NCBI RefSeq assembly: GCF_022747945.1
Contig: NZ_JALDST010000001.1
Location: 4,340,001 to 4,404,000, forward strand
Source of the DNA: Micromonospora sp. R77
Lineage (GTDB): Bacteria > Actinomycetota > Actinomycetes > Mycobacteriales > Micromonosporaceae
Direction: 5' to 3'
Length of the DNA: 64,000 nt
Shown here: positions 1 to 64,000 of the stretch, one piece after another
How the letters are laid out: every line of letters starts with the position of its first letter
Numbering within the stretch: position 1 is the stretch's first letter
Position numbers and translations under genes: made by a program
The notes under the pieces: generated by a model
What the model was told of the DNA's origin: nothing
The model's database searches: none
What the model saw: only the letters and a program-made list of their open reading frames with translations

Positions 1-768
1 GACACCTTCCTGGCGGCCGAGGACGACCGCACGGTGCGTCAGATCGCCGAGCAGCGGCAGGCACGGCGGCGGGCGGCGTCCTTCGCCAACTCCCGCGGCC
101 GGGCGACCCTCGAGACGCTCATGGAGCAGCTCAAGGAGGGCGAGAAGACCTCGCTCAACCTGGTGCTCAAGGGCGACGTCTCCGGTTCCGTGGAGGCGCT
201 CGAGGACGCGCTGTTCAACCTGGACATCCCGGAGGAGGTCCAGCTGCGGATCATCCACCGGGGCGTGGGTGCGATCACCGAGAGCGACGTCATGCTCGCG
301 AGCGCCTCGTCCGAGGCGGTCACGATCATCGGCTTCAACGTGCGGGCCGCCAACAAGGTCCGCGAGATCGCCGACCGCGAGGGCGTGGAGATCCGGTACT
401 ACACCGTGATCTACCAGGCCATCGAGGAGATCGACGCCGCGCTCAAGGGGCTGCTCAAGCCGGAGTACGAGGAGGTCGAGCTGGGCTCCGCGGAGATCCG
501 CGACGTGTTCCGCTCGTCCAAGGTCGGCAACATCTCCGGCTGTATCGTCCGGTCCGGCATCATCCGCCGCAACGCCAAGGCGCGGCTGCTGCGGGACGGG
601 TCGGTCGTGGCGGACAACCTCACGATCAGCTCCCTCAAGCGGTTCAAGGACGACGCGACGGAGGTCCGCGAGGGCTTCGAGTGTGGTCTGACGCTGGGCG
701 GTTACAACAACGTCCAGGTCGGCGACATCATCGAGACCTTCGAGATGCGGGAGAAGCCGCGCGCCTGA
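1..768 (+). CDS. infB: Translation initiation factor IF-2, C-terminal part
   Basis: The reading frame is open from the first base of the window, so the start lies upstream and only the last 255 residues are present. IF-2 is the GTPase that brings initiator fMet-tRNA to the 30S subunit. What remains is the region after the GTPase: the IF-2 domain that opens with [15 protein letters not shown], and the C-terminal beta-barrel (around [19 protein letters not shown], then [18 protein letters not shown]) that binds the formylmethionyl end of the tRNA. The G domain itself is outside the window. Order infB-ylxP-rbfA is the standard actinobacterial arrangement, which supports the call. A strong hairpin follows the stop codon by 16 bases. 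Confidence 0.97.
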
Positions 769-784
769 TCCGGTGCTGACACAG

Positions 785-826
785 TGATCAAGGGGTTTAC
801 GCCGTCCGGCGTAAACCCCTTGATCA
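785..826. terminator. Perfect 19-bp inverted repeat after infB
   Basis: Arms TGATCAAGGGGTTTACGCC (785-803) and its exact complement (808-826) flank the 4-base loop GTCC. It lies between the infB stop and ylxP, so it should at least attenuate transcription or protect the infB 3' end. The outer bases TTGATCA/TGATCAA are shared with the intergenic hairpin at 58500-58560, suggesting a dispersed family. No U-tract follows, which is normal for high-GC actinobacterial terminators. Confidence 0.8.
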
Positions 827-844
827 TGTCAGGGGGTGACCGTA

Positions 845-1150
845 ATGTCCGGGGCGATGTTCACGGGAACCGCGGTCTTCGACCTGCTGCTGCCGGGTGA
901 CTCCCGGTCGCTCAAGACCAAGAGATCATATGTACGGCCCATCGTGGCGGCGCTGCGCCGCTTCGAGGTGTCGGCCGCCGAGGTGGGTGCGCTCGACCTG
1001 CACGGTCGGGCCGAGATCGGGGTGGCCGTGGTGGCCGCCGAGGCGGCGCACGTCCGCGAGGTGCTGGACTCGTGCGAGCGGCTGGTGGCCGGCCGCCCCG
1101 AGGTCGAGTTGCTGTCGGTCCGCCGCCGACTGCACGGCACGGACGACTGA
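845..1150 (+). CDS. ylxP: YlxP / DUF503 family protein
   Basis: A 101-residue protein of the DUF503 (YlxP) family, small alpha/beta proteins almost always encoded between infB and rbfA in Gram-positive bacteria and linked by position to ribosome assembly; the biochemical role is not settled. Recognisable family features are FDLLLPGDSRSLKTKRS near the N-terminus, the EVGALDLHGRAEIGVAVV strand and ELLSVRRRL at the end. I chose ATG 845 because AGGGGG (831-836) lies eight bases upstream; GTG 836 would put the start on the Shine-Dalgarno, and ATG 857 is also possible since homologues usually begin near MFTG. About 230 bases without a gene follow before rbfA. Confidence 0.88.
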   Translation: MSGAMFTGTAVFDLLLPGDSRSLKTKRSYVRPIVAALRRFEVSAAEVGALDLHGRAEIGVAVVAAEAAHVREVLDSCERLVAGRPEVELLSVRRRLHGTDD

Positions 1151-1378
1151 CCCCCGGCCGTGCCGCTCACCGGAGGGACCGGTGCGCCGGGCGTGTCCCG
1201 CGCGGACCGCCGGCCGGGCGGGGCGGAGTCGGTGGGTCGGCGGGCGTGTCCTGCGCCACCGGCGGCGACGCGCGGCGGAAACCGCCGCACGGGTAGTGTT
1301 CGAGATGTTGGGCGGTCGGACCCGGCGCCCCGCGCCCCGGGTTCCGGCCGGGAGCAGGAAGCCCTGGAGGTGGGGGAC

Positions 1379-1867
1379 ATGTCGGATCCGGCCAAGGTAC
1401 GCCGGCACGCGGAGCGCATCCGCGAACTGGTCGCGTCGGTGGTGCGGAGCCAGATCAAGGACCCCCGGCTCGGGATGATCACCATCACCGATGCCCGGAT
1501 CACCGCCGACCTGCGCGACGCCACGGTGTTCTACACCGTGCTCGGTGACGCGGCGGCCCAGTCCAGCACCGCCGCCGCGCTGGAGAGCGCCAAGGGGCTG
1601 CTGCGCAGCACCGTCGGCAAGGCGCTCGGGCTGCGGCACTCGCCGACCCTGACCTTCGTCCTCGACGACGTGCAGGACCAGGTCAAGCACATCGACGACC
1701 TGCTGACGGCGGCCCGTAACGCCGACGCCGAGGTGCAGCGCCTCGCCGCCCAGGCGAAGTACGCGGGCGAGGCCCAGCCGTACCGGCTGGACGAGGACGA
1801 CGACGCCGAGGTCGACGCGGCGGAGACCGCGGACGCGGTGGAGCCACGCGGCGGCGACCAGCGGTGA
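1379..1867 (+). CDS. rbfA: 30S ribosome-binding factor RbfA
   Basis: RbfA, 162 residues, is a KH-fold protein that binds the immature 30S subunit near helix 1/44 of 16S rRNA and assists 17S to 16S maturation and cold adaptation. The start MSDPAKVRRHAERIRELVAS and the following KDPRLGMITITDARITADLRDATVFYTV are characteristic; an acidic, Asp/Glu-rich tail follows residue 135. ATG 1379 has the Shine-Dalgarno GGAGGTGGGGG immediately upstream; the frame is open further 5' but that part has no RbfA similarity. The stop overlaps the GTG of nrnA (GTGA), so the two are translationally coupled. Confidence 0.96.
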   Translation: MSDPAKVRRHAERIRELVASVVRSQIKDPRLGMITITDARITADLRDATVFYTVLGDAAAQSSTAAALESAKGLLRSTVGKALGLRHSPTLTFVLDDVQDQVKHIDDLLTAARNADAEVQRLAAQAKYAGEAQPYRLDEDDDAEVDAAETADAVEPRGGDQR

Positions 1868-2892
1868 CCGAGCCGGCCGCCGGGGCGCCCACCGGCGAGG
1901 AGTGGGCCGCCGCGGTCGCCGCGGTACGCGGACTGCCCGCCGACGCGCGGGTGCTGCTGATCTGCCACGTCAACCCGGACGGGGACGCGCTGGGCAGCAT
2001 GCTCGGCTTCGGGCTGGGACTGCGCCGGCTGGGCGTACGGCACCTGCAGGCGACCTTCCCCGGGCCGCCGGAGGTGCCGGAGCCGTTCCGCTGGCTGCCC
2101 GGACTCGACCTGCTGGTGCCGCAGGACGAGGCGTACCCCGATCCGGAGCTGGTGATCTGCTTCGACGCGGCGAGCGAGTCCCGGCTGGGTGACCTGGTCG
2201 ACCGGCTGGACTCGGCCGGCACGGCGCTGGTGCTGGACCACCACGCCTCGAACACCCGCTTCGGTGGCCTGCACCTGGTCGACCCGCACGCCGCGGCGAC
2301 CTCGGTGGTCGTCCTGGGGCTGCTCGACCGGCTCGGGGTGTCGCTGGACGCCGACATCGCGGCCTGCCTCTACGTGGCGTTGAGCACGGACACCGGCTCG
2401 TTCCGGTTCGAGGCGACCACGCCGGCGGTGCACGAGCTGGCGGCCCGGCTGCTGGCCACCGGGATCCGACCGGGGGACATCTCCCGGCGGATCTTCGACA
2501 CCCGCCCGTTCGGGGCGGTACGACTCTTCGGCGAGGTGCTGGGCCGGGCCCGCCTGGAGCCGGCGGCGGCGGCCGGCCGGGGCCTGGTGTGGACGTACGC
2601 CACCCTGGACGACCTGGCCCGGCACGAGCAGCCGCCGTACGTGCTGGAAGCCCTGATCGACTCCGTACGCTGCACCGCCGAGGCGGACGTGAGCCTGGTG
2701 GTCAAGCAGGTCACGCCCGGCGAGTGGGCGGTCTCGATGCGCAGCAAGGGCGCGGTGGACGTGAGCCGGGTGGCGGTGGCCCTGGGCGGTGGCGGGCACC
2801 GCTTCGCGGCCGGCTTCACCGGGCGGGGCACCGCCGACGAGGTGGTGGACCGGATCCGCGCCGAGCTGGCCGGGGCGCTGCTGCCGGGCTGA
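1864..2892 (+). CDS. nrnA: DHH-family oligoribonuclease / pAp phosphatase (NrnA-like)
   Basis: A 342-residue DHH/DHHA1 phosphoesterase of the NrnA type. These enzymes degrade 2-5 nt RNA fragments (nanoRNA) and dephosphorylate 3'-phosphoadenosine 5'-phosphate, using two Mn ions. Metal ligands are visible: H35, D39 and D41 in CHVNPDGDALGS, D101 in CFDAAS, and the family motif D125-H126-H127 (LDHHASNTRFG). The C-terminal DHHA1 substrate-binding domain ends with GGGGHRFAAGF. The GTG start overlaps the rbfA stop by four bases. Actinobacteria lack Orn homologues in some lineages but often have both; which activity dominates here cannot be read from sequence. Confidence 0.93.
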   Translation: MTEPAAGAPTGEEWAAAVAAVRGLPADARVLLICHVNPDGDALGSMLGFGLGLRRLGVRHLQATFPGPPEVPEPFRWLPGLDLLVPQDEAYPDPELVICFDAASESRLGDLVDRLDSAGTALVLDHHASNTRFGGLHLVDPHAAATSVVVLGLLDRLGVSLDADIAACLYVALSTDTGSFRFEATTPAVHELAARLLATGIRPGDISRRIFDTRPFGAVRLFGEVLGRARLEPAAAAGRGLVWTYATLDDLARHEQPPYVLEALIDSVRCTAEADVSLVVKQVTPGEWAVSMRSKGAVDVSRVAVALGGGGHRFAAGFTGRGTADEVVDRIRAELAGALLPG

Positions 2893-2901
2893 GGCCGGGT
2901 G

Positions 2902-2929
2902 CAGCCGGCCGGGCTCTGCCGGCCGGCTG
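2902..2929 (+). terminator. Hairpin after nrnA
   Basis: CAGCCGGCCGG (2902-2912) pairs perfectly with CCGGCCGGCTG (2919-2929) across a six-base loop, ten bases after the nrnA stop. Probable terminator of the infB-ylxP-rbfA-nrnA transcript. Confidence 0.6.
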
Positions 2930-2995
2930 AGACCGGGATCGACTCCGGGGCGTGCCGGACTTCCCGCGCTCCGTGACGGTGCGGACAATCGGGTG

Positions 2996-3403
2996 ATGGA
3001 GCATCCCCGTGACCACGCCGCCGAGGCGCCGCGCGGGTGGGACCGGCGGGCCGTCTCCGTGCCGGTGCTGCTCTGCCTCTCGCTGGTCGGTGGGCAGCTG
3101 CCGTCCTTCTCCACGGGTGCGAACCTGTGGACCGTCGGCACCGGGGCGCTGCTGCTCTGTCTCGGGCTGAGCCGTCGCGTACCGCGCCGTCCCGGCCCGC
3201 GCCGGCTGCCGCCCGGGGCGCTCTGGTGGTTGCTGCCGATCACCGTCTTCCTCGGGTTCGAGGCGGTGACCTTCGCGTTCGAGCGGGGGCAGGACTTCCC
3301 GACCTTCTCCCGGCTGGCCGATCCGCTGCTGGAGGCCCGCCTGTTCCGGTCCGCCGCGTGGTTCGCCTGGCTGGCGGGGTTCTGGGCGCTGGTGCGGCGA
3401 TGA
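2996..3403 (+). CDS. Small membrane protein of unknown function
   Basis: A 135-residue protein that I do not recognise. After a charged N-terminus (MEHPRDHAAEAPRGWDRR) there are about four hydrophobic segments, centred near residues 28, 48, 78 and 125, so it is a polytopic membrane protein. It stops inside the start of the next gene (ATGATG over TGA), which suggests the pair is co-translated and may act together. GACAAT at 2984-2989 lies six bases before ATG 2996, fitting a leaderless promoter; GTG 2993 is the alternative start. Related pairs seem lineage-specific, so no function is proposed. Confidence 0.7.
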   Translation: MEHPRDHAAEAPRGWDRRAVSVPVLLCLSLVGGQLPSFSTGANLWTVGTGALLLCLGLSRRVPRRPGPRRLPPGALWWLLPITVFLGFEAVTFAFERGQDFPTFSRLADPLLEARLFRSAAWFAWLAGFWALVRR

Positions 3404-3612
3404 TGCGCGCGCTGGCGATCGGCGGGTTCCTGACCGCGCTGCTGCTCTTCGCCGCCGTCGGGTGGGCCGCCCGGCGGGACGGCGCCCGTATACCGCCGCT
3501 CGGTGACGTCTGCGCCGTCCTGATGCGCGCCGAGATCGGTCCCGTGCCGGTGGGGCGGATCGTGCTGCTCGGGTTCTGGTGGTGGCTCGGCTGGCACTTC
3601 CTGGCCCGCTGA
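3400..3612 (+). CDS. Short membrane protein, DUF6186-like
   Basis: A 70-residue protein with an N-terminal hydrophobic helix (IGGFLTALLLFAAVGWAA), a basic loop with RIPPLGDV, and a second helix ending in GFWWWLGWHFLAR. The pattern of R-I-P-x-x-G-D-V followed by a terminal W-W-L-G-W-H-F motif recalls a small uncharacterised actinobacterial family (DUF6186 as I remember it); this assignment is tentative. It overlaps the preceding membrane protein by four bases and has no Shine-Dalgarno of its own, so it depends on coupled translation. Confidence 0.65.
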   Translation: MMRALAIGGFLTALLLFAAVGWAARRDGARIPPLGDVCAVLMRAEIGPVPVGRIVLLGFWWWLGWHFLAR

Positions 3613-3616
3613 CCGT

Positions 3617-3646
3617 GCTGTCCAGATGGCGGGAAACGTGGACAGC
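3617..3646 (+). terminator. Hairpin after the two membrane-protein genes
   Basis: GCTGTCCA (3617-3624) pairs with TGGACAGC (3639-3646) across 14 bases, directly after the stop at 3612. Likely 3' end of the two-gene unit. Confidence 0.5.
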
Positions 3647-3653
3647 ATGTGGA

Positions 3654-3669
3654 AAGTAAACGTTAACTT
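3654..3669. promoter_or_regulatory. AAGT-N8-ACTT palindrome, possible operator
   Basis: AAGTAAACGTTAACTT is a 16-base palindrome with one mismatched pair, unusually AT-rich for this DNA. It sits 195 bases before a 31-codon ORF. A related GTTAAGT-CTT-ACTTAAC palindrome lies before the unknown gene at 58076. Binding factor unknown. Confidence 0.35.
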
Positions 3670-3863
3670 GGGTGCAGGGCCGGTGCTTCGGCGCAGGTCC
3701 TGGGCGGTGGCGCACCACCCCGCGCCGCCTCCCTCCAGGGTCGATCGACCCGGGCTCACGCCGCCAGGCGGGCCGCTCCGGCAACCCCGGACCGCTCCCC
3801 GGCGTTCAGCACGACCGCCCGTAGGGCCACCGTGCGGTGGTCCCACCCTGGAAGGGAACTCTC
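3670..3863 (+). other. 194-base non-coding leader with hairpin potential
   Basis: No coding frame is convincing here. Several arms can pair locally, for example GGGTCGATCGACCC (3738-3751 region) and CCACCGTGCGGTGG just before the Shine-Dalgarno of the next ORF. The stretch could be a long 5' UTR, a cis-regulatory RNA or an sRNA. I compared it by eye with cobalamin, TPP, guanidine and c-di-AMP riboswitch signatures and found none of their conserved boxes. Confidence 0.3.
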
Positions 3864-3959
3864 ATGGCGACCAAGACCAAGACCGAGACCAAGGCCTCCG
3901 ACGAGGCGCGCGAGCAGATGCGCCGCGCGCTGCAGACCTCGATGGACACCCGTCAGTGA
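3864..3959 (+). CDS. Possible 31-residue peptide
   Basis: ATG 3864 opens a 31-codon frame, MATKTKTETKASDEAREQ followed by MRRALQTSMDTRQ, with GAAGGGA (3851-3857) seven bases upstream, a good Shine-Dalgarno. The peptide is charged, rich in Lys, Thr and Glu at the N-terminus and likely helical from about residue 12; there is no signal peptide, membrane helix or Cys/Gly-rich core. It follows a long leader and stands alone between hairpin 3617-3646 and the convergent aquaporin gene. It may be a genuine small protein or an untranslated chance frame; the Shine-Dalgarno and codon third-position GC favour translation. Confidence 0.45.
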   Translation: MATKTKTETKASDEAREQMRRALQTSMDTRQ

Positions 3960-4087
3960 CGCACCCGGCCCGGCGGTGATGCTGCCGCTCCGCCGCCAGC
4001 ATCACCGCCCGACCGCGTCGCCGCCCACCCCGGCCGGGTGCGGGCCGGCGACCACCCACCCGGCAGCCCGCCGTCCGGACCACGGGT

Positions 4088-4852
4088 TCAGCGCCACCGG
4101 CGCCCGCGGCGCCCGGCACTGCCCTGCGCGACGCGCCGGCTGACCGGCCCGCCGCCGGGTCCGCGTAACAGCAGCGCGATCCCGACCGCCACGGGCACCG
4201 CCAGCAGCGGGCCGAGCAGGTACGCCCACCAGCCCCGGGGCTGCCCGTACACCAGGGCGGGGCCGAGCGAGCGGAACACGTTCATTGACGCGCCGGTGAG
4301 CGGGGACGCCCAGAGGCCGGCGAGAGCCAGATAGCCGCCGACCGCGACGGCGGCGAGCGGTCCCACGCTCTGCGCGCCGGAGGCGGTGCCCAGGATGGTG
4401 CTCAGCAGGCCGACGGTGAGCACCAGCTCCCAGACCAGGGCGAGCGGCGTGCCGACGGTCGGGCCGGGAACGGTCAGGCCGGCGGTCCCGTGCCCGCCGA
4501 GCAGCCCGGCGAGCAGTCCGGCCGCCGCGACCGCCCCGACGAACTGCGCGGCGAGATAGCCCGGCACGCGCCGCCACGGGAAGTCCGCCCGCAGGGCGAA
4601 GGCGAGCGTCACCGAGGGGTTCAGGTGGGCGCCGGAGACCGCCCCCATGAACAGGATGATCGACGACACCATCAGCCCGGGGGCGACCACCGCGGCGGTC
4701 CGGCTGACCGGTTCACCGCCGACGCGCTGGTTCACCACGCCCGGGCCGACCGACACCAGCACCAGCAGGAAGGTGCCGAGCAGTTCGCCGAAGAGCCGGC
4801 GCCACCAGATCGGGTCGGCGCCGTCGAGGAGCGGGTCGCCGTTGACCGCCAT
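4088..4852 (-). CDS. Aquaporin / MIP-family channel with altered NPA boxes
   Basis: A 254-residue major intrinsic protein, a six-helix membrane channel for water or small solutes such as glycerol. LFGELLGTFLLVLVSVGPGVV is the typical first helix, SGAHLNPSVTLAFA the first half-helix and LTGASMNVFRSLGPALVYG the second. In the canonical family both half-helices carry Asn-Pro-Ala; here they read N78-P79-S80 and N191-V192-F193, so the second box keeps Asn but loses the Pro that caps the helix. The Asn residues that face the pore and the following Arg (R194) are retained. The C-terminus is Arg/Gly-rich. Translation from ATG 4852 gives the usual family length. It is transcribed divergently from the MATE gene. 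Confidence 0.85.
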   Translation of the reverse strand: MAVNGDPLLDGADPIWWRRLFGELLGTFLLVLVSVGPGVVNQRVGGEPVSRTAAVVAPGLMVSSIILFMGAVSGAHLNPSVTLAFALRADFPWRRVPGYLAAQFVGAVAAAGLLAGLLGGHGTAGLTVPGPTVGTPLALVWELVLTVGLLSTILGTASGAQSVGPLAAVAVGGYLALAGLWASPLTGASMNVFRSLGPALVYGQPRGWWAYLLGPLLAVPVAVGIALLLRGPGGGPVSRRVAQGSAGRRGRRWR

Positions 4853-4966
4853 GACGTCACGGTACGGCGCTCGGTGGCCCCGCCGGCCCGGGTCGGGGGA
4901 ACCGCCCGGAGGTAAGTGACGCGCGGGGTTGTGTCCCTTACCGGGGTCGTGCCAGGATCGGCGGCG

Positions 4967-6294
4967 ATGAGTCAGACCGCCCGCACCCCGCCCGCGTCCA
5001 CCGTCGCCTCGCCGCGGCGGATCGCCGGGCTCGCCCTGCCGGCGCTGGTCGTGCTCGCCGCCGAACCGCTCTACGTCCTGGTCGACACCGCCGTCGTCGG
5101 GCACCTGGGCCGGGTCCCGCTCGCCGCGCTGGCCGTCGGCGGCACGGTGATGACGCTGACCGCCTGGCTCGGCACCGTCGTCGCGTACGGCACCACGGGG
5201 CGGTCGGCTCGGCGGTTCGGGTCGAGCGACCGGGCCGCGGCGGTGGCCGAGGGCGTCCAGGCGTCCTGGCTCGCCCTGGCGGTCGGCGTGCTGGTGGCGG
5301 TCGGCATGCAGCTCGGCGGCGGGGCGCTGGCGCGTACCCTCGTCGGCGCGAGCGGCGCGTGGCCGACGCCGCCGCGCAGTGGCTGCGGATCGCGGCGCTC
5401 GGCGCCCCTGGCCTGCTGCCGCCGCCGCCGGCAACGGCCGGCTGCGCGGCATCCAGGACACCCGGCGCCCGCTGCTGTTCGTGCTCGCCCCCAACCTGCT
5501 CTCCGCGCTGCTCTGCCCGCTGCTGGTCTATCCCGCCGGGCTCGGCCTGGTCGGCTCGGCCGTGGCGAACGCGGTCGCGCAGGCCCTCTCCGGCGGCCTC
5601 TTCGCGGCGGCGCTGGTGCGCGAGCGGGTCCCGCTGCGGCCCCGGCCCCGACTGATCCGCCAGCAGCTCGTGCTCAGCCGGGACCTGCTGATCCGCGGGG
5701 TCGCCTTCCAGGCGAGTTTCCTCTCCGCCACCGCGGTCGCCGCCCGGTTCGGGGCCGCCGCCGTGGGCGCCCACCAGATCGCCCTGCAACTCTGGTTCTT
5801 CACCGCCCTGGTGCTGGACGCCCTGGCCATCGCCGCCCAGTCGCTGGTGGGCGCGGCGCTCGCGCTGGCGACGCCGCCGGCGCCGCGCGCTCGCCCGCCG
5901 GCTCGCGCTGGTCGGCGGCGTCTGCGGGGTGGCGTTCGCGGTGCTGATCGCCGCCGGGGCCGGCGTCGTCCCCGGCTGGTTCAGCGCCGATCCCCAGGTA
6001 CGCGAGCAGGCGATGGTGGCCTGGCCGTGGTTCGTGGCGTTGCAGCCGATCGGCGGGGTCGTCTTCGCCCTCGACGGGGTGCTGATCGGCGCGGGCGACG
6101 TCCGCTACCTGCGCAACCTGACCATCGTGGCGGCGCTCGGCGGGTTCCTCCCGGCGATCTGGCTCGCCCACGGGCTCGACCTCGGGCTGGGTGGCATCTG
6201 GGCCGGGCTGCTGCTCTTCGTGGTGCTGCGGCTGGCCGCCCTGCTGCTGCGCCTGCGCTCCGGCGGCTGGGCGGTGGTCGGCGCGGTCCGCTGA
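4967..6294 (+). pseudogene. MATE-family multidrug/Na+ antiporter, frame-disrupted
   Basis: The parts together encode a DinF/NorM-like MATE efflux transporter of about 440 residues. ATG 4967 starts SPRRIAGLALPALVVLAAEP and VLVDTAVVGHLG; the frame is lost near 5357 (GGCGCGTGGCC where GGCGACGTGGCC would keep frame), moves to the frame reading ADAAAQWLRIAALGAPGLL, changes again in the CCGCCGCCGCCGG run near 5420 to read GNGRLRGIQDTRRPLLFVL, and changes at least once more between 5865 and 5900 before GVCGVAFAVLIAAGAG and the true C-terminus. All changes look like single missing bases in GC-rich runs, so sequencing error is a real alternative to decay. CAGGAT at 4953-4958 could be a leaderless -10. 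Confidence 0.8.
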
Positions 6295-6351
6295 GCGGCC
6301 GACCGGGGTCCCCTCCGGGCCGGTGACCCGTTTCTGGCAGGCTTGGCGGTC

Positions 6352-7236
6352 GTGAGCACAGACGGCCTGATCGTGGTGGACAAGCCCGCCTGCATGACGT
6401 CGCACGACGTGGTGGCGCGGATCCGGCGGTTGGCGCGTACCCGGCGGGTGGGGCACGGTGGCACGCTCGACCCGATGGCCACCGGGGTGCTGGTGATCGG
6501 GGTGGGCCGGGCGACCCGGCTGCTCACCTACGTGATCGGCGCCGGCAAGAGCTACCTCGCGACGATCCGGCTCGGGCAGGCCACCGTCACCGACGACGCC
6601 GAGGGCGACGTGATCGCCACCACCCCGGCCGGCGCGGTGACCGACGAGGCGGTGCACGCCGCGCTCGCCGCGCTGACCGGTGAGATCGACCAGGTGCCCA
6701 GCGCGGTCAGCGCGATCAAAGTCAACGGGGAGCGGGCGTACAAGCGGGTCCGCGAGGGGGAGACCGTCGAGCTGCCGGCCCGCCGTGTCACCATCTCCCG
6801 CCTCGACGTCCTCGCGATCCGCCGGGACGGCCCCGACGTGGTGGACGTGGACGTGGACGTGACCTGCTCGTCCGGGACGTACATCCGGGCGATCGCGCGC
6901 GACGCGGGCCTGGCCCTCGGGGTCGGTGGCCACCTGACCGCGCTGCGCCGGACCGCCGTCGGCGGGTTCGCCCTGGCCGAGGCGGCCACCCTCGACGAGC
7001 TGGAACAACGCGCGCCCGAGGTGGTCAACCTGCCGCTGGACGCCGCCGCCGACCGGTTCTTCCCGCGCCGGGACGCCACGCCGGACGAGGCGAAGGTGCT
7101 CTCCCACGGCGGGCCGCTGGACCCGGCCGGCATCACCGGGCCGTACGCCGTCTTCGGTCCGGACGGCGGCCTGATCGCTATCGTCAGCGAGCGGGACGGT
7201 CGGGCCCGCGCGGAGATCGTGCTCGCCCCCGCCTGA
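6352..7236 (+). CDS. truB: tRNA pseudouridine(55) synthase TruB
   Basis: TruB isomerises uridine 55 in the T-loop of tRNAs. The motif HGGTLDPMATGVLVIGVG contains the catalytic Asp (D40 counted from GTG 6352); other family motifs are VVDKPACMTSHDVV at the N-terminus, VPSAVSAIKVNGERAY and SSGTYIRAIARDAGLALGVG. The C-terminal PUA-like part is present, giving 294 residues. GTG 6352 was preferred over the upstream TTG 6343 because homologues begin right before DGLIVVDKP and CAGGCT (6338-6343) sits where a leaderless -10 should. ribF follows 45 bases later. Confidence 0.96.
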   Translation: MSTDGLIVVDKPACMTSHDVVARIRRLARTRRVGHGGTLDPMATGVLVIGVGRATRLLTYVIGAGKSYLATIRLGQATVTDDAEGDVIATTPAGAVTDEAVHAALAALTGEIDQVPSAVSAIKVNGERAYKRVREGETVELPARRVTISRLDVLAIRRDGPDVVDVDVDVTCSSGTYIRAIARDAGLALGVGGHLTALRRTAVGGFALAEAATLDELEQRAPEVVNLPLDAAADRFFPRRDATPDEAKVLSHGGPLDPAGITGPYAVFGPDGGLIAIVSERDGRARAEIVLAPA

Positions 7237-7281
7237 CGGCGGGGCTCGGACGGACCGGCGGGACAGCAGGGGAGGAGCGGC

Positions 7282-8211
7282 ATGCAGCGGTGGCGGGGGT
7301 ACGAGGCGGCACCCGGTGGCTGGGGGCGCTCGGTGGTCACCATCGGCGTCTTCGACGGCGTGCACAAGGGGCACCAGGCCACCATCGGCCACACCGTGGC
7401 GCGCGCCCGTGAGCTGGGGGTCCGGTCGGTGGTGGTGACCTTCGACCCGCACCCGGCCGAGGTGGTCCGCCCCGGCTCGCACCCCGCCGTGCTCACCGAG
7501 CCGGCCCGCAAGGCGGAGCTGATCGAGGCGCTCGGCGTGGATGTGCTCTGCGTGGTGCCGTTCACCCCGGAGTTCTCCCGGCTGACCGCCGAGGAGTTCG
7601 TGCACGACATCCTGGTCGCGCACCTGCACGCCGCGCTGGTGGTGGTGGGCGACAACTTCCGCTTCGGGCACCGGGCGGCGGGCGACGTGGCGCTGCTGGA
7701 GCGGCTCGGCCGCACCTTCGGCTTCGGGGTGGAGGACGCCCCGCTGGTCGCCGAGGCCGGCACCGTCTTCTCCTCCACCTACATCCGGTCCTGCGTCGAC
7801 GCCGGCGACGTGACGGCGGCGACCGCCGCGCTGGGCCGCCCGCACCGGGTCGAGGGGGTGGTGGTCCGCGGCGACCAGCGCGGGCGGGAGCTGGGCTTTC
7901 CCACCGCCAACCTGCTCACCCACCGGTACGCGGCGGTCCCCGCCGACGGCGTGTACGCCGCCCGGCTGGTGCGCCGGGGACACCGGGAACCGCTGGCCGC
8001 GGCTGTGTCGATCGGCACCAACCCGACCTTCTCCGGCCGGGAGCGGCGGGTGGAGGCGTACGCGCTGGACTTCACCGGTGACCTGTACGGCGAACGGCTG
8101 GCCCTGGACTTCGTCGCGCACCTGCGGGAGCAGATCCGGTACGACGCGATCGAGCCGCTGGTCGCCCAGATCGCCGAGGACGTCGAGCGGACCCGGCGGG
8201 CGGTCGGCTGA
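7282..8211 (+). CDS. ribF: Bifunctional riboflavin kinase / FAD synthetase
   Basis: RibF, 309 residues, makes FMN from riboflavin and then FAD. The N-terminal FMN adenylyltransferase domain shows TIGVFDGVHKGHQATI (nucleotidyltransferase HxGH-like motif) and VGDNFRFGHRAAGD; the C-terminal flavokinase domain shows ELGFPTANL, GVYAARL and the SIGTNPTF motif. ATG 7282 has GGAGGAG five bases upstream. Its place downstream of truB and upstream of rpsO is conserved in actinobacteria. Confidence 0.96.
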   Translation: MQRWRGYEAAPGGWGRSVVTIGVFDGVHKGHQATIGHTVARARELGVRSVVVTFDPHPAEVVRPGSHPAVLTEPARKAELIEALGVDVLCVVPFTPEFSRLTAEEFVHDILVAHLHAALVVVGDNFRFGHRAAGDVALLERLGRTFGFGVEDAPLVAEAGTVFSSTYIRSCVDAGDVTAATAALGRPHRVEGVVVRGDQRGRELGFPTANLLTHRYAAVPADGVYAARLVRRGHREPLAAAVSIGTNPTFSGRERRVEAYALDFTGDLYGERLALDFVAHLREQIRYDAIEPLVAQIAEDVERTRRAVG

Positions 8212-8276
8212 CCGGGGCCGACGCGGCGCCGGACCCGGCTCGCGGCCCTTCACCGGGCGCCACCGGCGTGGGCTGG

Positions 8277-8416
8277 TAGGCTGGCGGGGACGTCGGCTGA
8301 CCGACGTGGGGCCTCGCGTGCCTGCACGACGCCGCGGGTGCGAGGTTCGTCCGTCTCCGGTCCCTCCGGACCCCGACGACGGACATCAGTGATCAACCCA
8401 TCGAAACAGGGAGAAC
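8277..8416 (+). promoter_or_regulatory. rpsO promoter and 5' leader
   Basis: A -10-like TAGGCT occurs at 8277-8282 after ribF, giving an approximately 130-base leader before rpsO. The leader contains GTCGGCTGACCGAC (8291-8304), a short hairpin. S15 controls its own translation through leader structures in other bacteria, so feedback regulation is plausible but not demonstrated here. No clear -35 was found. Confidence 0.45.
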
Positions 8417-8686
8417 ATGGCGCTCGACCAGGAAGCCAAGGCCAAGATCCGCTCGGAGTACGCGACCGCCGAGGGCGACACCGGTTCGCCGGAGGTCCAG
8501 GTCGCGGTCCTCACCAAGCGGATCGCCGAGCTCACCGAGCACCTGAAGGTGCACAAGCACGACCACCACAGCCGCCGTGGGCTGCTGCTGCTGGTCGGCC
8601 GTCGCCGTCGGCTGCTCAACTACGTCCAGAAGAAGGACATCAACCGCTACCGGTCGCTCATCGAGCGGCTCGGCCTGCGCCGATGA
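8417..8686 (+). CDS. rpsO: 30S ribosomal protein S15
   Basis: S15, 89 residues, binds the three-way junction of the central domain of 16S rRNA early in 30S assembly. The full length and the signatures [34 protein letters not shown] and [12 protein letters not shown] are typical. ATG 8417 is preceded by AGGGAGAAC. The gene is followed by a strong hairpin and then pnp, the usual rpsO-pnp pairing. Confidence 0.98.
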
Positions 8687-8692
8687 CGTGAC

Positions 8693-8721
8693 GGGGGAGT
8701 GGCCGCACCGGCCGCTCCCCC
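8693..8721 (+). terminator. Hairpin between rpsO and pnp
   Basis: GGGGGAGTGGCCG (8693-8705) pairs with CGGCCGCTCCCCC (8709-8721), one G-U pair, three-base loop. It starts seven bases after the rpsO stop and probably ends or attenuates that transcript; in other bacteria the equivalent region is also an RNase III or RNase E processing site. Confidence 0.75.
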
Positions 8722-8912
8722 GCTCCGGTACCACCAGAAGAACCGGGCCGCGCGACCACCCGAGCGGGAGCCGGTCAGCGTACCGGTCTCCGGTAGTGGC
8801 CTCCGGGCACGCCGGCTTTCCGCCGGCCACCCGGGCGCTTCGATCGAAGACCGGCCGTCTGAGCAGCTCCGGCATGTCGTGGGCCCCACGACGCGAAGGA
8901 GCACCGCCGCAC
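8722..8912 (+). promoter_or_regulatory. pnp 5' leader, candidate Actino-pnp RNA
   Basis: About 190 bases precede pnp without an ORF. Several GC-rich arms can pair, for example CCGGTCAGCGTACCGG (8772-8787 area) and GCCGGCTTTCCGCCGGC (8812-8828 area). A conserved structure named Actino-pnp RNA is known upstream of actinobacterial exoribonuclease genes; position fits, but I cannot verify the covariance model. AAGGAG at 8897-8902 is the pnp Shine-Dalgarno. Confidence 0.4.
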
Positions 8913-11294
8913 ATGACCGAGACCAACCTCGGCACCGAATCCCGTACCGCCGTGATCGACAACGGGTCCTTCGGCACCCGTGAGATCACCTTCTCCACCG
9001 GTCGGCTGGCCCGCCAGGCCGCCGGTTCCGTCGTCGCCCAGCTGGGCGAGACGGTCGTCCTCTCCGCCACCACCGCCGGCAAGCAGCCGAAGGAGCAGTT
9101 CGACTTCTTCCCGCTGACCGTCGACGTCGAGGAGCGGATGTACGCCGCGGGCCGGATCCCCGGCTCGTTCTTCCGCCGCGAGGGCCGGCCCAGCGAGGAC
9201 GCCATCCTCACCTGCCGGCTGATCGACCGGCCGCTGCGCCCGTCCTTCGTCAAGGGCCTGCGCAACGAGGTCCAGGTCGTCGAGACCGTCCTCGCGCTCG
9301 ACCCGCAGCACCCGTACGACGTGGTGGCGATCAACGCCGCCTCGATGTCGACCAAGCTCTCCGGCCTGCCGTTCTCCGGCCCGATCGGGGCCACCCGGGT
9401 CGCGCACGTCGACGGCCAGTGGGTCGCCTTCCCGACCCTGGAGGAGCTGGCCCGGGCCACCTTCGACATGGTCGTGGCCGGCCGTACCCTCCCGGACGGC
9501 GACGTCGCGATCATGATGGTCGAGGCCGAGGCCACGCCGAACGCCGTCGCCCTGATCGCCGGTGGCGCGACCGCGCCGACCGAGGAGATCGTGGCCAGCG
9601 GCCTGGAGGCCGCCAAGCCGGCGATCCGCGAGCTGTGCCGCGCGCAGAGCGAGCTGGCGGAGGTGGCCGCCAAGCCGGTCACCGAGTTCCCGGTCTTCCT
9701 GGACTACCAGGACGACGTCTACCAGGCGGTGTCCGACCTGGCCCGCGGCGAGGTCGCCGAGGCGCTCCAGATCGCCGGCAAGGCGGACCGCGAGGAGGCC
9801 CTGGACCGGGTCAAGGCGAAGGTCGCCGAGGAGCTCGGCGGTCGCTTCGAGGGCCGGGAGAAGGAGCTCTCCGCTGCCTTCCGGTCGCTGACCAAGTCCG
9901 AGGTGCGCAACCGGGTGCTGCGCGAGCAGGTCCGCATCGACGGCCGCGGCCCGCGCGACATCCGCCCGCTGACCGCCGAGGTCGGCGTGCTGCCGCGGGT
10001 GCACGGCTCGGCGCTGTTCGAGCGGGGCGAGACCCAGATCCTGGGCGTCACCACGCTGAACATGCTCCGCATGGAGCAGATGGTGGACACCCTGTCCCCG
10101 GAGAACCGCAAGCGCTACATGCACAACTACAACTTCCCGCCGTACTCGACCGGTGAGACCGGCCGGGTCGGTTCGCCGAAGCGGCGCGAGATCGGCCACG
10201 GCGCGCTCGCCGAGCGGGCGCTGATCCCGGTGCTGCCGTCGCGCGAGGAGTTCCCGTACGCCATCCGGCAGGTCTCCGAGGCGCTCGGCTCCAACGGCTC
10301 CACCTCGATGGGCTCGGTCTGCGCCTCGACGCTGGGCCTGCTCTCGGCCGGTGTGCCGCTGAAGGCGCCGGTCGCCGGCATCGCGATGGGCCTCATCTCC
10401 GACGAGGTCGACGGCAAGACCCAGTACGTGACGCTGACCGACATCCTCGGTGCCGAGGACGCGTTCGGTGACATGGACTTCAAGGTCGCCGGCACGCCGG
10501 AGTTCGTCACCGCGCTGCAGCTCGACACCAAGCTCAACGGCATCCCGTCGGACGTGCTGGCCGCCGCGCTGCAGCAGGCGAACGAGGCCCGCCAGACCAT
10601 CCTGGGCGTGATGCAGGCCGCGATCGAGGGGCCGGCCGAGATGTCGGACCACGCGCCTCGGGTCACCACCGTGAAGATCCCGGTCGACAAGATCGGCATG
10701 GTGATCGGCCCGAAGGGCCAGACCATCAACGCGATCCAGGACGAGACCGGCGCCGAGATCTCCATCGAGGACGACGGCACGATCTACGTCGGCGCGACCA
10801 ACGGCCCGTCGGCCCAGGCCGCGGTCGAGCGGATCAACGCGATCGCCAACCCGACGCTGCCGAAGGTCGGCGACCGGTTCCTCGGCACCGTGGTGAAGAC
10901 CGCCGCGTTCGGCGCCTTCGTCTCGCTGCTGCCGGGCCGCGACGGCCTGCTGCACATCTCGAAGGTCGGCGACGGCAAGCGGGTCGAGAAGGTCGAGGAC
11001 TTCCTCAACGTCGGCGACCGGGTCGAGGTGGAGATCGCGGACATCGACGCCCGCGGCAAGATCTACCTGGACAAGGTCCGCCCGGAGGGCGCCGAGGCGC
11101 CGGCCGCCGGTGAGGCCGCCGAGGGCGGCGAGCGTCCGGCCGGCCGGGGCGGCGACCGGGGCCCGCGGGACCGGGGTGACCGGGACCGTGAGCGCGGCAG
11201 CCGGGGCCCGGAGCGTGGCGAGCGCGGTCAGGGCGGCGGCGAGGGTGGTGGCGAGGGCGGCGAGCGCCCGCGTCGGCGGACCCGCCACAGCTGA
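8913..11294 (+). CDS. pnp: Polyribonucleotide nucleotidyltransferase (PNPase)
   Basis: PNPase, 793 residues, phosphorolytically degrades RNA 3' to 5' and in actinobacteria can also add 3' tails and process ppGpp-related substrates. Two RNase PH domains (about residues 20-150 and 345-560; [12 protein letters not shown] and [20 protein letters not shown] belong to the second), a KH domain near 583-645 ([18 protein letters not shown]) and an S1 domain near 650-720 ([19 protein letters not shown]) are in the normal order. Beyond 720 comes a low-complexity tail rich in Arg, Gly, Asp and Glu, commonly seen in actinobacterial RNA enzymes. ATG 8913 has AAGGAG upstream; the open frame further 5' is non-coding leader. 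Confidence 0.98.
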
Positions 11295-11302
11295 GCAGTG
11301 AC

Positions 11303-11335
11303 GGCCGGGCGGGGGACGACGTTCCCCGCCCGGCC
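11303..11335 (+). terminator. Hairpin after pnp
   Basis: GGCCGGGCGGGG (11303-11314) pairs exactly with CCCCGCCCGGCC (11324-11335) around a nine-base loop, eight bases after the pnp stop. Confidence 0.75.
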
Positions 11336-11420
11336 CTTCCGACGGCTCCGGCTCGCGCCCGCGTGACCTGGAGCCGTCGCCGTGACACCCCACCCCTCGT
11401 CGAAGTGAGAGCAGGTTTCC

Positions 11421-13675
<2,255 letters not shown>

Positions 13676-13684
13676 CCCGCGGCA

Positions 13685-13712
13685 CCGCCCGGCCGACCCG
13701 CGGACCGGGCGG
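13685..13712 (+). terminator. Hairpin after dapB
   Basis: CCGCCCGG (13685-13692) pairs with CCGGGCGG (13705-13712), 12-base loop, ten bases past the dapB stop. Confidence 0.5.
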
Positions 13713-13755
13713 AACCCGGTCGTCGCCGGGTGGGTCGCCGCCTAGGCTCGCTCCC

Positions 13756-14238
13756 ATGATCGATTCAGGGCTGCGCGACCGGGCGGGCCGTCACGTGACA
13801 CTGCGCCCGGTGGACGACGACAACTGGCGGGCGGTGGCCGACGTGGCTCCCCGCGACGACCAGCGGGTCTGGGTAGCCGCCCTGGCGGCCCGTTACCTGC
13901 TGCTCTCGATGCGTTCCGACGTCTGGACGTCGCTCGCCGTGTACGCGGACGACGTGGTGGTCGGGCACGTCATGTGGGGCGTGGACGACGACGGTTCGCG
14001 CTGGCTGGGCGGCATGGTGGTCGACGCCGCCGAGCAGGGCCGGGGGGTCGGCCGCGCCGCCGTCCGTACCCTCACGGGCTGGCTGGCCACCCAGCACGGC
14101 GACCACCCGATCCGTCTCTCCTACCACCCGGACAACGTCTCCGCCGCCGCCCTCTACCGCTCTCTCGGCTTCACCCCCACCGGTGCCCTCGAGGACGACG
14201 AGCTGATAGCCGAACTCACCCGCCCCACCTCGCCGTGA
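13756..14238 (+). CDS. GNAT-family N-acetyltransferase
   Basis: A 160-residue acetyltransferase. The acetyl-CoA-binding motif A reads VVDAAEQGRGVGRAAVRTL (Q/RxxGxG/A), and motif B is NVSAAALYRSLGFTPTG, both typical. The substrate is unknown; the family acetylates amines on antibiotics, proteins or metabolites. TAGGCT (13743-13748) lies seven bases before ATG 13756, so the mRNA is probably leaderless. The stop codon is the first base pairs of a long hairpin (14237-14291), so its 3' end is shared with the debranching-enzyme transcript converging from the other side. Confidence 0.88.
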   Translation: MIDSGLRDRAGRHVTLRPVDDDNWRAVADVAPRDDQRVWVAALAARYLLLSMRSDVWTSLAVYADDVVVGHVMWGVDDDGSRWLGGMVVDAAEQGRGVGRAAVRTLTGWLATQHGDHPIRLSYHPDNVSAAALYRSLGFTPTGALEDDELIAELTRPTSP

Positions 14239-14291
14239 TCATGGAGTTGGCGGCGGTGTGGATCTCCGTTACTGCCGCCAACTCCATGATC
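14237..14291. repeat. Long intergenic hairpin, GATCATGG family, copy 1
   Basis: Arms of 21 bases (14237-14257 and 14271-14291; GATCATGGAGTTGGCGGC at the outer end) pair with one mismatch around a 13-base loop GTGGATCTCCGTT. The same arms and the same asymmetric loop, in the opposite orientation, occur at 43474-43527. It lies between convergent genes and next to a G-rich tract (14301-14416, C-rich in the direction of the debranching-enzyme gene). Likely a bidirectional terminator or 3'-end stabiliser belonging to a dispersed repeat family. Confidence 0.8.
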
Positions 14292-14309
14292 GACGCTGCC
14301 GGGAGTGGG

Positions 14310-16433
14310 TCAGCGGGGTGCGGGCGCGGGGTGGGGGGTGCGGGGGAGGGGGAGGTGAGGGTGAGGGTGGGGGTGGGGGTTTGGGGGCGGGGTGACGGTT
14401 AGGGGGGTGGGGAGGCCGGTGATGGTGGGGTGGCCGGTGGCGTCGACGGTGACGCCGACCGGGGTGCCGGCGATCCGCAGGCCGTCCACGGCCAGGGCGC
14501 CGAGGCGCGGGCCGGCCAGCGGGCGCAGCTCGACGCGGCCGGCCGGGACGTCGGGATAGAGGCCGACGCCGGCCTGGAGCAGCAGCACCGCCGCCGCGGC
14601 CGACCATGCCTGCGGATGGCAGGCCGCCGGGTACGGCACCGGCCGGCCGAGCAGGGCGCGGTCGTCGCCGCCGTACAGCTCCGGCAGCCGGTAGGCGAAC
14701 GCCTCGGCGGCACCCAGCAGGCCGTCGGCGAGCTGCAGTGCGGCGTCGGTGAACCCGGCGCGGGCCAGCCCGCCGAGCACGATCGCGGTGTCGTGCGTCC
14801 ACACCGACCCGCAGTGGTAGGACAGCGGGCTGAACCCGGCGTCGTCGGTGGACATGGTGCGCAGCCCGAAGCCGCCGGCCAGCGTCTCGGTGCCGAGCAG
14901 GGCCGCCACCTGGGCGGACTCGTCGTCCGAGAGCAGGCCGGTGCCGAGCAGGTGGCCGATGTTGCTGGTCAGCGAGTCCACCGGGCGCTTGTCCCGGTCG
15001 AGGGCGAGCGCGGGCTGGGGGCCGTACCGGCCGTCGACCCAGAACGCGGCGCGGAACCGGTGGGCCAGCCGGTCGGCGTACCCGCGCCAGCGGTCGGCGC
15101 CCGGCCGGTCGAACGCGTCGAGCAGGTCGGCGCCGTGCCTCGCCGCCTGGTACGCGTACCCCTGCACCTCGGCCAGCACGATGGGCGGCTGGGCCAGCCG
15201 GCCGTCGCGGAAGCGGACCGCGTCGCCGGAGTCCTTCCAGCCCTGGTTGGCCAGGCCGTGGCCGGTGGTGTCGACGTACTCGACGAGGCCGTCGCCGTCG
15301 GCGTCGGCGTGCTCGCCGAGCCAGCCCAGCGCGGCCTCGAGGTGCGGCAGCAGCGGTTCGACCTGGTCGGCGGGCAGCCCCCAGCGCCACGCGTCGTGCA
15401 GCAGGCCGATCCAGAGCATGGTGGCGTCGACGGTGCCGAAGTAGGCGGGTGGCAGGCTCAGCCCGCCGCCGGGGGCGAACTCGTGCCGGCGCAGCTCGTG
15501 CAGGATCTTGCCGGGTGCCTCGCCGGTCGCCGGGTCGACCCGGGTGCCCTGCCGGCGGGCGAGCACCCGCAGCGTGCCGGCGGCCAGCTCGGTGCCGAGC
15601 GGCAGCATCATCCGGGCGGCCCAGAGGCTGTCCCGGCCGAACAGGGTGAGGAACCAGGGCACGCCGGCGCCGAGGAAGACGTCCGCCGGGTGGGCGGGGT
15701 CGGCGAGCCGCAGCCCGCGCAGGTCGGCCAGGGACCGGTCGAGCAGCCGGACGATGCGGCGGTCGTCGGCCCGGACCTCGGGCTGCGACCAGGTCGGTGC
15801 GGCGGGCGGGGCGACCACCACGGCCTGCGGGTCGGTCACCGTGAGGGTCCAGCGCAGTGTCACCTCGCTGCGGGGTGCGAGGTCGACCGGCCAGCTGACC
15901 CGGGGCGTGGTGGCGTCGACGGCGGCGGTCGGCGCGGTCACCGTCACGGTGATGCCGTCCCCGGTCCAGCTCAGCCGGCCGGGCCCGGCGGTGCGGGCCG
16001 CCAGCGGCGTGCCCATCGCACCGGACTTGACCAGCTCGATCGGGGCGAGGTCGCAGCCGAGCTCGACGCTGACGGTGGCCCGGACCGGCGCCGCCGCGGT
16101 GGAGACGACCCGCAGTTCCTCGGTGAGGCCGTGCGCGGTGGCGTGCCGGGTCCGTTCGATCCGGACGGTCGGGTCGGGGCCGGGGTCACCGAGCCAGCGG
16201 GCGAGCGCGACGAACCGGGTGCCGTGGGGGCCGACCGCGCCCCGGGTGAGCGCCTCCGGTTCCCGCTCGTCGACGCGCAGCTCGGCCCGGGACAGCACCC
16301 GGGCGTCGGCGTGGAAGACGCCCTGGACGCCGGCCGGGCGGATCTGCCCGGCCGCGTCACCCAGCGCGCTGGTGGGGGCGTGGACCACGCCGACCAGGTC
16401 GTGCAGCAGGGGTTGCAGGTGGCGTTCGGACAC
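14310..16433 (-). CDS. Glycogen debranching enzyme / amylo-alpha-1,6-glucosidase family protein
   Basis: A 707-residue protein of the bacterial amylo-alpha-1,6-glucosidase group: an N-terminal glycogen-debranching beta domain (GVFHADARVLSRAELRVD and following) and a C-terminal (alpha/alpha)6 barrel with FLTLFGRDSLWAARMMLP, DATMLWIGLLHDAW, GLANQGWKDSGDAVRF and SLTSNIGHLLGTGLL. It should hydrolyse alpha-1,6 branches or similar linkages in imported or stored alpha-glucans. GTG 16433, with GGAG upstream, is the best start. The last ~25 residues (PHPHPHPH-type, Pro/His-rich) are read from a C-rich tract and are probably not a domain. Divergent from the LacI gene across a paired operator, so likely controlled by it. 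Confidence 0.88.
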   Translation of the reverse strand: MSERHLQPLLHDLVGVVHAPTSALGDAAGQIRPAGVQGVFHADARVLSRAELRVDEREPEALTRGAVGPHGTRFVALARWLGDPGPDPTVRIERTRHATAHGLTEELRVVSTAAAPVRATVSVELGCDLAPIELVKSGAMGTPLAARTAGPGRLSWTGDGITVTVTAPTAAVDATTPRVSWPVDLAPRSEVTLRWTLTVTDPQAVVVAPPAAPTWSQPEVRADDRRIVRLLDRSLADLRGLRLADPAHPADVFLGAGVPWFLTLFGRDSLWAARMMLPLGTELAAGTLRVLARRQGTRVDPATGEAPGKILHELRRHEFAPGGGLSLPPAYFGTVDATMLWIGLLHDAWRWGLPADQVEPLLPHLEAALGWLGEHADADGDGLVEYVDTTGHGLANQGWKDSGDAVRFRDGRLAQPPIVLAEVQGYAYQAARHGADLLDAFDRPGADRWRGYADRLAHRFRAAFWVDGRYGPQPALALDRDKRPVDSLTSNIGHLLGTGLLSDDESAQVAALLGTETLAGGFGLRTMSTDDAGFSPLSYHCGSVWTHDTAIVLGGLARAGFTDAALQLADGLLGAAEAFAYRLPELYGGDDRALLGRPVPYPAACHPQAWSAAAAVLLLQAGVGLYPDVPAGRVELRPLAGPRLGALAVDGLRIAGTPVGVTVDATGHPTITGLPTPLTVTPPPNPHPHPHPHLPLPRTPHPAPAPR

Positions 16434-16519
16434 GGGGGACTCCAGGGGGTGTTCGACGTCGGCCGGCTCTCTTGACAGATCGATCCGGCGGGTGCAAAGT
16501 GCGAAACATTCCAGAAACT

Positions 16520-16561
16520 TTGAACGATCCAATCCTGCCTCATCCGAGTTGGATCGTTCAA
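16520..16561. promoter_or_regulatory. Paired LacI-type operator in the divergent promoter region
   Basis: TTGAACGATCCAA (16520-16532) and its exact complement TTGGATCGTTCAA (16549-16561) are separated by 16 bases. Each arm has the central CG and outer TTG/CAA of LacI-family sites, so this is either two operators on opposite strands or one large inverted repeat. Position between the debranching enzyme and the regulator gene predicts control of both. Confidence 0.7.
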
Positions 16562-16580
16562 GGCGTTGAGAGGGTACAAG

Positions 16581-17570
16581 TTGTCAGAAAAGGTGACCAT
16601 CGCGACGGTGGCCCGGCACGCCCAGGTGAGCCGGCAGACGGTCTCCAACGTGCTCAACGCGCCGCACATCGTCCGCGAGGACACCCGGCGCCGGGTGCAG
16701 GAGGCGATCAACGCCCTCGGCTACCGCGCCAACCAGGCCGCCCGGCAGATGCGGACCGGCCGCAGCCGGCTGATCGCCGTCCGGATCGAGCCCACCCGGG
16801 ACGGGATCAACGGCTCGGTGCTGGACCGCTTCCTGCACGGGCTCACCGAGACCGCCGACGCCGCGGGCTACCGGGTCATGCTCTACACCGCCGCCGACGA
16901 CGAGCGGGAGATCGCCACCTACGACGACCTGCTCGGCGCGTACGACCTGGACGCCTTCGTGCTCACCGGCACCAAGCACGGCGACCCCCGGACGGCATGG
17001 CTGACCGGGCGGGACGTGCCCTTCGTGACCTTCGGTCGGCCCTGGGACGCCCCGGACTCCCACCCCTGGGTCGACGTGGACAACGCCGACGGGACGGCCC
17101 AGGCCACCCGTCGACTGCTCGACACCGGCCACCGCCGGATCGCCTTCATCGGCTGGCCGGCCGGCTCCGGCGTCGGCGACGACCGGCACGCCGGCTGGCA
17201 CACCACGATGGCGGCGGCCGGCCTCGACGGGGCCGACCTGCGTCGTTCCACCGAGGACGGCATCGCCGCGGGCGAGCGCGAGATGCGCGACCTGCTCGCC
17301 ACGGCCGAGCCGCCGACCGCGGTGGTCTGCGCCAGCGACTCGCTCGCCCTCGGTGCCCTCCAGGCCGTCCGGGACACCGCGTCCCGGGTGGCGGTCATCG
17401 GCTTCGACGACACCCCGGTCGCCGCGGCCGTCGGGCTGACCAGCGTCAGCCAGCCGCTCGCGGCGGCCGCCGCCCGCTGCGTCGACCTGCTCACCGGCGT
17501 GCTCGACGGCCAACCCACCAACCCCCAGGTGCTGCTCCAGCCCGCGCTGGTGCTGCGGCACACCGCGTGA
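16581..17570 (+). CDS. LacI-family transcriptional regulator
   Basis: A 329-residue repressor-type protein. The N-terminal helix-turn-helix is VTIATVARHAQVSRQTVSNVLN, followed by the hinge helix with NQAARQMRTG, and a periplasmic-binding-protein-like sugar-sensing domain (CASDSLALGALQAV and VIGFDDTPVA are typical). TTG 16581 has AGAGGG six bases upstream and matches the family N-terminus. Downstream genes are a sugar ABC importer and upstream is a debranching enzyme, so the effector is probably an alpha-glucoside or maltodextrin. Autoregulation through the operator at 16520-16561 is likely. Confidence 0.93.
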   Translation: MSEKVTIATVARHAQVSRQTVSNVLNAPHIVREDTRRRVQEAINALGYRANQAARQMRTGRSRLIAVRIEPTRDGINGSVLDRFLHGLTETADAAGYRVMLYTAADDEREIATYDDLLGAYDLDAFVLTGTKHGDPRTAWLTGRDVPFVTFGRPWDAPDSHPWVDVDNADGTAQATRRLLDTGHRRIAFIGWPAGSGVGDDRHAGWHTTMAAAGLDGADLRRSTEDGIAAGEREMRDLLATAEPPTAVVCASDSLALGALQAVRDTASRVAVIGFDDTPVAAAVGLTSVSQPLAAAAARCVDLLTGVLDGQPTNPQVLLQPALVLRHTA

Positions 17571-17599
17571 TCCCCCGTTTCCCCCACCAGGAGAATCAG

Positions 17600-18847
17600 A
17601 TGGCACCTCGATCCCTCACCCGGGTGGCGGTGGCCGGCCTCGCCGCCGTCGCCCTGCTCGGCTCCGCCGCCTGCGGCAACGGCTTCGACGACTCGTCCGG
17701 CGACGCCAAGCAGTCCAGCGGCCCGGCCAACCTCCAGATCCTGATCGGCTCCTCCGGCGACGCGGAGACCAAGGCCGTCCAGGACGCCGCCGCCAAGTGG
17801 GCCGCTTCCTCCGGCAACCAGGCCACCGTCACGCCGGCCCAGGACCTCACCCAGCAGCTCGGTCAGGCGCTCGCCGGCGGCACCCCGCCGGACGTGTTCT
17901 ACGTCGACGCGAGCCGCTTCGCCGACTATGCCAGCGTGGGCGCGCTGGAGCCGTACGGCGACAAGATCAGCAAGCCGGACGACTTCTACGAGAGCCTGCG
18001 CACCGCCTTCACCTACGACGGCAAGCTCTACTGCGCGCCGAAGGACTTCTCCACCCTCGCCCTGCAGATCAACACGGACCTGTGGACGAAGGCCGGGCTG
18101 ACCGACGCGGACGTGCCGACCACCTGGGACCAGCTGACCGCCACCGCCCGGAAGATCAAGGCCAAGGGTCAGGTGCCGCTGGCGCTCGGCGACACCCGGG
18201 ACCGGATCGGCGCGTTCCTGGTACAGAACGGCGGCTGGCTGATCAGCAAGGACGGTAAGCAGCCGACCGGGGACACCCCGGAGAACGAGGCCGCGCTGGC
18301 GTACGTCAAGACGCTGCTCACCGAGGGGCTGGCCCGTTACCCCAAGCAGCTCGACGCCGGCTGGTCCGGTGAGGCGTTCGGCAAGGGGAAGGCCGTCATG
18401 ACCATCGAGGGCAACTGGATCAAGGGTGCCCTGCAGAACGACTTCCCGAACGTGAAGTACAAGGTCGTCGAGCTGCCGGCCGGGCCGAAGGGCAAGGGCA
18501 CGCTCTCCTTCACCCAGTGCTGGGGCGTCGCCGCCAAGTCCAAGTTCAAGGACCAGGCGATCAAGTTCGTCGAGGCGATGACCGCCGGCGACCAGCAGAT
18601 GACCTTCGCCAAGGCGTTCGGCGTGATGCCGTCCCGGCAGTCCGTCCGCGACCAGTACAGCCAGCAGTTCCCGGCGGACAAGCCGTTCATCGACGGCGCC
18701 GAGTACGCCCAGGGCCCGGTGAACGCCCCCAAGATGGACAGCGTCCTCGCCGACCTGGACACCGGCCTGCAGAAGCTGAGCACCGGCAACCCGAAGACCA
18801 TCCTCGGTGACTTCGACAAGAACGCCAAGGCCGCGCTCGGCGGCTGA
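17600..18847 (+). CDS. Sugar ABC transporter solute-binding lipoprotein
   Basis: A 415-residue family-1 extracellular binding protein. Residues 1-24 are a lipoprotein signal peptide with the lipobox GSAAC, lipidated Cys25. The mature part has family hallmarks: GGTPPDVFYVDASRFADYA, the hydrophobic cleft residues in AFTYDGKLYCAPKDFSTLALQINTD (abbreviated here), and GKAVMTIEGNWIKGAL. It delivers an oligosaccharide to the two permeases encoded next. ATG 17600 has AGGAGAA upstream. No ATPase is encoded here; actinobacterial importers of this type usually share the MsiK/UgpC ATPase encoded elsewhere. Confidence 0.93.
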   Translation: MAPRSLTRVAVAGLAAVALLGSAACGNGFDDSSGDAKQSSGPANLQILIGSSGDAETKAVQDAAAKWAASSGNQATVTPAQDLTQQLGQALAGGTPPDVFYVDASRFADYASVGALEPYGDKISKPDDFYESLRTAFTYDGKLYCAPKDFSTLALQINTDLWTKAGLTDADVPTTWDQLTATARKIKAKGQVPLALGDTRDRIGAFLVQNGGWLISKDGKQPTGDTPENEAALAYVKTLLTEGLARYPKQLDAGWSGEAFGKGKAVMTIEGNWIKGALQNDFPNVKYKVVELPAGPKGKGTLSFTQCWGVAAKSKFKDQAIKFVEAMTAGDQQMTFAKAFGVMPSRQSVRDQYSQQFPADKPFIDGAEYAQGPVNAPKMDSVLADLDTGLQKLSTGNPKTILGDFDKNAKAALGG

Positions 18848-18918
18848 CCCGGTCCACGGGGCGTCGCCGGCACCGGCGGCGCCCCGCACCGGCTCCGCGC
18901 GAGTCGAAGGAGAGGGAG

Positions 18919-20046
18919 ATGGCAACCGACGCACTGACGGCACCGGCCACCGAGACAGGTGGTCCCCGGCGCCGCCCCGGACGCGGCATCCGGAGCAACG
19001 AGAACATCGCCGGCTGGCTCTTCGTGGCCCCGGTGATCGTGATCCTCGGGCTGTTCCTGCTGCTGCCGATCCTGATGGCGCTCTGGGTGAGCCTCACCGA
19101 CTGGAACGGCCAGGGCAGCCCGTTCACCGGCAAGGTGCCGTTCGTCGGCGCCGACAACTACACCCGGCTGTTCACCGAGGACGGGCTCGCCCGCCGCGAC
19201 TTCATGACCAGCATCCGCAATAACATCTACTACGTGGCGCTCGTGGTGCCGGCGCAGACCGTCCTGGCACTCGGCCTCGCCCTGGTGGTCAACAACCGGA
19301 TGCTGAAGGGTAAGAGCTTCTTCCGCAGCGCCTTCTACTTCCCCTCGGTCACCAGCTCGGTGGCGATCAGCGTGGTCTTCCTCTTCCTGTTCGCCAACAC
19401 CGGCGCGGTCAACCAGCTGCTCGGCTTCTTCGGTGTCGACGGGCCCCAGTGGTTCGCCGACTCCCGAGGGGTGCTGCACCTGCTGCTCGGCGCCGTCGGG
19501 GTGGACGATCCGCCGGCCGCGCTCGCCGACGGCGGCCCGTTCGGGCTGAGCTGGTGGGACTGGCTCTCCGGACCGAGCGTCGCGATGATCTCGATCATCA
19601 CACTGGTCGTCTGGACCACGTCCGGCACCTTCATGCTGATGTACCTCGCCGCGCTGCAGAACGTCCCGGAGGCGTTGGACGAGGCGAGCATCCTGGACGG
19701 CGCGAGCCGCTGGCAGCGGTTCCGGTACGTCACCCTGCCGATGATCAAGCCGACCACCTTCCTGGTGCTCACCCTGGGCCTGATCGGTTCCTGGCAGGTC
19801 TTCGACCAGGTGTACGTGATGAGCCAGGGTCAGCCTGCCAAGACCACTCTTACCCCCGCCTACCTGTCGTACCGGACCGCGTTCCGGGAGTTCGACTACG
19901 GCTCCGGGGCGGCCATCTCGTTCGTGTTGTTCCTCATCATCATCGTGCTCACGCTGGTGCAACGGCGGGTGATGGCCGACCGGGACAGCGCGGCACCCGG
20001 ACGCCGCCGGTGGCGTCGGCGCGTACCGGAAGGGTCGAAGCCATGA
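18919..20046 (+). CDS. Sugar ABC transporter permease (MalF type)
   Basis: A 375-residue inner-membrane permease with six predicted helices, starting with the segment AGWLFVAPVIVILGLFLLLP. The EAA loop that docks the ATPase is EALDEASILDGASRWQRF. Compared with typical MalF-like permeases of ~300 residues it is longer because of an extra loop of about 50 residues (near 175-225, with VDDPPAALADGGPFGLSWWDW) before the EAA region. Shine-Dalgarno GAAGGAGAGGGAG precedes ATG 18919. Its stop overlaps the next start. Confidence 0.92.
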   Translation: MATDALTAPATETGGPRRRPGRGIRSNENIAGWLFVAPVIVILGLFLLLPILMALWVSLTDWNGQGSPFTGKVPFVGADNYTRLFTEDGLARRDFMTSIRNNIYYVALVVPAQTVLALGLALVVNNRMLKGKSFFRSAFYFPSVTSSVAISVVFLFLFANTGAVNQLLGFFGVDGPQWFADSRGVLHLLLGAVGVDDPPAALADGGPFGLSWWDWLSGPSVAMISIITLVVWTTSGTFMLMYLAALQNVPEALDEASILDGASRWQRFRYVTLPMIKPTTFLVLTLGLIGSWQVFDQVYVMSQGQPAKTTLTPAYLSYRTAFREFDYGSGAAISFVLFLIIIVLTLVQRRVMADRDSAAPGRRRWRRRVPEGSKP

Positions 20047-20930
20047 CCACGCTCACCGGCCGCCCGGCGGCGGCGCCCGCCCGCCGCGACCGCCGCCCCA
20101 CCCGCACCCTGGTCAACCGCTTCCTCGGGTACGCCATCCTGATCTTCTTCGGGCTGGTGTTCCTCTACCCGTTCGTCATCCAGCTGACCAACTCGCTCAA
20201 GACCGAGCCGGGCGCGGCGGCGAACCCGCTGTCGCCGTTCCCCGACCCGATCAGCACCGCAGGCTTCGAGCGGATCTTCGCCGGTACCAACTTCCCGCTC
20301 TGGCTCGGCAACTCGCTGCTGGTCACCGTGCTGGTCACGCTCGGCCGGGTGTTCTTCGACTCGCTCGCCGGGTACGCGCTGGCCCGCTTGCGGTTCAAGG
20401 GGCGGGCCGGGCTCTTCGCCGCGGTCATCGCGGTGATGGCCGTCCCCGGCGTGGTGCTGCTGATCCCGAAGTTCCTGGTGCTCAACCAGCTCGGCATCTA
20501 CAACAGCTACGCCGGGCTGGTGGTACCGCTGCTCGCCGACGCTGCCGGGGTCTTCATCATGAAGCAGTTCTTCGAGTCCATCCCGGTGAGCGTGGAGGAG
20601 GCGGCCCGGATCGACGGTGCCGGCGTCTTCCGCACCTTCTGGTCGGTGGTGCTGCCGATGGCCCGGCCGGCGCTGATCACCCTGACCATCCTGTCGTTCC
20701 AGGGTTCCTGGAACGAGTTCCCGCACAGCCTGGTCGCGGTGCAGGACCCGGGGTTGTTCACCCTGCCGCGAGGCCTGGCCGACCTGGTGAGCGGCTCGCT
20801 CGGCTCGGGCACCCAGTATCCGCTGAAGCTCGGCGCGGCGCTGCTGGCCACCATCCCGGTGGCGCTGCTGTTCGTGGTCTTCCAGCGGTACTTCGTCCGG
20901 GGCGCCAACGAGGGCGCCGACAAGGGCTGA
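20043..20930 (+). CDS. Sugar ABC transporter permease (MalG type)
   Basis: A 295-residue second permease. Helices include FLGYAILIFFGLVFLYPFV and a terminal helix before FVVFQRYFVRG; the EAA loop is SVEEAARIDGAGVFRTFW. ATGA overlap with the preceding gene indicates coupled translation and 1:1 assembly. Gene order LacI-binding protein-MalF-MalG, with a divergent debranching enzyme, indicates uptake and intracellular breakdown of an alpha-linked oligosaccharide. Confidence 0.93.
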   Translation: MTTLTGRPAAAPARRDRRPTRTLVNRFLGYAILIFFGLVFLYPFVIQLTNSLKTEPGAAANPLSPFPDPISTAGFERIFAGTNFPLWLGNSLLVTVLVTLGRVFFDSLAGYALARLRFKGRAGLFAAVIAVMAVPGVVLLIPKFLVLNQLGIYNSYAGLVVPLLADAAGVFIMKQFFESIPVSVEEAARIDGAGVFRTFWSVVLPMARPALITLTILSFQGSWNEFPHSLVAVQDPGLFTLPRGLADLVSGSLGSGTQYPLKLGAALLATIPVALLFVVFQRYFVRGANEGADKG

Positions 20931-20932
20931 CC

Positions 20933-20970
20933 GGTCGTCGTCGGTGCCCCGCCGGGCACCGACGACGACC
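20933..20970. terminator. Perfect 17-bp bidirectional terminator
   Basis: GGTCGTCGTCGGTGCCC (20933-20949) and its exact complement (20954-20970) enclose loop CGCC. It fills the whole gap between the converging permease gene and the acetyltransferase gene, so it serves both. Confidence 0.8.
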
Positions 20971-21552
20971 TCAGTCGCTCGGGTCCGCTTCGGTGGGGAC
21001 CGCGACGTGCAGGCGGAGCTGGGGGACGAGCAGGTCGTCCACGTCCAGCGCCCGGGCCGCGCCGTCCGGCTCCCAGCCGGTGCTGGTGAGGAACTTCCGG
21101 GTCGCCTCGTCGCCGTCGAACGTCCAGGCCACCGCCCGGGCGAAACCGTCTTCCCGCCAGCGGTCGACGGCGGCGGAGAGCAGCCGGCTGCCGTGCCCGC
21201 GCCGGCCCCAGCGCGGCTCGACCAGCAGGTCGGTCACCGCCACCACGCCGTCGGCGAGCGCGTCGGCCGGCTCGCCCGGGGCGAGCGCCTCGGCGTCGGC
21301 CGGACCGGCCGCGACGAACCCCACCAGATAGGATTGCTCGGCCTGTTCGACGGCGACCAGCACCTGGTGCGCGGCCGACGGCGGCTCCTGCACCGCCGCG
21401 CTCCACCGCCGGGCGAGGTACGCCTCGTCCAGGTTGTCCAGCACGTGCCGGGGCAGGATCCGGCGATAGGCGACCCGCCAGGTCGCGAGCTGGATGCGGG
21501 CGATCTCGGCGGCGTCCTCGGGACGCGCCGGGCGGACGTACCCCAGGGCCAT
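20971..21552 (-). CDS. GNAT-family N-acetyltransferase
   Basis: A 193-residue acetyltransferase. The N-terminal pattern VRPARPEDAAEIARIQLATWRVAYRRILP and the acetyl-CoA motif LLVEPRWGRRGHGSRLLSAAVDRW are typical of GNAT proteins related to RimI-like or antibiotic-modifying enzymes; the substrate is not evident. A TAGGCT box lies eight bases upstream of ATG 21552 on the minus strand, a leaderless arrangement. Divergent from the GT87 gene with only 35 bases between starts. Confidence 0.87.
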   Translation of the reverse strand: MALGYVRPARPEDAAEIARIQLATWRVAYRRILPRHVLDNLDEAYLARRWSAAVQEPPSAAHQVLVAVEQAEQSYLVGFVAAGPADAEALAPGEPADALADGVVAVTDLLVEPRWGRRGHGSRLLSAAVDRWREDGFARAVAWTFDGDEATRKFLTSTGWEPDGAARALDVDDLLVPQLRLHVAVPTEADPSD

Positions 21553-21587
21553 GGCACAGGAGCCTACGCAGGGCGAGGGAGACGACG

Positions 21588-22943
21588 GTGGCGCAGGGTG
21601 CCAGGCGCACGTTCGGACAGGTCGTCGTCGTGGTGGTGCTCGCCGCCGCCACGGCCGCCTTCCTCTCGGTCGCGGCCGTGCGGCACGGCTTCTTCGACCT
21701 GAAGGTCTACTACGGCGCGTTGACCTGGTGGACGCACGACGGCGGGGAGATCTACGACTTCCTCAAGCCGGGCACCCAGTACGGCTTCACCTACCCGCCG
21801 TTCGCCGCCCTGGTGATGCTGCCGATGGCGTACCTGCCGTGGTCGGCGGCGATCACGGTGAGCGTGGTCGCCACCGTCGTGGTCAGCGCGGTGCTGATCT
21901 GGTGGCTGCTCGACCCCGTCGCCCGCCGGGTCGGCTGGACCCGCTGGTTCGCGCTGGCCGTGGCGCTCTGCCTGGCCGCCGCGTACGAGCCGATGCGCGA
22001 GACGGTCAACTTCGGCCAGGTCAACATGCTGCTGCTCTTCCTGGTGGCGGTCGACCTGCTGCGGCTGCTGCCGGCCGGCAACCGGTGGGCCGGAGTGGGC
22101 ATCGGGCTGGCCACCGCGATCAAGCTGACCCCCGGCGTCTTCATCGTCTATATGCTGGTCACCGGCCGGTGGCGGGCCGCGGTCACCGCGCTGGGCGCGA
22201 CGGCCGGGGCCAGCCTGCTCGCCGCCGCGCTCTTCCCGGACGCCTCCCGGGAGTTCTGGACCGCGGCGCTGTGGAACACCGACCGGGTCGGTGAGCTGGC
22301 CTTCGTCTCCAACCAGTCGCTGCGCGGGGTGGTCGCGCGGCTGCACCCGGAACACCCGAGCACGCTGGCCTGGCTGGCGCTGGTGCTGGTCACCCTGGTG
22401 GTCTGGGGGTGGCGCTCCCGGGCGGCGGTGGCCGCCGGCGACGAGGCCACCGGGCTGGCGCTGACCGGCGCGATGATGTGCCTGGTCAGCCCGGTCACCT
22501 GGGTGCACCACCTGGTCTGGCTGATCCCGGCGCTGATCCTGCTGGTCGACAACGGCCTGGCGGCGCCCGCCGGCAGCCGCCGGCGCCGCGTCCTGCTCGG
22601 CGCCGCGATCGTCGGGTACGGCCTGCTCATCAGCCGGATCGTCTGGGCCTGGGAGAAGGACTTCACCGGCGTGGGCGGCTTCCTGGGCAGCAACACCTAC
22701 GTCTGGATCAGCCTGGCGCTCCTGCTCGGCCTGCCGATCCGCCGCTGGGCCACGCCGCAGCCGGCCGGGCCGGGACCGGAGCCGACGCCGACCGGAACGG
22801 ACGGTGTGGAGCCGACGGCCGGGCGGCCGGCGCCGGTCGGGTCAGCCGTCGAGCCGGGCGGTGTAGCGCAGCTCGACCAGCCCGACCGGGTCCCGCCCGC
22901 CGTGCAGCGGCACCCGGTAGACGGACTCCACGCCGTCGGGTGA
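21588..22943 (+). CDS. GT87-family membrane glycosyltransferase
   Basis: A 451-residue polytopic protein with about ten hydrophobic segments. The motif set FFDLKVYYGALTWWTHDGGEIYDF with nearby acidic residue, followed by YGFTYPPFAALVMLP and NFGQVNMLLLFLVAVDLL, is that of GT87 enzymes (DUF2029), which use polyprenyl-phosphate-mannose to extend lipid-anchored glycans such as PIMs and lipomannan in actinobacteria (PimE-like). LTPGVFIVYMLVTGRW is another family segment. The hydrophilic tail beyond residue ~390 is Pro-rich and its last 34 codons are antisense to the next gene, so the true end may be real or an artefact of high GC open frames. GTG 21588 follows GGCGAGGGAG. Confidence 0.87.
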   Translation: MAQGARRTFGQVVVVVVLAAATAAFLSVAAVRHGFFDLKVYYGALTWWTHDGGEIYDFLKPGTQYGFTYPPFAALVMLPMAYLPWSAAITVSVVATVVVSAVLIWWLLDPVARRVGWTRWFALAVALCLAAAYEPMRETVNFGQVNMLLLFLVAVDLLRLLPAGNRWAGVGIGLATAIKLTPGVFIVYMLVTGRWRAAVTALGATAGASLLAAALFPDASREFWTAALWNTDRVGELAFVSNQSLRGVVARLHPEHPSTLAWLALVLVTLVVWGWRSRAAVAAGDEATGLALTGAMMCLVSPVTWVHHLVWLIPALILLVDNGLAAPAGSRRRRVLLGAAIVGYGLLISRIVWAWEKDFTGVGGFLGSNTYVWISLALLLGLPIRRWATPQPAGPGPEPTPTGTDGVEPTAGRPAPVGSAVEPGGVAQLDQPDRVPPAVQRHPVDGLHAVG

Positions 22944-23393
22944 CAGGCCGGCCCGCTCGTAGAAGTGGCGGGCCCGGACGTTGTCGGCCAGCACCCAGAG
23001 CCGGTACTCGGTCCAGCCCCGCCCGGCCAGCCCGTCCCGGGCCGCCGCCAGCAGCGCCCGGCCGAGGCCGGTGCCCCAGCGGGCCGGCTCCACGTACATG
23101 GTGACGATCTCGCCGCAGGTCGGGTCGAGGTCGGCCCGGTCCTGGTCGTTGCGGTACGGCCCGAAGGTGGCGAAGCCGGCGACCGCCCCGTCGACCTCGC
23201 CGACCAGGGTGGTGAACGGGTGCTCCGGGTCGGCGGTGCCGACGTCCCGGCGGCGTTGCGCCCAGGCCACCGGGTTGAGCCGGGTCAGCACCTCGCCGGG
23301 CATGATCCCCGCGTAGCCGGCCTGCCAGCCGCGTACGTGCACCCGGGCGATCGCGTCGGCGTCGTCCGGCTCCTCCCGACGGATGGTCACCAT
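22842..23393 (-). CDS. GNAT-family N-acetyltransferase
   Basis: A 183-residue acetyltransferase with [19 protein letters not shown] at the N-terminus, motif [22 protein letters not shown] and motif [18 protein letters not shown]. The domain is complete; the last strand reaches [11 protein letters not shown], so the overlap with the 3' end of the converging GT87 frame is on coding sequence of this gene. On the minus strand TAGAAC precedes ATG by six bases, again leaderless. Substrate unknown. Confidence 0.88.
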
Positions 23394-23488
23394 CCGTCCG
23401 TTCTATGCCCCGACGGGCGATCGGTCCAGTCTCCGCTCCGTACGACGGTGCAGCCCGCCGTCGTACCCGTGGATTAGGGTGCCCGACG

Positions 23489-24718
23489 ATGGCCGCACCG
23501 GAATCGCTCTCGCTCGCCCAGGCCCGCCGCGTCGCCCTCGCCGCGCAGGGCTTCGCCGACCCGGCGCCCACCGGCGTGCCCACCCGCCGGCACCTGCGCC
23601 GGGTGCTCGACCGGGTCGGGCTGATCCAGATGGACTCGGTCAACGTCCTGCAACGCGCCCACTACCTGCCGCTCTACAGCCGGCTCGGGCCCTACCCGAC
23701 GGCCCTGCTCGACTCGGCCGCCTACCGCCGGCCCCGGGAGCTCTTCGAGTACTGGGGCCACGAGGCGTCGCTGGTGCCGGTCGGGCTGCACGCCGCGCTG
23801 CGCTGGCGGATGGCGAAGGCCCACGACGACGCCTGGGGCAACATGCGGCGGATCGCCCGCGAGCAGCCGGAGCTGGTCGCCTGGGTGCGCGACGAGGTGG
23901 CTGCCCGAGGGCCGCTGACCGCCGCCGAGATCGAGCACGACGCGCCCCGGCAGACCGGCAACTGGGGGTGGAACTGGTCGGCGGTCAAACAGGCCCTGGA
24001 GTTCCTCTTCTGGGCCGGCGAGGTGACCGCCGCCGAGCGGACCACCTCCTTCGCCCGCCGCTACGACCTGCCCGAGCGGGTCCTGCCGCCCGCCGTGCTG
24101 GACACCCCCACGCCCACCGACGCCGACGCGTTCCGCGCGCTGGTCGCGGTCGCCGCCCGCAGTCTCGGGGTGGCCGCCGAGCCGGAGCTGCGGGACTACT
24201 TCCGGCTGCCGCTGGCCGGCGCCCGACAGGCGATCGCCGAGCTGGTCGAGGCGGGGGAGCTGCGGCCGGTGGCCGTGCAGGGCTGGCGGCAGCCGGCCTG
24301 GCTGCACGCCGACGCCCGGTTGCCCCGCTGGGTCCGGGGCAACAGCCTGGTCAGCCCCTTCGACCCGCTGGTCTGGGAGCGGGCCCGCACCGAGCGGCTC
24401 TTCGACCTCAGCTACCGCATCGAGATCTACGTGCCCGCGCCGCAACGGGTGTACGGCTACTATGTGCTGCCGTTCCGACAGGGGGAGCGGTTCACCGCCC
24501 GGGTCGACCTGAAGGCCGACCGGAAGGCCGGCGTGCTCCTCGTCCCGGCGGCCTGGGTGGAGCCGGGCGCCGACCCGGGGGAGACCGCGGTGGCGCTCGC
24601 CGCCGAGCTGTACCGGCTCGCCGGTTGGCTCGGGCTGGACGCGGTGGCCCCGCCGGTCGCCGGTGACCTCGCGGTTCCGTTGGCCGCCGCGCTGGCGGGT
24701 GTGGCCGGTGTACGGTGA
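23489..24718 (+). CDS. YcaQ-like winged-helix DNA glycosylase (HTH_42)
   Basis: A 409-residue member of the HTH_42 superfamily, which includes E. coli YcaQ/AlkX and Streptomyces AlkZ, glycosylases that remove bulky alkylated bases and unhook interstrand crosslinks. The catalytic region [21 protein letters not shown] contains Q47-M48-D49, the Q-x-D form typical of the YcaQ-like branch rather than the Q-x-Q form of Alk[13 protein letters not shown] and the C-terminal winged-helix/beta domain with [20 protein letters not shown] are family-typical. TAGGGT (23475-23480) lies eight bases before ATG 23489. It could protect against self-made or environmental alkylating natural products; no biosynthetic cluster is adjacent. 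Confidence 0.9.
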
Positions 24719-24722
24719 GGCC

Positions 24723-25244
24723 GTGACGAGCGTCGACCAGTCGGCCACCCCGCCGGGCCAGCAGGAGTGGCCGCCGTACCAGTACCAGCCCGTCGAGCCG
24801 GACCGGTTCACCCGGTTCGTGATCCGGCTGCACGCCCGCGCCCCGCGCTGGGCCGCCCCGCTGGCCGCCCTCGGCTGCGTCGGCATGGGCATGGCGTACG
24901 CGCTGGTCAGTGACCCGACGCAGAGCGAGCCGGACGCCCGGCCGACCTGCCTGCTGAAGCTCACCACCGGCCTGGACTGTCCGGGCTGCGGCGGCACCCG
25001 CGCCCTGTGGTACGTGCTGCACGCCGACCTGCCGGCGGCTGCCCGGCACCACTTCCTCTTCGTCTTCTCGCTGCCGTTCCTGGCCTATCTCTTCGTCGCC
25101 TGGGCGGGCAACCAGGCGTTCGGCTGGCGGCTGCCGCAGCTGCGGATCAGCTCCAAGGTGCTCGGCGGTTTCCTGGCGGCCTGGCTGGCGTTCTCGGTGC
25201 TGCGCAACCTGCCCTGGGCCCCCTTCACCTCGCTCTACGTCTGA
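24723..25244 (+). CDS. DUF2752 membrane protein
   Basis: A 173-residue protein with the DUF2752 signature LTTGLDCPGCGGTRALWYVLH (two Cys in CPGCGGTR near residue 86) and three hydrophobic segments. N-terminal 40 residues are Pro/Gln/Tyr-rich and cytoplasmic-looking. The family is widespread in actinobacteria and Bacteroidetes without an assigned reaction. GTG 24723 begins six bases after TACGGT (24711-24716), a leaderless start overlapping the last codons of the glycosylase gene. Confidence is for the family, not the role. Confidence 0.85.
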   Translation: MTSVDQSATPPGQQEWPPYQYQPVEPDRFTRFVIRLHARAPRWAAPLAALGCVGMGMAYALVSDPTQSEPDARPTCLLKLTTGLDCPGCGGTRALWYVLHADLPAAARHHFLFVFSLPFLAYLFVAWAGNQAFGWRLPQLRISSKVLGGFLAAWLAFSVLRNLPWAPFTSLYV

Positions 25245-25328
25245 CCGCCGCCGCGCCCTGAGTGACCGTGGTTGCACCGGGCGAGCCTGGCTTGGGCCCC
25301 GGCCCCACCGGCCACTACAGTCCCAGGC

Positions 25329-26075
25329 ATGCCGGAGATGGTGCAGCCCCAGGTCAAGCTGATCGCGTGGACCCAGTTCCAGGCCCCGGACGACGTGCCG
25401 TGGTCGACCGACGCCGACGGCGGTCAGGCCCTGGCGGAGTTCGCCGGCCGGGCCTGCTACCAGAGCTGGAAGAAGCCGAACCCGGCCACCGCCACCAACG
25501 CCGGCTATCTGGCGCACATCCTGGAGGTGGGTCACCTCTCCGTGCTGGAGCACGGCTCGGTGAGCTTCTACTTCACCGGGGTGTCCCGCTCCTTCACCCA
25601 CGAGCTGATCCGGCACCGGCACTTCTCGTACTCCCAGCTCTCCCAGCGGTACGTCCCGGAGCGGGACGCCGCCATGGTGGAGCCCTCGGTGATCGCCGAC
25701 GACCCGGAGCTGCACAAGAAGTTCGTCGAGGCGGCCGAGGCGAGCGTCCGGGCGTACACCGAGCTGCTGGAGGGGCTGGAGCAGCGCTTCTCCGACGAGC
25801 CCAACCCGACGCTGCGCCGCAAGCAGGCCCGGCAGGCCGCCCGCGCGGTGCTGCCGAACGCCACCGAGACCCGGATCGTGGTCACCGGCAACTACCGGGC
25901 GTGGCGGCACTTCATCGGGATGCGCGCCACCGAGCACGCCGACGTGGAGATCCGCGAGCTGGCGGTGGAGTGCCTGCGTCAGCTCCAGCGGGTCGCGCCG
26001 AACGTCTTCGCCGACTTCGTGATCTCGACGCTGCCCGACGGCTCCGAGGTGGCGGCCACCCCGCACGCCGAGTGA
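25329..26075 (+). CDS. thyX: Flavin-dependent thymidylate synthase ThyX
   Basis: ThyX, 248 residues, makes dTMP from dUMP using FAD, NADPH and methylene-tetrahydrofolate; it is the alternative to ThyA and is common in actinobacteria. The diagnostic motif RHRxxSxxxxSxR is present as [14 protein letters not shown], followed by [18 protein letters not shown] with substrate-binding Arg. TACAGT (25316-25321) is seven bases before ATG 25329, so a leaderless start is likely; ATG 25338 is an alternative. Directly upstream of dapA, the same order seen in Streptomyces and mycobacteria. Confidence 0.96.
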
Positions 26076-26119
26076 GAGCCCGTGCACCCTTCCCCGCCGG
26101 AGCGCCGGTGGTCGTCCGC

Positions 26120-26125
26120 TAGGTT
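26120..26125 (+). promoter_or_regulatory. Leaderless-type -10 box of dapA
   Basis: TAGGTT ends six bases before ATG 26132; no Shine-Dalgarno is seen. Confidence 0.6.
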
Positions 26126-26131
26126 GTGAAC

Positions 26132-27058
26132 ATGACGCACGACCACCCTGCCGCCCCCGACCGGGGCGGGTCCCGCCCGTTCGGGCGACTGCTCACGGCC
26201 ATGGTGACCCCGTTCACCCCGGCCGGCGACCTCGACCTGGCCGGCGCCGTACGCCTCGCCCAGCACCTCGTGGACGAGCAGGGCAACGACGCGCTGGTGC
26301 TCAACGGCACCACCGGTGAGTCGCCGACCACCACGGAGGCGGAGAAGGAGACCCTGATCCGGGCCGTCGTGGAGGCGGTCGGCGACCGGGCCCGGATCGT
26401 CGCCGGGGTCGGCACCAACGACACCCGGCACACCATCGAGCTGGCCGCGTCGGCCGAGAAGGCCGGCGCGCACGGCCTGCTGGTGGTCACCCCGTACTAC
26501 AACAAGCCGCCGCAGAGCGGGCTGCTGCGGCACTTCACCATGGTCGCCGACGCCACCGGGCTGCCGATCATGCTCTATGACATCCCGCACCGCTCAGGGG
26601 TACCGATCGCCACCGACACCCTGGTCCGGCTCGCCGAGCACGACCGGATCGTCGCGGTCAAGGACGCCAAGGGCGACCTGACCGCCACCTCCTGGGTGCT
26701 CAGCCGCAGCGACCTGGCCTTCTACAGCGGCGAGGACGCGCTGACGCTGCCCGCGCTCGCGGTCGGCTGCGTCGGCGTGGTCGGCACCTCGACCCACTTC
26801 ACCGGCGTGCAGACCAAGCAGCTGATCGAGGCGTACGAGGCCGGCGACGTCGGCACCGCGCTGAGCCTGCACCGGCGGCTGCTGCCGCTGTTCACCGGCA
26901 TCTTCCGTACCCAGGGCACCATCCTGGTGAAGGCGGGCCTGGCGGCCAAGGGGCTGCCCGCCGGCCCGGTACGCCCCCCGCTGGTGGACGCCACCGACGA
27001 CGAGATCGCCCAGCTGCGCGCCGACTGCGCCGCAGCGGGCCTGGAGCTGCCCGAATGA
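26132..27058 (+). CDS. dapA: 4-hydroxy-tetrahydrodipicolinate synthase
   Basis: DapA, 308 residues, condenses pyruvate with aspartate semialdehyde in a (beta/alpha)8 barrel, the committed step to lysine and diaminopimelate. GTTGESPTTTEAEK is the hallmark at the top of the barrel; VVTPYYNKPPQSG carries the catalytic Tyr; the Schiff-base Lys is in IVAVKDAKGD. Start ATG 26132 fits the leaderless promoter and the family N-terminus. rnj follows after 52 bases, as in other actinobacteria. Confidence 0.97.
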   Translation: MTHDHPAAPDRGGSRPFGRLLTAMVTPFTPAGDLDLAGAVRLAQHLVDEQGNDALVLNGTTGESPTTTEAEKETLIRAVVEAVGDRARIVAGVGTNDTRHTIELAASAEKAGAHGLLVVTPYYNKPPQSGLLRHFTMVADATGLPIMLYDIPHRSGVPIATDTLVRLAEHDRIVAVKDAKGDLTATSWVLSRSDLAFYSGEDALTLPALAVGCVGVVGTSTHFTGVQTKQLIEAYEAGDVGTALSLHRRLLPLFTGIFRTQGTILVKAGLAAKGLPAGPVRPPLVDATDDEIAQLRADCAAAGLELPE

Positions 27059-27110
27059 ACGAACGACACGATGGACGCCGAGTGACGGCGTCGCAGAATG
27101 AGGTGGACGC

Positions 27111-28799
27111 GTGACCGAGGCGCACTTCGAGGGTGAAGCCCCCCCGCCGCTGCCGGAGGGTGGCCTGCGGATCATCCCGCTCGGCGGACTCGGTGCCATC
27201 GGCCGGAACATGACCGTCTTCGAGTACGGCGGCAAGCTGCTGATCGTCGACTGCGGGGTGCTCTTCCCCGACGTGGAACAGCCGGGCGTGGACCTGATCC
27301 TGCCCGACTTCGCCCCGATCCTGGACCGGCTGGCCGACGTGCAGGCGATCGTGCTGACCCACGGTCACGAGGACCACATCGGCGCGGTGCCGTACCTGCT
27401 CGCCCACAAGCCGGACATCCCGCTGGTCGGCTCCCAGTTCACCCTGGCCCTGGTCGAGGCGAAGCTGGCCGAGCGGCGGATCCAGCCGTACACGTTGACC
27501 GTGCGGGAGGGCGGCCGGGAGCGGCTCGGTCCGTTCGAGTGCGAGTTCTTCGCGGTCAACCACTCCATCCCGGACGCCCTCGCGGTGGCCATCCGCACGC
27601 CGGCCGGGCTGGTCCTGCACACCGGCGACTTCAAGATGGACCAGCTCCCGCTGGACGGCCGGATCACCGACCTGGCCGGCTTCGCCCGGCTCGGCGCCGA
27701 GGGCGTCGACCTGCTGCTGTCGGACTCCACGAACGCGGAGATCCCCGGCTTCGTCACCCCGGAGCGGGAGATCGGGCCGGTCCTCGACTCGATCTTCGCG
27801 AAGGCCAAGGGGCGGATCATCGTCGCCTCGTTCGCCTCGCACGTGCACCGGGTGCAGCAGGTCTTCGACTCGGCGGTCGAGCACGGCCGCAAGGTCGCGC
27901 TGATCGGCCGCTCGATGGTCCGCAACATGGGCATCGCCCGCGACCTGGGCCTGCTCAACATCCCGGCCGGTCTGGTCATCGGGATCGAGGAGGCGACCAC
28001 CCTTCCGCCCGAGCAGATCGTGCTGATGTCCACCGGCTCCCAGGGCGAGCCGATGAGCGCCCTGGGCCGGATGGCCAGCGGCGACCACCGGCACATCACC
28101 ATCGCCCCCGGCGACACGGTGGTGCTGGCCTCCTCGCTGGTGCCCGGCAACGAGACCTCGGTCTACCGGGTGATCAACCGGCTGGCCCGGGCCGGCGCGG
28201 TGGTGGTGCACAAGGACGTCGCGAAGGTGCACGTCTCCGGCCACGCCCCCGCCGGTGAGCTGCTCTATCTGCTCAACGTCACCCGGCCGAGCAACCTGAT
28301 GCCGGTGCACGGCGAGTGGCGGCACCTGCGGGCGCACGCCCGGCTCGGCATCGAGTCCGGGGTCGCCCCGGACCGGGTGGTGCTCTGCGAGGACGGCGAC
28401 GTCGTCGACCTGGTCGAGGGCCGCGCCAGCCTGGTCGGCCACGTCAAGAGCCGGTACGTCTACGTCGACGGTCTCGCCGTCGGCGACGTCAGCGAGTCGC
28501 TGCTCACCGAGCGGCGGATCCTCGGCGACGGCGGCTTCATCGCCACCACCGTGGTGGTCGACTCGGTCACCGGCAAGGTGGTCGCCGGTCCGACCCTCTC
28601 GGCGAAGGGCTTCTCCGAGGACCCGGAGGCGTTCAACCCGGTGATCCCGCTGGTCACCGAGGCGCTGAACCGGGCCGCCGCGGACGGTATCACCGACCCG
28701 CACCAGCTCCAGCAGATCGTCCGGCGCACCGTCGGGCGCTGGGTGAACGACGCGTACCGGCGGCGGCCGATGATCGTCCCGACGGTGGTCGAGGTCTGA
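27111..28799 (+). CDS. rnj: Ribonuclease J
   Basis: RNase J, 562 residues, is a metallo-beta-lactamase/beta-CASP enzyme with endonuclease and 5'-3' exonuclease activity in mRNA decay and rRNA maturation. Zinc motif LTHGHEDHIGAVPYL (HxHxDH), later ligands in FAVNHSIPD and HTGDFKMD, and beta-CASP motifs (SDSTNAE, SHVHRVQQV, MSTGSQGEPMSAL, HVSGHA) are all intact. GTG 27111 has GAGGTGG upstream. With pnp it provides the core RNA-degrading enzymes in this window. A perfect hairpin follows. Confidence 0.97.
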   Translation: MTEAHFEGEAPPPLPEGGLRIIPLGGLGAIGRNMTVFEYGGKLLIVDCGVLFPDVEQPGVDLILPDFAPILDRLADVQAIVLTHGHEDHIGAVPYLLAHKPDIPLVGSQFTLALVEAKLAERRIQPYTLTVREGGRERLGPFECEFFAVNHSIPDALAVAIRTPAGLVLHTGDFKMDQLPLDGRITDLAGFARLGAEGVDLLLSDSTNAEIPGFVTPEREIGPVLDSIFAKAKGRIIVASFASHVHRVQQVFDSAVEHGRKVALIGRSMVRNMGIARDLGLLNIPAGLVIGIEEATTLPPEQIVLMSTGSQGEPMSALGRMASGDHRHITIAPGDTVVLASSLVPGNETSVYRVINRLARAGAVVVHKDVAKVHVSGHAPAGELLYLLNVTRPSNLMPVHGEWRHLRAHARLGIESGVAPDRVVLCEDGDVVDLVEGRASLVGHVKSRYVYVDGLAVGDVSESLLTERRILGDGGFIATTVVVDSVTGKVVAGPTLSAKGFSEDPEAFNPVIPLVTEALNRAAADGITDPHQLQQIVRRTVGRWVNDAYRRRPMIVPTVVEV

Positions 28800-28814
28800 C
28801 CCGCTGACGCTCCG

Positions 28815-28848
28815 GACGCCGGCCCGCTCCCGAGTGCGGGCCGGCGTC
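28815..28848 (+). terminator. Hairpin after rnj
   Basis: GACGCCGGCCCGC (28815-28827) pairs exactly with GCGGGCCGGCGTC (28836-28848) around TCCCGAGT, 16 bases after the stop. Confidence 0.75.
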
Positions 28849-29270
28849 GTCGTATCCGGATACGGATGCCGACCCCGAGCGGTTCAACGGTTTCCCCGAG
28901 GGTCCCGCAGCGCCGGAGGGTGCCGCGCGGGACCCTTCGGCGTACGACCGGCGGACCGGATCCGGCGGTCGGGCGGAGAGCTGGAATTCTTTCACCGTTT
29001 CGGTGCGGGGCTTTTGGGTCGATGGCGGGGCGGAATTTGCTGCTCCGAGAGGCGGGGAAGAACTGTTCAGGTGATGCCGTCACGGTCTCGTCAAAGGCTG
29101 TTGAGCTGCGGAAACGTCGGCAATTGTGCTGTCGCCGGAGGGTGTGTGCGTGATAAGAAGAAACAGCGCAGTCGATTTACGATGGCGAATGTTTATCTTC
29201 TTCGCGTACCAGCCCGCTCCCGGTGCGCTTCCGGCGTGCCTGTCGATCCCCGCAGAAAGGTAGGGGTCCG
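28849..29270 (+). promoter_or_regulatory. Long intergenic leader of the secreted-protein gene
   Basis: No gene is convincing in these 420 bases. They hold a 14-base palindrome CGTATCCGGATACG (28851-28864), a hairpin with 10-bp arms AGGGTCCCGC / GCGGGACCCT (28899-28908 / 28927-28936), a small CACCG-TTT-CGGTG hairpin, and from about 28980 a less GC-rich stretch (TTCTTTC, AATTTGC, GATAAGAAGAAAC) that probably contains the promoter. The final bases GAAAGGTAGGGG form the Shine-Dalgarno of the next gene. Nothing matches a riboswitch I know. Confidence 0.4.
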
Positions 29271-31967
29271 ATGTCCTCATCGTCCCGCCTGCGCACCTGG
29301 GCGGCACCTGCCGTCGCCGGCGCGCTCGTCCTGTCGGTGCTGTCACCGCCCGCATCCGCCTCGGCGACGCCGGCCGCCGCCGCGGCGAAGCCGGCATCCG
29401 CCGCGGCGAAACCGGCCGCCCAGACCACCTCCGCGTCGTCGCGGCCCACCGCACGGACGGCCAAGCCCGCCGCGCCGGCCGCGCCGAAGCAGCCGCGCGC
29501 CGGCCACCGCGGCACCCTGGCCGTCGTCACCTGGCAGGCACCGGCCGACCACGGCAGCGCCATCACCGGCTACGTGGTGACCCCGTACCGGGGCAAGAAG
29601 GCGGCCAAGCCGGTGTCGTTCGACGCCGAGGCCACCACGCAGACCCTGCGGCTGGCCTCCGCCAGCGGGTCGTGGACGTTCACCGTGGCCGCCCGGAACG
29701 CCGTCGGCACCGGCCCGGCCAGCCCGAGGTCCGCGCCCGCCCGACTGCTCGCGCTGCCGGCCGCGCCGACCATCATCGCGGTCAGCGCGACCAGCACCAC
29801 CGCGCTGCTGAGCTGGACCCCCGGCTCCGACGGCGGCTCGCCGGTGACCAACTGGGTGATCACCCCGTACGTCGGGGGAGTGCGGCAGGCGAGTCAGACG
29901 GTCGGACCCGCCACCACGGCGGAGATCACCGGTCTGATCTCCGGCACCACCTACCGGTTCACCGTGGCCGCCCGGACCGCGGCCGGCACCGGACCCGAGT
30001 CACCGCTGTCGTTCGCGGTGACCGCGAACGTGTCGCCGACCCTGGCGTTCGCCACCCCGCCGGCGGGTGCGGTGGGGGTGGCGTACTCGGTGGGCCTCGA
30101 CGCCACCCGCGGTGTGCCACCGTTCGTCTGGTCGATCGCCTCCGGGACGCTGCCGCCGGGGATCACGTTGAACCCCAACACCGGCGCCCTGAGCGGGCTG
30201 CCCACCACCGCCGGCGTGTACCCGTTCGTGGTGCGGGTGGTGGATGCTGCCGCGCAGCAGGGCAGCCGGCTGGTCACCCTGGAGATCCGCCAGGCGCCCA
30301 GGCTGGAGAACGCCGCCCCGCCGCTCGCCGAGGTGGGGGCGATCTATTCCGACCAGCTCACGGTGATCGGCGGCACCGCCCCGTTCAGCTGGTCGATCGC
30401 CGCCGGGACACTGCCGCCGGGACTCACGCTCGACCCGGCGACCGGGCTGCTCTCCGGACGTCCCACCGCAGCCGGGGCCTACCCGTTCACGGTGCGGGTC
30501 ACCGACGCGTTCGGCCTCACCGACACCCAGCAGTTCCGGCTGATCGTCCAGGCGGCCAGCGTGGTCACCCTGACCGTCGACAGCGCCCTGACCAACTTCG
30601 GCACGCCGAGCTCCTTCCACGTGCGGATCGGGCCCGGGGTCGCCGAAGGTAACGTCACCGCGATCGACGTGCTGCCCAACGGCACCGACCGGCCGCTCGG
30701 CACGTTCCCGGTGACGTTCAACGCCGCCGACTTCCAGATCATCCTGCCGGCGTACGGGCTCAACCGGTTCCGGGTGCAGTTCGACGCGTCCAACACCAAC
30801 GCGGTGGCCAACTCCAACACGGTCACCGTGGACATCCGGGCCGTCCCCGGCCAGGTCATCATCGGCCAGTTCGCCCAGTCCGGCACCGCGGGCGACAAGG
30901 ACCAGTTCGTGGGCCTGCGCAGCAACCTGGCGATCGACGTGCCGATCGCCGGCTTCCGAATCGAGGCCCCGGGCGGGTTCAGCCTCACCATCCCGGCCAG
31001 CGCCCGCCCGCTGCCGGCCCGGCGGGGCTACCTCGTCGCCGGCTCCGACTATTCGCTGGTCAACATCCTGCCCGACCTGGTGGTGGACGATCTCGGCCCG
31101 CCCGGTGGTGGATTCCGCCTGGTGGCACCGGACGTGCCCGGCACCGTGACGGACGCCGCCGGCTCCGCGCCCGGCTTCTACGAAGGCACCCCGTTGCCGG
31201 GGTTCAACAACCCACCACACGTCGCGCACGCCTGGGGCCGGATCCGGGAGAACGGCCAACTGGTCGACACCGGCAACACCCGCAACGACTTCCGGCTGGT
31301 CAGCGTGCTGCTCGGCCCGACCGAGGGGGTGCCGTCCGCGCTCGGCAGCCCGAGCCCTCGCAACACGCTCGGCGTCTACCAGCAGAACGACATCGCGCAG
31401 TCCACCCGGCTTGACCCGAACGTGTCCAGCGCGGCTGCGCCGAACCGGGTGGTGAGTGGCAACACCATCATCCTCCGGTTCACCGTCACCAACCGGTCGT
31501 CCACCACCCCGCTGACCCAGGCGCGGCTGCAGATCACCGCGCTGAGCCAGCTCAACGGCGCACCGAAACCCAACGGCCCCACCCCGTCGCCACACGGCAA
31601 CCTGCACGTGGTCAACCCGCCCACCACGACCAGCCCGGTCACGTTGAGCAACGGGGACGTGGTCACCGTGAACAACCTCCGGATGGACGCGCCGGCCACC
31701 GACCCACCCGGTGGTGGCCTGTTCACCACGCTGACCGTCCCGCTCGACCTCGGCGGTCTCGGCCCGGGCGTCTCCGTCCGGCTGGCCCTCTGGCTGCACA
31801 TCGACACGCCGGGACCGTTCTGGGTCGGCTGGGACGTCGACGCCCTCGGCCCCCAGGCACCCGCGCTCGCAGTGGCGATGTCCGCCAACGGCAAGGGGCA
31901 CCGGCTGAAGAAGGTCAAGCCGGCGAAGCTGCCGCCGTCCTACGTGGTCAGCGGCACCGTCCGCTGA
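29271..31967 (+). CDS. Large secreted protein with FN3, putative-Ig and lamin-tail-like domains
   Basis: An 898-residue exported protein. A Sec signal peptide (WAAPAVAGALVLSVLSPPASA) is followed by an Ala/Lys/Pro-rich linker, two fibronectin type III domains (about 75-165 and 165-255; AVVTWQAPADHGSAITGYVV and LLSWTPGSDGGSPVTNWVI), then two putative Ig repeats (about 260-355 and 355-445) that share the motif SIASGTLPPGITLNPNTGALSG versus SIAAGTLPPGLTLDPATGLLSG in part. Residues 545-680 (VIIGQFAQSGTAGDKDQFVGL and after) resemble a lamin-tail domain. The rest is beta-rich and unrecognised. No catalytic site is visible; a surface adhesin or matrix protein is the best inference. The basic C-terminus (HRLKKVKPAKLPPSY) lacks an LPxTG anchor. 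Confidence 0.82.
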   Translation: MSSSSRLRTWAAPAVAGALVLSVLSPPASASATPAAAAAKPASAAAKPAAQTTSASSRPTARTAKPAAPAAPKQPRAGHRGTLAVVTWQAPADHGSAITGYVVTPYRGKKAAKPVSFDAEATTQTLRLASASGSWTFTVAARNAVGTGPASPRSAPARLLALPAAPTIIAVSATSTTALLSWTPGSDGGSPVTNWVITPYVGGVRQASQTVGPATTAEITGLISGTTYRFTVAARTAAGTGPESPLSFAVTANVSPTLAFATPPAGAVGVAYSVGLDATRGVPPFVWSIASGTLPPGITLNPNTGALSGLPTTAGVYPFVVRVVDAAAQQGSRLVTLEIRQAPRLENAAPPLAEVGAIYSDQLTVIGGTAPFSWSIAAGTLPPGLTLDPATGLLSGRPTAAGAYPFTVRVTDAFGLTDTQQFRLIVQAASVVTLTVDSALTNFGTPSSFHVRIGPGVAEGNVTAIDVLPNGTDRPLGTFPVTFNAADFQIILPAYGLNRFRVQFDASNTNAVANSNTVTVDIRAVPGQVIIGQFAQSGTAGDKDQFVGLRSNLAIDVPIAGFRIEAPGGFSLTIPASARPLPARRGYLVAGSDYSLVNILPDLVVDDLGPPGGGFRLVAPDVPGTVTDAAGSAPGFYEGTPLPGFNNPPHVAHAWGRIRENGQLVDTGNTRNDFRLVSVLLGPTEGVPSALGSPSPRNTLGVYQQNDIAQSTRLDPNVSSAAAPNRVVSGNTIILRFTVTNRSSTTPLTQARLQITALSQLNGAPKPNGPTPSPHGNLHVVNPPTTTSPVTLSNGDVVTVNNLRMDAPATDPPGGGLFTTLTVPLDLGGLGPGVSVRLALWLHIDTPGPFWVGWDVDALGPQAPALAVAMSANGKGHRLKKVKPAKLPPSYVVSGTVR

Positions 31968-31979
31968 CCGGACCGTCCA

Positions 31980-32009
31980 GTGCGGGTGACGCCTCGGCGT
32001 CACCCGCAC
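31980..32009 (+). terminator. Hairpin between secreted protein and kinase-like gene
   Basis: GTGCGGGTGACGCC (31980-31993) and GGCGTCACCCGCAC (31996-32009) are exact complements, so the tip opens to a short loop. Located 12 bases after the stop and 26 bases before the next ATG. Confidence 0.7.
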
Positions 32010-32035
32010 CGGCACGCCCGCGACAGGAGGAGCAG

Positions 32036-32866
32036 ATGACCGGACGGTTCGCCTACGGGCTGCGCGTCCACGGGCTCGACCGGGTCACCGACCTCATGCC
32101 GGCTCCACCCGGCGACGACCTGCCCGAGGTGACGATCCGCCAGCACACCGGCCCCCGCCCCGTCCCCGAGCCGCTGGACCGGTGGCGGCAGGTGCGGCTG
32201 CTCGCCGACGGACGGCACCTCGCCGTCGACCGGCGCAGCGGCACGGCGACCTTCCACGGGCCGCCGTTGACGCCCGACCTGCTCGCCCACCCCTACCTGG
32301 CGGCGCCGGCCGTCGTGGTCAACCGCTGGACGGGCCGGGAGACGTTCCACGCCGGCACCTTCGTCCGGCACGGGCGCGCCTTCGCGGTGCTCGGCTCGCG
32401 TACCGCCGGGAAGAGCAGCCTGCTCGCGGCGCTCGCCGCCCGCGACGTGCCGGTGCTCGCCGACGACGTGGCGGTGGTGCACGACGGGGGAGTCTTCGCC
32501 GGGCCGCGCTGCATCGACCTGCGCCAGCCGGTTCCCGGGTTGGCCCTGCCGGGGCGGACCGCCCGGGAGGGCAGCCGGACCCGGGTGTCTCTGCCGCCGG
32601 TCGCCACCCACGTGCCGCTGGCCGGCTGGATCTTCCTGAGCTGGGGTCCCGGGCCGGCGCTGGCCCGACTCCCCGCGGCCGACGCGTTGGGCCGGCTCGC
32701 CGCCGAGCGGTCCTGGCCGCAGTTGCCCTCCGACCCGGCGGTGCTGCTCACCCTGGCCGCGCTGCCGGCCTGGGAGCTCACCCGGCCCCGCGAGTGGGGT
32801 GCCCTCGAGGCGACCTGCCGGTTGGTGGAATCCGCCGCCGAGGCCGCCGCCGGGCAGCCGGCCTGA
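32036..32866 (+). CDS. HPr-kinase-like P-loop protein (RiPP-cluster type)
   Basis: A 276-residue protein with a P-loop at FAVLGSRTAGKSSLLAALA (GSRTAGKS, Lys126) and a following PVLADDVAVV (D143-D144), the Walker A/Walker B spacing of HPr-kinase/PEPCK-type proteins. Similar short HprK-like proteins occur in some lasso-peptide loci (for example the paeninodin type), where they phosphorylate the precursor's C-terminal Ser. The N-terminal 110 residues are a beta-rich region (VRLLADGRHLAVDRRSGTA) seen in that group. AGGAGG precedes ATG 32036. The gene faces an asparagine-synthetase-like gene and overlaps its 3' end by 89 bases; a lasso-like precursor is 1.3 kb away. The kinase role is inferred from the family, not shown. 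Confidence 0.75.
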   Translation: MTGRFAYGLRVHGLDRVTDLMPAPPGDDLPEVTIRQHTGPRPVPEPLDRWRQVRLLADGRHLAVDRRSGTATFHGPPLTPDLLAHPYLAAPAVVVNRWTGRETFHAGTFVRHGRAFAVLGSRTAGKSSLLAALAARDVPVLADDVAVVHDGGVFAGPRCIDLRQPVPGLALPGRTAREGSRTRVSLPPVATHVPLAGWIFLSWGPGPALARLPAADALGRLAAERSWPQLPSDPAVLLTLAALPAWELTRPREWGALEATCRLVESAAEAAAGQPA

Positions 32867-34046
32867 TCACCGGCCGCGGCACGTCCCGGTGGCGGTAGTC
32901 GCGCGGCGTCGACCCGTGCTGCCGCAACCACAGGTGCTGCACCAGGCCCGCGGTGCACTCCGGGATCGGCCACCGCGCCCAGGCGGCGCGCAGGGCGGCC
33001 GGATCCACCACCGACTCGTCGACGCCGCCGCCGTCCCAGCCCCGGACGAACTCGCGGGTCGGGGCGCGCAGGAAGACGTCCAGGAAGTGTGCCTTGCCCT
33101 GCCGCTGGAACAGCAGCGGCGGCAGGTGGCCGTCCGCCAGCTCGGCGAGCAGCTCACGACGGCTCACCCCACGGCGGCCACCGGCGGTGGCGGCGAGCGT
33201 CGCCACGAACCCCGGGTCGAGGAACGGATGCCGGACCAGCACGGCGTGATCCGCGCCCATCCGGTCGAACGAGGCCACGGTGAGCCGCAGGTCGCGGCGG
33301 CGCAGGTGCCAGGCCATCCGCCGGTCCAGCCGGTCCGGTTCGGCGCGCCGCTCGGCCCGGTGCCGGCGCAGCACGTCCCGCGCCGCCGCCGGCCGGAGCC
33401 AGGGGAACAGGTCGATGCCGGACGGCGCCCGGCGCAGCCGGGCCCGGAGCCGGGACGCCCGAAGACGCAGTCGACGGTACGGCGAGGCCGGCGGCGGCGG
33501 TCGCCACCCGGCGAGGATCTGGTCACCACCGACACCGGTCAGCAGCGACCCGCCGGCCGCGAGTTCGACGATCGGCAGGTGCAGGTGCGTGTTCAGCGGG
33601 TGGCACACGCCGTACCGGCGCAGGAACCGTTGCGCCACCGGTCCCACCAGGTCCAGATCGTCGGCCGCGGGCAGGATCTGCCAGCGGTCCCGCAACCGGA
33701 GCTCGTCGACGACGCGGTCCTGCCAGTCCGACTCGTCGGCCGCCGGCGCGTCGGTGAACCGCCAGGTCACCGGCACCGGAGCGGGCAGTCCGTGGCGGGC
33801 GGCGACCCGGGCCGCCACGGCGAGCACCATCGACGAGTCGAGTCCGCCGGAGAAGCTGACCAGGCACGGCGGGCGGCGCAGCGCCGGCAGCACCGCCGCT
33901 TCCAGCGCCGCCAGTGGGGACGCGGCGACCGGAGCCGGCGGCCCGGTGCGGTCCGCCGGCTCGACACCGGTCACCAGGCCGGTGGCCAACTCGTACGGCG
34001 ACGGCCACGGCGCGGCGACCCGCGTGTCGACGGTCGGGTCGGTCAT
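32778..34046 (-). CDS. Asparagine-synthetase-like enzyme, candidate RiPP cyclase
   Basis: A 422-residue ATP-pyrophosphatase of the asparagine synthetase B family. The PP-loop SGGLDS is at residues 66-71 (VSFSGGLDSSMVLAVA), and GVGGDQ (171-176) is the second signature. AsnB and lasso cyclases (C proteins) normally have an N-terminal glutaminase domain of ~200 residues starting with Cys; here only ~60 unrelated residues precede the PP-loop, so ammonia from Gln cannot be made. That fits a peptide macrolactam or ligase role in which the amine is on the substrate. GGGAG lies six bases before ATG 34046. The Arg/Pro-rich last 30 residues are antisense to the kinase-like gene. Together with the peptide at 34186-34344 it suggests a RiPP ring-forming enzyme. 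Confidence 0.8.
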   Translation of the reverse strand: MTDPTVDTRVAAPWPSPYELATGLVTGVEPADRTGPPAPVAASPLAALEAAVLPALRRPPCLVSFSGGLDSSMVLAVAARVAARHGLPAPVPVTWRFTDAPAADESDWQDRVVDELRLRDRWQILPAADDLDLVGPVAQRFLRRYGVCHPLNTHLHLPIVELAAGGSLLTGVGGDQILAGWRPPPPASPYRRLRLRASRLRARLRRAPSGIDLFPWLRPAAARDVLRRHRAERRAEPDRLDRRMAWHLRRRDLRLTVASFDRMGADHAVLVRHPFLDPGFVATLAATAGGRRGVSRRELLAELADGHLPPLLFQRQGKAHFLDVFLRAPTREFVRGWDGGGVDESVVDPAALRAAWARWPIPECTAGLVQHLWLRQHGSTPRDYRHRDVPRPVIRPAARRRPRRRIPPTGRSPRGHPTRGAG

Positions 34047-34185
34047 GTCAGCTCCCGGTGAGCCCGCGGCGGGGGACGGACGCCGACGCCGCGCGCCCGG
34101 CCGGCGCTACGCGGTCGGTGACCGCAGCACCCGCGCCGGTCCGAGCCCCCGGCGGCCCGGGCCGGCGCGGACCGTGGTCGTCGGT

Positions 34186-34344
34186 TCAGATGGACGCGCC
34201 GGTGCCACCCGTCCCGTCACCGATGGGCAGGTCGCCGCCCTGCGTCAGTTCGGCCAGGGTGCCGAGCCGGTTCAGCCGTGGCGGCTGGTAGCCCCGGGGC
34301 GGAGTCGGCTGCTCGTCGGCCCGGCGTGTTTCCTGCGTGGTCAT
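34186..34344 (-). CDS. Candidate lasso-type RiPP precursor peptide (52 aa)
   Basis: A 52-codon frame with GAAGGA eight bases before ATG 34344. The leader segment YQPPRLNRLGTLAELTQG (residues 19-36) fits the lasso leader consensus Y-x2-P-x-L-x3-G-x-F/L-x3-T-x-G exactly: Y19, P22, L24, G28, L30, T34, G36. With Thr at -2, the core would be GGDLPIGDGTGGTGASI (36-52), with Gly1 and Asp8 (D43) in the right positions for an 8-residue macrolactam. The nine-residue tail is Gly/Thr-rich without bulky plug residues, unlike most lassos. Ser51 is next to the C-terminus, a possible target of the kinase-like protein. It is transcribed toward the cyclase-like gene 140 bases on. No RRE (B1) or B2 protease gene is near. 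Confidence 0.75.
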   Translation of the reverse strand: MTTQETRRADEQPTPPRGYQPPRLNRLGTLAELTQGGDLPIGDGTGGTGASI

Positions 34345-34592
34345 GTCTCAGTCCTTCGTGCAGATCACGGTCACGGTGGAGTCACTCTGCACTGCCTATC
34401 GACCGCGGGTCCGCCGGGATACGGGCGCGCTCGGAAGATCCTCGAAGGCGTGACGCGATCCCGGTCGCCGTCGCGGTCCGGGTACGCCCCGACACGCTCC
34501 GCCGAAACCCGACCGTCGCCCTCAACCGATCGGCGTCCGTCTCCGTACCTCATCCGTCGGCGCACCGGCGCCGGCCGGGAGGAGCGTGGCGG
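34345..34592. promoter_or_regulatory. Divergent promoter region, peptide gene / serine protease gene
   Basis: Between two divergent starts. On the minus strand TAGGCA (complement of 34393-34398) could be the -10 of the peptide gene, leaving a leader of about 40 bases with Shine-Dalgarno GAAGGA. On the plus strand the protease Shine-Dalgarno GGGAGGA is at 34577-34583. No clear operator was found. Confidence 0.4.
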
Positions 34593-36155
34593 ATGGATCG
34601 CAGACGGATGACAGCCATCGGCGTACTGGTGGCGGCGGCGGGAGCGGCGGCGGCGGTGACCCTGCCGTCGTTCGCGGGGGAGAACGCGGCGCCGCGCACC
34701 GGTTCCCCCGCCGCGCGCGGTGGCGTCGCCCCGGAGCTGGTCGGTGCGCTGGCCCGGGACCTGTCGCTGACCCCCGACCAGGCGGTCGCGCGACTGAGGA
34801 CGGAACGCCGGGCCGCCGGCACGGTCGCGAAGCTCCGCACCGAACTGGGGGAGGACTACGGCGGCAGCTGGCTGAGCGCCGACGGCGCGACGCTGACCGT
34901 GGCGGTCGCCGACCCGGCCGGGGCCGCCCGGGTGACCGCCGCCGGCGCGGTGCCGAAGCAGGTGGACCGGGGCGTCCGGGAGCTGGACGCCGTCAAGAGC
35001 CGGCTCGACTCCGCCGGCCGGCAGGCCACCCCGGACATCGCCGGCTGGTACGTCGACGTCACCACCAACAGCGTGGTGGTGCTCGCCCAGCCGGGCGCGG
35101 AGCCGGCCGGCCGCCGGTTCGCCGAGGCCAGCGGGGTGCCCGCCGGGTCGGTCCGGGTGAAGACCGCCAGCGAGGCGCCCCGCCCGCTCTTCGACGTCCG
35201 GGGCGGGGACGCGTTCTTCATCAACAACGCCGGCCGCTGCTCGGTCGGCTTCCCGGTGGTCGGCGGCTTCGTCACCGCCGGGCACTGCGGCCGGCCGGGG
35301 GACCGGACCACCGGGTCGAACCGGGTCGCCCAGGGCACCTTCAAAGCCTCGTCCTTCCCGGGCGACGACTGGGCGGTCGTCGAGGTCAACGGCGACTGGA
35401 CGCCGCAGGGCGTGGTGAACGACTTCAACGGCGGCACGGTGCCGGTGAACGGCGCCACCGAGGCCCCGGTCGGTGCGTCGGTCTGCCGCTCCGGCTCCAC
35501 CACCGGCACCCACTGCGGGGTCATCCAGGCCAAGAACGCCACGGTGAACTATCCGGAGGGGACGGTCACCGGGCTCACCCGGACGAACGTCTGCGCCGAG
35601 CCGGGCGACTCCGGCGGCGCGTGGCTCTCCGGCGACCAGGCGCAGGGCGTCACCTCCGGCGGATCCGGCGACTGCACGCAGGGTGGGGTGACCTTCTTCC
35701 AGCCGGTCACCGAGATCCTCCAGCGCAACAACCTGACCCTGGTGACCGCGAACGGCCAGTCGGCCCCCTCCGCGCCGCCCGCGGATGCCACCGCACCGCC
35801 CGCCACCGCCGCGCCGAGCGGTGAACCCAGCGCCCCGCCCGCCGGTGAGGCGTGCGCCGGCCAGGTGAGCCGGACCGGTCAGGTCGCCGCCGGGCGGGCG
35901 CAGAACCAGCCGGACGGCCGCTGGTTCCGGGCGGACGCCGGCACCCAGGAGGCCTGCCTCCAGGCGTCCGACGGGGTGCGGGCGACGCTGGAGCTCCAGC
36001 GCTTCACCGGGGCCGGGTTCCACACCGTGGCCGGCGCCGACACCGCCGACGGGATGGCCCGGCTGACCGCCGACACCCCGGCCGGCGTCTACCGCTACCG
36101 GGTGGTCGGCCGGGCCGGCTCCGGTGACTACACGCTGGCGTTCTCCGCCCGCTGA
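34593..36155 (+). CDS. Secreted S1E serine protease (streptogrisin / alpha-lytic type)
   Basis: A 520-residue preproprotease. Signal peptide MTAIGVLVAAAGAAAAVTLPSFA (split here at the hydrophobic core), then a prodomain of ~140 residues of the alpha-lytic protease family (LARDLSLTPDQAVARL, GSWLSADGATLTVAV, TNSVVVLAQPG), which acts as a folding chaperone. The catalytic domain begins near residue 200: His231 in VTAGHC, Asp259 in GDDWAVV and Ser340 in GDSGGAWL. After a Pro/Ala-rich linker (~390-415) comes a C-terminal beta domain resembling pre-peptidase or carbohydrate-binding tails (GQVSRTGQVAAGRAQNQ, VVGRAGSGDYTLAFS). ATG 34593 follows GGGAGGAGC. Divergent to the RiPP-like peptide; any role in its maturation would be speculation. 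Confidence 0.93.
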   Translation: MDRRRMTAIGVLVAAAGAAAAVTLPSFAGENAAPRTGSPAARGGVAPELVGALARDLSLTPDQAVARLRTERRAAGTVAKLRTELGEDYGGSWLSADGATLTVAVADPAGAARVTAAGAVPKQVDRGVRELDAVKSRLDSAGRQATPDIAGWYVDVTTNSVVVLAQPGAEPAGRRFAEASGVPAGSVRVKTASEAPRPLFDVRGGDAFFINNAGRCSVGFPVVGGFVTAGHCGRPGDRTTGSNRVAQGTFKASSFPGDDWAVVEVNGDWTPQGVVNDFNGGTVPVNGATEAPVGASVCRSGSTTGTHCGVIQAKNATVNYPEGTVTGLTRTNVCAEPGDSGGAWLSGDQAQGVTSGGSGDCTQGGVTFFQPVTEILQRNNLTLVTANGQSAPSAPPADATAPPATAAPSGEPSAPPAGEACAGQVSRTGQVAAGRAQNQPDGRWFRADAGTQEACLQASDGVRATLELQRFTGAGFHTVAGADTADGMARLTADTPAGVYRYRVVGRAGSGDYTLAFSAR

Positions 36156-36185
36156 CCGACGCCGGCCCGTCCGGCGTCCACCGAC

Positions 36186-36226
36186 CGCGGCCCCCGTCCA
36201 CCACCGCCCGGTGGTCGGGGGCCGCG
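36186..36226. terminator. Bidirectional hairpin, protease / YbjN genes
   Basis: CGCGGCCCCCG (36186-36196) pairs with CGGGGGCCGCG (36216-36226); an inner stem ACCACCG/CGGTGGT continues it. Lies between converging genes. Confidence 0.7.
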
Positions 36227-36246
36227 CCACGCCACGGGTACGCCGC

Positions 36247-36711
36247 TCAGGGCAGCGCCGCCACCGCCTCGGCGTACGCGACGCCGGTGCTGACGGTCGC
36301 GGTGAGCAGCACCACGAGCTGGGCCGGGGCCACCCCGAGCGCCAGGTCGGTGGTGACGTCCCCGGCCAGCACCAGCGTGCCGTCCCCCGGTTCGTGCACG
36401 TACGCCTTGGGCAGCAGCCGGTCGTGGTTCCAGGCGTTGCAGAAGGCGTAGAGGGCGGGGACCTGCTCGATGCCGAAGCGCGGCCCGGTGACCACCCGGA
36501 CCTGGAGCAGCTCACCGGCGGCGCCCCGCCGGTAGAACCAGATGAGGCTGTCCTCCCACCGGCCCACCAGGTCACCGTCGTCGTCCACGGCGATCGCGTA
36601 CCCCCGGTTGGCCAGCACCGCGGCGATCAGCTGGTGGGTCAGCGGACGCAACGCCTGCGGGTGTCCGGCCAGGGGGCCGTCCGGACCGTCCGCGATCTCC
36701 GGCGACGCCAT
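36247..36711 (-). CDS. YbjN domain-containing protein
   Basis: A 154-residue YbjN-family protein, alpha/beta fold related to type III secretion chaperones. LVGRWEDSLIWFYRRGAAGELLQVRVV and ALYAFCNAWNHDRLLPKAYVHE (motif FCNxWNxxxxxPKAY) are characteristic. YbjN proteins affect sensory and stress pathways in E. coli; actinobacterial paralogues have no fixed role. AAGGGA lies seven bases before ATG 36711. It is divergent from ftsK. Confidence 0.87.
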   Translation of the reverse strand: MASPEIADGPDGPLAGHPQALRPLTHQLIAAVLANRGYAIAVDDDGDLVGRWEDSLIWFYRRGAAGELLQVRVVTGPRFGIEQVPALYAFCNAWNHDRLLPKAYVHEPGDGTLVLAGDVTTDLALGVAPAQLVVLLTATVSTGVAYAEAVAALP

Positions 36712-36813
36712 CGGGGCATCCCTTCTGAGGCGAATAACACACCGACGGCGCGGTCCGCTGGTGCGACGCGCGGACACGACCCGGAAAAGCGGCGTTCTGC
36801 CGGGTGACGCCGT

Positions 36814-36819
36814 TACGGT
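36814..36819 (+). promoter_or_regulatory. Leaderless-type -10 box of ftsK
   Basis: TACGGT ends six bases before ATG 36826; no Shine-Dalgarno is present. Confidence 0.55.
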
Positions 36820-36825
36820 GACTCT

Positions 36826-39288
36826 ATGGCGGGCCGTACCTCTCAGGCGAGCCGGCGGCGCGGCGCGTCGCCGCGCGGCACCACGAACAGTCGTGCCCGC
36901 CAACCGGCGAAGAAGACCACCCGGGCCCCGGCCCGGCGGCGACCCGCGGCCCGACCCGGCCCCGCCGTCTACGTCGGACGCGCGGTCGGCGCGGTCTGGA
37001 TGGGCCTGGCCCACGGCGTCGGCTGGGCGGTACGCGGTGCCGGCCGGCAGGTCGCCTCGGCCCGTGGCCTCGACCCGGAGCACCGCCGCGACGGCGGCGG
37101 GCTGCTCCTGTTCGGCCTCGCCATCCTCAGCGCGGTGGCGATCTGGTTCGGCGGCGCCGGCCCGGTCGGCGCCCGGCTGGCCGACACCGTCCGGCTCTTC
37201 CTCGGCGCGATCGCGATCGTGGTCCCGGTGCTGCTGATGATCGGCGCCTGGCGGCTGATGCGGACCCCGGCCGATCCCGAGCACCGCGGCCGTGGCCTGG
37301 TCGGCTGGGGGTCCATGCTGGTCGCCACCGCGGCGATGCTGCACATCGGACAGGATCCGGTCGACTCGGTCCAGCGCGACTACGCCGGCGGTCTGATCGG
37401 CGCGGGCCTCGGCGACCTGCTGGAGGCGGGGTTGACCGCCTGGGTGGCCGTGCCGCTGCTGATCCTGCTGCTGGTCTTCGGCCTGCTGGTGGTGACCGCC
37501 ACCCCGATCAACAAGATCCCCGAGCGGCTGGGGTTGCTCGCCGGCACGCTGGTCGCGCCGCCTGAGGTCGCCGACGACGAGACCGAGATCGTGGTGGTGG
37601 AGAAGCCGGCCCGCAAGCGGCCGGCCAAACGGCTGCCGCCACCGCTGGACCCGGACGACCCGGACGCCGACCTGGACGGCGTCGACCTCCAGGACACCCT
37701 GGTCATCCCGCGCAAGCCGCCGTCGAAGGTGCCCGCCAGCCGCAAGCCGGTCGAGCCGCCGGAGCACTCGCCGCTGCCCACCCGGGCCGAGCAGCTCGAA
37801 CTCAACGGGCTGGCCGGCGACTACACCCTGCCGCCGGCCAACATGCTCAGCGGCGGCGCCGCGCCGAAGACCCGGAGCAAGGCCAACGACGAGGTGATCG
37901 CCGCGCTGACCGGGGTCTTCGACCAGTTCGGGGTGGACGCTGCGGTCACCGGCTTCACCCGGGGCCCGACGGTCACCCGCTACGAGGTCGAGCTCGGCCC
38001 GGCCGTCAAGGTCGAGCGGATCACCCAGCTCTCCCGCAACATCGCGTACGCGGTGAAGTCGCCGGACGTGCGGATCCTCAGCCCGATCCCGGGCAAGAGC
38101 GCGGTCGGCGTGGAGATCCCGAACACCGACCCGGAGAACGTGGCGCTCGGCGACGTGCTGCGCTCCCGGGCGGCCACCAGCGATCACCACCCGATGGTGG
38201 TGGCGCTCGGCAAGGACATCGAGGGCGGCTTCGTGGTGGCCAACCTCGCGAAGATGCCGCACATCCTGATCGCCGGCGCGACCGGCGCCGGCAAGTCGTC
38301 CTGCCTGAACTCGCTGCTGGTGTCGATCCTCACCCGGGCCACCCCGGACGAGGTGCGGCTGCTGCTGATCGACCCGAAGCGGGTCGAGATGACCGGCTAC
38401 GAGGGCATCCCGCACCTGGTCACCCCGATCGTGACCAACGCGAAGAAGGCGGCCGACTCGCTGGACTGGGTGGTCCGCGAGATGGACATGCGCTATGACG
38501 ACCTCGCCGCCAACGGGGTCCGGCACATCGACGACTTCAACCGCAAGGTGCGCAACGGCGAGATCAAGGCCCCGCCGGGCAGCGAGCGGGAGATGCGCCC
38601 CTATCCCTATCTGCTGGTGATCGTGGACGAGCTGGCCGACCTGATGATGGTCGCCCCGCGCGACGTGGAGGACTCGGTCGTCCGGATCACCCAGCTCGCC
38701 CGGGCCGCCGGCATCCACCTGGTGCTGGCCACCCAGCGGCCGTCGGTCGACGTGGTCACCGGCCTGATCAAGGCGAACGTGCCGTCCCGGCTGGCGTTCG
38801 CCACCTCCAGCCTCGCCGACTCGCGGGTCATCCTCGACCAGCCCGGCGCGGAGAAGCTGCTCGGCCGCGGTGACGGGCTCTTCCTGCCGATGGGCGCGTC
38901 CAAGCCGGTCCGGATCCAGGGCGCCTGGGTGACCGAGCGCGAGATCGCCGACGTGGTGAAGTTCTGCAAGGACCAGCGCGAGCCGGAGTTCCGCCCGGAC
39001 GTGCTCGCCCCGGCGCAGGAGAACAAGAAGAAGATCGACGAGGACATCGGCGACGACCTGGACCTGCTGGTGCAGGCGGTGGAGCTGGTGGTCACCTCCC
39101 AGTTCGGCTCCACCTCGATGCTCCAGCGCAAGCTGCGGGTCGGCTTCGCCAAGGCCGGCCGGCTGATGGACCTGATGGAGACCCGGGGCGTGGTCGGCCC
39201 CTCCGAGGGCTCCAAGGCGCGCGACGTGCTGGTCAAGCCCGACGAGCTGGAAGAGGTGCTGGTCGGGCTGCGCGGCGCCGAGGACTAG
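36826..39288 (+). CDS. ftsK: DNA translocase FtsK/SpoIIIE
   Basis: FtsK, 820 residues, anchors at the septum and pumps chromosomal DNA during division or sporulation. After a very basic N-terminus (RRRGASPRG, KKTTRAPARRRPAAR) come about four transmembrane helices (residues ~85-230), an acidic/Pro linker, the alpha domain from ~340, the RecA-like motor with Walker A GATGAGKSS (484-492) and Walker B LLVIVDELADLMM, and the gamma winged helix that reads KOPS-like signals (SSMLQRKLRVGFAKAGRLMD split, near 765-800). The conserved PPTVTRYE-type motif appears as GPTVTRYEVELGP. Starts at ATG 36826 in leaderless position. All functional residues look intact. Confidence 0.96.
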   Translation: MAGRTSQASRRRGASPRGTTNSRARQPAKKTTRAPARRRPAARPGPAVYVGRAVGAVWMGLAHGVGWAVRGAGRQVASARGLDPEHRRDGGGLLLFGLAILSAVAIWFGGAGPVGARLADTVRLFLGAIAIVVPVLLMIGAWRLMRTPADPEHRGRGLVGWGSMLVATAAMLHIGQDPVDSVQRDYAGGLIGAGLGDLLEAGLTAWVAVPLLILLLVFGLLVVTATPINKIPERLGLLAGTLVAPPEVADDETEIVVVEKPARKRPAKRLPPPLDPDDPDADLDGVDLQDTLVIPRKPPSKVPASRKPVEPPEHSPLPTRAEQLELNGLAGDYTLPPANMLSGGAAPKTRSKANDEVIAALTGVFDQFGVDAAVTGFTRGPTVTRYEVELGPAVKVERITQLSRNIAYAVKSPDVRILSPIPGKSAVGVEIPNTDPENVALGDVLRSRAATSDHHPMVVALGKDIEGGFVVANLAKMPHILIAGATGAGKSSCLNSLLVSILTRATPDEVRLLLIDPKRVEMTGYEGIPHLVTPIVTNAKKAADSLDWVVREMDMRYDDLAANGVRHIDDFNRKVRNGEIKAPPGSEREMRPYPYLLVIVDELADLMMVAPRDVEDSVVRITQLARAAGIHLVLATQRPSVDVVTGLIKANVPSRLAFATSSLADSRVILDQPGAEKLLGRGDGLFLPMGASKPVRIQGAWVTEREIADVVKFCKDQREPEFRPDVLAPAQENKKKIDEDIGDDLDLLVQAVELVVTSQFGSTSMLQRKLRVGFAKAGRLMDLMETRGVVGPSEGSKARDVLVKPDELEEVLVGLRGAED

Positions 39289-39301
39289 GACCACGACGCA
39301 C

Positions 39302-39336
39302 GACAGGGCCCGCCGGACGATCCGGCGGGCCCTGTC
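39302..39336. terminator. Perfect 16-bp hairpin after ftsK
   Basis: GACAGGGCCCGCCGGA (39302-39317) and TCCGGCGGGCCCTGTC (39321-39336) with loop CGA; between converging genes, so it probably works both ways. Confidence 0.8.
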
Positions 39337-39348
39337 GGCGTACGGGGG

Positions 39349-39594
39349 TCAGGAGTTCAGCAGGGCGGCGGCGAGCACCATGCCGAGGAGCGCACCGACC
39401 ACGCTCGCCGCGGCGGCGTACCAGCCCAGCGGCTTGTCACCGAGCACCGCGCCGACGATGCCGAGGACCAGACCGGCGAGGCCGAACAGCGGCGGCAGGA
39501 AGAGGACCGCGATGACGGCGAAGACGAAACCCAGGATGGTGCAGATCCGCGCGGCGTTGCTGCGCGGGCGGGCGGTGGCGTGGATGTCGGCCAT
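39349..39594 (-). CDS. Small DUF4190-like membrane protein
   Basis: An 81-residue protein with two hydrophobic segments: a first (ICTILGFVFAVIAVLFLPPLFGLAGLVLG, read as one long segment with a turn) and a last (AAAASVVGALLGMVLAAALL). The glycine-rich G-x-x-L-G-I-V-G-x-x-L-G-D-K motif between them is typical of small DUF4190/DUF308-type membrane proteins found near many actinobacterial genes. Role unknown. Shine-Dalgarno GGAGGAC is upstream on the minus strand. Confidence 0.75.
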   Translation of the reverse strand: MADIHATARPRSNAARICTILGFVFAVIAVLFLPPLFGLAGLVLGIVGAVLGDKPLGWYAAAASVVGALLGMVLAAALLNS

Positions 39595-39687
39595 GGTGTC
39601 CTCCGTGAGTGGGCCCGTGGGTGGGTGGCCCGCTCTCTACCCAGACGGCGCGTGCGGTACGCATCGATGCGATCGGGGCGATACCGG

Positions 39688-40002
39688 TCAGTGGAAGACC
39701 TTCAGCCCGACCACGCCCGCGACGACCAGGAACAGGCAGCCGATCCGGGGCAGGCTGGTCGACTCCCCGAGCGCCAGCATGCCGACCAGCGCGGTGCCCA
39801 CCGCGCCGATGCCCACCCAGACGGCGTAGCCGGTGCCGACCGGGATGTCGCGCAGCGCGTACGCCAGGCCGGCCATGCTCAGCACCAGCGAGACGGCGAA
39901 GACGGCGGAGGGGAGGGGGCGGCTGAAGCCGGCGCTGCGGTCGAGGGCGATCGCCCACGCCGTCTCCAGCAGTCCGGAGAGCACCAGCACGATCCAGGCC
40001 AT
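39688..40002 (-). CDS. Small multidrug resistance (SMR) family exporter, SugE/Gdx-like
   Basis: A 104-residue four-helix SMR protein. MAWIVLVLSGLLETAWAIALDRS carries the conserved Glu (E13) that couples proton and substrate; GTGYAVWVGIGAVGTALVGML is the family's third helix. The W-A-x-A-L-x-x-S pattern after the Glu and the A-W-I-x-L start are closer to SugE/Gdx guanidinium exporters than to EmrE, so guanidinium export is the leading guess. Only one SMR gene is here, consistent with homodimeric Gdx. The upstream leader has a 10-bp inverted repeat but no recognisable guanidine riboswitch. Confidence 0.88.
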   Translation of the reverse strand: MAWIVLVLSGLLETAWAIALDRSAGFSRPLPSAVFAVSLVLSMAGLAYALRDIPVGTGYAVWVGIGAVGTALVGMLALGESTSLPRIGCLFLVVAGVVGLKVFH

Positions 40003-40040
40003 GGGGTCACCTCGGGGCGCGGGCCCGGCCGCCGGGGCCG

Positions 40041-40100
40041 GGACGAGTCGGTCGTGGTCCGGGGCGTCTTGGCCTGACCGGGTACGCCCACGACTCGTCC
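40041..40100 (-). promoter_or_regulatory. Inverted repeat in the SMR leader
   Basis: GGACGAGTCG (40041-40050) and its complement CGACTCGTCC (40091-40100) are 40 bases apart in the 266-base gap between the SMR gene and the ornithine-cyclodeaminase gene. It might be a leader structure or an operator of either gene. The ykkC and mini-ykkC consensus boxes were looked for and not found. Confidence 0.35.
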
Positions 40101-40268
40101 GGGACGGCGGCCGGTCGGATGCCGGCGGGTGCCGCCACGCTCGACGCTAGCACCGGTGCCGTGGCTTCCCGCGCGTGCGACGGCCTGACCGGGGGAGCGA
40201 CCGCCGGTGCGGTGACCTTCCCCACCGACGGTGGAGATGAACCTCACTTCAGGTTGCAGGATGGATCC

Positions 40269-41198
40269 ATGAGCCTGCTCCTCACCGACGATGACGTCGC
40301 CGCGCTGGACGCCCCCACCACGGTCGCCGCGATGCGGGACGCGCTGCTCGCCGCCCATGCCGGCCGACTGGTCGCCCCGCCCCGGGCGTCCGCGTCGCTC
40401 GACGGCGGCCGGCTGGTGCTCACCGCCGGCCACCTCACCGGCGAGTGGTACGGCTTCCGCTCCTACGACACGTTCGGGCACCCGGAGAGCGAGCAGCTGG
40501 TGGTGCTGCACGACGCGGTGACCGGGGCGGTGCGGGCCATCGCCGTCGGCGAGGAGCTGGGCTCCCGACGGACCGGGGGACTCGGCGGGGTCGCGGTGGA
40601 CGCCCTCGCCCGCCCCGACGCGGCCACCGTCGGCGTGATCGGCTCCGGCCGGCAGGCCTGGACCCAGCTCTGGGCCACCGCCGCGGTACGCCCGCTGCGC
40701 GAGGTGACCGTGCACAGCCGGTCGGCCGCCCGACGGGAGGCGTTCGCCGCCCGGGTCCGGGCCGAGCTGGGCGTACCGGCCCGGGCCGTCGGGACCGCCC
40801 GCGAGGCGGTGGCCGACCGGGACGTCGTGGTGCTCGCCACCACCAGCACCACGCCGGTGCTCGACGCGGCCGACCTGGCCCCGGGCACCCACGTCAACGC
40901 CGTCGGCTTCAAGCAGGCCGACCGGCGGGAGTTCGGCACCGACCTGCTGGACGTCGCCGAGGTGCTGGTCACCGACTCACCGGCGCAGGCCGCCGCGTAC
41001 GCCCCGCCGATGCTCGCCGCCGTCGAGCCGTACGCCGGAAGGCTGCGTGACCTGGGCGCGGTGCTGGCGGGGGCGGTCCCGGGCCGGACCGGCGCGGACC
41101 AGATCTCGGTCTTCTGCTCCACCGGCCTGGCCGGCACCGAGGTCTTCCTGCTCGACCGCCTCACCCGCACCCGCGCCGCGCTGCACCCCCTCCGGTGA
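40269..41198 (+). CDS. Ornithine cyclodeaminase / mu-crystallin family protein
   Basis: A 309-residue NAD(P)-dependent enzyme of the OCD/mu-crystallin family. The Rossmann motif VGVIGSGRQAWTQL is followed by VTVHSRSAARREAFAARV, and GGRLVLTAGHLTGEWYGFRSY sits at the substrate region; GVAVDALARPDA precedes the Rossmann fold as in the family. Members include ornithine cyclodeaminase, ketimine reductases and alanine dehydrogenases of archaea, so the exact reaction cannot be named. ATG 40269 fits the family N-terminus (SLLLTDDDVAAL); the longer open frame upstream reads through the leader and is not family-like. Confidence 0.85.
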   Translation: MSLLLTDDDVAALDAPTTVAAMRDALLAAHAGRLVAPPRASASLDGGRLVLTAGHLTGEWYGFRSYDTFGHPESEQLVVLHDAVTGAVRAIAVGEELGSRRTGGLGGVAVDALARPDAATVGVIGSGRQAWTQLWATAAVRPLREVTVHSRSAARREAFAARVRAELGVPARAVGTAREAVADRDVVVLATTSTTPVLDAADLAPGTHVNAVGFKQADRREFGTDLLDVAEVLVTDSPAQAAAYAPPMLAAVEPYAGRLRDLGAVLAGAVPGRTGADQISVFCSTGLAGTEVFLLDRLTRTRAALHPLR

Positions 41199-41270
41199 GC
41201 TGCACCGCACCGGACCCGGCACCCGGGCGGGCGGCGCGGGGGTCGCCGCGCGGCCCGGTACCCTCGGATG

Positions 41271-42782
41271 GTGTCTGCCAACCCCAACCCCCCTGCTCCC
41301 GCCGAGAGCCGTCGCGTCGCCCTGCTGACCCTGGGCTGCGCCCGTAACGAGGTCGACTCGGAGGAGCTGGCTGCCCGGCTGCACGCCGACGGCTGGCAGG
41401 TGACCACCGACGGCGAGGGCGCCGACGTGGTGGTCGTCAACACCTGCGGTTTCGTGGAGAAGGCCAAGCAGGACTCCATCCAGACGCTGCTCGCCGCCGC
41501 CGACACCGGCGCCAAGGTGGTCGCGGCCGGCTGCATGGCCGAGCGGTACGGCCGCGAGCTGGCCGACAGCCTGCCCGAGGCGCAGGCGGTGCTGAGCTTC
41601 GACGACTACCCGGACATCGCCGCCCGGCTGGACGCGGTGGTGGCCGGCGAGTCGTTCGCCGCGCACACCCCGCGCGACCGGCGCGAGCTGCTGCCGCTCA
41701 CCCCGGTCCAGCGCCAGTCGTCGGCGGTGTCGCTGCCCGGCCACGGCACCCCGACCCGGGTCGCCCCGCAGACCGACGAGCACACCCCGGCCCACCTGCG
41801 GCAGGTGCTGCGGCACCGGCTCGACACCGGTCCGGTCGCCTCGCTCAAGCTGGCCAGCGGGTGCGACCGACGCTGCGCGTTCTGCGCCATCCCCGCCTTC
41901 CGCGGCGCCTTCGTCTCGCGTACGCCGGACGAGCTGCTCGCCGAGGCGGAGTGGCTGGCCGGCACGGGCGTCCGGGAGCTGGTGCTGGTCAGCGAGAACT
42001 CGACGTCGTACGGCAAGGACCTGGGCGACCCGCGGGCGCTGGAGAAGCTGCTGCCGCAGCTCGCCGCGATCGACGGCATCGTCCGGGTGCGGGCCAGCTA
42101 TCTCCAGCCCGCCGAGACCCGGCCCGGCCTGGTCGAGGTGATCGCCACCACGCCCGGCGTCGCGCCCTACTTCGACCTGTCGTTCCAGCACTCCAGCGAG
42201 CCGGTGCTGCGCCGGATGCGCCGCTTCGGCTCCACCGACCGGTTCCTGGAGCTGTTGGCCTCCGCCCGCGCCCTCGCCCCGACGGCCGGCGCGCGGAGCA
42301 ACTTCATCGTCGGTTTCCCCGGCGAGACCCGGGCCGACGTCGACGAGCTGGTCCGGTTCCTGACCGAGGCGCGGCTCGACGCGATCGGCATGTTCGACTA
42401 CAGCGACGAGGACGGCACGGAGGCCGCCGGGCTGTCCGGCAAGGTCTCCGCCGCCACCGTCAAGCGCCGCTACGACCGGCTCAGCGCGCTCGCCGACGAG
42501 CTCTGCTCGCAGCGGGCCGAGGAGCGGCTCGGTTCGACCGTCGAGGTGCTGGTGGACTCGGTCGACGACGGCGTGGTCGAGGGGCGGGCGGCCCACCAGG
42601 CCCCTGAGGTCGACGGCTCGACCACCCTGGTCGCGCCCGCCGCCGGTGGGGTCGACCTGGCCGCGCTGCGCCCCGGCGACCTGGTCCGGGCCACGGTCAC
42701 CGCGACCGAGGGCGTCGACCTGGTGGCCGTACCGGATGAGATGATCTCGGCAGCGTCCCGCGCGGCACACGTCGGGTCCTGA
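41271..42782 (+). CDS. rimO: Ribosomal protein S12 methylthiotransferase RimO
   Basis: RimO, about 503 residues, is a radical-SAM enzyme that adds a methylthio group to Asp of ribosomal protein S12. The N-terminal UPF0004 domain starts [20 protein letters not shown] with Cys ligands of the auxiliary cluster; the radical-SAM CxxxCxxC motif is CDRRCAFC; the C-terminal TRAM domain ends near [11 protein letters not shown] long loop near residues 125-180 is rich in Thr/Pro/His. TACCCT (41259-41264) lies six bases before GTG 41271 and three before ATG 41268, so GTG 41271 is preferred as a leaderless start. It precedes pgsA, the common actinobacterial order. Confidence 0.94.
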
Positions 42783-42846
42783 CGGAGTGGGGGAGCCACG
42801 TGGTGGGGTGCCGGGAACGCCACGGCGGCCGGAGCGGGGTGCGGAG

Positions 42847-43437
42847 ATGACCGGAGCGGAGTCGGCGGCGACCCCGGTGGTCGCCCGGGTGCCCGTGCTC
42901 AACGCGGCGAATGCGCTGACCGCGCTGCGGCTGATGCTGGTGCCGGTCTTCGGCGCGTCGGTGATCCTGTCGGGGATGACCCACGCCGGCTGGCGGATCG
43001 CCGCCTGTCTGATCTTCGCGGTGGCCTCGGCGACCGACCTGGTGGACGGCTGGATCGCCCGCCGCTTCGGGCTGGTCACCTCGGTCGGCAAGGTGGCCGA
43101 CCCGATCGCCGACAAGGCGCTCACCGGCGCGGCCCTGCTGCTGCTCTCCTGGTACGACCACCTGCCCTGGTGGGTGACCGTGGTGATCCTGACCCGTGAG
43201 CTGGGCATCACCGCGCTGCGCTTCTGGGTGATCCGGCACGGCGTGATCGCGGCCAGCCGCGGCGGCAAGATCAAGACTGCGCTGCAGATCCTCGCCATCG
43301 CCTGGTACCTCTGGCCGATGCCCGCCGCCCTGGCCGCCGTCGGCCCCTGGATCATGGGCGCCGCCGTGCTCGTCACGGTCCTCACCGGCTTCGACTACAT
43401 CGCCCAGGCCCTCCGCCTCCGCCGCCCCACCCCCTGA
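42847..43437 (+). CDS. pgsA: CDP-alcohol phosphatidyltransferase, PgsA type
   Basis: A 196-residue membrane enzyme with the CDP-alcohol phosphotransferase motif D-x2-D-G-x2-A-R-x8-G-x3-D-x3-D, visible as DLVDGWIARRFGLVTSVGKV followed by ADPIADK. It most likely makes phosphatidylglycerol phosphate from CDP-diacylglycerol and glycerol-3-phosphate. Six helices are expected. In mycobacteria the equivalent gene (pgsA3) lies directly before clgR-pspA, and the same order is seen here with cinA inserted. ATG 42847 is preferred; the frame is open ~60 bases upstream. Confidence 0.92.
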   Translation: MTGAESAATPVVARVPVLNAANALTALRLMLVPVFGASVILSGMTHAGWRIAACLIFAVASATDLVDGWIARRFGLVTSVGKVADPIADKALTGAALLLLSWYDHLPWWVTVVILTRELGITALRFWVIRHGVIAASRGGKIKTALQILAIAWYLWPMPAALAAVGPWIMGAAVLVTVLTGFDYIAQALRLRRPTP

Positions 43438-43527
43438 CCCCCGCCTCGCCCCCGCCCCCGCCCCCGCCCCGTTGATCATGGGGTTGGCGGCGGTTACGGA
43501 GATCCACCACGCCGCCAACCCATGATC
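43438..43527 (+). repeat. C-rich tract plus GATCATGG-family hairpin, copy 2
   Basis: After the pgsA stop come about 33 bases that are almost only C with few G (43438-43470), then arms GATCATGGGGTTGGCGGCG (43474-43492) and CGCCGCCAACCCATGATC (43510-43527) with one bulged base and loop GTTACGGAGATCCACCA. Arms and loop match the element at 14237-14291 read on the other strand. Together the tract and hairpin look like a 3'-end module, possibly a Rho site with a stabilising hairpin. Confidence 0.75.
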
Positions 43528-43603
43528 GACGGGGAACGGGCGGGTGTGGGGGGTTCGGCTGGGAGGATGAGTAGGGGTGGTCGGTGAGGGAAGGAGTTCC
43601 GGC

Positions 43604-44155
43604 ATGGGGACGGATGCGAACCACGAACGGCCCGCCGGGAGTCCGGCGGCGGCCGTCGTGCACAGCCTGCACGAGCGCCACGAGACCCTCGCGACCGTCG
43701 AGTCACTCACCGGCGGGCTGCTGTCCGCCTCGATCGTCGAGATCGCCGGGGTGAGCGGCATCTACCGGGGCGGCCTGGTGGTCTACGCCACCGAGCTGAA
43801 GTCGGAGCTGGCCGGCGTACCGGAGGACCTGCTCGCCGCGCGCGGACCGGTCGACCCGGACGTGGCGGTCGCGCTGGCCGAGGGCGGGCGGCGCCGGTGC
43901 GGGGCCGACTGGGGCCTCGCCACCACCGGCGTGGCCGGCCCGGAACCGCAGGACGGCAAGCCGGTCGGCCTGGTCTACGTGGCGGTGGCCGGTCCGACCG
44001 GCACCGACGTGCGGCGGCTCGACCTGGACGGCGGGCGCGACCACATCCGCTCGGCGGCGGTGATCGAGGCGCTGCGGCTGCTGGCCGAGCGGATCCAGTC
44101 CGACACGCCCGACGACGTGGTCGGTGCCGAGCAGGCCGGGGCCGGTTCCCGGTGA
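43604..44155 (+). CDS. CinA C-terminal family amidohydrolase (PncC-like)
   Basis: A 183-residue stand-alone CinA C-terminal domain. [22 protein letters not shown] is the conserved N-terminal catalytic segment, and [27 protein letters not shown] is the other family signature (in part). These proteins deamidate nicotinamide mononucleotide (PncC), salvaging pyridine nucleotides. It lacks the N-terminal MoCF-like half of full CinA. GAAGGAG (43590-43596) lies seven bases before ATG 43604. It sits between pgsA and clgR as in many actinobacteria. Confidence 0.92.
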
Positions 44156-44319
44156 CCGCCGGACCAATTCCAGGGGCGGGGTGGGATGTCGCCGGGCCGG
44201 CCAACGGGTACGGTTGCGGGAAGGCTCCGACGGTTCGGCGTCGGCGCCGGGGGCGGTCCACCGCGCCCGGCGCGTCGCGGCCGACCGCGGAGCGGGTGGT
44301 CCCGTCAGGGGGAGGTGCG

Positions 44320-44757
44320 ATGGTCCTGCTACGCCGGGTGATCGGTGACGCGCTGCGGGCGCGCCGACAGGGTCAGCACCGCACGCTGCGGGAGGTCTCC
44401 TCCGCCGCCAACGTCAGCCTCGGCTATCTCTCCGAGATCGAGCGCGGTCAGAAGGAGCCCTCCAGCGAGCTGCTGGCCGCCATCTGCGACGCCCTCGGTG
44501 CCCGCCTCTCCGAGTTGCTGCGCGAGGTCAGCGACACCGTCGCCCTGGCCGAGCAGCTGCCCGGGGTGCTCGTCCCGGTCGCCGACGAGCCGACGCCGGT
44601 CACCACGACCGCCGTCCGCAAGCCCACCAACCGCGGTGTCCGCCACGTCACCTCCGACGGTGCGGTGGCCGTCCAGGTCCGCCAGGACTCGCCGCTGAAG
44701 GCCACCCTGCGCAGCACCCGGGTCCGCCCCGAGCGGGACGTGGTCTGCGCCGCCTGA
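44320..44757 (+). CDS. clgR: XRE-family regulator ClgR
   Basis: A 145-residue regulator with an N-terminal Cro/C1 helix-turn-helix ([20 protein letters not shown], then [19 protein letters not shown]). The [32 protein letters not shown] pattern is that of ClgR, the activator of Clp protease genes and, in mycobacteria, of the pspA operon. GGGGGAGGTGCG precedes ATG 44320. pspA lies 186 bases downstream. Known ClgR proteins are themselves turned over by ClpP via a C-terminal AA; this one ends in VVCAA, which fits. Confidence 0.92.
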
Positions 44758-44943
44758 CCCGGCCACCGCGCTCCGTGGCCGGGCTGGCGTCCGCCGCGTA
44801 GGGTTGATCAGGGTCGCGCCGCACGTCTCGACCGGCGGTACGGATGCCGGGCTGGCGTCCGGCTGGGACGATGGAGACGCGCCGCGGGGCCCGCCGGTCG
44901 GCCCCCGCCCGGCACGCGACGCTACTGAGGGGACAAGGCGGAG

Positions 44944-45807
44944 ATGGCGAACCCGTTCGTCAAGGGTTGGAAGTACCTGATGGCGCTTTTCGGCGCGAAG
45001 CTCGACGAGCACGCCGACCCGAAGGTGCAGATCCAGCAGGCCATCGAGGAGGCCCAGCGGCAGCACCAGGCCCTGGTCCAGCAGGCAGCCGCGGTGATCG
45101 GCAACCAGCGTCAGCTGGAGATGAAGCTGTCCCGGCAGATGTCCGAGGTCGAGACGCTCCAGGCGAACGCCCGGCAGGCGCTGGCGCTGGCCGACCAGGC
45201 CCGGGCCCGGGGCGACGAGACCGAGGCCGGCCGCTACGAACAGTCCGCCCAGCTGCTGGCCACCCAGCTGGTCTCCGCCGAGCAGGCCACCGAGGACCTG
45301 AAGACCCTGCACGACCAGGCGCTCGGTGCCGCCGCGCAGGCCCGCAAGGCGGTCGAGAACAACTCGATGATCCTCCAGCAGAAGCTGGCCGAGCGCACCA
45401 AGCTGCTCAGCCAGCTGGAGCAGGCCAAGATGCAGGAGAGCGTGGCCCGCTCGCTGGAGTCGATGTCCTCGATGACCGCGCCCGGCACCACCCCGTCGCT
45501 GGACGAGGTGCGGGACCGCATCGAGCGCCGCTACGCCACCGCGATGGGCCGCGCCGAGCTGGCCGGCAACTCCGTCGAGGGCCGGATGCTGGAGATCCAG
45601 AAGGCCACCCTCGACTCCGCCGGATCGGCGAGACTGGAGCAGATCCGGTCGAGCATGGCCGGCGAGCAGCTCGCCGGCCGGCCGGAACGGCCCGCGGTGT
45701 CGCAGGCCGGCCCCGCCGCCGACCCGGCGGCTGCCGCCCGCCTCGACGAGATCCGGGCCAGCATGAGCCGGGAACGCGGCACCGGAGACAGCACCGCCAC
45801 GGGCTGA
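44944..45807 (+). CDS. pspA: Phage-shock protein A homologue
   Basis: PspA/IM30, 287 residues, is a cytoplasmic, membrane-associating coiled-coil protein (ESCRT-III-like) that stabilises the membrane under envelope stress. The N-terminus [20 protein letters not shown] is the amphipathic helix and following turn; long coiled coils run from ~residue 25 to 190; a more flexible tail with Pro/Ala follows. The distal part ([13 protein letters not shown], repeated in idea as [12 protein letters not shown]) has two similar segments. AGGGGACAAGGCGGAG precedes ATG 44944. It is downstream of clgR and just before a membrane protein, as in the mycobacterial clgR-pspA-pspM operon. Confidence 0.94.
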
Positions 45808-45823
45808 ACGCGAGGAGACACCG

Positions 45824-46589
45824 ATGGCCGACGAGCGGGCCCGACACTTCCGACGACTGCGCCGGCTGCGGCGCTCCGCCCGACGGTGGAGCGTCCTGGC
45901 CGGTGGACTCGGCGGGGCCGCCGCCGTGCTGACCCCGTACGCCGGGATCGGCCTGCCGGACGCCGTCTGGGCCGGAGCCGCCGGCAGCGCGATCGCCGTC
46001 ACCGCGTGGCGCTGGCTCGACCTGCGCGCGCTGGCCGCCGTGCCCGCGCCGCCCGCCCTCGAACCCGCCGAGGCCGCGGCCCGCCCCGGGCCCGGCTGGT
46101 CGCCGCCGTCGAGCGGCTGCTCGTCGGCCCCGGCGTCCTCGCCGAGGTACGCCGGGTCCGCGCCCGGCTCGCCCTGCGCGGCACCACCGCCGCCGACGCG
46201 TGGGCCCGGCTGGACCGGGCCGCGCTCACCCTGGCCGGGATGGCCGGCCGGCTGACCGGGCTGGCCGAGCCGGCGGTCCGGGAGGCCGCCGACGCCGACC
46301 GCTCGCTGCGGGACCTGGCCGGCCGGGGGCCAGTGCGGAACGCGCCTCGCGCCGCCCTCGCCGAGGCCCGACCCCGCTGGTCGAGGCGCACGGCACCGGT
46401 CGCCCAGCGCCGGACGCCGGGGTGGCGGCGTACGAGCGGCTGGTGGTCGCGGCGGCCGGCTACGTCGCCGAGGACGCCCGGCCGGCCGGCCCGCACCCGG
46501 CCGCCTCCCGCCTCACCGAGGCCACCGACCTGCTGCACGGCGTCGCCGCCGCCCTCGCCGAACTCCGCACCCCCCTCCGCACCCCCTGA
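45824..46589 (+). pseudogene. PspM-like membrane protein, frame-disrupted
   Basis: Starts 16 bases after pspA with MADERARHFRRLRRLRRSAR, two hydrophobic segments (WSVLAGGLGGAAAVLTPYAG and VWAGAAGSAIAVTAW), then a predicted helical cytoplasmic part. The reading frame is lost near 46085 (CGCCCCGGGCCC where one more C would keep frame) and again near 46367 (GCCCGACCCCGCTG, one base short), with coding character continuing in each new frame through LVAAVERLLVGPGVLAEV and DAGVAAYERLVVAAAGYVA to the stop at 46589. In frame it would be about 255 residues, similar to mycobacterial PspM (Rv2743c), which anchors PspA at the membrane. Either sequencing error or a recent knock-out. Confidence 0.7.
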
Positions 46590-46618
46590 CCCCTCACCCC
46601 TCCGCGCCGCGACCGTCG

Positions 46619-46680
46619 CGCACTTTCTCTGAATGAGGGCTTGTTCGGCGCCGAATGAACCCTCATTCAGAGAAAGTGCG
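46619..46680. terminator. 31-bp near-perfect palindrome between converging genes
   Basis: CGCACTTTCTCTGAATGAGGG (46619-46639, 21 bases, shown in part as CGCACTTTCTCTGAATGAGG) continues to TTCGGC at 46649, and 46650-46680 is its complement with one mismatch and two G-U pairs. There is no spare loop, so the tip is the GGCGCC centre. A C-rich tract (46565-46610) precedes it in the direction of the pspM-like gene. Most likely a strong bidirectional terminator with the oxidase-like gene on the other side. Confidence 0.8.
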
Positions 46681-46692
46681 GTCCGGGATGGG

Positions 46693-49600
46693 TCAGGGCG
46701 GGGTGGTGACGGCGGCGGGGGTGGTCCAGGGGGACGTGCCGACGACGTTGAAGGCGCGGACCCGGTAGTGGTAGGTGACGCCCCGGGCCAGGCCGGTGTT
46801 GGTGAAGCCCCGGCCGGTGACGGTGAAGGCGGCCAACTCCCGGCGGAACGTCGAATCGGTCGCGCGTTCCACCACGAAGCCCGCGCCCGGACCCGATGCC
46901 GAACCGGCCGACCAGCTCAGGATCACCGTGGCGGTGTCCGGGCCGGGCACCGCCACGACGGTCCCCAGACCGCTCGGCGCCGCCGGCCGGGGCGGCGTGG
47001 TCACCGTGGCGACCGTCGACCAGGGGGACGCCGCGCCGAGGTACGTGGTCCGGACCCGGTAGTAGTACGTGGTGTCCGGGGCGACCGCCGGATCCACATG
47101 GGCCTCCCCGACGCCGATCGCGGTGGTGCCCGGCCCGCTGGTGAACGTCGGGTTCGTCGCCCGTTGCACGTCGACGCCGGTGGCGAAGGAGCGGTTCGCC
47201 CAGCGCAGCGCCACCCGCAGCGGCGCGGCCGGCGGGACCGCGGCGGTGACCTTCGCGGGCGCGGTGAGCCGTACCGACGCCGGGACGCTGTTCGACCAGG
47301 CCGAGCAGCTCACCGCGTTCTCGGCGCGGATCCGGTAGTGGTAGGTCACCCCCGGCGTCACCGTCGCGTCGGTGTACCGGGTCGCGCCGGCGGCCACGGT
47401 GAGGGCGGTCACCCCGGCGGTGAAACCCGCATCGGTGGCCCGTTGCAGCAGGTGACAGCTCGCCGGGGGAGCGCCGCCGTTGCCGGTCCAGGCCAGCGCG
47501 ATCGCCGGCAGCGCGGTCGCCGAGCCGGGCGCCGGGGTGGCGGTCAGCCCGGTCGGCGCCCGGGGCGAGACGCGCAGCACCAACGGACGGCTCATGCCCT
47601 GGTCCCGCCGCCCGGCCGCCTGGCTCTGCCAACGATATTCCCAACCCAGGTTGACCAGGTGGTTCACCACCGTCGCCGGTTGCCCGTCGATCGGGCTGAC
47701 CGGGGTGGCGTCCAGCCGTACGCCGGCCGGGCGGGTCGGGTCCAGCAGTCGTACGCTGTCGCCGATCTTGAACGGCAGCGGGGGCGGGACGGGGCGCAGC
47801 GCCACGATCACGTCCTCCCGGGGGTTCACCCGGAACGTCTCCTTCCAGCCCAGTTCGCCGCCGTCCGGCGGGCGGACCGCGCCGTCCCAGCCCACCCGGT
47901 TGACCAGCTGCACGTCGCAGCCGCTCACGTGCACCACCTGGGTCTGCGGGGCGTCGCCGACGATCCGCCAGAGCTGGGTGCCATCGCCCGGGGCACCCAC
48001 CGGCGTGGTGGGATCGGTGACCGACAGCACCTCGGTGGGCGGATCGGCCGGCCCGAGCGGCAGGGTGGCCGAGGTGAGCGGGCCGGCCTGCGGATGCCCG
48101 ACGCCCAGCCGGCCGACCGCCCGGCCGTGCCGGGGCTCGAAGACCTGCCCGACCGTCTTCACCACGACCGGCAGGGTCACCGGGGCGACCGCGCCGGTGG
48201 GCGTGAAGCTGACCGTGGTGGCGTGCACCGGCACCACCGTCTCCCGGGGCGTCCGGGTGCCGAAGGCCCGGTCGTAGGCGGGCTGCGGCACGATCGGCGG
48301 CCGCTGGCTGGCCGCGTACGCGCCGGGGAGGCGGTCGGCGAGCCGGGTCAGGTCGTACCGGTCCGCCGGGGTGCCGGCCACCCGGAACTGGAGCAGGGTA
48401 CGGGTGTTCGGGCCGTACCCGGGGCGGGTCGGCGGGAGCCCGCCGGAGGCGGTGCGGTCCGGGGCGTCGGTGTGGTGGTCGTACCGGGGGTCGAAGCGGG
48501 GCAACGGGGCCGGGCAGTCGTTGTAGAGGATCAGCGTCGCGCCCGGCGGCACGGCGGAGAAGTCCACCACCACGTCGGCCCGCTCGCCGGGGGCGAGCAG
48601 CAGGGTGTGCCCGTCCACGTTGAGCACCGCCGGGTCCTGCCGGTCCACCCGGAACCCGACCGGACGGTTCGGCAGCACCACCGGGGCGGGGAGCAGACCG
48701 CACTCGTTGCCGAGCCGGACGAACTCCGGGCCGGCCGCCTGGGGGTCGGGCACCCCGCCGTCGCGCCCGTCCGTCGGCCAGTACGGCGGCCGGTCCGCCG
48801 CCCGTACCGCCGCCACCATCGGGACCTCGCCCGCGTCCGGGTCGGCCGGACCGTCGCCCGCGTCCGCGCGGGCCCGGTAGAGCTGGAGGTTGAGGCTGCG
48901 GTCCGCGCAGGCGTTGAGGACCCGGAACCGGTACGCCTTCGGCTCGACCACCAGGTACGGGTAGGCGACCCCGTTGACCAGCGGAGTGTCCCCGTACGCC
49001 TCGGGCACCGCCGACGGGTGCGGCACGCCCGGGGCCAGCGGCGGCTCGTCGGGTGCGGCGACTGGGTCGTGGTGCGGGTTCGGCACCGGGGCGACCCACG
49101 GACTGCCGCCGCCGTCCGGGTCGTGCGTCCACGGCCCGTAGTCCCACCGCCCGGTCGGGTTCGCCCCGTCCACCCGGTACGGATTCTGCCGGGGCTGGTA
49201 GACGTGCGGGTTCCAGAGACTGCCCCGGGCCCCCCACCGGTCCCGGTCCCAGGTCGGGTCCTGGGCGGCGAGCTGGGCGTCGTCCGGCACGAAGGTCTTG
49301 TCCTGGATCACCAGCGGCACCTCCTCGGCGGGGAGCACGCCGTCGGCGACGAGGCGCTCCTCGGCCGGGTCGGTGAGCACGTAGAGCGCGAGCTGTCCGG
49401 AATAGACGGTGAGCCGGGACAGCCCGAGGGTGTTGTCGTGCAGCCACATCAGCCGGCCGCTCTGCTCGTTCGGGAAATAGAGCGTGGTGGCGCCCGCGCC
49501 GGGCGGCGGCATGTCCGGCACCGGGGTCGTCCCCACCCCGGTCGGGTACGGGGTGATCTCGCCGGCCGGAGTGATCCACTGTCCCGGGTTGCCGGCGCTG

Positions 49601-50322
49601 ATCCAGCCCGTCTGCGCGCCGGCCAGGTGCGGCACCGCCCGGTTCTGCGGGTACGGCGCCGGCCCGTCCAGCGGACCGGTGCCCGCCCCGTCCACGGTCT
49701 CGTCCACCGGGAGGAAGAGCTCGCCGGCCCGGCCGGTGGGCAACTGGTTGATGAACTTGATCCGGACCGGGCGGCCCCGCCGCGCCCGGATCAGCGGCCC
49801 GAGGTGCCAGGGCCGGTCCGGCGGCCGGACCGTGTTGTGCCCGGTCGGGTCGGTACCCAGGTTGAGCTGACGGTAGCCGCGCAGCCGGGTGGCCGGCAGG
49901 TCCCGGTGCAGGCGTTGGGCGTACTCCTGCAGGCCGATCTCGTAGTAGTCGCAGCCCGGCCAGCTGATGGTGTCCGGCACCGCCACCGGCAGCCGCGCGC
50001 CACCGGCACGTTCGCCGCTCCCGTCGCCGACGGGAATGGCCGCCGCGCCCGGCCCGTCGGGCAGCGGTAGCGGGTCGACGAACTTGCGGATGCCGGTGCC
50101 CGGCACCACCCGCCCGTCCGGACCCGGCACCGGCAGCGGGCTGGCGGCGAAGTTCGGCACCGGACCGAAGCAGCGCGGTACGGCGGCCGGGTCCAGGCTG
50201 GCCGGAGCGGGCCCGGTCTCCTCCTCGGCGACGCGGGCGGCCGGTACGGTCGGCGGAAGGTCCTCGGTCGTCCGGGCGGTACGGTCCACCCGGCCCGGCC
50301 GGAGTCTGCGGAACAGGGCCAT
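46693..50322 (-). CDS. Multicopper-oxidase-like protein without copper ligands, fused to three FN3 domains
   Basis: A 1209-residue protein. Residues ~60-915 follow the three-cupredoxin layout of CotA/MnxG-like multicopper oxidases, for example RRGRPVRIKFINQLP, LMWLHDNTLGLSRLTVYSG and ELGWKETFRVNPREDVIVAL, ending with GMSRPLVLRV. The copper-ligand motifs are decayed: HLHG is PHLAG (H232), HDH is H295-D296-N297, HPxHLH is reduced to QVVHVSG (H798), and the HCHxxxxM motif reads W898-QSQAAGRRDQGM. It therefore is unlikely to bind copper in the usual way. Three FN3 domains follow (~922-1015, 1018-1112, 1115-1209). No signal peptide or Tat motif is visible at ATG 50322, which has GGGGAG upstream. 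Possible role: structural or binding protein. Confidence 0.85.
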   Translation of the reverse strand: MALFRRLRPGRVDRTARTTEDLPPTVPAARVAEEETGPAPASLDPAAVPRCFGPVPNFAASPLPVPGPDGRVVPGTGIRKFVDPLPLPDGPGAAAIPVGDGSGERAGGARLPVAVPDTISWPGCDYYEIGLQEYAQRLHRDLPATRLRGYRQLNLGTDPTGHNTVRPPDRPWHLGPLIRARRGRPVRIKFINQLPTGRAGELFLPVDETVDGAGTGPLDGPAPYPQNRAVPHLAGAQTGWISAGNPGQWITPAGEITPYPTGVGTTPVPDMPPPGAGATTLYFPNEQSGRLMWLHDNTLGLSRLTVYSGQLALYVLTDPAEERLVADGVLPAEEVPLVIQDKTFVPDDAQLAAQDPTWDRDRWGARGSLWNPHVYQPRQNPYRVDGANPTGRWDYGPWTHDPDGGGSPWVAPVPNPHHDPVAAPDEPPLAPGVPHPSAVPEAYGDTPLVNGVAYPYLVVEPKAYRFRVLNACADRSLNLQLYRARADAGDGPADPDAGEVPMVAAVRAADRPPYWPTDGRDGGVPDPQAAGPEFVRLGNECGLLPAPVVLPNRPVGFRVDRQDPAVLNVDGHTLLLAPGERADVVVDFSAVPPGATLILYNDCPAPLPRFDPRYDHHTDAPDRTASGGLPPTRPGYGPNTRTLLQFRVAGTPADRYDLTRLADRLPGAYAASQRPPIVPQPAYDRAFGTRTPRETVVPVHATTVSFTPTGAVAPVTLPVVVKTVGQVFEPRHGRAVGRLGVGHPQAGPLTSATLPLGPADPPTEVLSVTDPTTPVGAPGDGTQLWRIVGDAPQTQVVHVSGCDVQLVNRVGWDGAVRPPDGGELGWKETFRVNPREDVIVALRPVPPPLPFKIGDSVRLLDPTRPAGVRLDATPVSPIDGQPATVVNHLVNLGWEYRWQSQAAGRRDQGMSRPLVLRVSPRAPTGLTATPAPGSATALPAIALAWTGNGGAPPASCHLLQRATDAGFTAGVTALTVAAGATRYTDATVTPGVTYHYRIRAENAVSCSAWSNSVPASVRLTAPAKVTAAVPPAAPLRVALRWANRSFATGVDVQRATNPTFTSGPGTTAIGVGEAHVDPAVAPDTTYYYRVRTTYLGAASPWSTVATVTTPPRPAAPSGLGTVVAVPGPDTATVILSWSAGSASGPGAGFVVERATDSTFRRELAAFTVTGRGFTNTGLARGVTYHYRVRAFNVVGTSPWTTPAAVTTPP

Positions 50323-50503
50323 GGCTCTCCCCGGGGCCGGGGCGCGTCGGCCGCCACCACGACGTGGCGAGCCGCGCGCTGCTGACATTCGGTGAGCAGT
50401 CCACCGCAGCATGCGACGCCGGACGTGGGGGAGGGAAGTACCCAATCGTCCGTATCTTGGGGGATCTTGCCGATTCGTGGAACTTCCACGCCCTGCCGGC
50501 GGG

Positions 50504-51310
50504 TCAGCCGCGTTCCGGCTGGCAGACCGGGCACCAGTAGGTGACCCGCTCGCCCAGCTCCTCCTTGCGGATCGCGGTGCCGCAGCGGCGGCACGGCTGC
50601 GCCCGGCGGCCGTACACATAGCTGGTCTGCCCGCGGTGCAGCGACCCGGTGGTGCTCTGCGTCCACCGGCCCCGGTTCGCGGCGAGCAACCGCTGCGCGA
50701 GCGTGACCGTGCCGGTCAGGTCGGGCACCGCGCCGACCGGTGTCCACGGCGAGACGCCGCGCAGGAAGAGCACCTCACACTTGTAGAGGTTGCCGACGCC
50801 GGCCAGGTTGCGCTGATCCAGCAGCGCCTCGCCGATGGTGGCGTCCGGATGCGCGGCGAGCCGGCGGACCGCCTCGGCCGGATCCCAGTCCGCGCCCAGC
50901 AGGTCCGGCCCCAGGTGACCGACCAGCGACCCCTCCTCGGCCGTCGGGACCAGGGCCAGCTCGTGCAGGTGGTAGCCGACCGCGACCGCGCCCGCCGAGC
51001 GGAGCACCACCCGGATCAGGTGCGCCGGCCGGGCCGCCCACCGCTCACCCGGCGCGTACGCCCGCCACGCGCCGTCCATCCGCAGGTGCGAGTGCAGCGT
51101 CCAGTCGCGCGGGCGTTCGGTGGCGTCGGCCGGGGCGGTCAGGCGGAGCAGCAGGTGCTTGCCCCGGCTGGCCGACTCGCGCACGGTCCAGCCGGTCAGG
51201 TCGGTGGCGGCCAGCTGCGGCACCCGGAAGTCGGAGCCGGTCAGCCGCGCACCGGCCAACGCCCGCTGCAGGACGCGGGCGGTGTTCCAGACGGTGTCGC
51301 CTTCGGGCAC
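50504..51310 (-). CDS. nei: Fpg/Nei-family DNA glycosylase (endonuclease VIII type)
   Basis: A 268-residue base-excision repair enzyme. From GTG 51310 the protein starts MPEGDTVW, with Pro2 as the Schiff-base nucleophile and Glu3; MPEGDTV is characteristic of Nei rather than Fpg. The helix-two-turn-helix segment is NLAGVGNLYKCEVLFLRGV, and the C-terminal zinc finger has CRRC ... CPVC spaced by 16-20 residues. Actinobacterial Nei2 proteins excise oxidised pyrimidines. The Shine-Dalgarno GGAGGATGAAGGG precedes the start. Upstream reading into the leader is not family-like. Confidence 0.93.
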   Translation of the reverse strand: MPEGDTVWNTARVLQRALAGARLTGSDFRVPQLAATDLTGWTVRESASRGKHLLLRLTAPADATERPRDWTLHSHLRMDGAWRAYAPGERWAARPAHLIRVVLRSAGAVAVGYHLHELALVPTAEEGSLVGHLGPDLLGADWDPAEAVRRLAAHPDATIGEALLDQRNLAGVGNLYKCEVLFLRGVSPWTPVGAVPDLTGTVTLAQRLLAANRGRWTQSTTGSLHRGQTSYVYGRRAQPCRRCGTAIRKEELGERVTYWCPVCQPERG

Positions 51311-51448
51311 CCCTTCATCCTCCCCCGCCCGAGCCGCCGACGCCCGCGCTGGGCAGGGAATCCCGGCCACGGCTACGAGTTCGATGACGAATATGAATCA
51401 GGGGTGTCGAGGGTGGCCCGATCCGGTCGTGCTGCCTGGTCCGGTCGT

Positions 51449-51505
51449 GCTGACCCGGCCTGGGGGCGCTGACCCGGCCTGGCGGCGCTGACCCGGCCGG
51501 CGGCG
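51449..51505. repeat. Three tandem 19-bp repeats upstream of the Nei gene
   Basis: The unit GCTGACCCGGCCTGGCGGC is repeated at 51449, 51468 and 51487 with a few base differences, preceded by two GGTCCGGTCGTGCTG-like units (51420-51450). It lies in the 284-base gap between the Nei and CPCC genes, which otherwise shows no gene. Probably replication slippage; a binding array is possible. Confidence 0.6.
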
Positions 51506-51594
51506 CCGGCCTGGGCAGGTCGCGCGGCCCGGGCCGGCCACCGGCCCGGACAGGGGGCTCGGCCGGCAGGGCCGGTCCGGCCGGGGCGGGGTGG

Positions 51595-51840
51595 TCAGGG
51601 GCGCTCGTCCGGCCGGGCCGGGCGGACCGGCGCGTCCTGGTAGCGCGGGTGGCTGGCGCCGTAGACGGCGAAGTTGAGCCGGGCGTGGGAGAGGCTCAGG
51701 TCACCGTTCGGGCCGCCCCGCACCACGTCGGCGTCCGCATCGGACTGCCCGTCGTCCGTCCAGAAACAGACCGGACAGGTGCCGCCACCGGTCCGGGCGG
51801 CGCAGCAGGGACAGGCGGCAGCAACACTGTGATCACCCAC
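51595..51840 (-). CDS. CPCC-family cysteine-rich protein
   Basis: An 81-residue protein matching the CPCC (cysteine-rich) family: ACPCCAARTGGGTCPVCFWTDDGQ contains the two Cys pairs, CPCC and CPVC, followed by DVVRGGPNGDLSLSHARLNFAVYGAS, the conserved second half. It probably binds one zinc ion. Members occur singly in diverse bacteria and sometimes with toxin or polymorphic-effector genes; no partner is seen here. The GTG start at 51840 is the only one before the first Cys pair. Confidence 0.85.
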   Translation of the reverse strand: MGDHSVAAACPCCAARTGGGTCPVCFWTDDGQSDADADVVRGGPNGDLSLSHARLNFAVYGASHPRYQDAPVRPARPDERP

Positions 51841-51884
51841 CGGAGCAGCATTCCACAGTCAACGCTCCCCGGGGACGGCCGATC

Positions 51885-52670
51885 TCAGGTGCCGGTCACC
51901 GCCACCAGCTCACCGGGACGCACCCCGAGCAGGTCGGCCGCGCGGCCGGTGTTCACCGCGACCGCCACCAATCCGGCCGAGTCGACGTACACCACCAGGT
52001 CACCGGCGGGGGCGTCGCCGAAGGTACGGCCGTGGGCCGCCGCCCGTCCCGCCACCCGCACGCGGGGAGGCAGCGGCGCCAGCAGGGCACCCGGCGCGGC
52101 GAGCTGCACGTTGCCGAAGTGGTCCACGGTCAGCACCTCGGCCTCGAACCCACCGGCGGTCGGCCGTACCACCGGGTCGGGCAGCCGGACCAGTGTCGCC
52201 GGCTCGACCGCCGGACCCGCCCCGGCCAGCGGCGCGCCGAGCGCCAGCCGGGCCGCTACCGGGGCGAACACGTCCCGGCCGTGGAAGGTGCGGGACACCA
52301 CCGGCCCCAGCCACTCCGGATTGGTCAGCTCGACCGCCGCGGTGACCCCGCCGAGCGCCGTGGCGGCGTCGGGCAGCAGCCCGTTGTCCGGCCCGACCAG
52401 CAGCCCGCCGGGCGTCGCCAGGGCCACCCCGCGCCGGTTCGTCCCGACACCCGGGTCCACCACCGCCACGTGCACCCCGACCGGCAGGTACGGCACCGTC
52501 TGAGCGAGGACCGCCGCGCCCCGGCGGACGTCGGCCGGGGGAATCAGGTGGGTCACGTCGAGCACCCGGGCCGCCGGAGCGAGCCGGGCGATCACCCCGT
52601 GGCAGGCCGCCACGAACCCGTCGGCGAGGCCGTAGTCGGTGGTCAGCGAGATCCACGGTACGTCGGTCAC
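51885..52670 (-). CDS. SAM hydrolase (DUF62 / SAM hydroxide adenosyltransferase)
   Basis: A 261-residue protein of the SAM-dependent halogenase/hydroxide adenosyltransferase family, which in its non-halogenating branch hydrolyses SAM to adenosine and methionine. Family motifs are SLTTDYGLADGFVAACHG, VVDPGVGTNRRGVALATP, VGPDNGLL and FHGRDVFAPVAARL, with DHFGNVQL in the C-terminal domain. The Asp-Arg-His water-activating set can be placed in VDPGVGTNRR and FHGRD. No fluorinase-type chloride/fluoride-binding loop is obvious. A GGGAGCC precedes the ATG. The role in metabolism is unresolved; SAM removal or adenosine salvage is possible. Confidence 0.88.
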   Translation of the reverse strand: MTDVPWISLTTDYGLADGFVAACHGVIARLAPAARVLDVTHLIPPADVRRGAAVLAQTVPYLPVGVHVAVVDPGVGTNRRGVALATPGGLLVGPDNGLLPDAATALGGVTAAVELTNPEWLGPVVSRTFHGRDVFAPVAARLALGAPLAGAGPAVEPATLVRLPDPVVRPTAGGFEAEVLTVDHFGNVQLAAPGALLAPLPPRVRVAGRAAAHGRTFGDAPAGDLVVYVDSAGLVAVAVNTGRAADLLGVRPGELVAVTGT

Positions 52671-52916
52671 GTGCGGCTCCCGGTCGGCGGGCGCCCGGGC
52701 TCGGCGTACGCCACGGGGGTGCCGTTGCCGCCGTCCGGGCCGCCCCGCCCACCTGTGTGCGGGGCCGTCACCTCGTCGCGGTCGCGCGCCGGCCCGGGTC
52801 GGACTTCGATCGTGCCCATCACACCGTCCCGTGCTCCATGTCCGGCTGCGGCCACCCTACCCGCCCGCCTCGCCCCGTCCGCCGCTCACCCGCCGCGGCT
52901 GCCGCTGCCGCAGGAT

Positions 52917-52983
52917 CGCGCTCGATCCTGGATGTCGTGGCCTCCGGCGCCATCCGACACCACTCGGTCCAGGATTGAGCGCG
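52917..52983. repeat. Branched inverted repeat downstream of lhr
   Basis: CGCGCTCGATCCTGGA (52917-52932) pairs with TCCAGGATTGAGCGCG (52968-52983) with one G-U pair; an inner TGTCG/CGACA stem (52933-52937/52955-52959) makes it branched. It lies immediately after the lhr stop on the minus strand, where a short C-rich stretch precedes it, and probably ends that transcript. The remaining ~245 bases up to the SAM hydrolase start hold no gene and no obvious element. Confidence 0.65.
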
Positions 52984-52993
52984 GGGTGCGGGG

Positions 52994-55900
52994 TCAGCTG
53001 CGGAGGCGTAGCCCGCGGGGGGTGGCCCGGAAGCCGGCGGCGGTCAGCGCGTCCCGCAGCGGCGAGGAGTGCACCGCCTCGCCGTCGGCCCGTTCGACGG
53101 ACATCGCCCCGAGCGCCCCGGAGTGCACCGCGTCGGCGAGGGCCTTGCCCGCCGCGGCGAGCGCGTCGGTGTCGTCGGTGAACGAGAGGATCGTCCGCCC
53201 GCCCCGTTCGACGTAGAGCACCAGGTCGCCGTCGACCAGCACGACCAGCGCGCCGGCCTTCCGCCCGGCCCGGTGGCCGGTGGTCGGGGCGGTGCCGTCG
53301 CCGGAGTCGACCACCCGCTCCGGCCAGGGCAGTGCCGCGCCGTACGGGTTGGCCGGGTCGGTCGCGGCGAGCACCAGGGTGGGGCCGCCACGACTCCGAC
53401 CTCCGTCGGCCGGGTCGGCGAGGGCGCGGATCCGGTCCACCGCCCCGGGCACGGCGAACTGCGCGGCGCCCAGCCCTTCGACGAAGTAGCCGCGCCGGGC
53501 GGCCCCTCGTTCCTCCAGTGCCGACAGCACCGGGTAGACCGCGGCGAAGCCGCCGACCACCTGCTCGGCCATGACAGCGCCCCGAGTGACCACGCCGTGC
53601 CGTTCCAGCAGCAGGTCGGCGAGGGCGGCGGCGCGGCGGGTGGCCGAGGTCCCGCTCGGGCAGTCGGGACCAGCGACCGGCCATGGTGGGCGGCCGCTAC
53701 GGCTGGGCAGGGCCACCCGGCCCGGCCGGCGGTAGCGGGTACGCGGCGCGGACGGGCGGGACCGGGGGCGCCCCGCCGCCGAGCGCCGCCCGCAGCGGGG
53801 CGAGGGTGTCGTTGGTGAGGTGTCCGGCCCAGACCAGGTCCCAGACGGCGGCGCTCAGCGCGGCGTCGTCGGTGGCGCCGGCCCGGTCGGACAGCGAGCG
53901 GAAGAAGAGCGCCTGCCCGTCGGCGAGCGCGTCGAGCACCGCCTCGTGCAACGGGGTCAGGGTCAGCGCCTCGTCCGGTGGGGGAAGCAGCAGCGGCGCG
54001 GCGTCCGCGTACGCGAGGGTGACCCAGCCGTCGCCCCCGGAGATCGCGCCGGAGCCGGCCCACAGCACCTCACCGCTGGCGCAGAGCTCGTCGAGTTGGG
54101 CGGGGGAGTAGTCGGCGACCCGGGCGGGCAGGACCAGCCGTTCCAGCGCGGACGCGGGCACCGTCGCGCCCTGGAGCTGTTCGACGGTGGCGGCGAGGGC
54201 CTCCACGCCCCGGGCCGACGAGCCGACCTGCTGCCAGCGGGGCAGGAACGCGGCCAGCGCCCGGGGCGGCACCGGTTCGATCTCCCGGCGCAGCGCGGCC
54301 AGGGAGCGGCGGCGCAGCAGGCGCAGCACCTCGGCGTCGCACCACTGGGTGCCGACGCTGTCCGGGGCGAACTCGCCGGAGACGACCCGCCCGGTGGCGG
54401 CGAGCCGGCGCAGCGCCTGCTCCACCACGAAGACGCCCAGCCCGAACCGGGCGGCGCAGCTGGCGGCGGCGAACGGGCCGTGGGTGCGGGCGTACCGGGC
54501 GACCAGGTCGCCGAGCGGGTCGGCCACCGGTGCGAGGTACGCCTCGGCGACCCCGACCGGCAGCGCCACGCCGAGCGCGTCGCGCAGCCGGGCCGCGTCC
54601 TCCACGCCGACCCAGCGCTCCTCGCCGGCGATCCGCACCCGCAGCACCCGGCGGGCGGACTCCAGCTCGGTGAGCCACCCGACGGGTGCGCCCCGCTCGA
54701 CCAGCTCGGCCTCGGACAGGTCACCGACCACCCGGAGCAGCTCCACCACGTCCTCGGCGTCGCGGGGGCGCCGCTGCTCGGTCAGCCAGCGCAGCTGCCG
54801 CTCGGTCTCGGCGAGCACCGCCGGGTCGAGCAGTTCCCGCAGGTCGACCCGGCCGAGCAGCTCACCGAGGAGCCCGGAGTCGAGGGCGAGCGCGGCGGCC
54901 CGCCGCTCGGCCAGCGGCGCGTCGCCCTCGTAGAGGAAGGCGCCGACGTACCCGAAGAGCAGCGAGCGGGCGAACGGCGACGGCCGTTCGGACTCCACCT
55001 CGACCAGCCGCACCTTGCGGGCCGCGAGGTCGCGCATCAGCCCGGCCAGGGCGGGCTGGTCGAAGACGTCCTGGAGGCATTCCCGGGCGGCTTCCAGGGT
55101 GACCGGGAAGTCGGCGTACTCCCGGGCGACGTCGAGGAGTTGGGCGGCGCGTTGGCGCTGTTGCCAGAGCGGCTGGCGGCGGCGCGGGTCGCGGCGGGGC
55201 AGCAGCAGCGAGCGGGCCGCGCACTCGCGGAACCGGGACGCGAAGAGCGCGGACGTGCCGACGGACTCCTCGACGAGCTGGGCGATCTCGTCGGGCTCGA
55301 AGACCACCACGTCGGCGCCGGGCGGCTCGTCGGCGGTGTCCGGCAGCCGGACCACGATCCCGTCGTCGGAGGGCATCACCTGGGCGTCCACGCCGTAGCG
55401 CTCGGCGAGCCGGCGGCCGATGGCGAGCGCCCACGGCCCGTTGACCCGGGCGCCGAGCACCGAGTGCACGGCGAGCCGCCAGTCGCCCAACTCGTCACGG
55501 AACCGTTCGACCACCACCGTCCGATCGTCGGGCAGCGAGCGGGTGGCCTCCTTCTGCTCCCGCAGGTAGGCCAGCAGGTTGCCGGCGGCCCAGTCGTCCA
55601 GCCCACCGGCGCGCAGCGCGGCGGTCGCGTCGGTGTCGCCCTGCCGCAGCAGGGCCCGGACCCGGGCGCCGATGGCACGGCCCAGCTCGACCGGGCGGCC
55701 GAGCTGGTCGCCCTTCCAGAACGGCATCCGGGCGGCCTGGCCGGGGGCGGGGGAGACCAGCACCCGGTCGGGGGTGATCTCCTCGATCCGCCAGGACGAG
55801 GAGCCGAGCAGGAACACGTCACCGACCCGGGACTCGTAGACCATCTCCTCGTCCAGCTCGCCGACCCGGGCGGCGCGTTCCGCGCCGGCCAGGAAGACGC

Positions 55901-57898
55901 CGAAGAGCCCCCGGTCGGGGATGGTGCCGCCGCTGGTCACCGCGAGCCGCTGCGCGCCGGGCCGCCCGGTGAGCACGTCGGCGGCCCGGTCCCAGACCAG
56001 CCGCGGTCGCAGCTCGGCGAAGGCGGTCGACGGGTAGCGCCCGGAGAGCATGTCGAGCACCGCGTGCAGCGCCGAGTCGGGCAGCTCGGCGAAGGGCGCC
56101 GCCCGGCGGACCAGCACGGCCAGGTCGCCGAGCCGCCACGGTTCCAGGGCCACCATCGCCACGATCTGCTGGGCGAGCACGTCGAGCGGGTTGCGCGGGT
56201 AGTGCAGCTCCTCGATCGCCCCCTCGGTCATCCGCTCGGCGACCACCGTGCAGGAGAGCAGGTCACCGCGGTGCTTCGGGAAGACCACGCCGCGGGAGAC
56301 CGCGCCGACCTGGTGCCCGGCCCGGCCGACCCGTTGCAGGCCGGCGGCGACGCTCGGCGGCGCCCGATCTGCCCCACCAGGTCGACCGCGCCCATGTCGA
56401 TGCCCAGCTCCAGGCTGGAGGTGGCGACCACGGCCGGGAGCTGCCCGGACTTGAGCGCCTCCTTCGATGTGCTTGCGCTCCTCCCGGGAGACGCTGCCGT
56501 GGTGCGCCCGGGCGATCACGGGCGGCGCCGGCCGCCCCGCCGGCCTGCGCCATCACCTCGGCCTGGCGCGGCGCCCGCACCGGTCCCACCGGCCCACCCC
56601 AGGCGTCCGCACCCCGCCGGGGAACCCCTCGCCCGCCGTCCGGCCGCTCCGGTGCGCGTCGTCCGGTGGCCCGGCCTCCGCCCTGCCGGTCCGATGTCCA
56701 CCCGTCGTCCGTCGGACCGGCCGCGGACGGGACATCCGTCGGCCCGGACGCGCCCTCGGCCGTCCGCCGTCCGTCCACCGCCTGCCCGCCGCTCGCTGCC
56801 CGTCGTCCGTCCGCCGGCCGGGCCGTCCCCGGGGAGGCCGTTGCCGGCCGCCGGCCTGTCGTCCCACGCCGACCCTTCGGATACGACCACCCGGTCGCCC
56901 CCGTCGGCGGTGCGGCTGTCGCCCGGGGTGCCGGCCGCCTCCAACTCCTCGGCGGCCAGTTCGTTAAGGCGGGCGCAGAGCCGTTCCGCGCTGCGCCGCG
57001 AGTTGGTGAAGACGATGGTCGACCGGTGCGACCGGATCAGCGCGAGGACCCGTTCTTCCACGGCGGGCCAGATCGACGCCCGACGCGGGCCGCCGGGGCC
57101 GCCCAGGTCGTCCACCGGCTGCTCCTGCTCGTCGAGGCGGGTCATGTCCTCCACCGGGACCTGGACGCTGACCTCGATGGTCTTGGCGGTGGGCGGCTGG
57201 ACCACGTCGACCGGGCGGGCCCCGCCGAGGAACCGCGCGGTGGTGTCGATCGGCCGGACGGTGGCGGAGAGACCGATCCGCTGGGCGGGCTGCTCCAGCA
57301 GGGCGTCGAGGCGTTCCAGGGAGAGCGCCAGGTGGGCGCCGCGCTTGGTGCCGGCCACCGCGTGCACCTCGTCGACGATCACCGTCTCGACGCCGCGCAG
57401 GGAGTCCCGGGCGGCGGAGGTGAGCAGGAGGAACAGCGACTCGGGCGTGGTGATGAGGATGTCCGGCGGGGTACGGGCGAAGGCCCGCCGCTCGTCGGCG
57501 GGGGTGTCGCCGGTCCGCATGCCGACCGTGATGTCGGGCGGGGCGACGCCGAGCCGGGTGGCGGCCTGCCGGATCCCGGCGAGCGGGGCGCGCAGGTTGC
57601 GCTCCACGTCGACGGCGAGGGCCTTGAGCGGGCTGACGTAGAGCACCCGGCAGCGCCGTCGCGGGTCGGCCGGCGGGGTTTCCTTGGCGAGCCGGTCGAG
57701 CGACCAGAGGAATGCCGCGAGGGTCTTGCCCGAGCCGGTGGGGGCGACCACGAGGGCGTTGCGGCCGGCGGCCACGGACCGCCACGCCCCGGCCTGGGCG
57801 GCGGTCGGCGCGGCGAAGGCCGCGGTGAACCACTCCCGGGTCGCCGCGCCGAAATCCGCCAGCACCGCCGCGTGCCCGCCGGCCGCCTCGTCCGTCAC
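52994..57898 (-). pseudogene. lhr: Lhr-family ATP-dependent DNA helicase, frame-disrupted
   Basis: Reads as a complete Lhr (about 1,630 codons) once frame changes are allowed. GTG 57898 starts the helicase core: Walker A APTGSGKTLAAFLWSLDRL, DEVH box in VIVDEVHAVAGTKRGAHL, GLSATVRPID; after a Gly/Arg/Pro-rich linker (roughly 56500-56950) comes [19 protein letters not shown], then [19 protein letters not shown] and [20 protein letters not shown], and the long Lhr-core and C-terminal region down to LRDALTAAGFRATPRGLRL. Breaks occur near 56520, at 56466 (one extra base), near 56368 (one missing base) and twice near 53640-53700. Lhr is a 3'-5' helicase in DNA repair, induced by mitomycin in mycobacteria. 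Sequencing error seems likely because the rest is well conserved. Confidence 0.85.
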
Positions 57899-57992
57899 GC
57901 CACCATCCTGCCCCGCGGGTCCGACATCCAGTCCCGTCCGGTTGCTGTTCTGTCCGGGTCGGAGCCATACGCGACGGATGCGACGTTGAAGC

Positions 57993-58009
57993 GTTAAGTC
58001 TTACTTAAC
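57993..58009. promoter_or_regulatory. GTTAAGT-CTT-ACTTAAC palindrome, possible operator
   Basis: Seven-base perfect arms around CTT, in an AT-rich 70-base stretch before the unknown gene at 58076; a second AAGT-A-ACTT element follows at 58034-58043. Similar AAGT/ACTT arms are at 3654-3669. Likely a repressor site, possibly for the adjacent small protein. Confidence 0.45.
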
Positions 58010-58075
58010 TGCTTGCTTGTGCAGCGCAACATAAAGTAACTTCACTCGCAATGTAGCGTGGGTGGAGGACCTTGG

Positions 58076-58462
58076 ATGATCGTCGAGGAGCGAGGCTCCG
58101 GACCCGGCAGCGACGTGCTCATCCGCAAGGTCGACAGTCACCTCGCCACGCTCCGCACCGGTCTGCACGGCCCCGAGCTGGAGCTCGCCGAGCAACTCGC
58201 CCGCTGCCTGCGTGAGCTGGTGGTGGCGACCGCCCAGGCCAGTGCCGCCGACCGGGCGCTGGTCCGCGCCGCGGTGCACTACTTCGTGCTCCGCCGGGAG
58301 AGCCGGGGCCGGCTGCTCTCCGTACGCTCGCTCGCCGCCGCCCAGCGGGTGGTCAACAAGGCCGTCCGCCAGCTCGGCCGCCCCGACCTCCTGGTGGAGA
58401 CCCGCCGCGAGCGCGCCACCCGTGAGCCCACCATCCCCACCCCCGACCCCGCCCTCCGCTGA
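58076..58462 (+). CDS. Small alpha-helical protein of unknown function
   Basis: A 128-residue protein that I do not recognise. GGTGGAGGA lies six bases before ATG 58076. Residues ~15-100 are predicted almost wholly helical (ELELAEQLARCLRELVVATAQ, DRALVRAAVHYFVLRRE, SLAAAQRVVNKAVRQLG), with an Arg-rich, then Pro/Thr-rich tail. No DNA-binding motif, signal peptide or Cys is obvious. The upstream AT-rich palindromes suggest regulated expression. It lies alone between the divergent lhr gene and the Mrp operon. Confidence 0.75.
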   Translation: MIVEERGSGPGSDVLIRKVDSHLATLRTGLHGPELELAEQLARCLRELVVATAQASAADRALVRAAVHYFVLRRESRGRLLSVRSLAAAQRVVNKAVRQLGRPDLLVETRRERATREPTIPTPDPALR

Positions 58463-58499
58463 CCCTCCCCACCCCCTCCGCCCCGCCCACCTTCGTTGG

Positions 58500-58560
58500 G
58501 TTGATCAAGAGCTTTGCATCGGCCTGCTCCCGGATTCCCGACCAGAACCTCTTGATCAAC
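58500..58560. repeat. TTGATCAA-type intergenic hairpin
   Basis: GTTGATCAAGAG (58500-58511) and CTCTTGATCAAC (58549-58560) are exact complements around a 37-base loop. A C-rich tract (58440-58495) precedes it from the 3' end of the small gene, the same composite seen after pgsA. The arms share TTGATCAAG with the hairpin at 785-826. Confidence 0.7.
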
Positions 58561-58585
58561 TTCGGCGGGCGCAGGCGTAGGCGCA

Positions 58586-58624
58586 GGGGTGGGTGGGAAT
58601 GGGTGGCTGTGGGTGGGTTTGGGG
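58586..58624 (+). other. G-quadruplex-type G-run cluster before mrpA
   Basis: Seven runs of three or four G fall within 39 bases (for example GGGGTGGGTGGGAATGGG at 58586-58603), with loops of 1-4 bases, which meets the usual four-run G-quadruplex pattern on the plus (non-template) strand. It is 94 bases before the mrpA start, in the likely 5' UTR or promoter. Confidence 0.5.
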
Positions 58625-58717
58625 AAAGTGGCCCGGCGGGGTGGGGATCTGGCGTGTGATCGGTCGTGTTCGGGGTGTGCCGGCGGCGGCGTGCGCCCCA
58701 CTCGACCGGGAGCGCGC

Positions 58718-61552
58718 GTGCTCGTACTGCTGATCCTGCACCTGGTGGCGGCCCTGTTGGCGCCGCTGCTGGTCCGCTGGTGGGGTCCGCGCGCCTGCTA
58801 CCCGCTCGCCCTCGCCCCGGCCGCCGCGTTCGGTTGGGCGGTGAGCCGGACCGGGGCGGTCCGCGACGGCGGCGCGGTCGTCGAGACGTACCCGTGGATC
58901 GCCCAGCTGAAGTTGGACCTGGCGCTGCGGCTGACCACCCTGTCCTGGCTGATGGTGCTGCTCATCGGTGGCGTCGGGGCGCTGGTGCTGGTCTACAGCG
59001 CTCGCTACTTCGCCGCCGGGTCGGTCGGGCTGGCCCGGTTCGCGGGCGTGCTGGTCGCCTTCGCCGGCGCGATGCTCGGCCTGGTGGTCTCCGACGACCT
59101 GCTGCTGCTCTACGTCTTCTGGGAGCTGACCACCGTCTTCTCCTACCTGCTCATCGGGCACAGCACCGAACGCCGGTCCAGCCGCTGGGCGGCGGCCCAG
59201 GCGCTGACCGTCACCACCCTCGGCGGGCTGGCCATGCTGGTCGGCTTCCTGCTGCTGGGCCGGCACGCCGGTGGCTACCGCTGGTCGGCGATCGCCGCCG
59301 CGCCGCTGCCCGGCGGGCGCTACCTGGCCGTCGCGGTGCTGCTGATCCTGACCGGGGCGCTGGCGAAGTCGGCCGTGCTGCCGTTCAGCTCCTGGCTGCC
59401 GGTGGCGATGGCGGCGCCCACCCCGGTCAGCGCCTACCTGCACGCGGCGGCGATGGTGAAGGCCGGGGTCTATCTGGTCGGGCTGCTCGCCCCGGCGCTC
59501 GCCGTCGCCGGCCCGTGGCGGCCGGTCACCGTGGTCGCCGGGCTGGCCACCATGGTCGCCGGGGGCTGGGCGGCGCTGCGGCAGACCGACCTCAAGCTGC
59601 TGCTGGCGTACGGCACGGTCAGCCAGCTCGGGCTGCTGACCGTGGTGATCGGCGCGGGCACCTCGAAGGCCGCGCTGGCCGGCACCGCGATGCTGCTGGC
59701 GCACGCGTTGTTCAAGGCCGCGCTCTTCCTGGTCGTCGGCATCATCGACCACATCGCCGGCGGTCGGGACCTGCGCGAACTCTCCGGCATCGGGCGTACG
59801 ACACCGCTGCTGGCGGGCGTCGCCACGCTGGCCGCCGCCTCGATGGCCGGGCTGCCGCCGCTGCTCGGGTTCGTCGCCAAGGAGGCGGTCCTCACCGCCT
59901 TCACCGACCGGCCGCTGGTGCTCGCGACGCTGGTCGGCGGCACCGCGCTCACCGTGGCGTACAGCATCCGGTTCCTGTGGGGCGCGTTCGCCGGCCGGCC
60001 CGGCGTGCCGGACACCGACGCCGGACCGGTCCCGGCCGCGATGCTCGCGCCACCGGCCTTGCTCGCGGTCGCCGGGCTGGCCGCCGGTCCCGCCGCCGGC
60101 TGGCTGGGCGGCCTGCTCCGCCCGTACGCCGAGCTGTTCGGCCCGGCGCCGGAGCCGCTCGCGCTCTGGCACGGACCCAACCTGGCGCTGGGGCTCTCCG
60201 CGGTCGCGATCGCCGGCGGCGTCGCGCTGCACCTGCTGCGCGGCCCGCTGGCGCCCGCGCTGGCCCGGCTCCGCTTCCCGGTCGGCGGCAACCAGGGGTA
60301 CGAGTGGGTCACCCACGGGTTCGACCGGGTCGCCATCGAGGTCACCAGCGTCACCCAGCGGGGCTCCCTGCCGCAGTACCTGGGCGCCGTCCTGCTCACC
60401 CTGGTGCTGGTGCCCGGCACGGCGATGCTCGCCGCCCGACCGTGGCGGACCGGGGTGGTGCTCTGGGACAACCCCGCCCAACCGACGATCTGCGTGGTGA
60501 TCGCCGTGGCGGCGGTGCTCGCCGTGCGCGCCCGCCGTCGGCTCACCGCGATGCTGCTGGTCGGGGTGACCGGCTACGGCACCGCGATGCTGTTCGTCCT
60601 CTACGGCGCACCGGACCTGGCGCTCACCCAGTTCCTGGTGGAGACCGCCACCATCGTGCTCTTCGTGCTGGTGCTGCGCCGGCTGCCGGAACGCTTCTCG
60701 GCCCGCCCGCTGCGCCGCAGCCGCTGGGTGCGGCGGGGGATCGGGGTGGCCGCCGGGCTGGTGCTCGCCGGTCTCGCCCTCGACGCGGCCGGTGCCCGCC
60801 GCGTGCCGTCGATCTCCCGGGACTTCCCGGCGCTGGCGGTGGCCCAGGGGTACGGCCGCAACGTGGTCAACGTGACCCTGGTCGACATCCGGGCCTGGGA
60901 CACCATGGGCGAGATCGCGGTGCTGGTGGTGGCGGCGACCGGGGTGGCCAGCCTGATCTTCGAGCGCTCCCGCACCGGGCCCCGGCCGCGCCGGCCCCGC
61001 GCCACCCCGTCCGGCCCGGACCGGCGTACGGTCTGGCTGCGCGGCGGGGCGACGCTGCACGAGCGACGTCGGTCGATCGTGTTCGAGGTGGTCACCCGGC
61101 TGATCTTCCACACCGTGCTGCTCTTCTCGATCTTCCTGCTCTTCTCCGGTCACAACGCCCCCGGTGGCGGCTTCTCCGGCGGCCTCGTCGCCGGCCTCGC
61201 CCTCGCCGTCCGCTACCTGGCCGGCGGCCGGTACGAGCTGGCCGAGGCCGCCCCCGTCGGGGCCGGGACGGTGCTCGGCACCGGGCTCGCCGTCTCGGTG
61301 GGCAGTGGCGTGGTCGGGCTGATCTTCACCGGGTCGGTGCTGCAGAGCGTCAAGGTCGACCTCTGGCTGCCCCTGCTCGGGCACTGCTACGTGGTGACGT
61401 CGATCTTCTTCGACATCGGCGTCTATCTGATCGTGGTCGGGCTGGTCCTGGACATCCTGCGCAGCCTCGGCGCCGAGGTGGACCGGCACATCGAGGCGAC
61501 CGGCGAGTCCGAACGGGGCCTCGTCGTCGACCGCGAGGGGGACCGGACGTGA
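58718..61552 (+). CDS. mrpA: Na+/H+ antiporter subunit A, MrpA with fused MrpB domain
   Basis: A 944-residue membrane protein. The N-terminal ~500 residues resemble NuoL/MrpA: VFWELTTVFSYLLIGHS, then LPFSSWLPVAMAAPTPVSAY and LHAAAMVKAGVYLVG, the conserved proton-path helices; VKDRLKLLLAYG-like TDLKLLLAYGTVSQLGL is also seen. Residues ~640-740 form the MrpA C-terminal part (GAPDLALTQFLVETATIVLFV), and ~780-944 the MrpB domain (SGHNAPGGGFSGGLVAGLA), fused as usual in actinobacteria. Mrp complexes exchange cytoplasmic Na+ for H+ and support pH and salt tolerance. GTG 58718 follows GGGAGC; GTG 58691 is an alternative. The stop overlaps a short coupling ORF. Confidence 0.94.
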   Translation: MLVLLILHLVAALLAPLLVRWWGPRACYPLALAPAAAFGWAVSRTGAVRDGGAVVETYPWIAQLKLDLALRLTTLSWLMVLLIGGVGALVLVYSARYFAAGSVGLARFAGVLVAFAGAMLGLVVSDDLLLLYVFWELTTVFSYLLIGHSTERRSSRWAAAQALTVTTLGGLAMLVGFLLLGRHAGGYRWSAIAAAPLPGGRYLAVAVLLILTGALAKSAVLPFSSWLPVAMAAPTPVSAYLHAAAMVKAGVYLVGLLAPALAVAGPWRPVTVVAGLATMVAGGWAALRQTDLKLLLAYGTVSQLGLLTVVIGAGTSKAALAGTAMLLAHALFKAALFLVVGIIDHIAGGRDLRELSGIGRTTPLLAGVATLAAASMAGLPPLLGFVAKEAVLTAFTDRPLVLATLVGGTALTVAYSIRFLWGAFAGRPGVPDTDAGPVPAAMLAPPALLAVAGLAAGPAAGWLGGLLRPYAELFGPAPEPLALWHGPNLALGLSAVAIAGGVALHLLRGPLAPALARLRFPVGGNQGYEWVTHGFDRVAIEVTSVTQRGSLPQYLGAVLLTLVLVPGTAMLAARPWRTGVVLWDNPAQPTICVVIAVAAVLAVRARRRLTAMLLVGVTGYGTAMLFVLYGAPDLALTQFLVETATIVLFVLVLRRLPERFSARPLRRSRWVRRGIGVAAGLVLAGLALDAAGARRVPSISRDFPALAVAQGYGRNVVNVTLVDIRAWDTMGEIAVLVVAATGVASLIFERSRTGPRPRRPRATPSGPDRRTVWLRGGATLHERRRSIVFEVVTRLIFHTVLLFSIFLLFSGHNAPGGGFSGGLVAGLALAVRYLAGGRYELAEAAPVGAGTVLGTGLAVSVGSGVVGLIFTGSVLQSVKVDLWLPLLGHCYVVTSIFFDIGVYLIVVGLVLDILRSLGAEVDRHIEATGESERGLVVDREGDRT

Positions 61553-61657
61553 GCGCGAGGAGTGAGCCGGGTCTGCGAGCCCCGCAGTCGCGAACAGAGG
61601 TCGGTCGGGTGAGCGCGAGGAGTGAGCCGGGTCTGCGAGCCCCGCAGTCGCGAACAG
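61549..61657 (+). repeat. Two perfect 49-bp direct repeats, 60-bp period
   Basis: The 49 bases at 61549-61597 (starting GTGAGCGCGAGGAGTGAGCC) recur without a change at 61609-61657; the intervening 11 bases give a 60-bp period, a whole number of codons. A third, truncated copy of the first nine bases (GTGAGCGCG) is the start of mrpC at 61671. Confidence 0.9.
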
Positions 61658-61674
61658 CGGGGGATCGGACGTGA
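61549..61674 (+). CDS. 41-codon coupling ORF between mrpA and mrpC
   Basis: GTG 61549 overlaps the mrpA stop (GTGA) and the frame ends with TGA 61672-61674, which overlaps the mrpC GTG in the same way. It encodes the same 16-residue peptide twice, SARSEPGLRAPQSRT, separated by EVGRV. The peptide itself is probably without function; the value may be that ribosomes can pass from mrpA to mrpC without a gap. The same sequence may occur at other starts in the genome, which would mark it as a mobile or slippage-prone 5' unit. Confidence 0.55.
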   Translation: MSARSEPGLRAPQSRTEVGRVSARSEPGLRAPQSRTAGDRT

Positions 61675-62165
61675 GCGCGGGGCCGGCGCTGGTCGTGGTG
61701 GTCGCCGTCGGGGTGCTCGTGGCGACCGGCGTCACCCTGCTGCTGGAGCGGAGCCTGAGCCGGATCCTGCTCGGCGTGATCCTGCTCGGCAACGGGGTGA
61801 ACCTGCTGATCCTGCTCGGCGGGCGGGCCGGCAGCGCCCCGCTGGTGGGTACCGCGCCGACGGACCGGATGAGCGACGCGCTGCCGCAGGCGATGGTGCT
61901 CACCGCCATCGTGATCACCTTCGGGCTGACCGCGTTCCTGCTCGCCGTGGCGTACCGGAGCTGGTATCTCAGCGGCGACGACGAGGTGCAGGACGACCTG
62001 GAGGACCGGCAGGTCGTCCGGCTCGCCGAGCGCAACGAGGTGTCCGCCGCGGACCTCGGCGGGGAGGGCCCGGACGGCGACCCGGAGCAGGTCGACCCGG
62101 GCCCGGCGCTGCGCCGGCTGCGCCGCCGGGGTGACCAGCAACCGGGAACGGGGGCGGGCGGGTGA
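61671..62165 (+). CDS. mrpC: Na+/H+ antiporter subunit C (MrpC)
   Basis: A 164-residue NuoK-like subunit with three helices: LVVVVAVGVLVATGVTLLL, LLGVILLGNGVNLLILLGG and AMVLTAIVITFGLTAFLLAVAY. SRILLGVILLGNGVNLLIL and DPLPQAMVLTAIVI-like (DALPQAMVLTAIVI) are diagnostic. A cytoplasmic acidic/basic tail of ~55 residues is longer than in Bacillus MrpC. Translation starts at the GTG overlapping the upstream coupling ORF and stops over the GTG of mrpD. Confidence 0.94.
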   Translation: MSAGPALVVVVAVGVLVATGVTLLLERSLSRILLGVILLGNGVNLLILLGGRAGSAPLVGTAPTDRMSDALPQAMVLTAIVITFGLTAFLLAVAYRSWYLSGDDEVQDDLEDRQVVRLAERNEVSAADLGGEGPDGDPEQVDPGPALRRLRRRGDQQPGTGAGG

Positions 62166-63670
62166 TCCACGGGCTCGTGCCGCTGCCGGTGGTGGTGCCG
62201 CTGCTGGGGGCGGCGCTGACGCTGATCCTGGCGAACCGGCCCCGGCTGCAACGGTCGGTCAGCGTGGTCGGGCTCGCCACCACGCTGGTCGTCGCCGTGC
62301 TGCTGTTGGTCGAGGCGTACCGGCACGGGCCGGTGGTGGTGCAGGTGGGCGGGTGGCCGGCGCCGGTCGGCATCGTGCTCGTGGCGGACCAGCTCGCCGC
62401 GCTGATGCTGGTGGTCTCGTCGGCGGTGACGCTCTGCGTGCTGCTCTACTCGATCGGCCAGGGGCGCGGGGAGACCAGCGAGACCGCGCCGGTGAGCATC
62501 TACCACCCCACCTATCTGGTGTTGACCGCCGGCGTGACGAACGCCTTCCTGGCCGGGGACCTGTTCAACCTCTTCGTGGGCTTCGAGATCCTGCTCGCCG
62601 CGAGCTTCGTGCTGATCACCCTCGGCGGCACGGAGACCCGGATCCGGACCGGCTCCACGTACGTGATGGTCAGCATCCTCTCCTCGATGATCTTCCTGAC
62701 CGCGGTGGGACTCGTGTACGCGGCCACCGGCACCCTGAACATGGCGCAGCTCGCCGGGCGGCTGGACGACCTGCCGGACGGCGTACGCCTGGGTCTGCAG
62801 TTGATGCTGCTGCTGGCCTTCGGCATCAAGGCGGCGGTCTTCCCGGTCTCCGCCTGGCTGCCGGACAGCTATCCGACGGCCCCGGCCCCGGTGACCGCGG
62901 TCTTCGCCGGCCTGCTCACCAAGGTCGGCGTGTACGCGATCATCCGCACCGAGACGCTGCTCTTCCCCGGCCCGCAGGTCGACCGGCTGCTCATGGTGGT
63001 GGCCGGGGCGACCATGCTGGTCGGCATCCTCGGCGCGGTGGCCCAGTCCGACATGAAGCGGCTCTTCTCGTTCACCCTGGTCAGCCACATCGGTTACATG
63101 ATCTTCGGGGTGGCGCTGGGCAGCGTCGCCGGCCTCTCCGGGGCGATCTTCTACGTGGTGCACCACATCACCATCCAGACCACCCTCTTCCTGGTCGCCG
63201 GCCTGGTCGAGGAGCGGGCCGGCAGCACCGACCTGCGCCGGCTCGGCGGGCTGGCCCGGGTCGCCCCGCTGCTCGCGGTGCTCTTCTTCGTCCCGGCGAT
63301 GAACCTCGCCGGCATCCCGCCCTTCTCCGGCTTCCTCGGCAAGGTCGGCCTGCTCCAGGCCGGCGTGGCGGCCGGCGGGGTGCTGCCCGCCGTGCTCGTC
63401 GCGGCGGGGACGGTGACCAGCCTGCTCACCCTCTACGCCGCCTCCCGGGTGTGGAACATCGCCTTCTGGCGGGCGCCCCGGCTGGCCACCGCCGAGCCGA
63501 CGGTCCGGCTGCCGAGGCTGATGATCGGTGCCACCGCCGCCCTGGTGGTGCTGGGGGTGGCGTTGACCGTCGTCGCCGGACCGCTGTTCCGGGTCACCGC
63601 CGACGCCGCCACCGACCTGCGCCAGCGCACCCCGTACGTCCGGGCCGTCCTGCCGGGCGGCGTGCGGTGA
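62162..63670 (+). CDS. mrpD: Na+/H+ antiporter subunit D (MrpD)
   Basis: A 502-residue NuoM/N-like subunit of about 14 helices. Family motifs include GDLFNLFVGFEILLAASFVLI, the conserved Glu of the proton path, FPVSAWLPDSYPTAPAPVTA with FAGLLTKVGVYAIIR (Lys in helix 8), and SDMKRLFSFTLVSHIGYM. The C-terminus ends TPYVRAVLPGGVR. GTG 62162 overlaps the mrpC stop and mrpE begins over the stop of this gene, so C-D-E are translationally coupled. Confidence 0.95.
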   Translation: MIHGLVPLPVVVPLLGAALTLILANRPRLQRSVSVVGLATTLVVAVLLLVEAYRHGPVVVQVGGWPAPVGIVLVADQLAALMLVVSSAVTLCVLLYSIGQGRGETSETAPVSIYHPTYLVLTAGVTNAFLAGDLFNLFVGFEILLAASFVLITLGGTETRIRTGSTYVMVSILSSMIFLTAVGLVYAATGTLNMAQLAGRLDDLPDGVRLGLQLMLLLAFGIKAAVFPVSAWLPDSYPTAPAPVTAVFAGLLTKVGVYAIIRTETLLFPGPQVDRLLMVVAGATMLVGILGAVAQSDMKRLFSFTLVSHIGYMIFGVALGSVAGLSGAIFYVVHHITIQTTLFLVAGLVEERAGSTDLRRLGGLARVAPLLAVLFFVPAMNLAGIPPFSGFLGKVGLLQAGVAAGGVLPAVLVAAGTVTSLLTLYAASRVWNIAFWRAPRLATAEPTVRLPRLMIGATAALVVLGVALTVVAGPLFRVTADAATDLRQRTPYVRAVLPGGVR

Positions 63671-64000
63671 CCGCCGGCGGACCTCCGGGCCGGGCCGCGG
63701 CGAGCCCGGGCCGCCCCGGCGCGGAGCCGCCGCCCCGGGGACGGCGCCGGGACCAGGCGATCGCGCTCGGCTGGCTGGTCACCATCTGGGTGCTGCTCTG
63801 GGGTGACCTGTCCTGGGGCAACCTGCTCGGCGGCCTGGTCGTCGGCGGTGCCGTGCTGCTGTTCTTTCCGCTCCCACCGGTCACCTTCGGCGGCCGGCTC
63901 CGGCCCGGGCCGCTGCTCGTCCTGCTGGTCACCTTCCTCGCGGATCTGGTCAGCGCCAGCGCGCACGTCGCCGCGATCGCCGTCCGGCCCGGCTACCGGC
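63667..64000 (+). CDS. mrpE: Na+/H+ antiporter subunit E (MrpE), 5' part
   Basis: GTG 63667 overlaps the mrpD stop; the frame is open to the window end, so about 111 residues are present. After a Pro/Arg-rich N-terminus, two hydrophobic segments follow (AIALGWLVTIWVLLWGDLSW and LLGGLVVGGAVLLFFPLPPV), then PGPLLVLLVTFLADLVSASAHVA, which matches MrpE. Subunits F and G are expected just outside the window. Confidence 0.9.
   Translation, partial: MTAGGPPGRAAASPGRPGAEPPPRGRRRDQAIALGWLVTIWVLLWGDLSWGNLLGGLVVGGAVLLFFPLPPVTFGGRLRPGPLLVLLVTFLADLVSASAHVAAIAVRPGYR

Follow-up and report, generated by a model that had tools for sequence, protein, structure and literature searches.

Gene organization of locus 1

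The window analyzed is a stretch of 64,000 bp from Micromonospora sp. R77 (genome G000; C1:4340001-4404000). It contains a group of genes, termed locus 1, that encodes a short precursor peptide (A), an asparagine-synthetase-like enzyme (C), a kinase-like protein (K), and a large secreted protein (FN3). The features are as follows (window positions):

29223-31967, + strand: FN3, large secreted protein with fibronectin-III and putative Ig domains (PF00041, PF05345; start uncertain)
32036-32866, + strand: K, HprK-like peptide kinase, 276 aa (TIGR04352 weak, AF2 fold)
32778-32866: convergent 3'-end overlap of C and K, the usual site of B1, B2, and N in most full clusters
32778-34046, - strand: C, asparagine-synthetase-like macrolactam synthetase, 422 aa (PF00733)
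34047-34185: A-C interval, 139 bases, the position of two ABC transporter genes in full clusters
34186-34344, - strand: precursor A, 52 aa (lasso leader model NF033521)

Locus 1 has the content of a full lasso cluster minus five genes. In the orthologous locus of a second species (G286), the stop codons of C and K abut (L086:10833/10834), and A and C are adjacent as well. The first-pass annotation took the secreted protein for a flank of the locus, but FN3 is a regular neighbor, lying next to K at 26 of the 30 K loci (K is in pieces at one of these and FN3 incomplete at two; the K remnant of G232 is not counted). A serine protease in the neighborhood carries an alpha-lytic protease prodomain and looks secreted.

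Precursor, cyclase, and kinase

The lasso-type leader ascribed earlier to the 52-aa peptide is borne out by a match to NCBIfam NF033521 over residues 19-37 (27.7 bits, cut-off 19). The leader, ending in ...YQPPRLNRLGTLAELTQ, has the YxxP...L..G...T(-2) pattern recognized by this model and by an alignment of 17 precursors, in which the leader and the Thr(-2) site are conserved. It precedes a core of 17 aa, GGDLPIGDGTGGTGASI. An Asp or Glu is expected at position 7-9 of a lasso core. The core of A has an N-terminal Gly and an acidic residue at position 8, and Gly1 and Asp8 are predicted to form the ring. Across the 17 aligned precursors, the core residues Gly1, Gly2, and Asp8 are invariant, as is a Ser no more than two residues from the C-terminal end; L049/L099, L095, and L101, which are among the precursors outside this alignment, deviate from the core-Ser pattern. 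Ser16 of A is the predicted phosphorylation site. For the cyclized core (core minus water), the calculated [M+H]+ is 1426.681, or 1506.647 with one phosphate.

The assignment of C as an asparagine-synthetase-like PP-loop enzyme also holds, with a PF00733 score of 83 bits (cut-off 21) and an SGGxDSS PP-loop that is invariant in 16 aligned sequences, C itself among them. C consists of the synthetase domain alone and lacks the N-terminal domain of lasso cyclases. Its match to the NCBIfam lasso cyclase model NF033535 sets in only at position 259 of the 668 in the model, far below the cut-off (20 of 525 bits), and its profile has no match among PDB sequences at E 0.01. The AlphaFold (AF2) model (pLDDT 83.9) has asparagine and beta-lactam synthetases as its closest folds; residues ~383-422, which overlap the 3' end of K, form a low-confidence tail. 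The missing N-terminal part, the score far below the cut-off, and these closest folds are compatible with a C that is not a lasso cyclase and instead forms another amide or ester linkage, or transfers ammonia, on the phosphorylated peptide. Yet C is syntenic with B1, B2, and the precursor in full clusters, and the invariant Gly1 and Asp8 of the 17 cores fit the pattern of an 8-membered macrolactam, such that this explanation is highly improbable. A second lasso cyclase in G000 was considered and rejected. For the other PF00733 genes (three places, four matches), the lasso cyclase model is outscored by models of asparagine synthetase, XrtA, or N-acetylglutaminylglutamine amidotransferase, and the C subfamily is present as a single copy, at locus 1.

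For K, no Pfam model scores over its cut-off, and the match to the HprK-related TIGR04352 is weak (21.9 bits, cut-off 200). The K profile matches an MnmE GTPase (E 0.002) ahead of an HPr kinase (E 0.16) among PDB sequences, and the choice between these matches is settled by fold only: the AlphaFold model (mean pLDDT 92.9) has the PEP carboxykinase fold as its top match and the HPr-kinase fold second, in agreement with the HprK-like P-loop protein described earlier. K has the His, the Walker-A GKS, and the DD motif of HprK-like proteins. Residues H105-G120-G125-K126-S127-D143-D144 are spaced as in the motif of BsfK, of which seven of eight residues occur at identical spacing, with Thr123 in K where BsfK has Gly166. 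K is present as a single copy in G000, at locus 1.

A second locus in the same genome

Searches with PF13471 and PF05402 found neither B1 nor B2 in the window; the first-pass annotation had noted their absence between the secreted protein and the serine protease. The genome-wide HMM search that it proposed yielded one match each, with PF13471 (B2-like) at C1:257769-258020 and PF05402 (PqqD/RRE, B1) at C1:258153-258353 as the sole matches in G000 at E 0.001. Both lie in a second gene group on the same chromosome, 4.1 Mb from locus 1:

C1, about 255.6-259.5 kb: locus 2, with B1, B2, the nucleotidyltransferase N, a two-gene ABC exporter, and a second precursor, A2

Locus 2 has no cyclase C and no kinase K. 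An artifact of a draft or contaminated genome was rejected, as both loci are on one contig of 7.07 Mb and the assembly has a completeness of 99.94% and a contamination of 0.67%.

B1 scores 49.5 bits with PF05402 and 49 of 70 bits with NF033530, under the cut-off. Its profile matches TbiB1 best among PDB sequences (2.5e-10), and TfuB1 is also matched. B2 (C1:257694-258089) scores 34 bits with PF13471 and 31 of 33 bits with NF033537, just under the cut-off; Cys66 and His100 are invariant in 11 aligned sequences, and the single match of its profile among PDB sequences is meaningless (E 0.25). N has an apparent frame break in G000, which the G204 copy does not have. The decayed second precursor A2 departs from positions that are near-invariant in the other 16 precursors, and over the 19-position stretch that starts at Tyr and ends at Gly2 it differs from A at eight. 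Because A2 gives no match over the NF033521 cut-off, A is the sole precursor in G000 above it.

Distribution among relatives

Of 28 B2-positive genomes, with G000 counted, 21 have the full set in one locus, usually in the order A-ABC-ABC-C-B1 / B2-N-K-secreted Ig-fold protein. In these 21 genomes the cyclase and kinase, proposed earlier to form an unusual minimal RiPP system, are members of the full set, which does not support that proposal. A search of relatives for the same trio, also proposed earlier, found the orthologous A-C-K locus in G286 (identity 88% for C, 86% for K, and 64% for A), where B1, B2, N, and ABC genes are at a separate locus without recognizable A or K. This trio, together with orthologs of A, C, and K in other Micromonospora clusters, indicates that the association is more than chance.

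K is present in 30 of 354 family genomes. The 27 genomes with K at at least 55% identity are all B2-positive, and none of the 354 has such a K without B2. In another genus, G027 has a distant K-like gene (35%) and PqqD with no PF13471 match, so a K-like gene need not be accompanied by B2.

Five genomes have C and B2 at distant loci only. C and B2 belong to different sub-clades in all five of these split genomes, compared with two of 24 co-located pairs (Fisher p 1.8e-4; 2.8e-4 with sisters collapsed), with the sub-clade used for this count picked after the trees were seen. In G230, one of the split genomes, K is gone and no normal precursor is left, so a split can end in decay. Clear relics also occur in G245 (C-B1 and the remnant of a permease) and G332 (C only).

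A probable pathway split between two loci

Locus 1 probably supplies half of a paeninodin-type (phosphorylated) lasso pathway that became split through reciprocal loss between co-resident clusters. Such a loss, and a single pathway complemented in trans, are suggested by the sub-clade mismatch, the single copies, and the complementary gene content. Two different lasso clusters would once have shared the lineage, each dropping genes that the other kept. Locus 1 retains the precursor, cyclase, kinase, and secreted Ig-fold protein, and locus 2 retains B1, B2, both genes of the ABC exporter, and N with its apparent frameshift. We infer that the two loci act in trans, that Ser16 is phosphorylated, and that the product is threaded and exported. 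B1 would bind the YxxPxL leader of A and present A to K and B2; K would phosphorylate the conserved Ser close to the C-terminus, while B2 would cleave after Thr(-2)-Gln(-1). C would activate Asp8 with ATP and link this residue to Gly1, so that a tail of nine residues threads a ring of eight, and the locus-2 exporter would carry the product out of the cell. The binding of non-cognate leaders by actinobacterial FusB1 (PMC13381572) is consistent with action in trans, and the acceleration of the kinase BsfK by BsfB1 (PMC10368454) with the split pathway. What the sequences themselves show are the genes and their families, the intact motifs, the single copies, and the patterns of co-occurrence and selection. 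Several observations count against this explanation: the frame break in N, the sub-threshold NCBIfam scores of C, B2, and B1, the decay in G230, the case of G027, the readthrough-like tail of C (~40 residues), and the dN/dS of A, which at 0.83 (52 codons) cannot be called low.

Alternatively, both loci may be relics of decaying lasso clusters that lost different genes by chance and yield no product. This is unlikely, although the broken N, the decayed A2, the long C tail, and the clear relics in relatives (G245, G332, and G230, the last without K or an intact precursor) fit it. The C, K, B1, and B2 genes are open and under purifying selection (dN/dS 0.24 for C relative to G286, 0.29 for K, and 0.14 and 0.15 for B1 and B2 between two C-less copies of locus 2). 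The leader and core motifs of A are intact, and the trimmed locus is conserved in G286. Moreover, neither K nor a leader over the cut-off is present in G245 and G332, the relics without B2, whereas locus 1 keeps both.

It is very unlikely that C and K act as an autonomous minimal system without B1 and B2, the leader being kept or removed by another protease such as the secreted serine protease nearby. The lack of local B1 and B2 and the G027 case are compatible with autonomy. Going by its title, a 2019 report by Zyubko et al. describes in vivo formation of pseudomycoidin that needs neither a leader nor a leader peptidase, which also speaks for it. However, the leader and Thr(-2) site are conserved, and the first-pass suggestion that leader handling is done differently finds no footing in this ordinary leader. 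A minimal RiPP without leader peptidase was rejected, given that B1 and B2 are each encoded by one gene elsewhere in the genome, as that annotation had offered as its other option, and that none of the 354 genomes has K at at least 55% identity without B2. The effect of B1 on the kinase in the homologous bsf pathway (PMC10368454) also argues against autonomy. The serine protease was rejected as leader peptidase, since it is not among the matches listed for 17 named relative loci (E 1e-4) and its prodomain suggests secretion; the G286 locus has no match of at least 200 bases over window positions 34458-36200.

As a rule, a lasso peptide is found and expressed from a single compact cluster. In this genome, the RRE and leader peptidase that locus 1 lacks lie megabases away and would be left over from a second cluster, of another sub-clade, rather than replaced by new chemistry, and a cluster lacking B1 and B2 does not in itself signify a minimal or novel RiPP class. 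Split cases also offer a natural test of RRE and protease promiscuity across lineages, with B1 and B2 facing a foreign precursor. It is about as likely as not that Micromonospora lasso enzymes form a genome-wide interchangeable pool, in which precursors of one sub-clade are matured in trans by the RRE, protease, nucleotidyltransferase, and exporter of another. Reciprocal losses would then have given splits up to four times (G000; G196/G197; G299; and G230, decayed), with short-range borrowing in G155, G232, and G148/G218. If so, lasso gene clustering would be dispensable, and cluster-bound genome mining would misread split systems as orphan or minimal.

Comparison with known systems

No report of split or unclustered lasso clusters was found in open-license PMC papers, which is not proof of absence. 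PMC8498205 gives A, C, B1, B2, an HprK-like K, N, and an ABC transporter D as the content of paeninodin/pseudomycoidin-type clusters. Once both loci are counted, the same gene kinds are found here, with a Ser near the C-terminus and with K and N as tailoring enzymes. The differences are the split over two loci 4.1 Mb apart, the short C without the N-terminal domain, the large secreted Ig-fold neighbor, and the apparently frameshifted N. In addition, Bacillota paeninodins are reported to have a WxxP leader (PMC13381572), in contrast to the YxxP leader here. The bsf cluster of Bradymonas sediminis (PMC10368454) also has A, B1, B2, C, D, K, and N, with kinase motif residues equally spaced to those of K. 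However, its genes are clustered, with Ile(-2) and a phosphorylated Ser3, whereas the genes here are split, position -2 is Thr, and the third core residue is not Ser.

The linear polyphosphorylated peptides (LPPs; PMC13381572) share the RRE, HprK-like kinase, NTP transferase, and YxxP leader, but have a signal-peptidase-like protease and no cyclase, whereas locus 1 has a cyclase. LPP identity was rejected, as C sits beside A and no signal peptidase was found among the five window and seven locus-2 proteins scanned. Finally, in lanthipeptides with unclustered proteases (PMC8960859), the leader protease is likewise encoded away from the precursor. In G000, not just the protease but also the RRE, the tailoring enzyme, and the exporter are encoded far away, in what looks like the remnant of a further cluster of this type.

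Lasso peptide genes in the window

The window contains a real and coherent biosynthetic half-locus. The positions that a first-pass annotation had given to a lasso precursor (A), an asparagine-synthetase-like cyclase (C), and an HprK-like kinase (K) were borne out on checking the ORFs.

29223–31967: secreted protein with fn3/Ig domains
32036–32866, + strand: K, weak TIGR04352 match (21.9 bits, cut-off 200)
32778–34046, − strand: C, PF00733 (83 bits), with an SGGLDSS PP-loop
34186–34344, − strand: A, NCBIfam lasso-leader model (27.7 bits, cut-off 19)

For the predicted structure of K (pLDDT 92.9), the best matches are PEP carboxykinases, which fill nearly all of the 36 top rows, followed by HPr kinases; the two folds are related. 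The motif spacing of BsfK (H148, G163, G168, K169, S170, D186, and D187) is found in K as H105, G120, G125, K126, S127, D143, and D144; the eighth motif residue, Gly166, is replaced by Thr. C overlaps the 3′ end of K over 89 bases, and its match to the 668-position lasso cyclase model NF033535 begins at model position 259. C and its homologs (233–446 aa among the best 120 of 457 matches) are short relative to this model and form a short-cyclase subfamily.

Location of the leader-processing genes

The annotation had also raised the possibility that the RRE (B1) and the leader peptidase (B2) are encoded elsewhere, which the genome supports. The window occupies C1:4340001–4404000 of the 7.14-Mb genome (G000). 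A profile search of this genome found a single PF13471 match (C1:257769–258020) and a single PqqD match (C1:258153–258353), both in a second locus (L003, C1:248501–268500) that comprises an ABC ATPase, a second precursor-like ORF (A2), a PF14907 nucleotidyltransferase (N), B2, B1, and an ABC-2 permease. Neither C nor K was detected in this locus. Searched against the PDB, the B1 profile matches two lasso RREs, TbiB1 (2.5e-10) and TfuB1 (5.1e-7). The scores of B2 (31 bits, cut-off 33) and B1 (49 bits, cut-off 70) fall below the cut-offs of the lasso B2 and PqqD models. The reading frame of N (L003:8273–9201) appears to break near L003:8925, after about residue 215. This break, absent from the copy in genome G204, may be either real or an assembly error.

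Cluster organization and co-occurrence among relatives

We compared 17 loci of named relatives and the 28 B2-positive genomes among 354 family genomes. The usual cluster has A, an ABC ATPase, an ABC permease, C, and B1 on the same strand and, on the opposite one, B2, N, K, and the fn3/Ig-domain secreted protein; the window corresponds to this cluster minus both ABC genes, B1, B2, and N. The secreted protein, which had been regarded as a flank, is instead often found beside K (at 26 of 30 K loci, counting one with K in pieces and two with a partial fn3 gene, and leaving out a K remnant in G232). All eight genes (A, both ABC, C, B1, B2, N, and K) lie together within a single retrieved stretch (20 kb or less) in 21 of the 28 genomes. 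Among these 21, a gene is in pieces in four (G186, G211, G244, and G271), and B1 or N-B2 is supplied by a neighboring remnant or cluster in G155 and G232. The remaining seven are G331, which has no ABC genes in the stretch and has A adjoining C as in the window, G286, and five split genomes.

K was found in 30 of the 354 genomes; 27 copies have at least 55% identity, all within the B2-positive set (G230 being the only B2-positive genome without one), and three are distant matches (35%) in other genera (G027, G031, and G349). C, searched with a 142-residue piece, occurs in 30 genomes, namely the 28 plus G245 and G332, in which no PF13471 match, K, or leader over the cut-off was found. B1 occurs in 32 genomes: in 29 the identity is at least 50% (G245 and all of the 28), and the copies in G027, G042, and G349 are distant. 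For many genomes, not all candidates from the first look were scored in these searches (e.g., 11 of 27), and remote copies could have escaped detection. G027 runs counter to the pattern, with a distant K-like gene and PqqD in a genome without a PF13471 match; no cyclase was found near this gene set or its counterpart in G349, and the G027 set looks like another system. The association of K with B2 (Fisher p = 1.3e-39) was computed on related genomes that mostly have one cluster each, and therefore the split genomes are the telling cases.

Split genomes

In five of the 28 genomes, C and B2 share no locus.

Table. Gene sets of the two loci in the split genomes and distance between C and B2
G000: 4.1 Mb; A, C, K / ABC, ABC, B1, B2, N
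G196 (M. lupini): 1.9 Mb; A, ABC, ABC, C, N, K / B1, B2
G197: 2.0 Mb; A, ABC, ABC, C, N, K / B1, B2
G299: 1.35 Mb; A, ABC, C, B1, N, K / ABC, B2
G230 (probably M. robiginosa): 3.3 Mb; C, B1, odd A / B2, N

The two loci together form a complete set in all of these except G230, which has neither K nor a normal precursor. Trees of C (32 rows) and of B2 (30 rows) were compared by one sub-clade, chosen after the trees had been seen: in the B2 tree the clade with the strongest support (100/100; 12 rows), and in the C tree the corresponding clade (100/99; 9 rows). By this grouping, C and B2 agree in 22 of 24 co-located pairs, the exceptions being the close kin G148 and G218, in which the N-B2 pair is in an unusual place, and disagree in all five split genomes. 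Fisher's test gives p = 1.8e-4, or 2.8e-4 when sisters are merged into one. These patterns fit a history in which two clusters of different sub-clades may have met in one genome and lost complementary genes.

Borrowing also occurs at short range. In G155, B1 is taken from a decayed neighbor about 6 kb away, a second lasso cluster remnant (L104:3049–3857) with C fragments, an intact B1, and a B2 fragment, and the adjoining cluster has no B1 of its own. In G232, N and B2 are truncated and an intact N-B2 pair is adjacent.

The trimmed locus of the window is conserved in G286 (probably M. schwarzwaldensis). Six blocks with 74–91% identity cover most of window positions 23688–44090, including A, C, K, and the fn3 gene; the serine-protease stretch (34458–36200) has no match of at least 200 bases in this locus, and the stop codons of C and K abut. 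A second G286 locus has an ABC permease, C, B1, B2, N, and an ABC ATPase, with no K and no recognizable A. Thus, both species have A and K in one place and B1 and B2 in another. By the Nei-Gojobori method, dN/dS between the window and G286 is 0.24 for C, 0.29 for K, 0.41 for the fn3 protein, and 0.83 for A (52 codons). Between the second locus of G000 (locus 2) and the C-less locus of G204, the values are 0.15 for B2, 0.14 for B1, 0.28 and 0.32 for the ABC genes, and 0.53 for N (first 216 codons).

Precursor peptides

In an alignment of 17 precursors, among them A and A2, the cores keep Gly1, Gly2, Asp8, and a Ser that is at the C-terminus or close to it, and the leader motif YxxP...RLGTLAELT is nearly kept in all except A2. 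Eight distinct precursor-like rows are outside the alignment (a second one in L039, and those of L047, L049, L052, L091, L095, L101, and L103), and a few more exist. Among these, the core pattern does not hold for L049/L099, which lack Gly2 and a Ser close to the end, for L095 of G230, whose core is broken, or for L101, whose tail runs on. Two precursors with normal leaders and unusual cores are found in otherwise complete gene sets, namely L099:9571–9678 (G190, probably M. humi; GTGPEESDGNDTGSDVGQP) and L145:6534 (G179, probably M. endophytica; GGGDEAFDGTGLSEESLG).

A is the only leader over the model cut-off in G000; A2 gave no match to the lasso leader model and differs from A at eight of the 19 positions from Tyr to Gly2. 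The G204 counterpart of A2 has a shortened leader. The Ile at position −2 of A2 alone is not decisive because Ile(−2) is usable in another lasso pathway (bsf), according to passages of PMC10368454. Over the same 19 positions, A has one difference from the precursor of M. haikouensis (L055), whose B2 (as G186) belongs to the locus-2 sub-clade, and three and four differences from two precursors of its own sub-clade (L104 and L054). This may hint weakly that the A leader is adapted to the remote B1, since other aligned precursors of the locus-2 sub-clade differ from A at two or three positions.

Comparison with known systems

The first-pass annotation had suggested that a cyclase-plus-kinase pair acting on a short peptide would be an unusual minimal RiPP system. 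The half-locus is real, the predicted chemistry is that of an ordinary lasso pathway with a kinase, and B1 and B2 are at the second locus; what is unusual, and recurring, is the genome architecture. Published relatives back some steps of the proposed mechanism: in one of them, the kinase is faster with the RRE, which also assists B2 (passages of PMC10368454), and an actinobacterial RRE binds non-cognate leaders (passages of PMC13381572). We infer that the two loci of G000 act in trans.

In other-genus Micromonosporaceae, L175:6846–11079 (G027) and L176:6772–10998 (G349) each have a K-like kinase (35%), PqqD, a PF14907-like nucleotidyltransferase, and a large ABC transporter. Next to the L176 set are exopolysaccharide genes as well as a candidate precursor that has YTQPALETLGSLQALTKG. 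Both sets resemble the gene set of LPP from Bacillota, as described in parts of PMC13381572.
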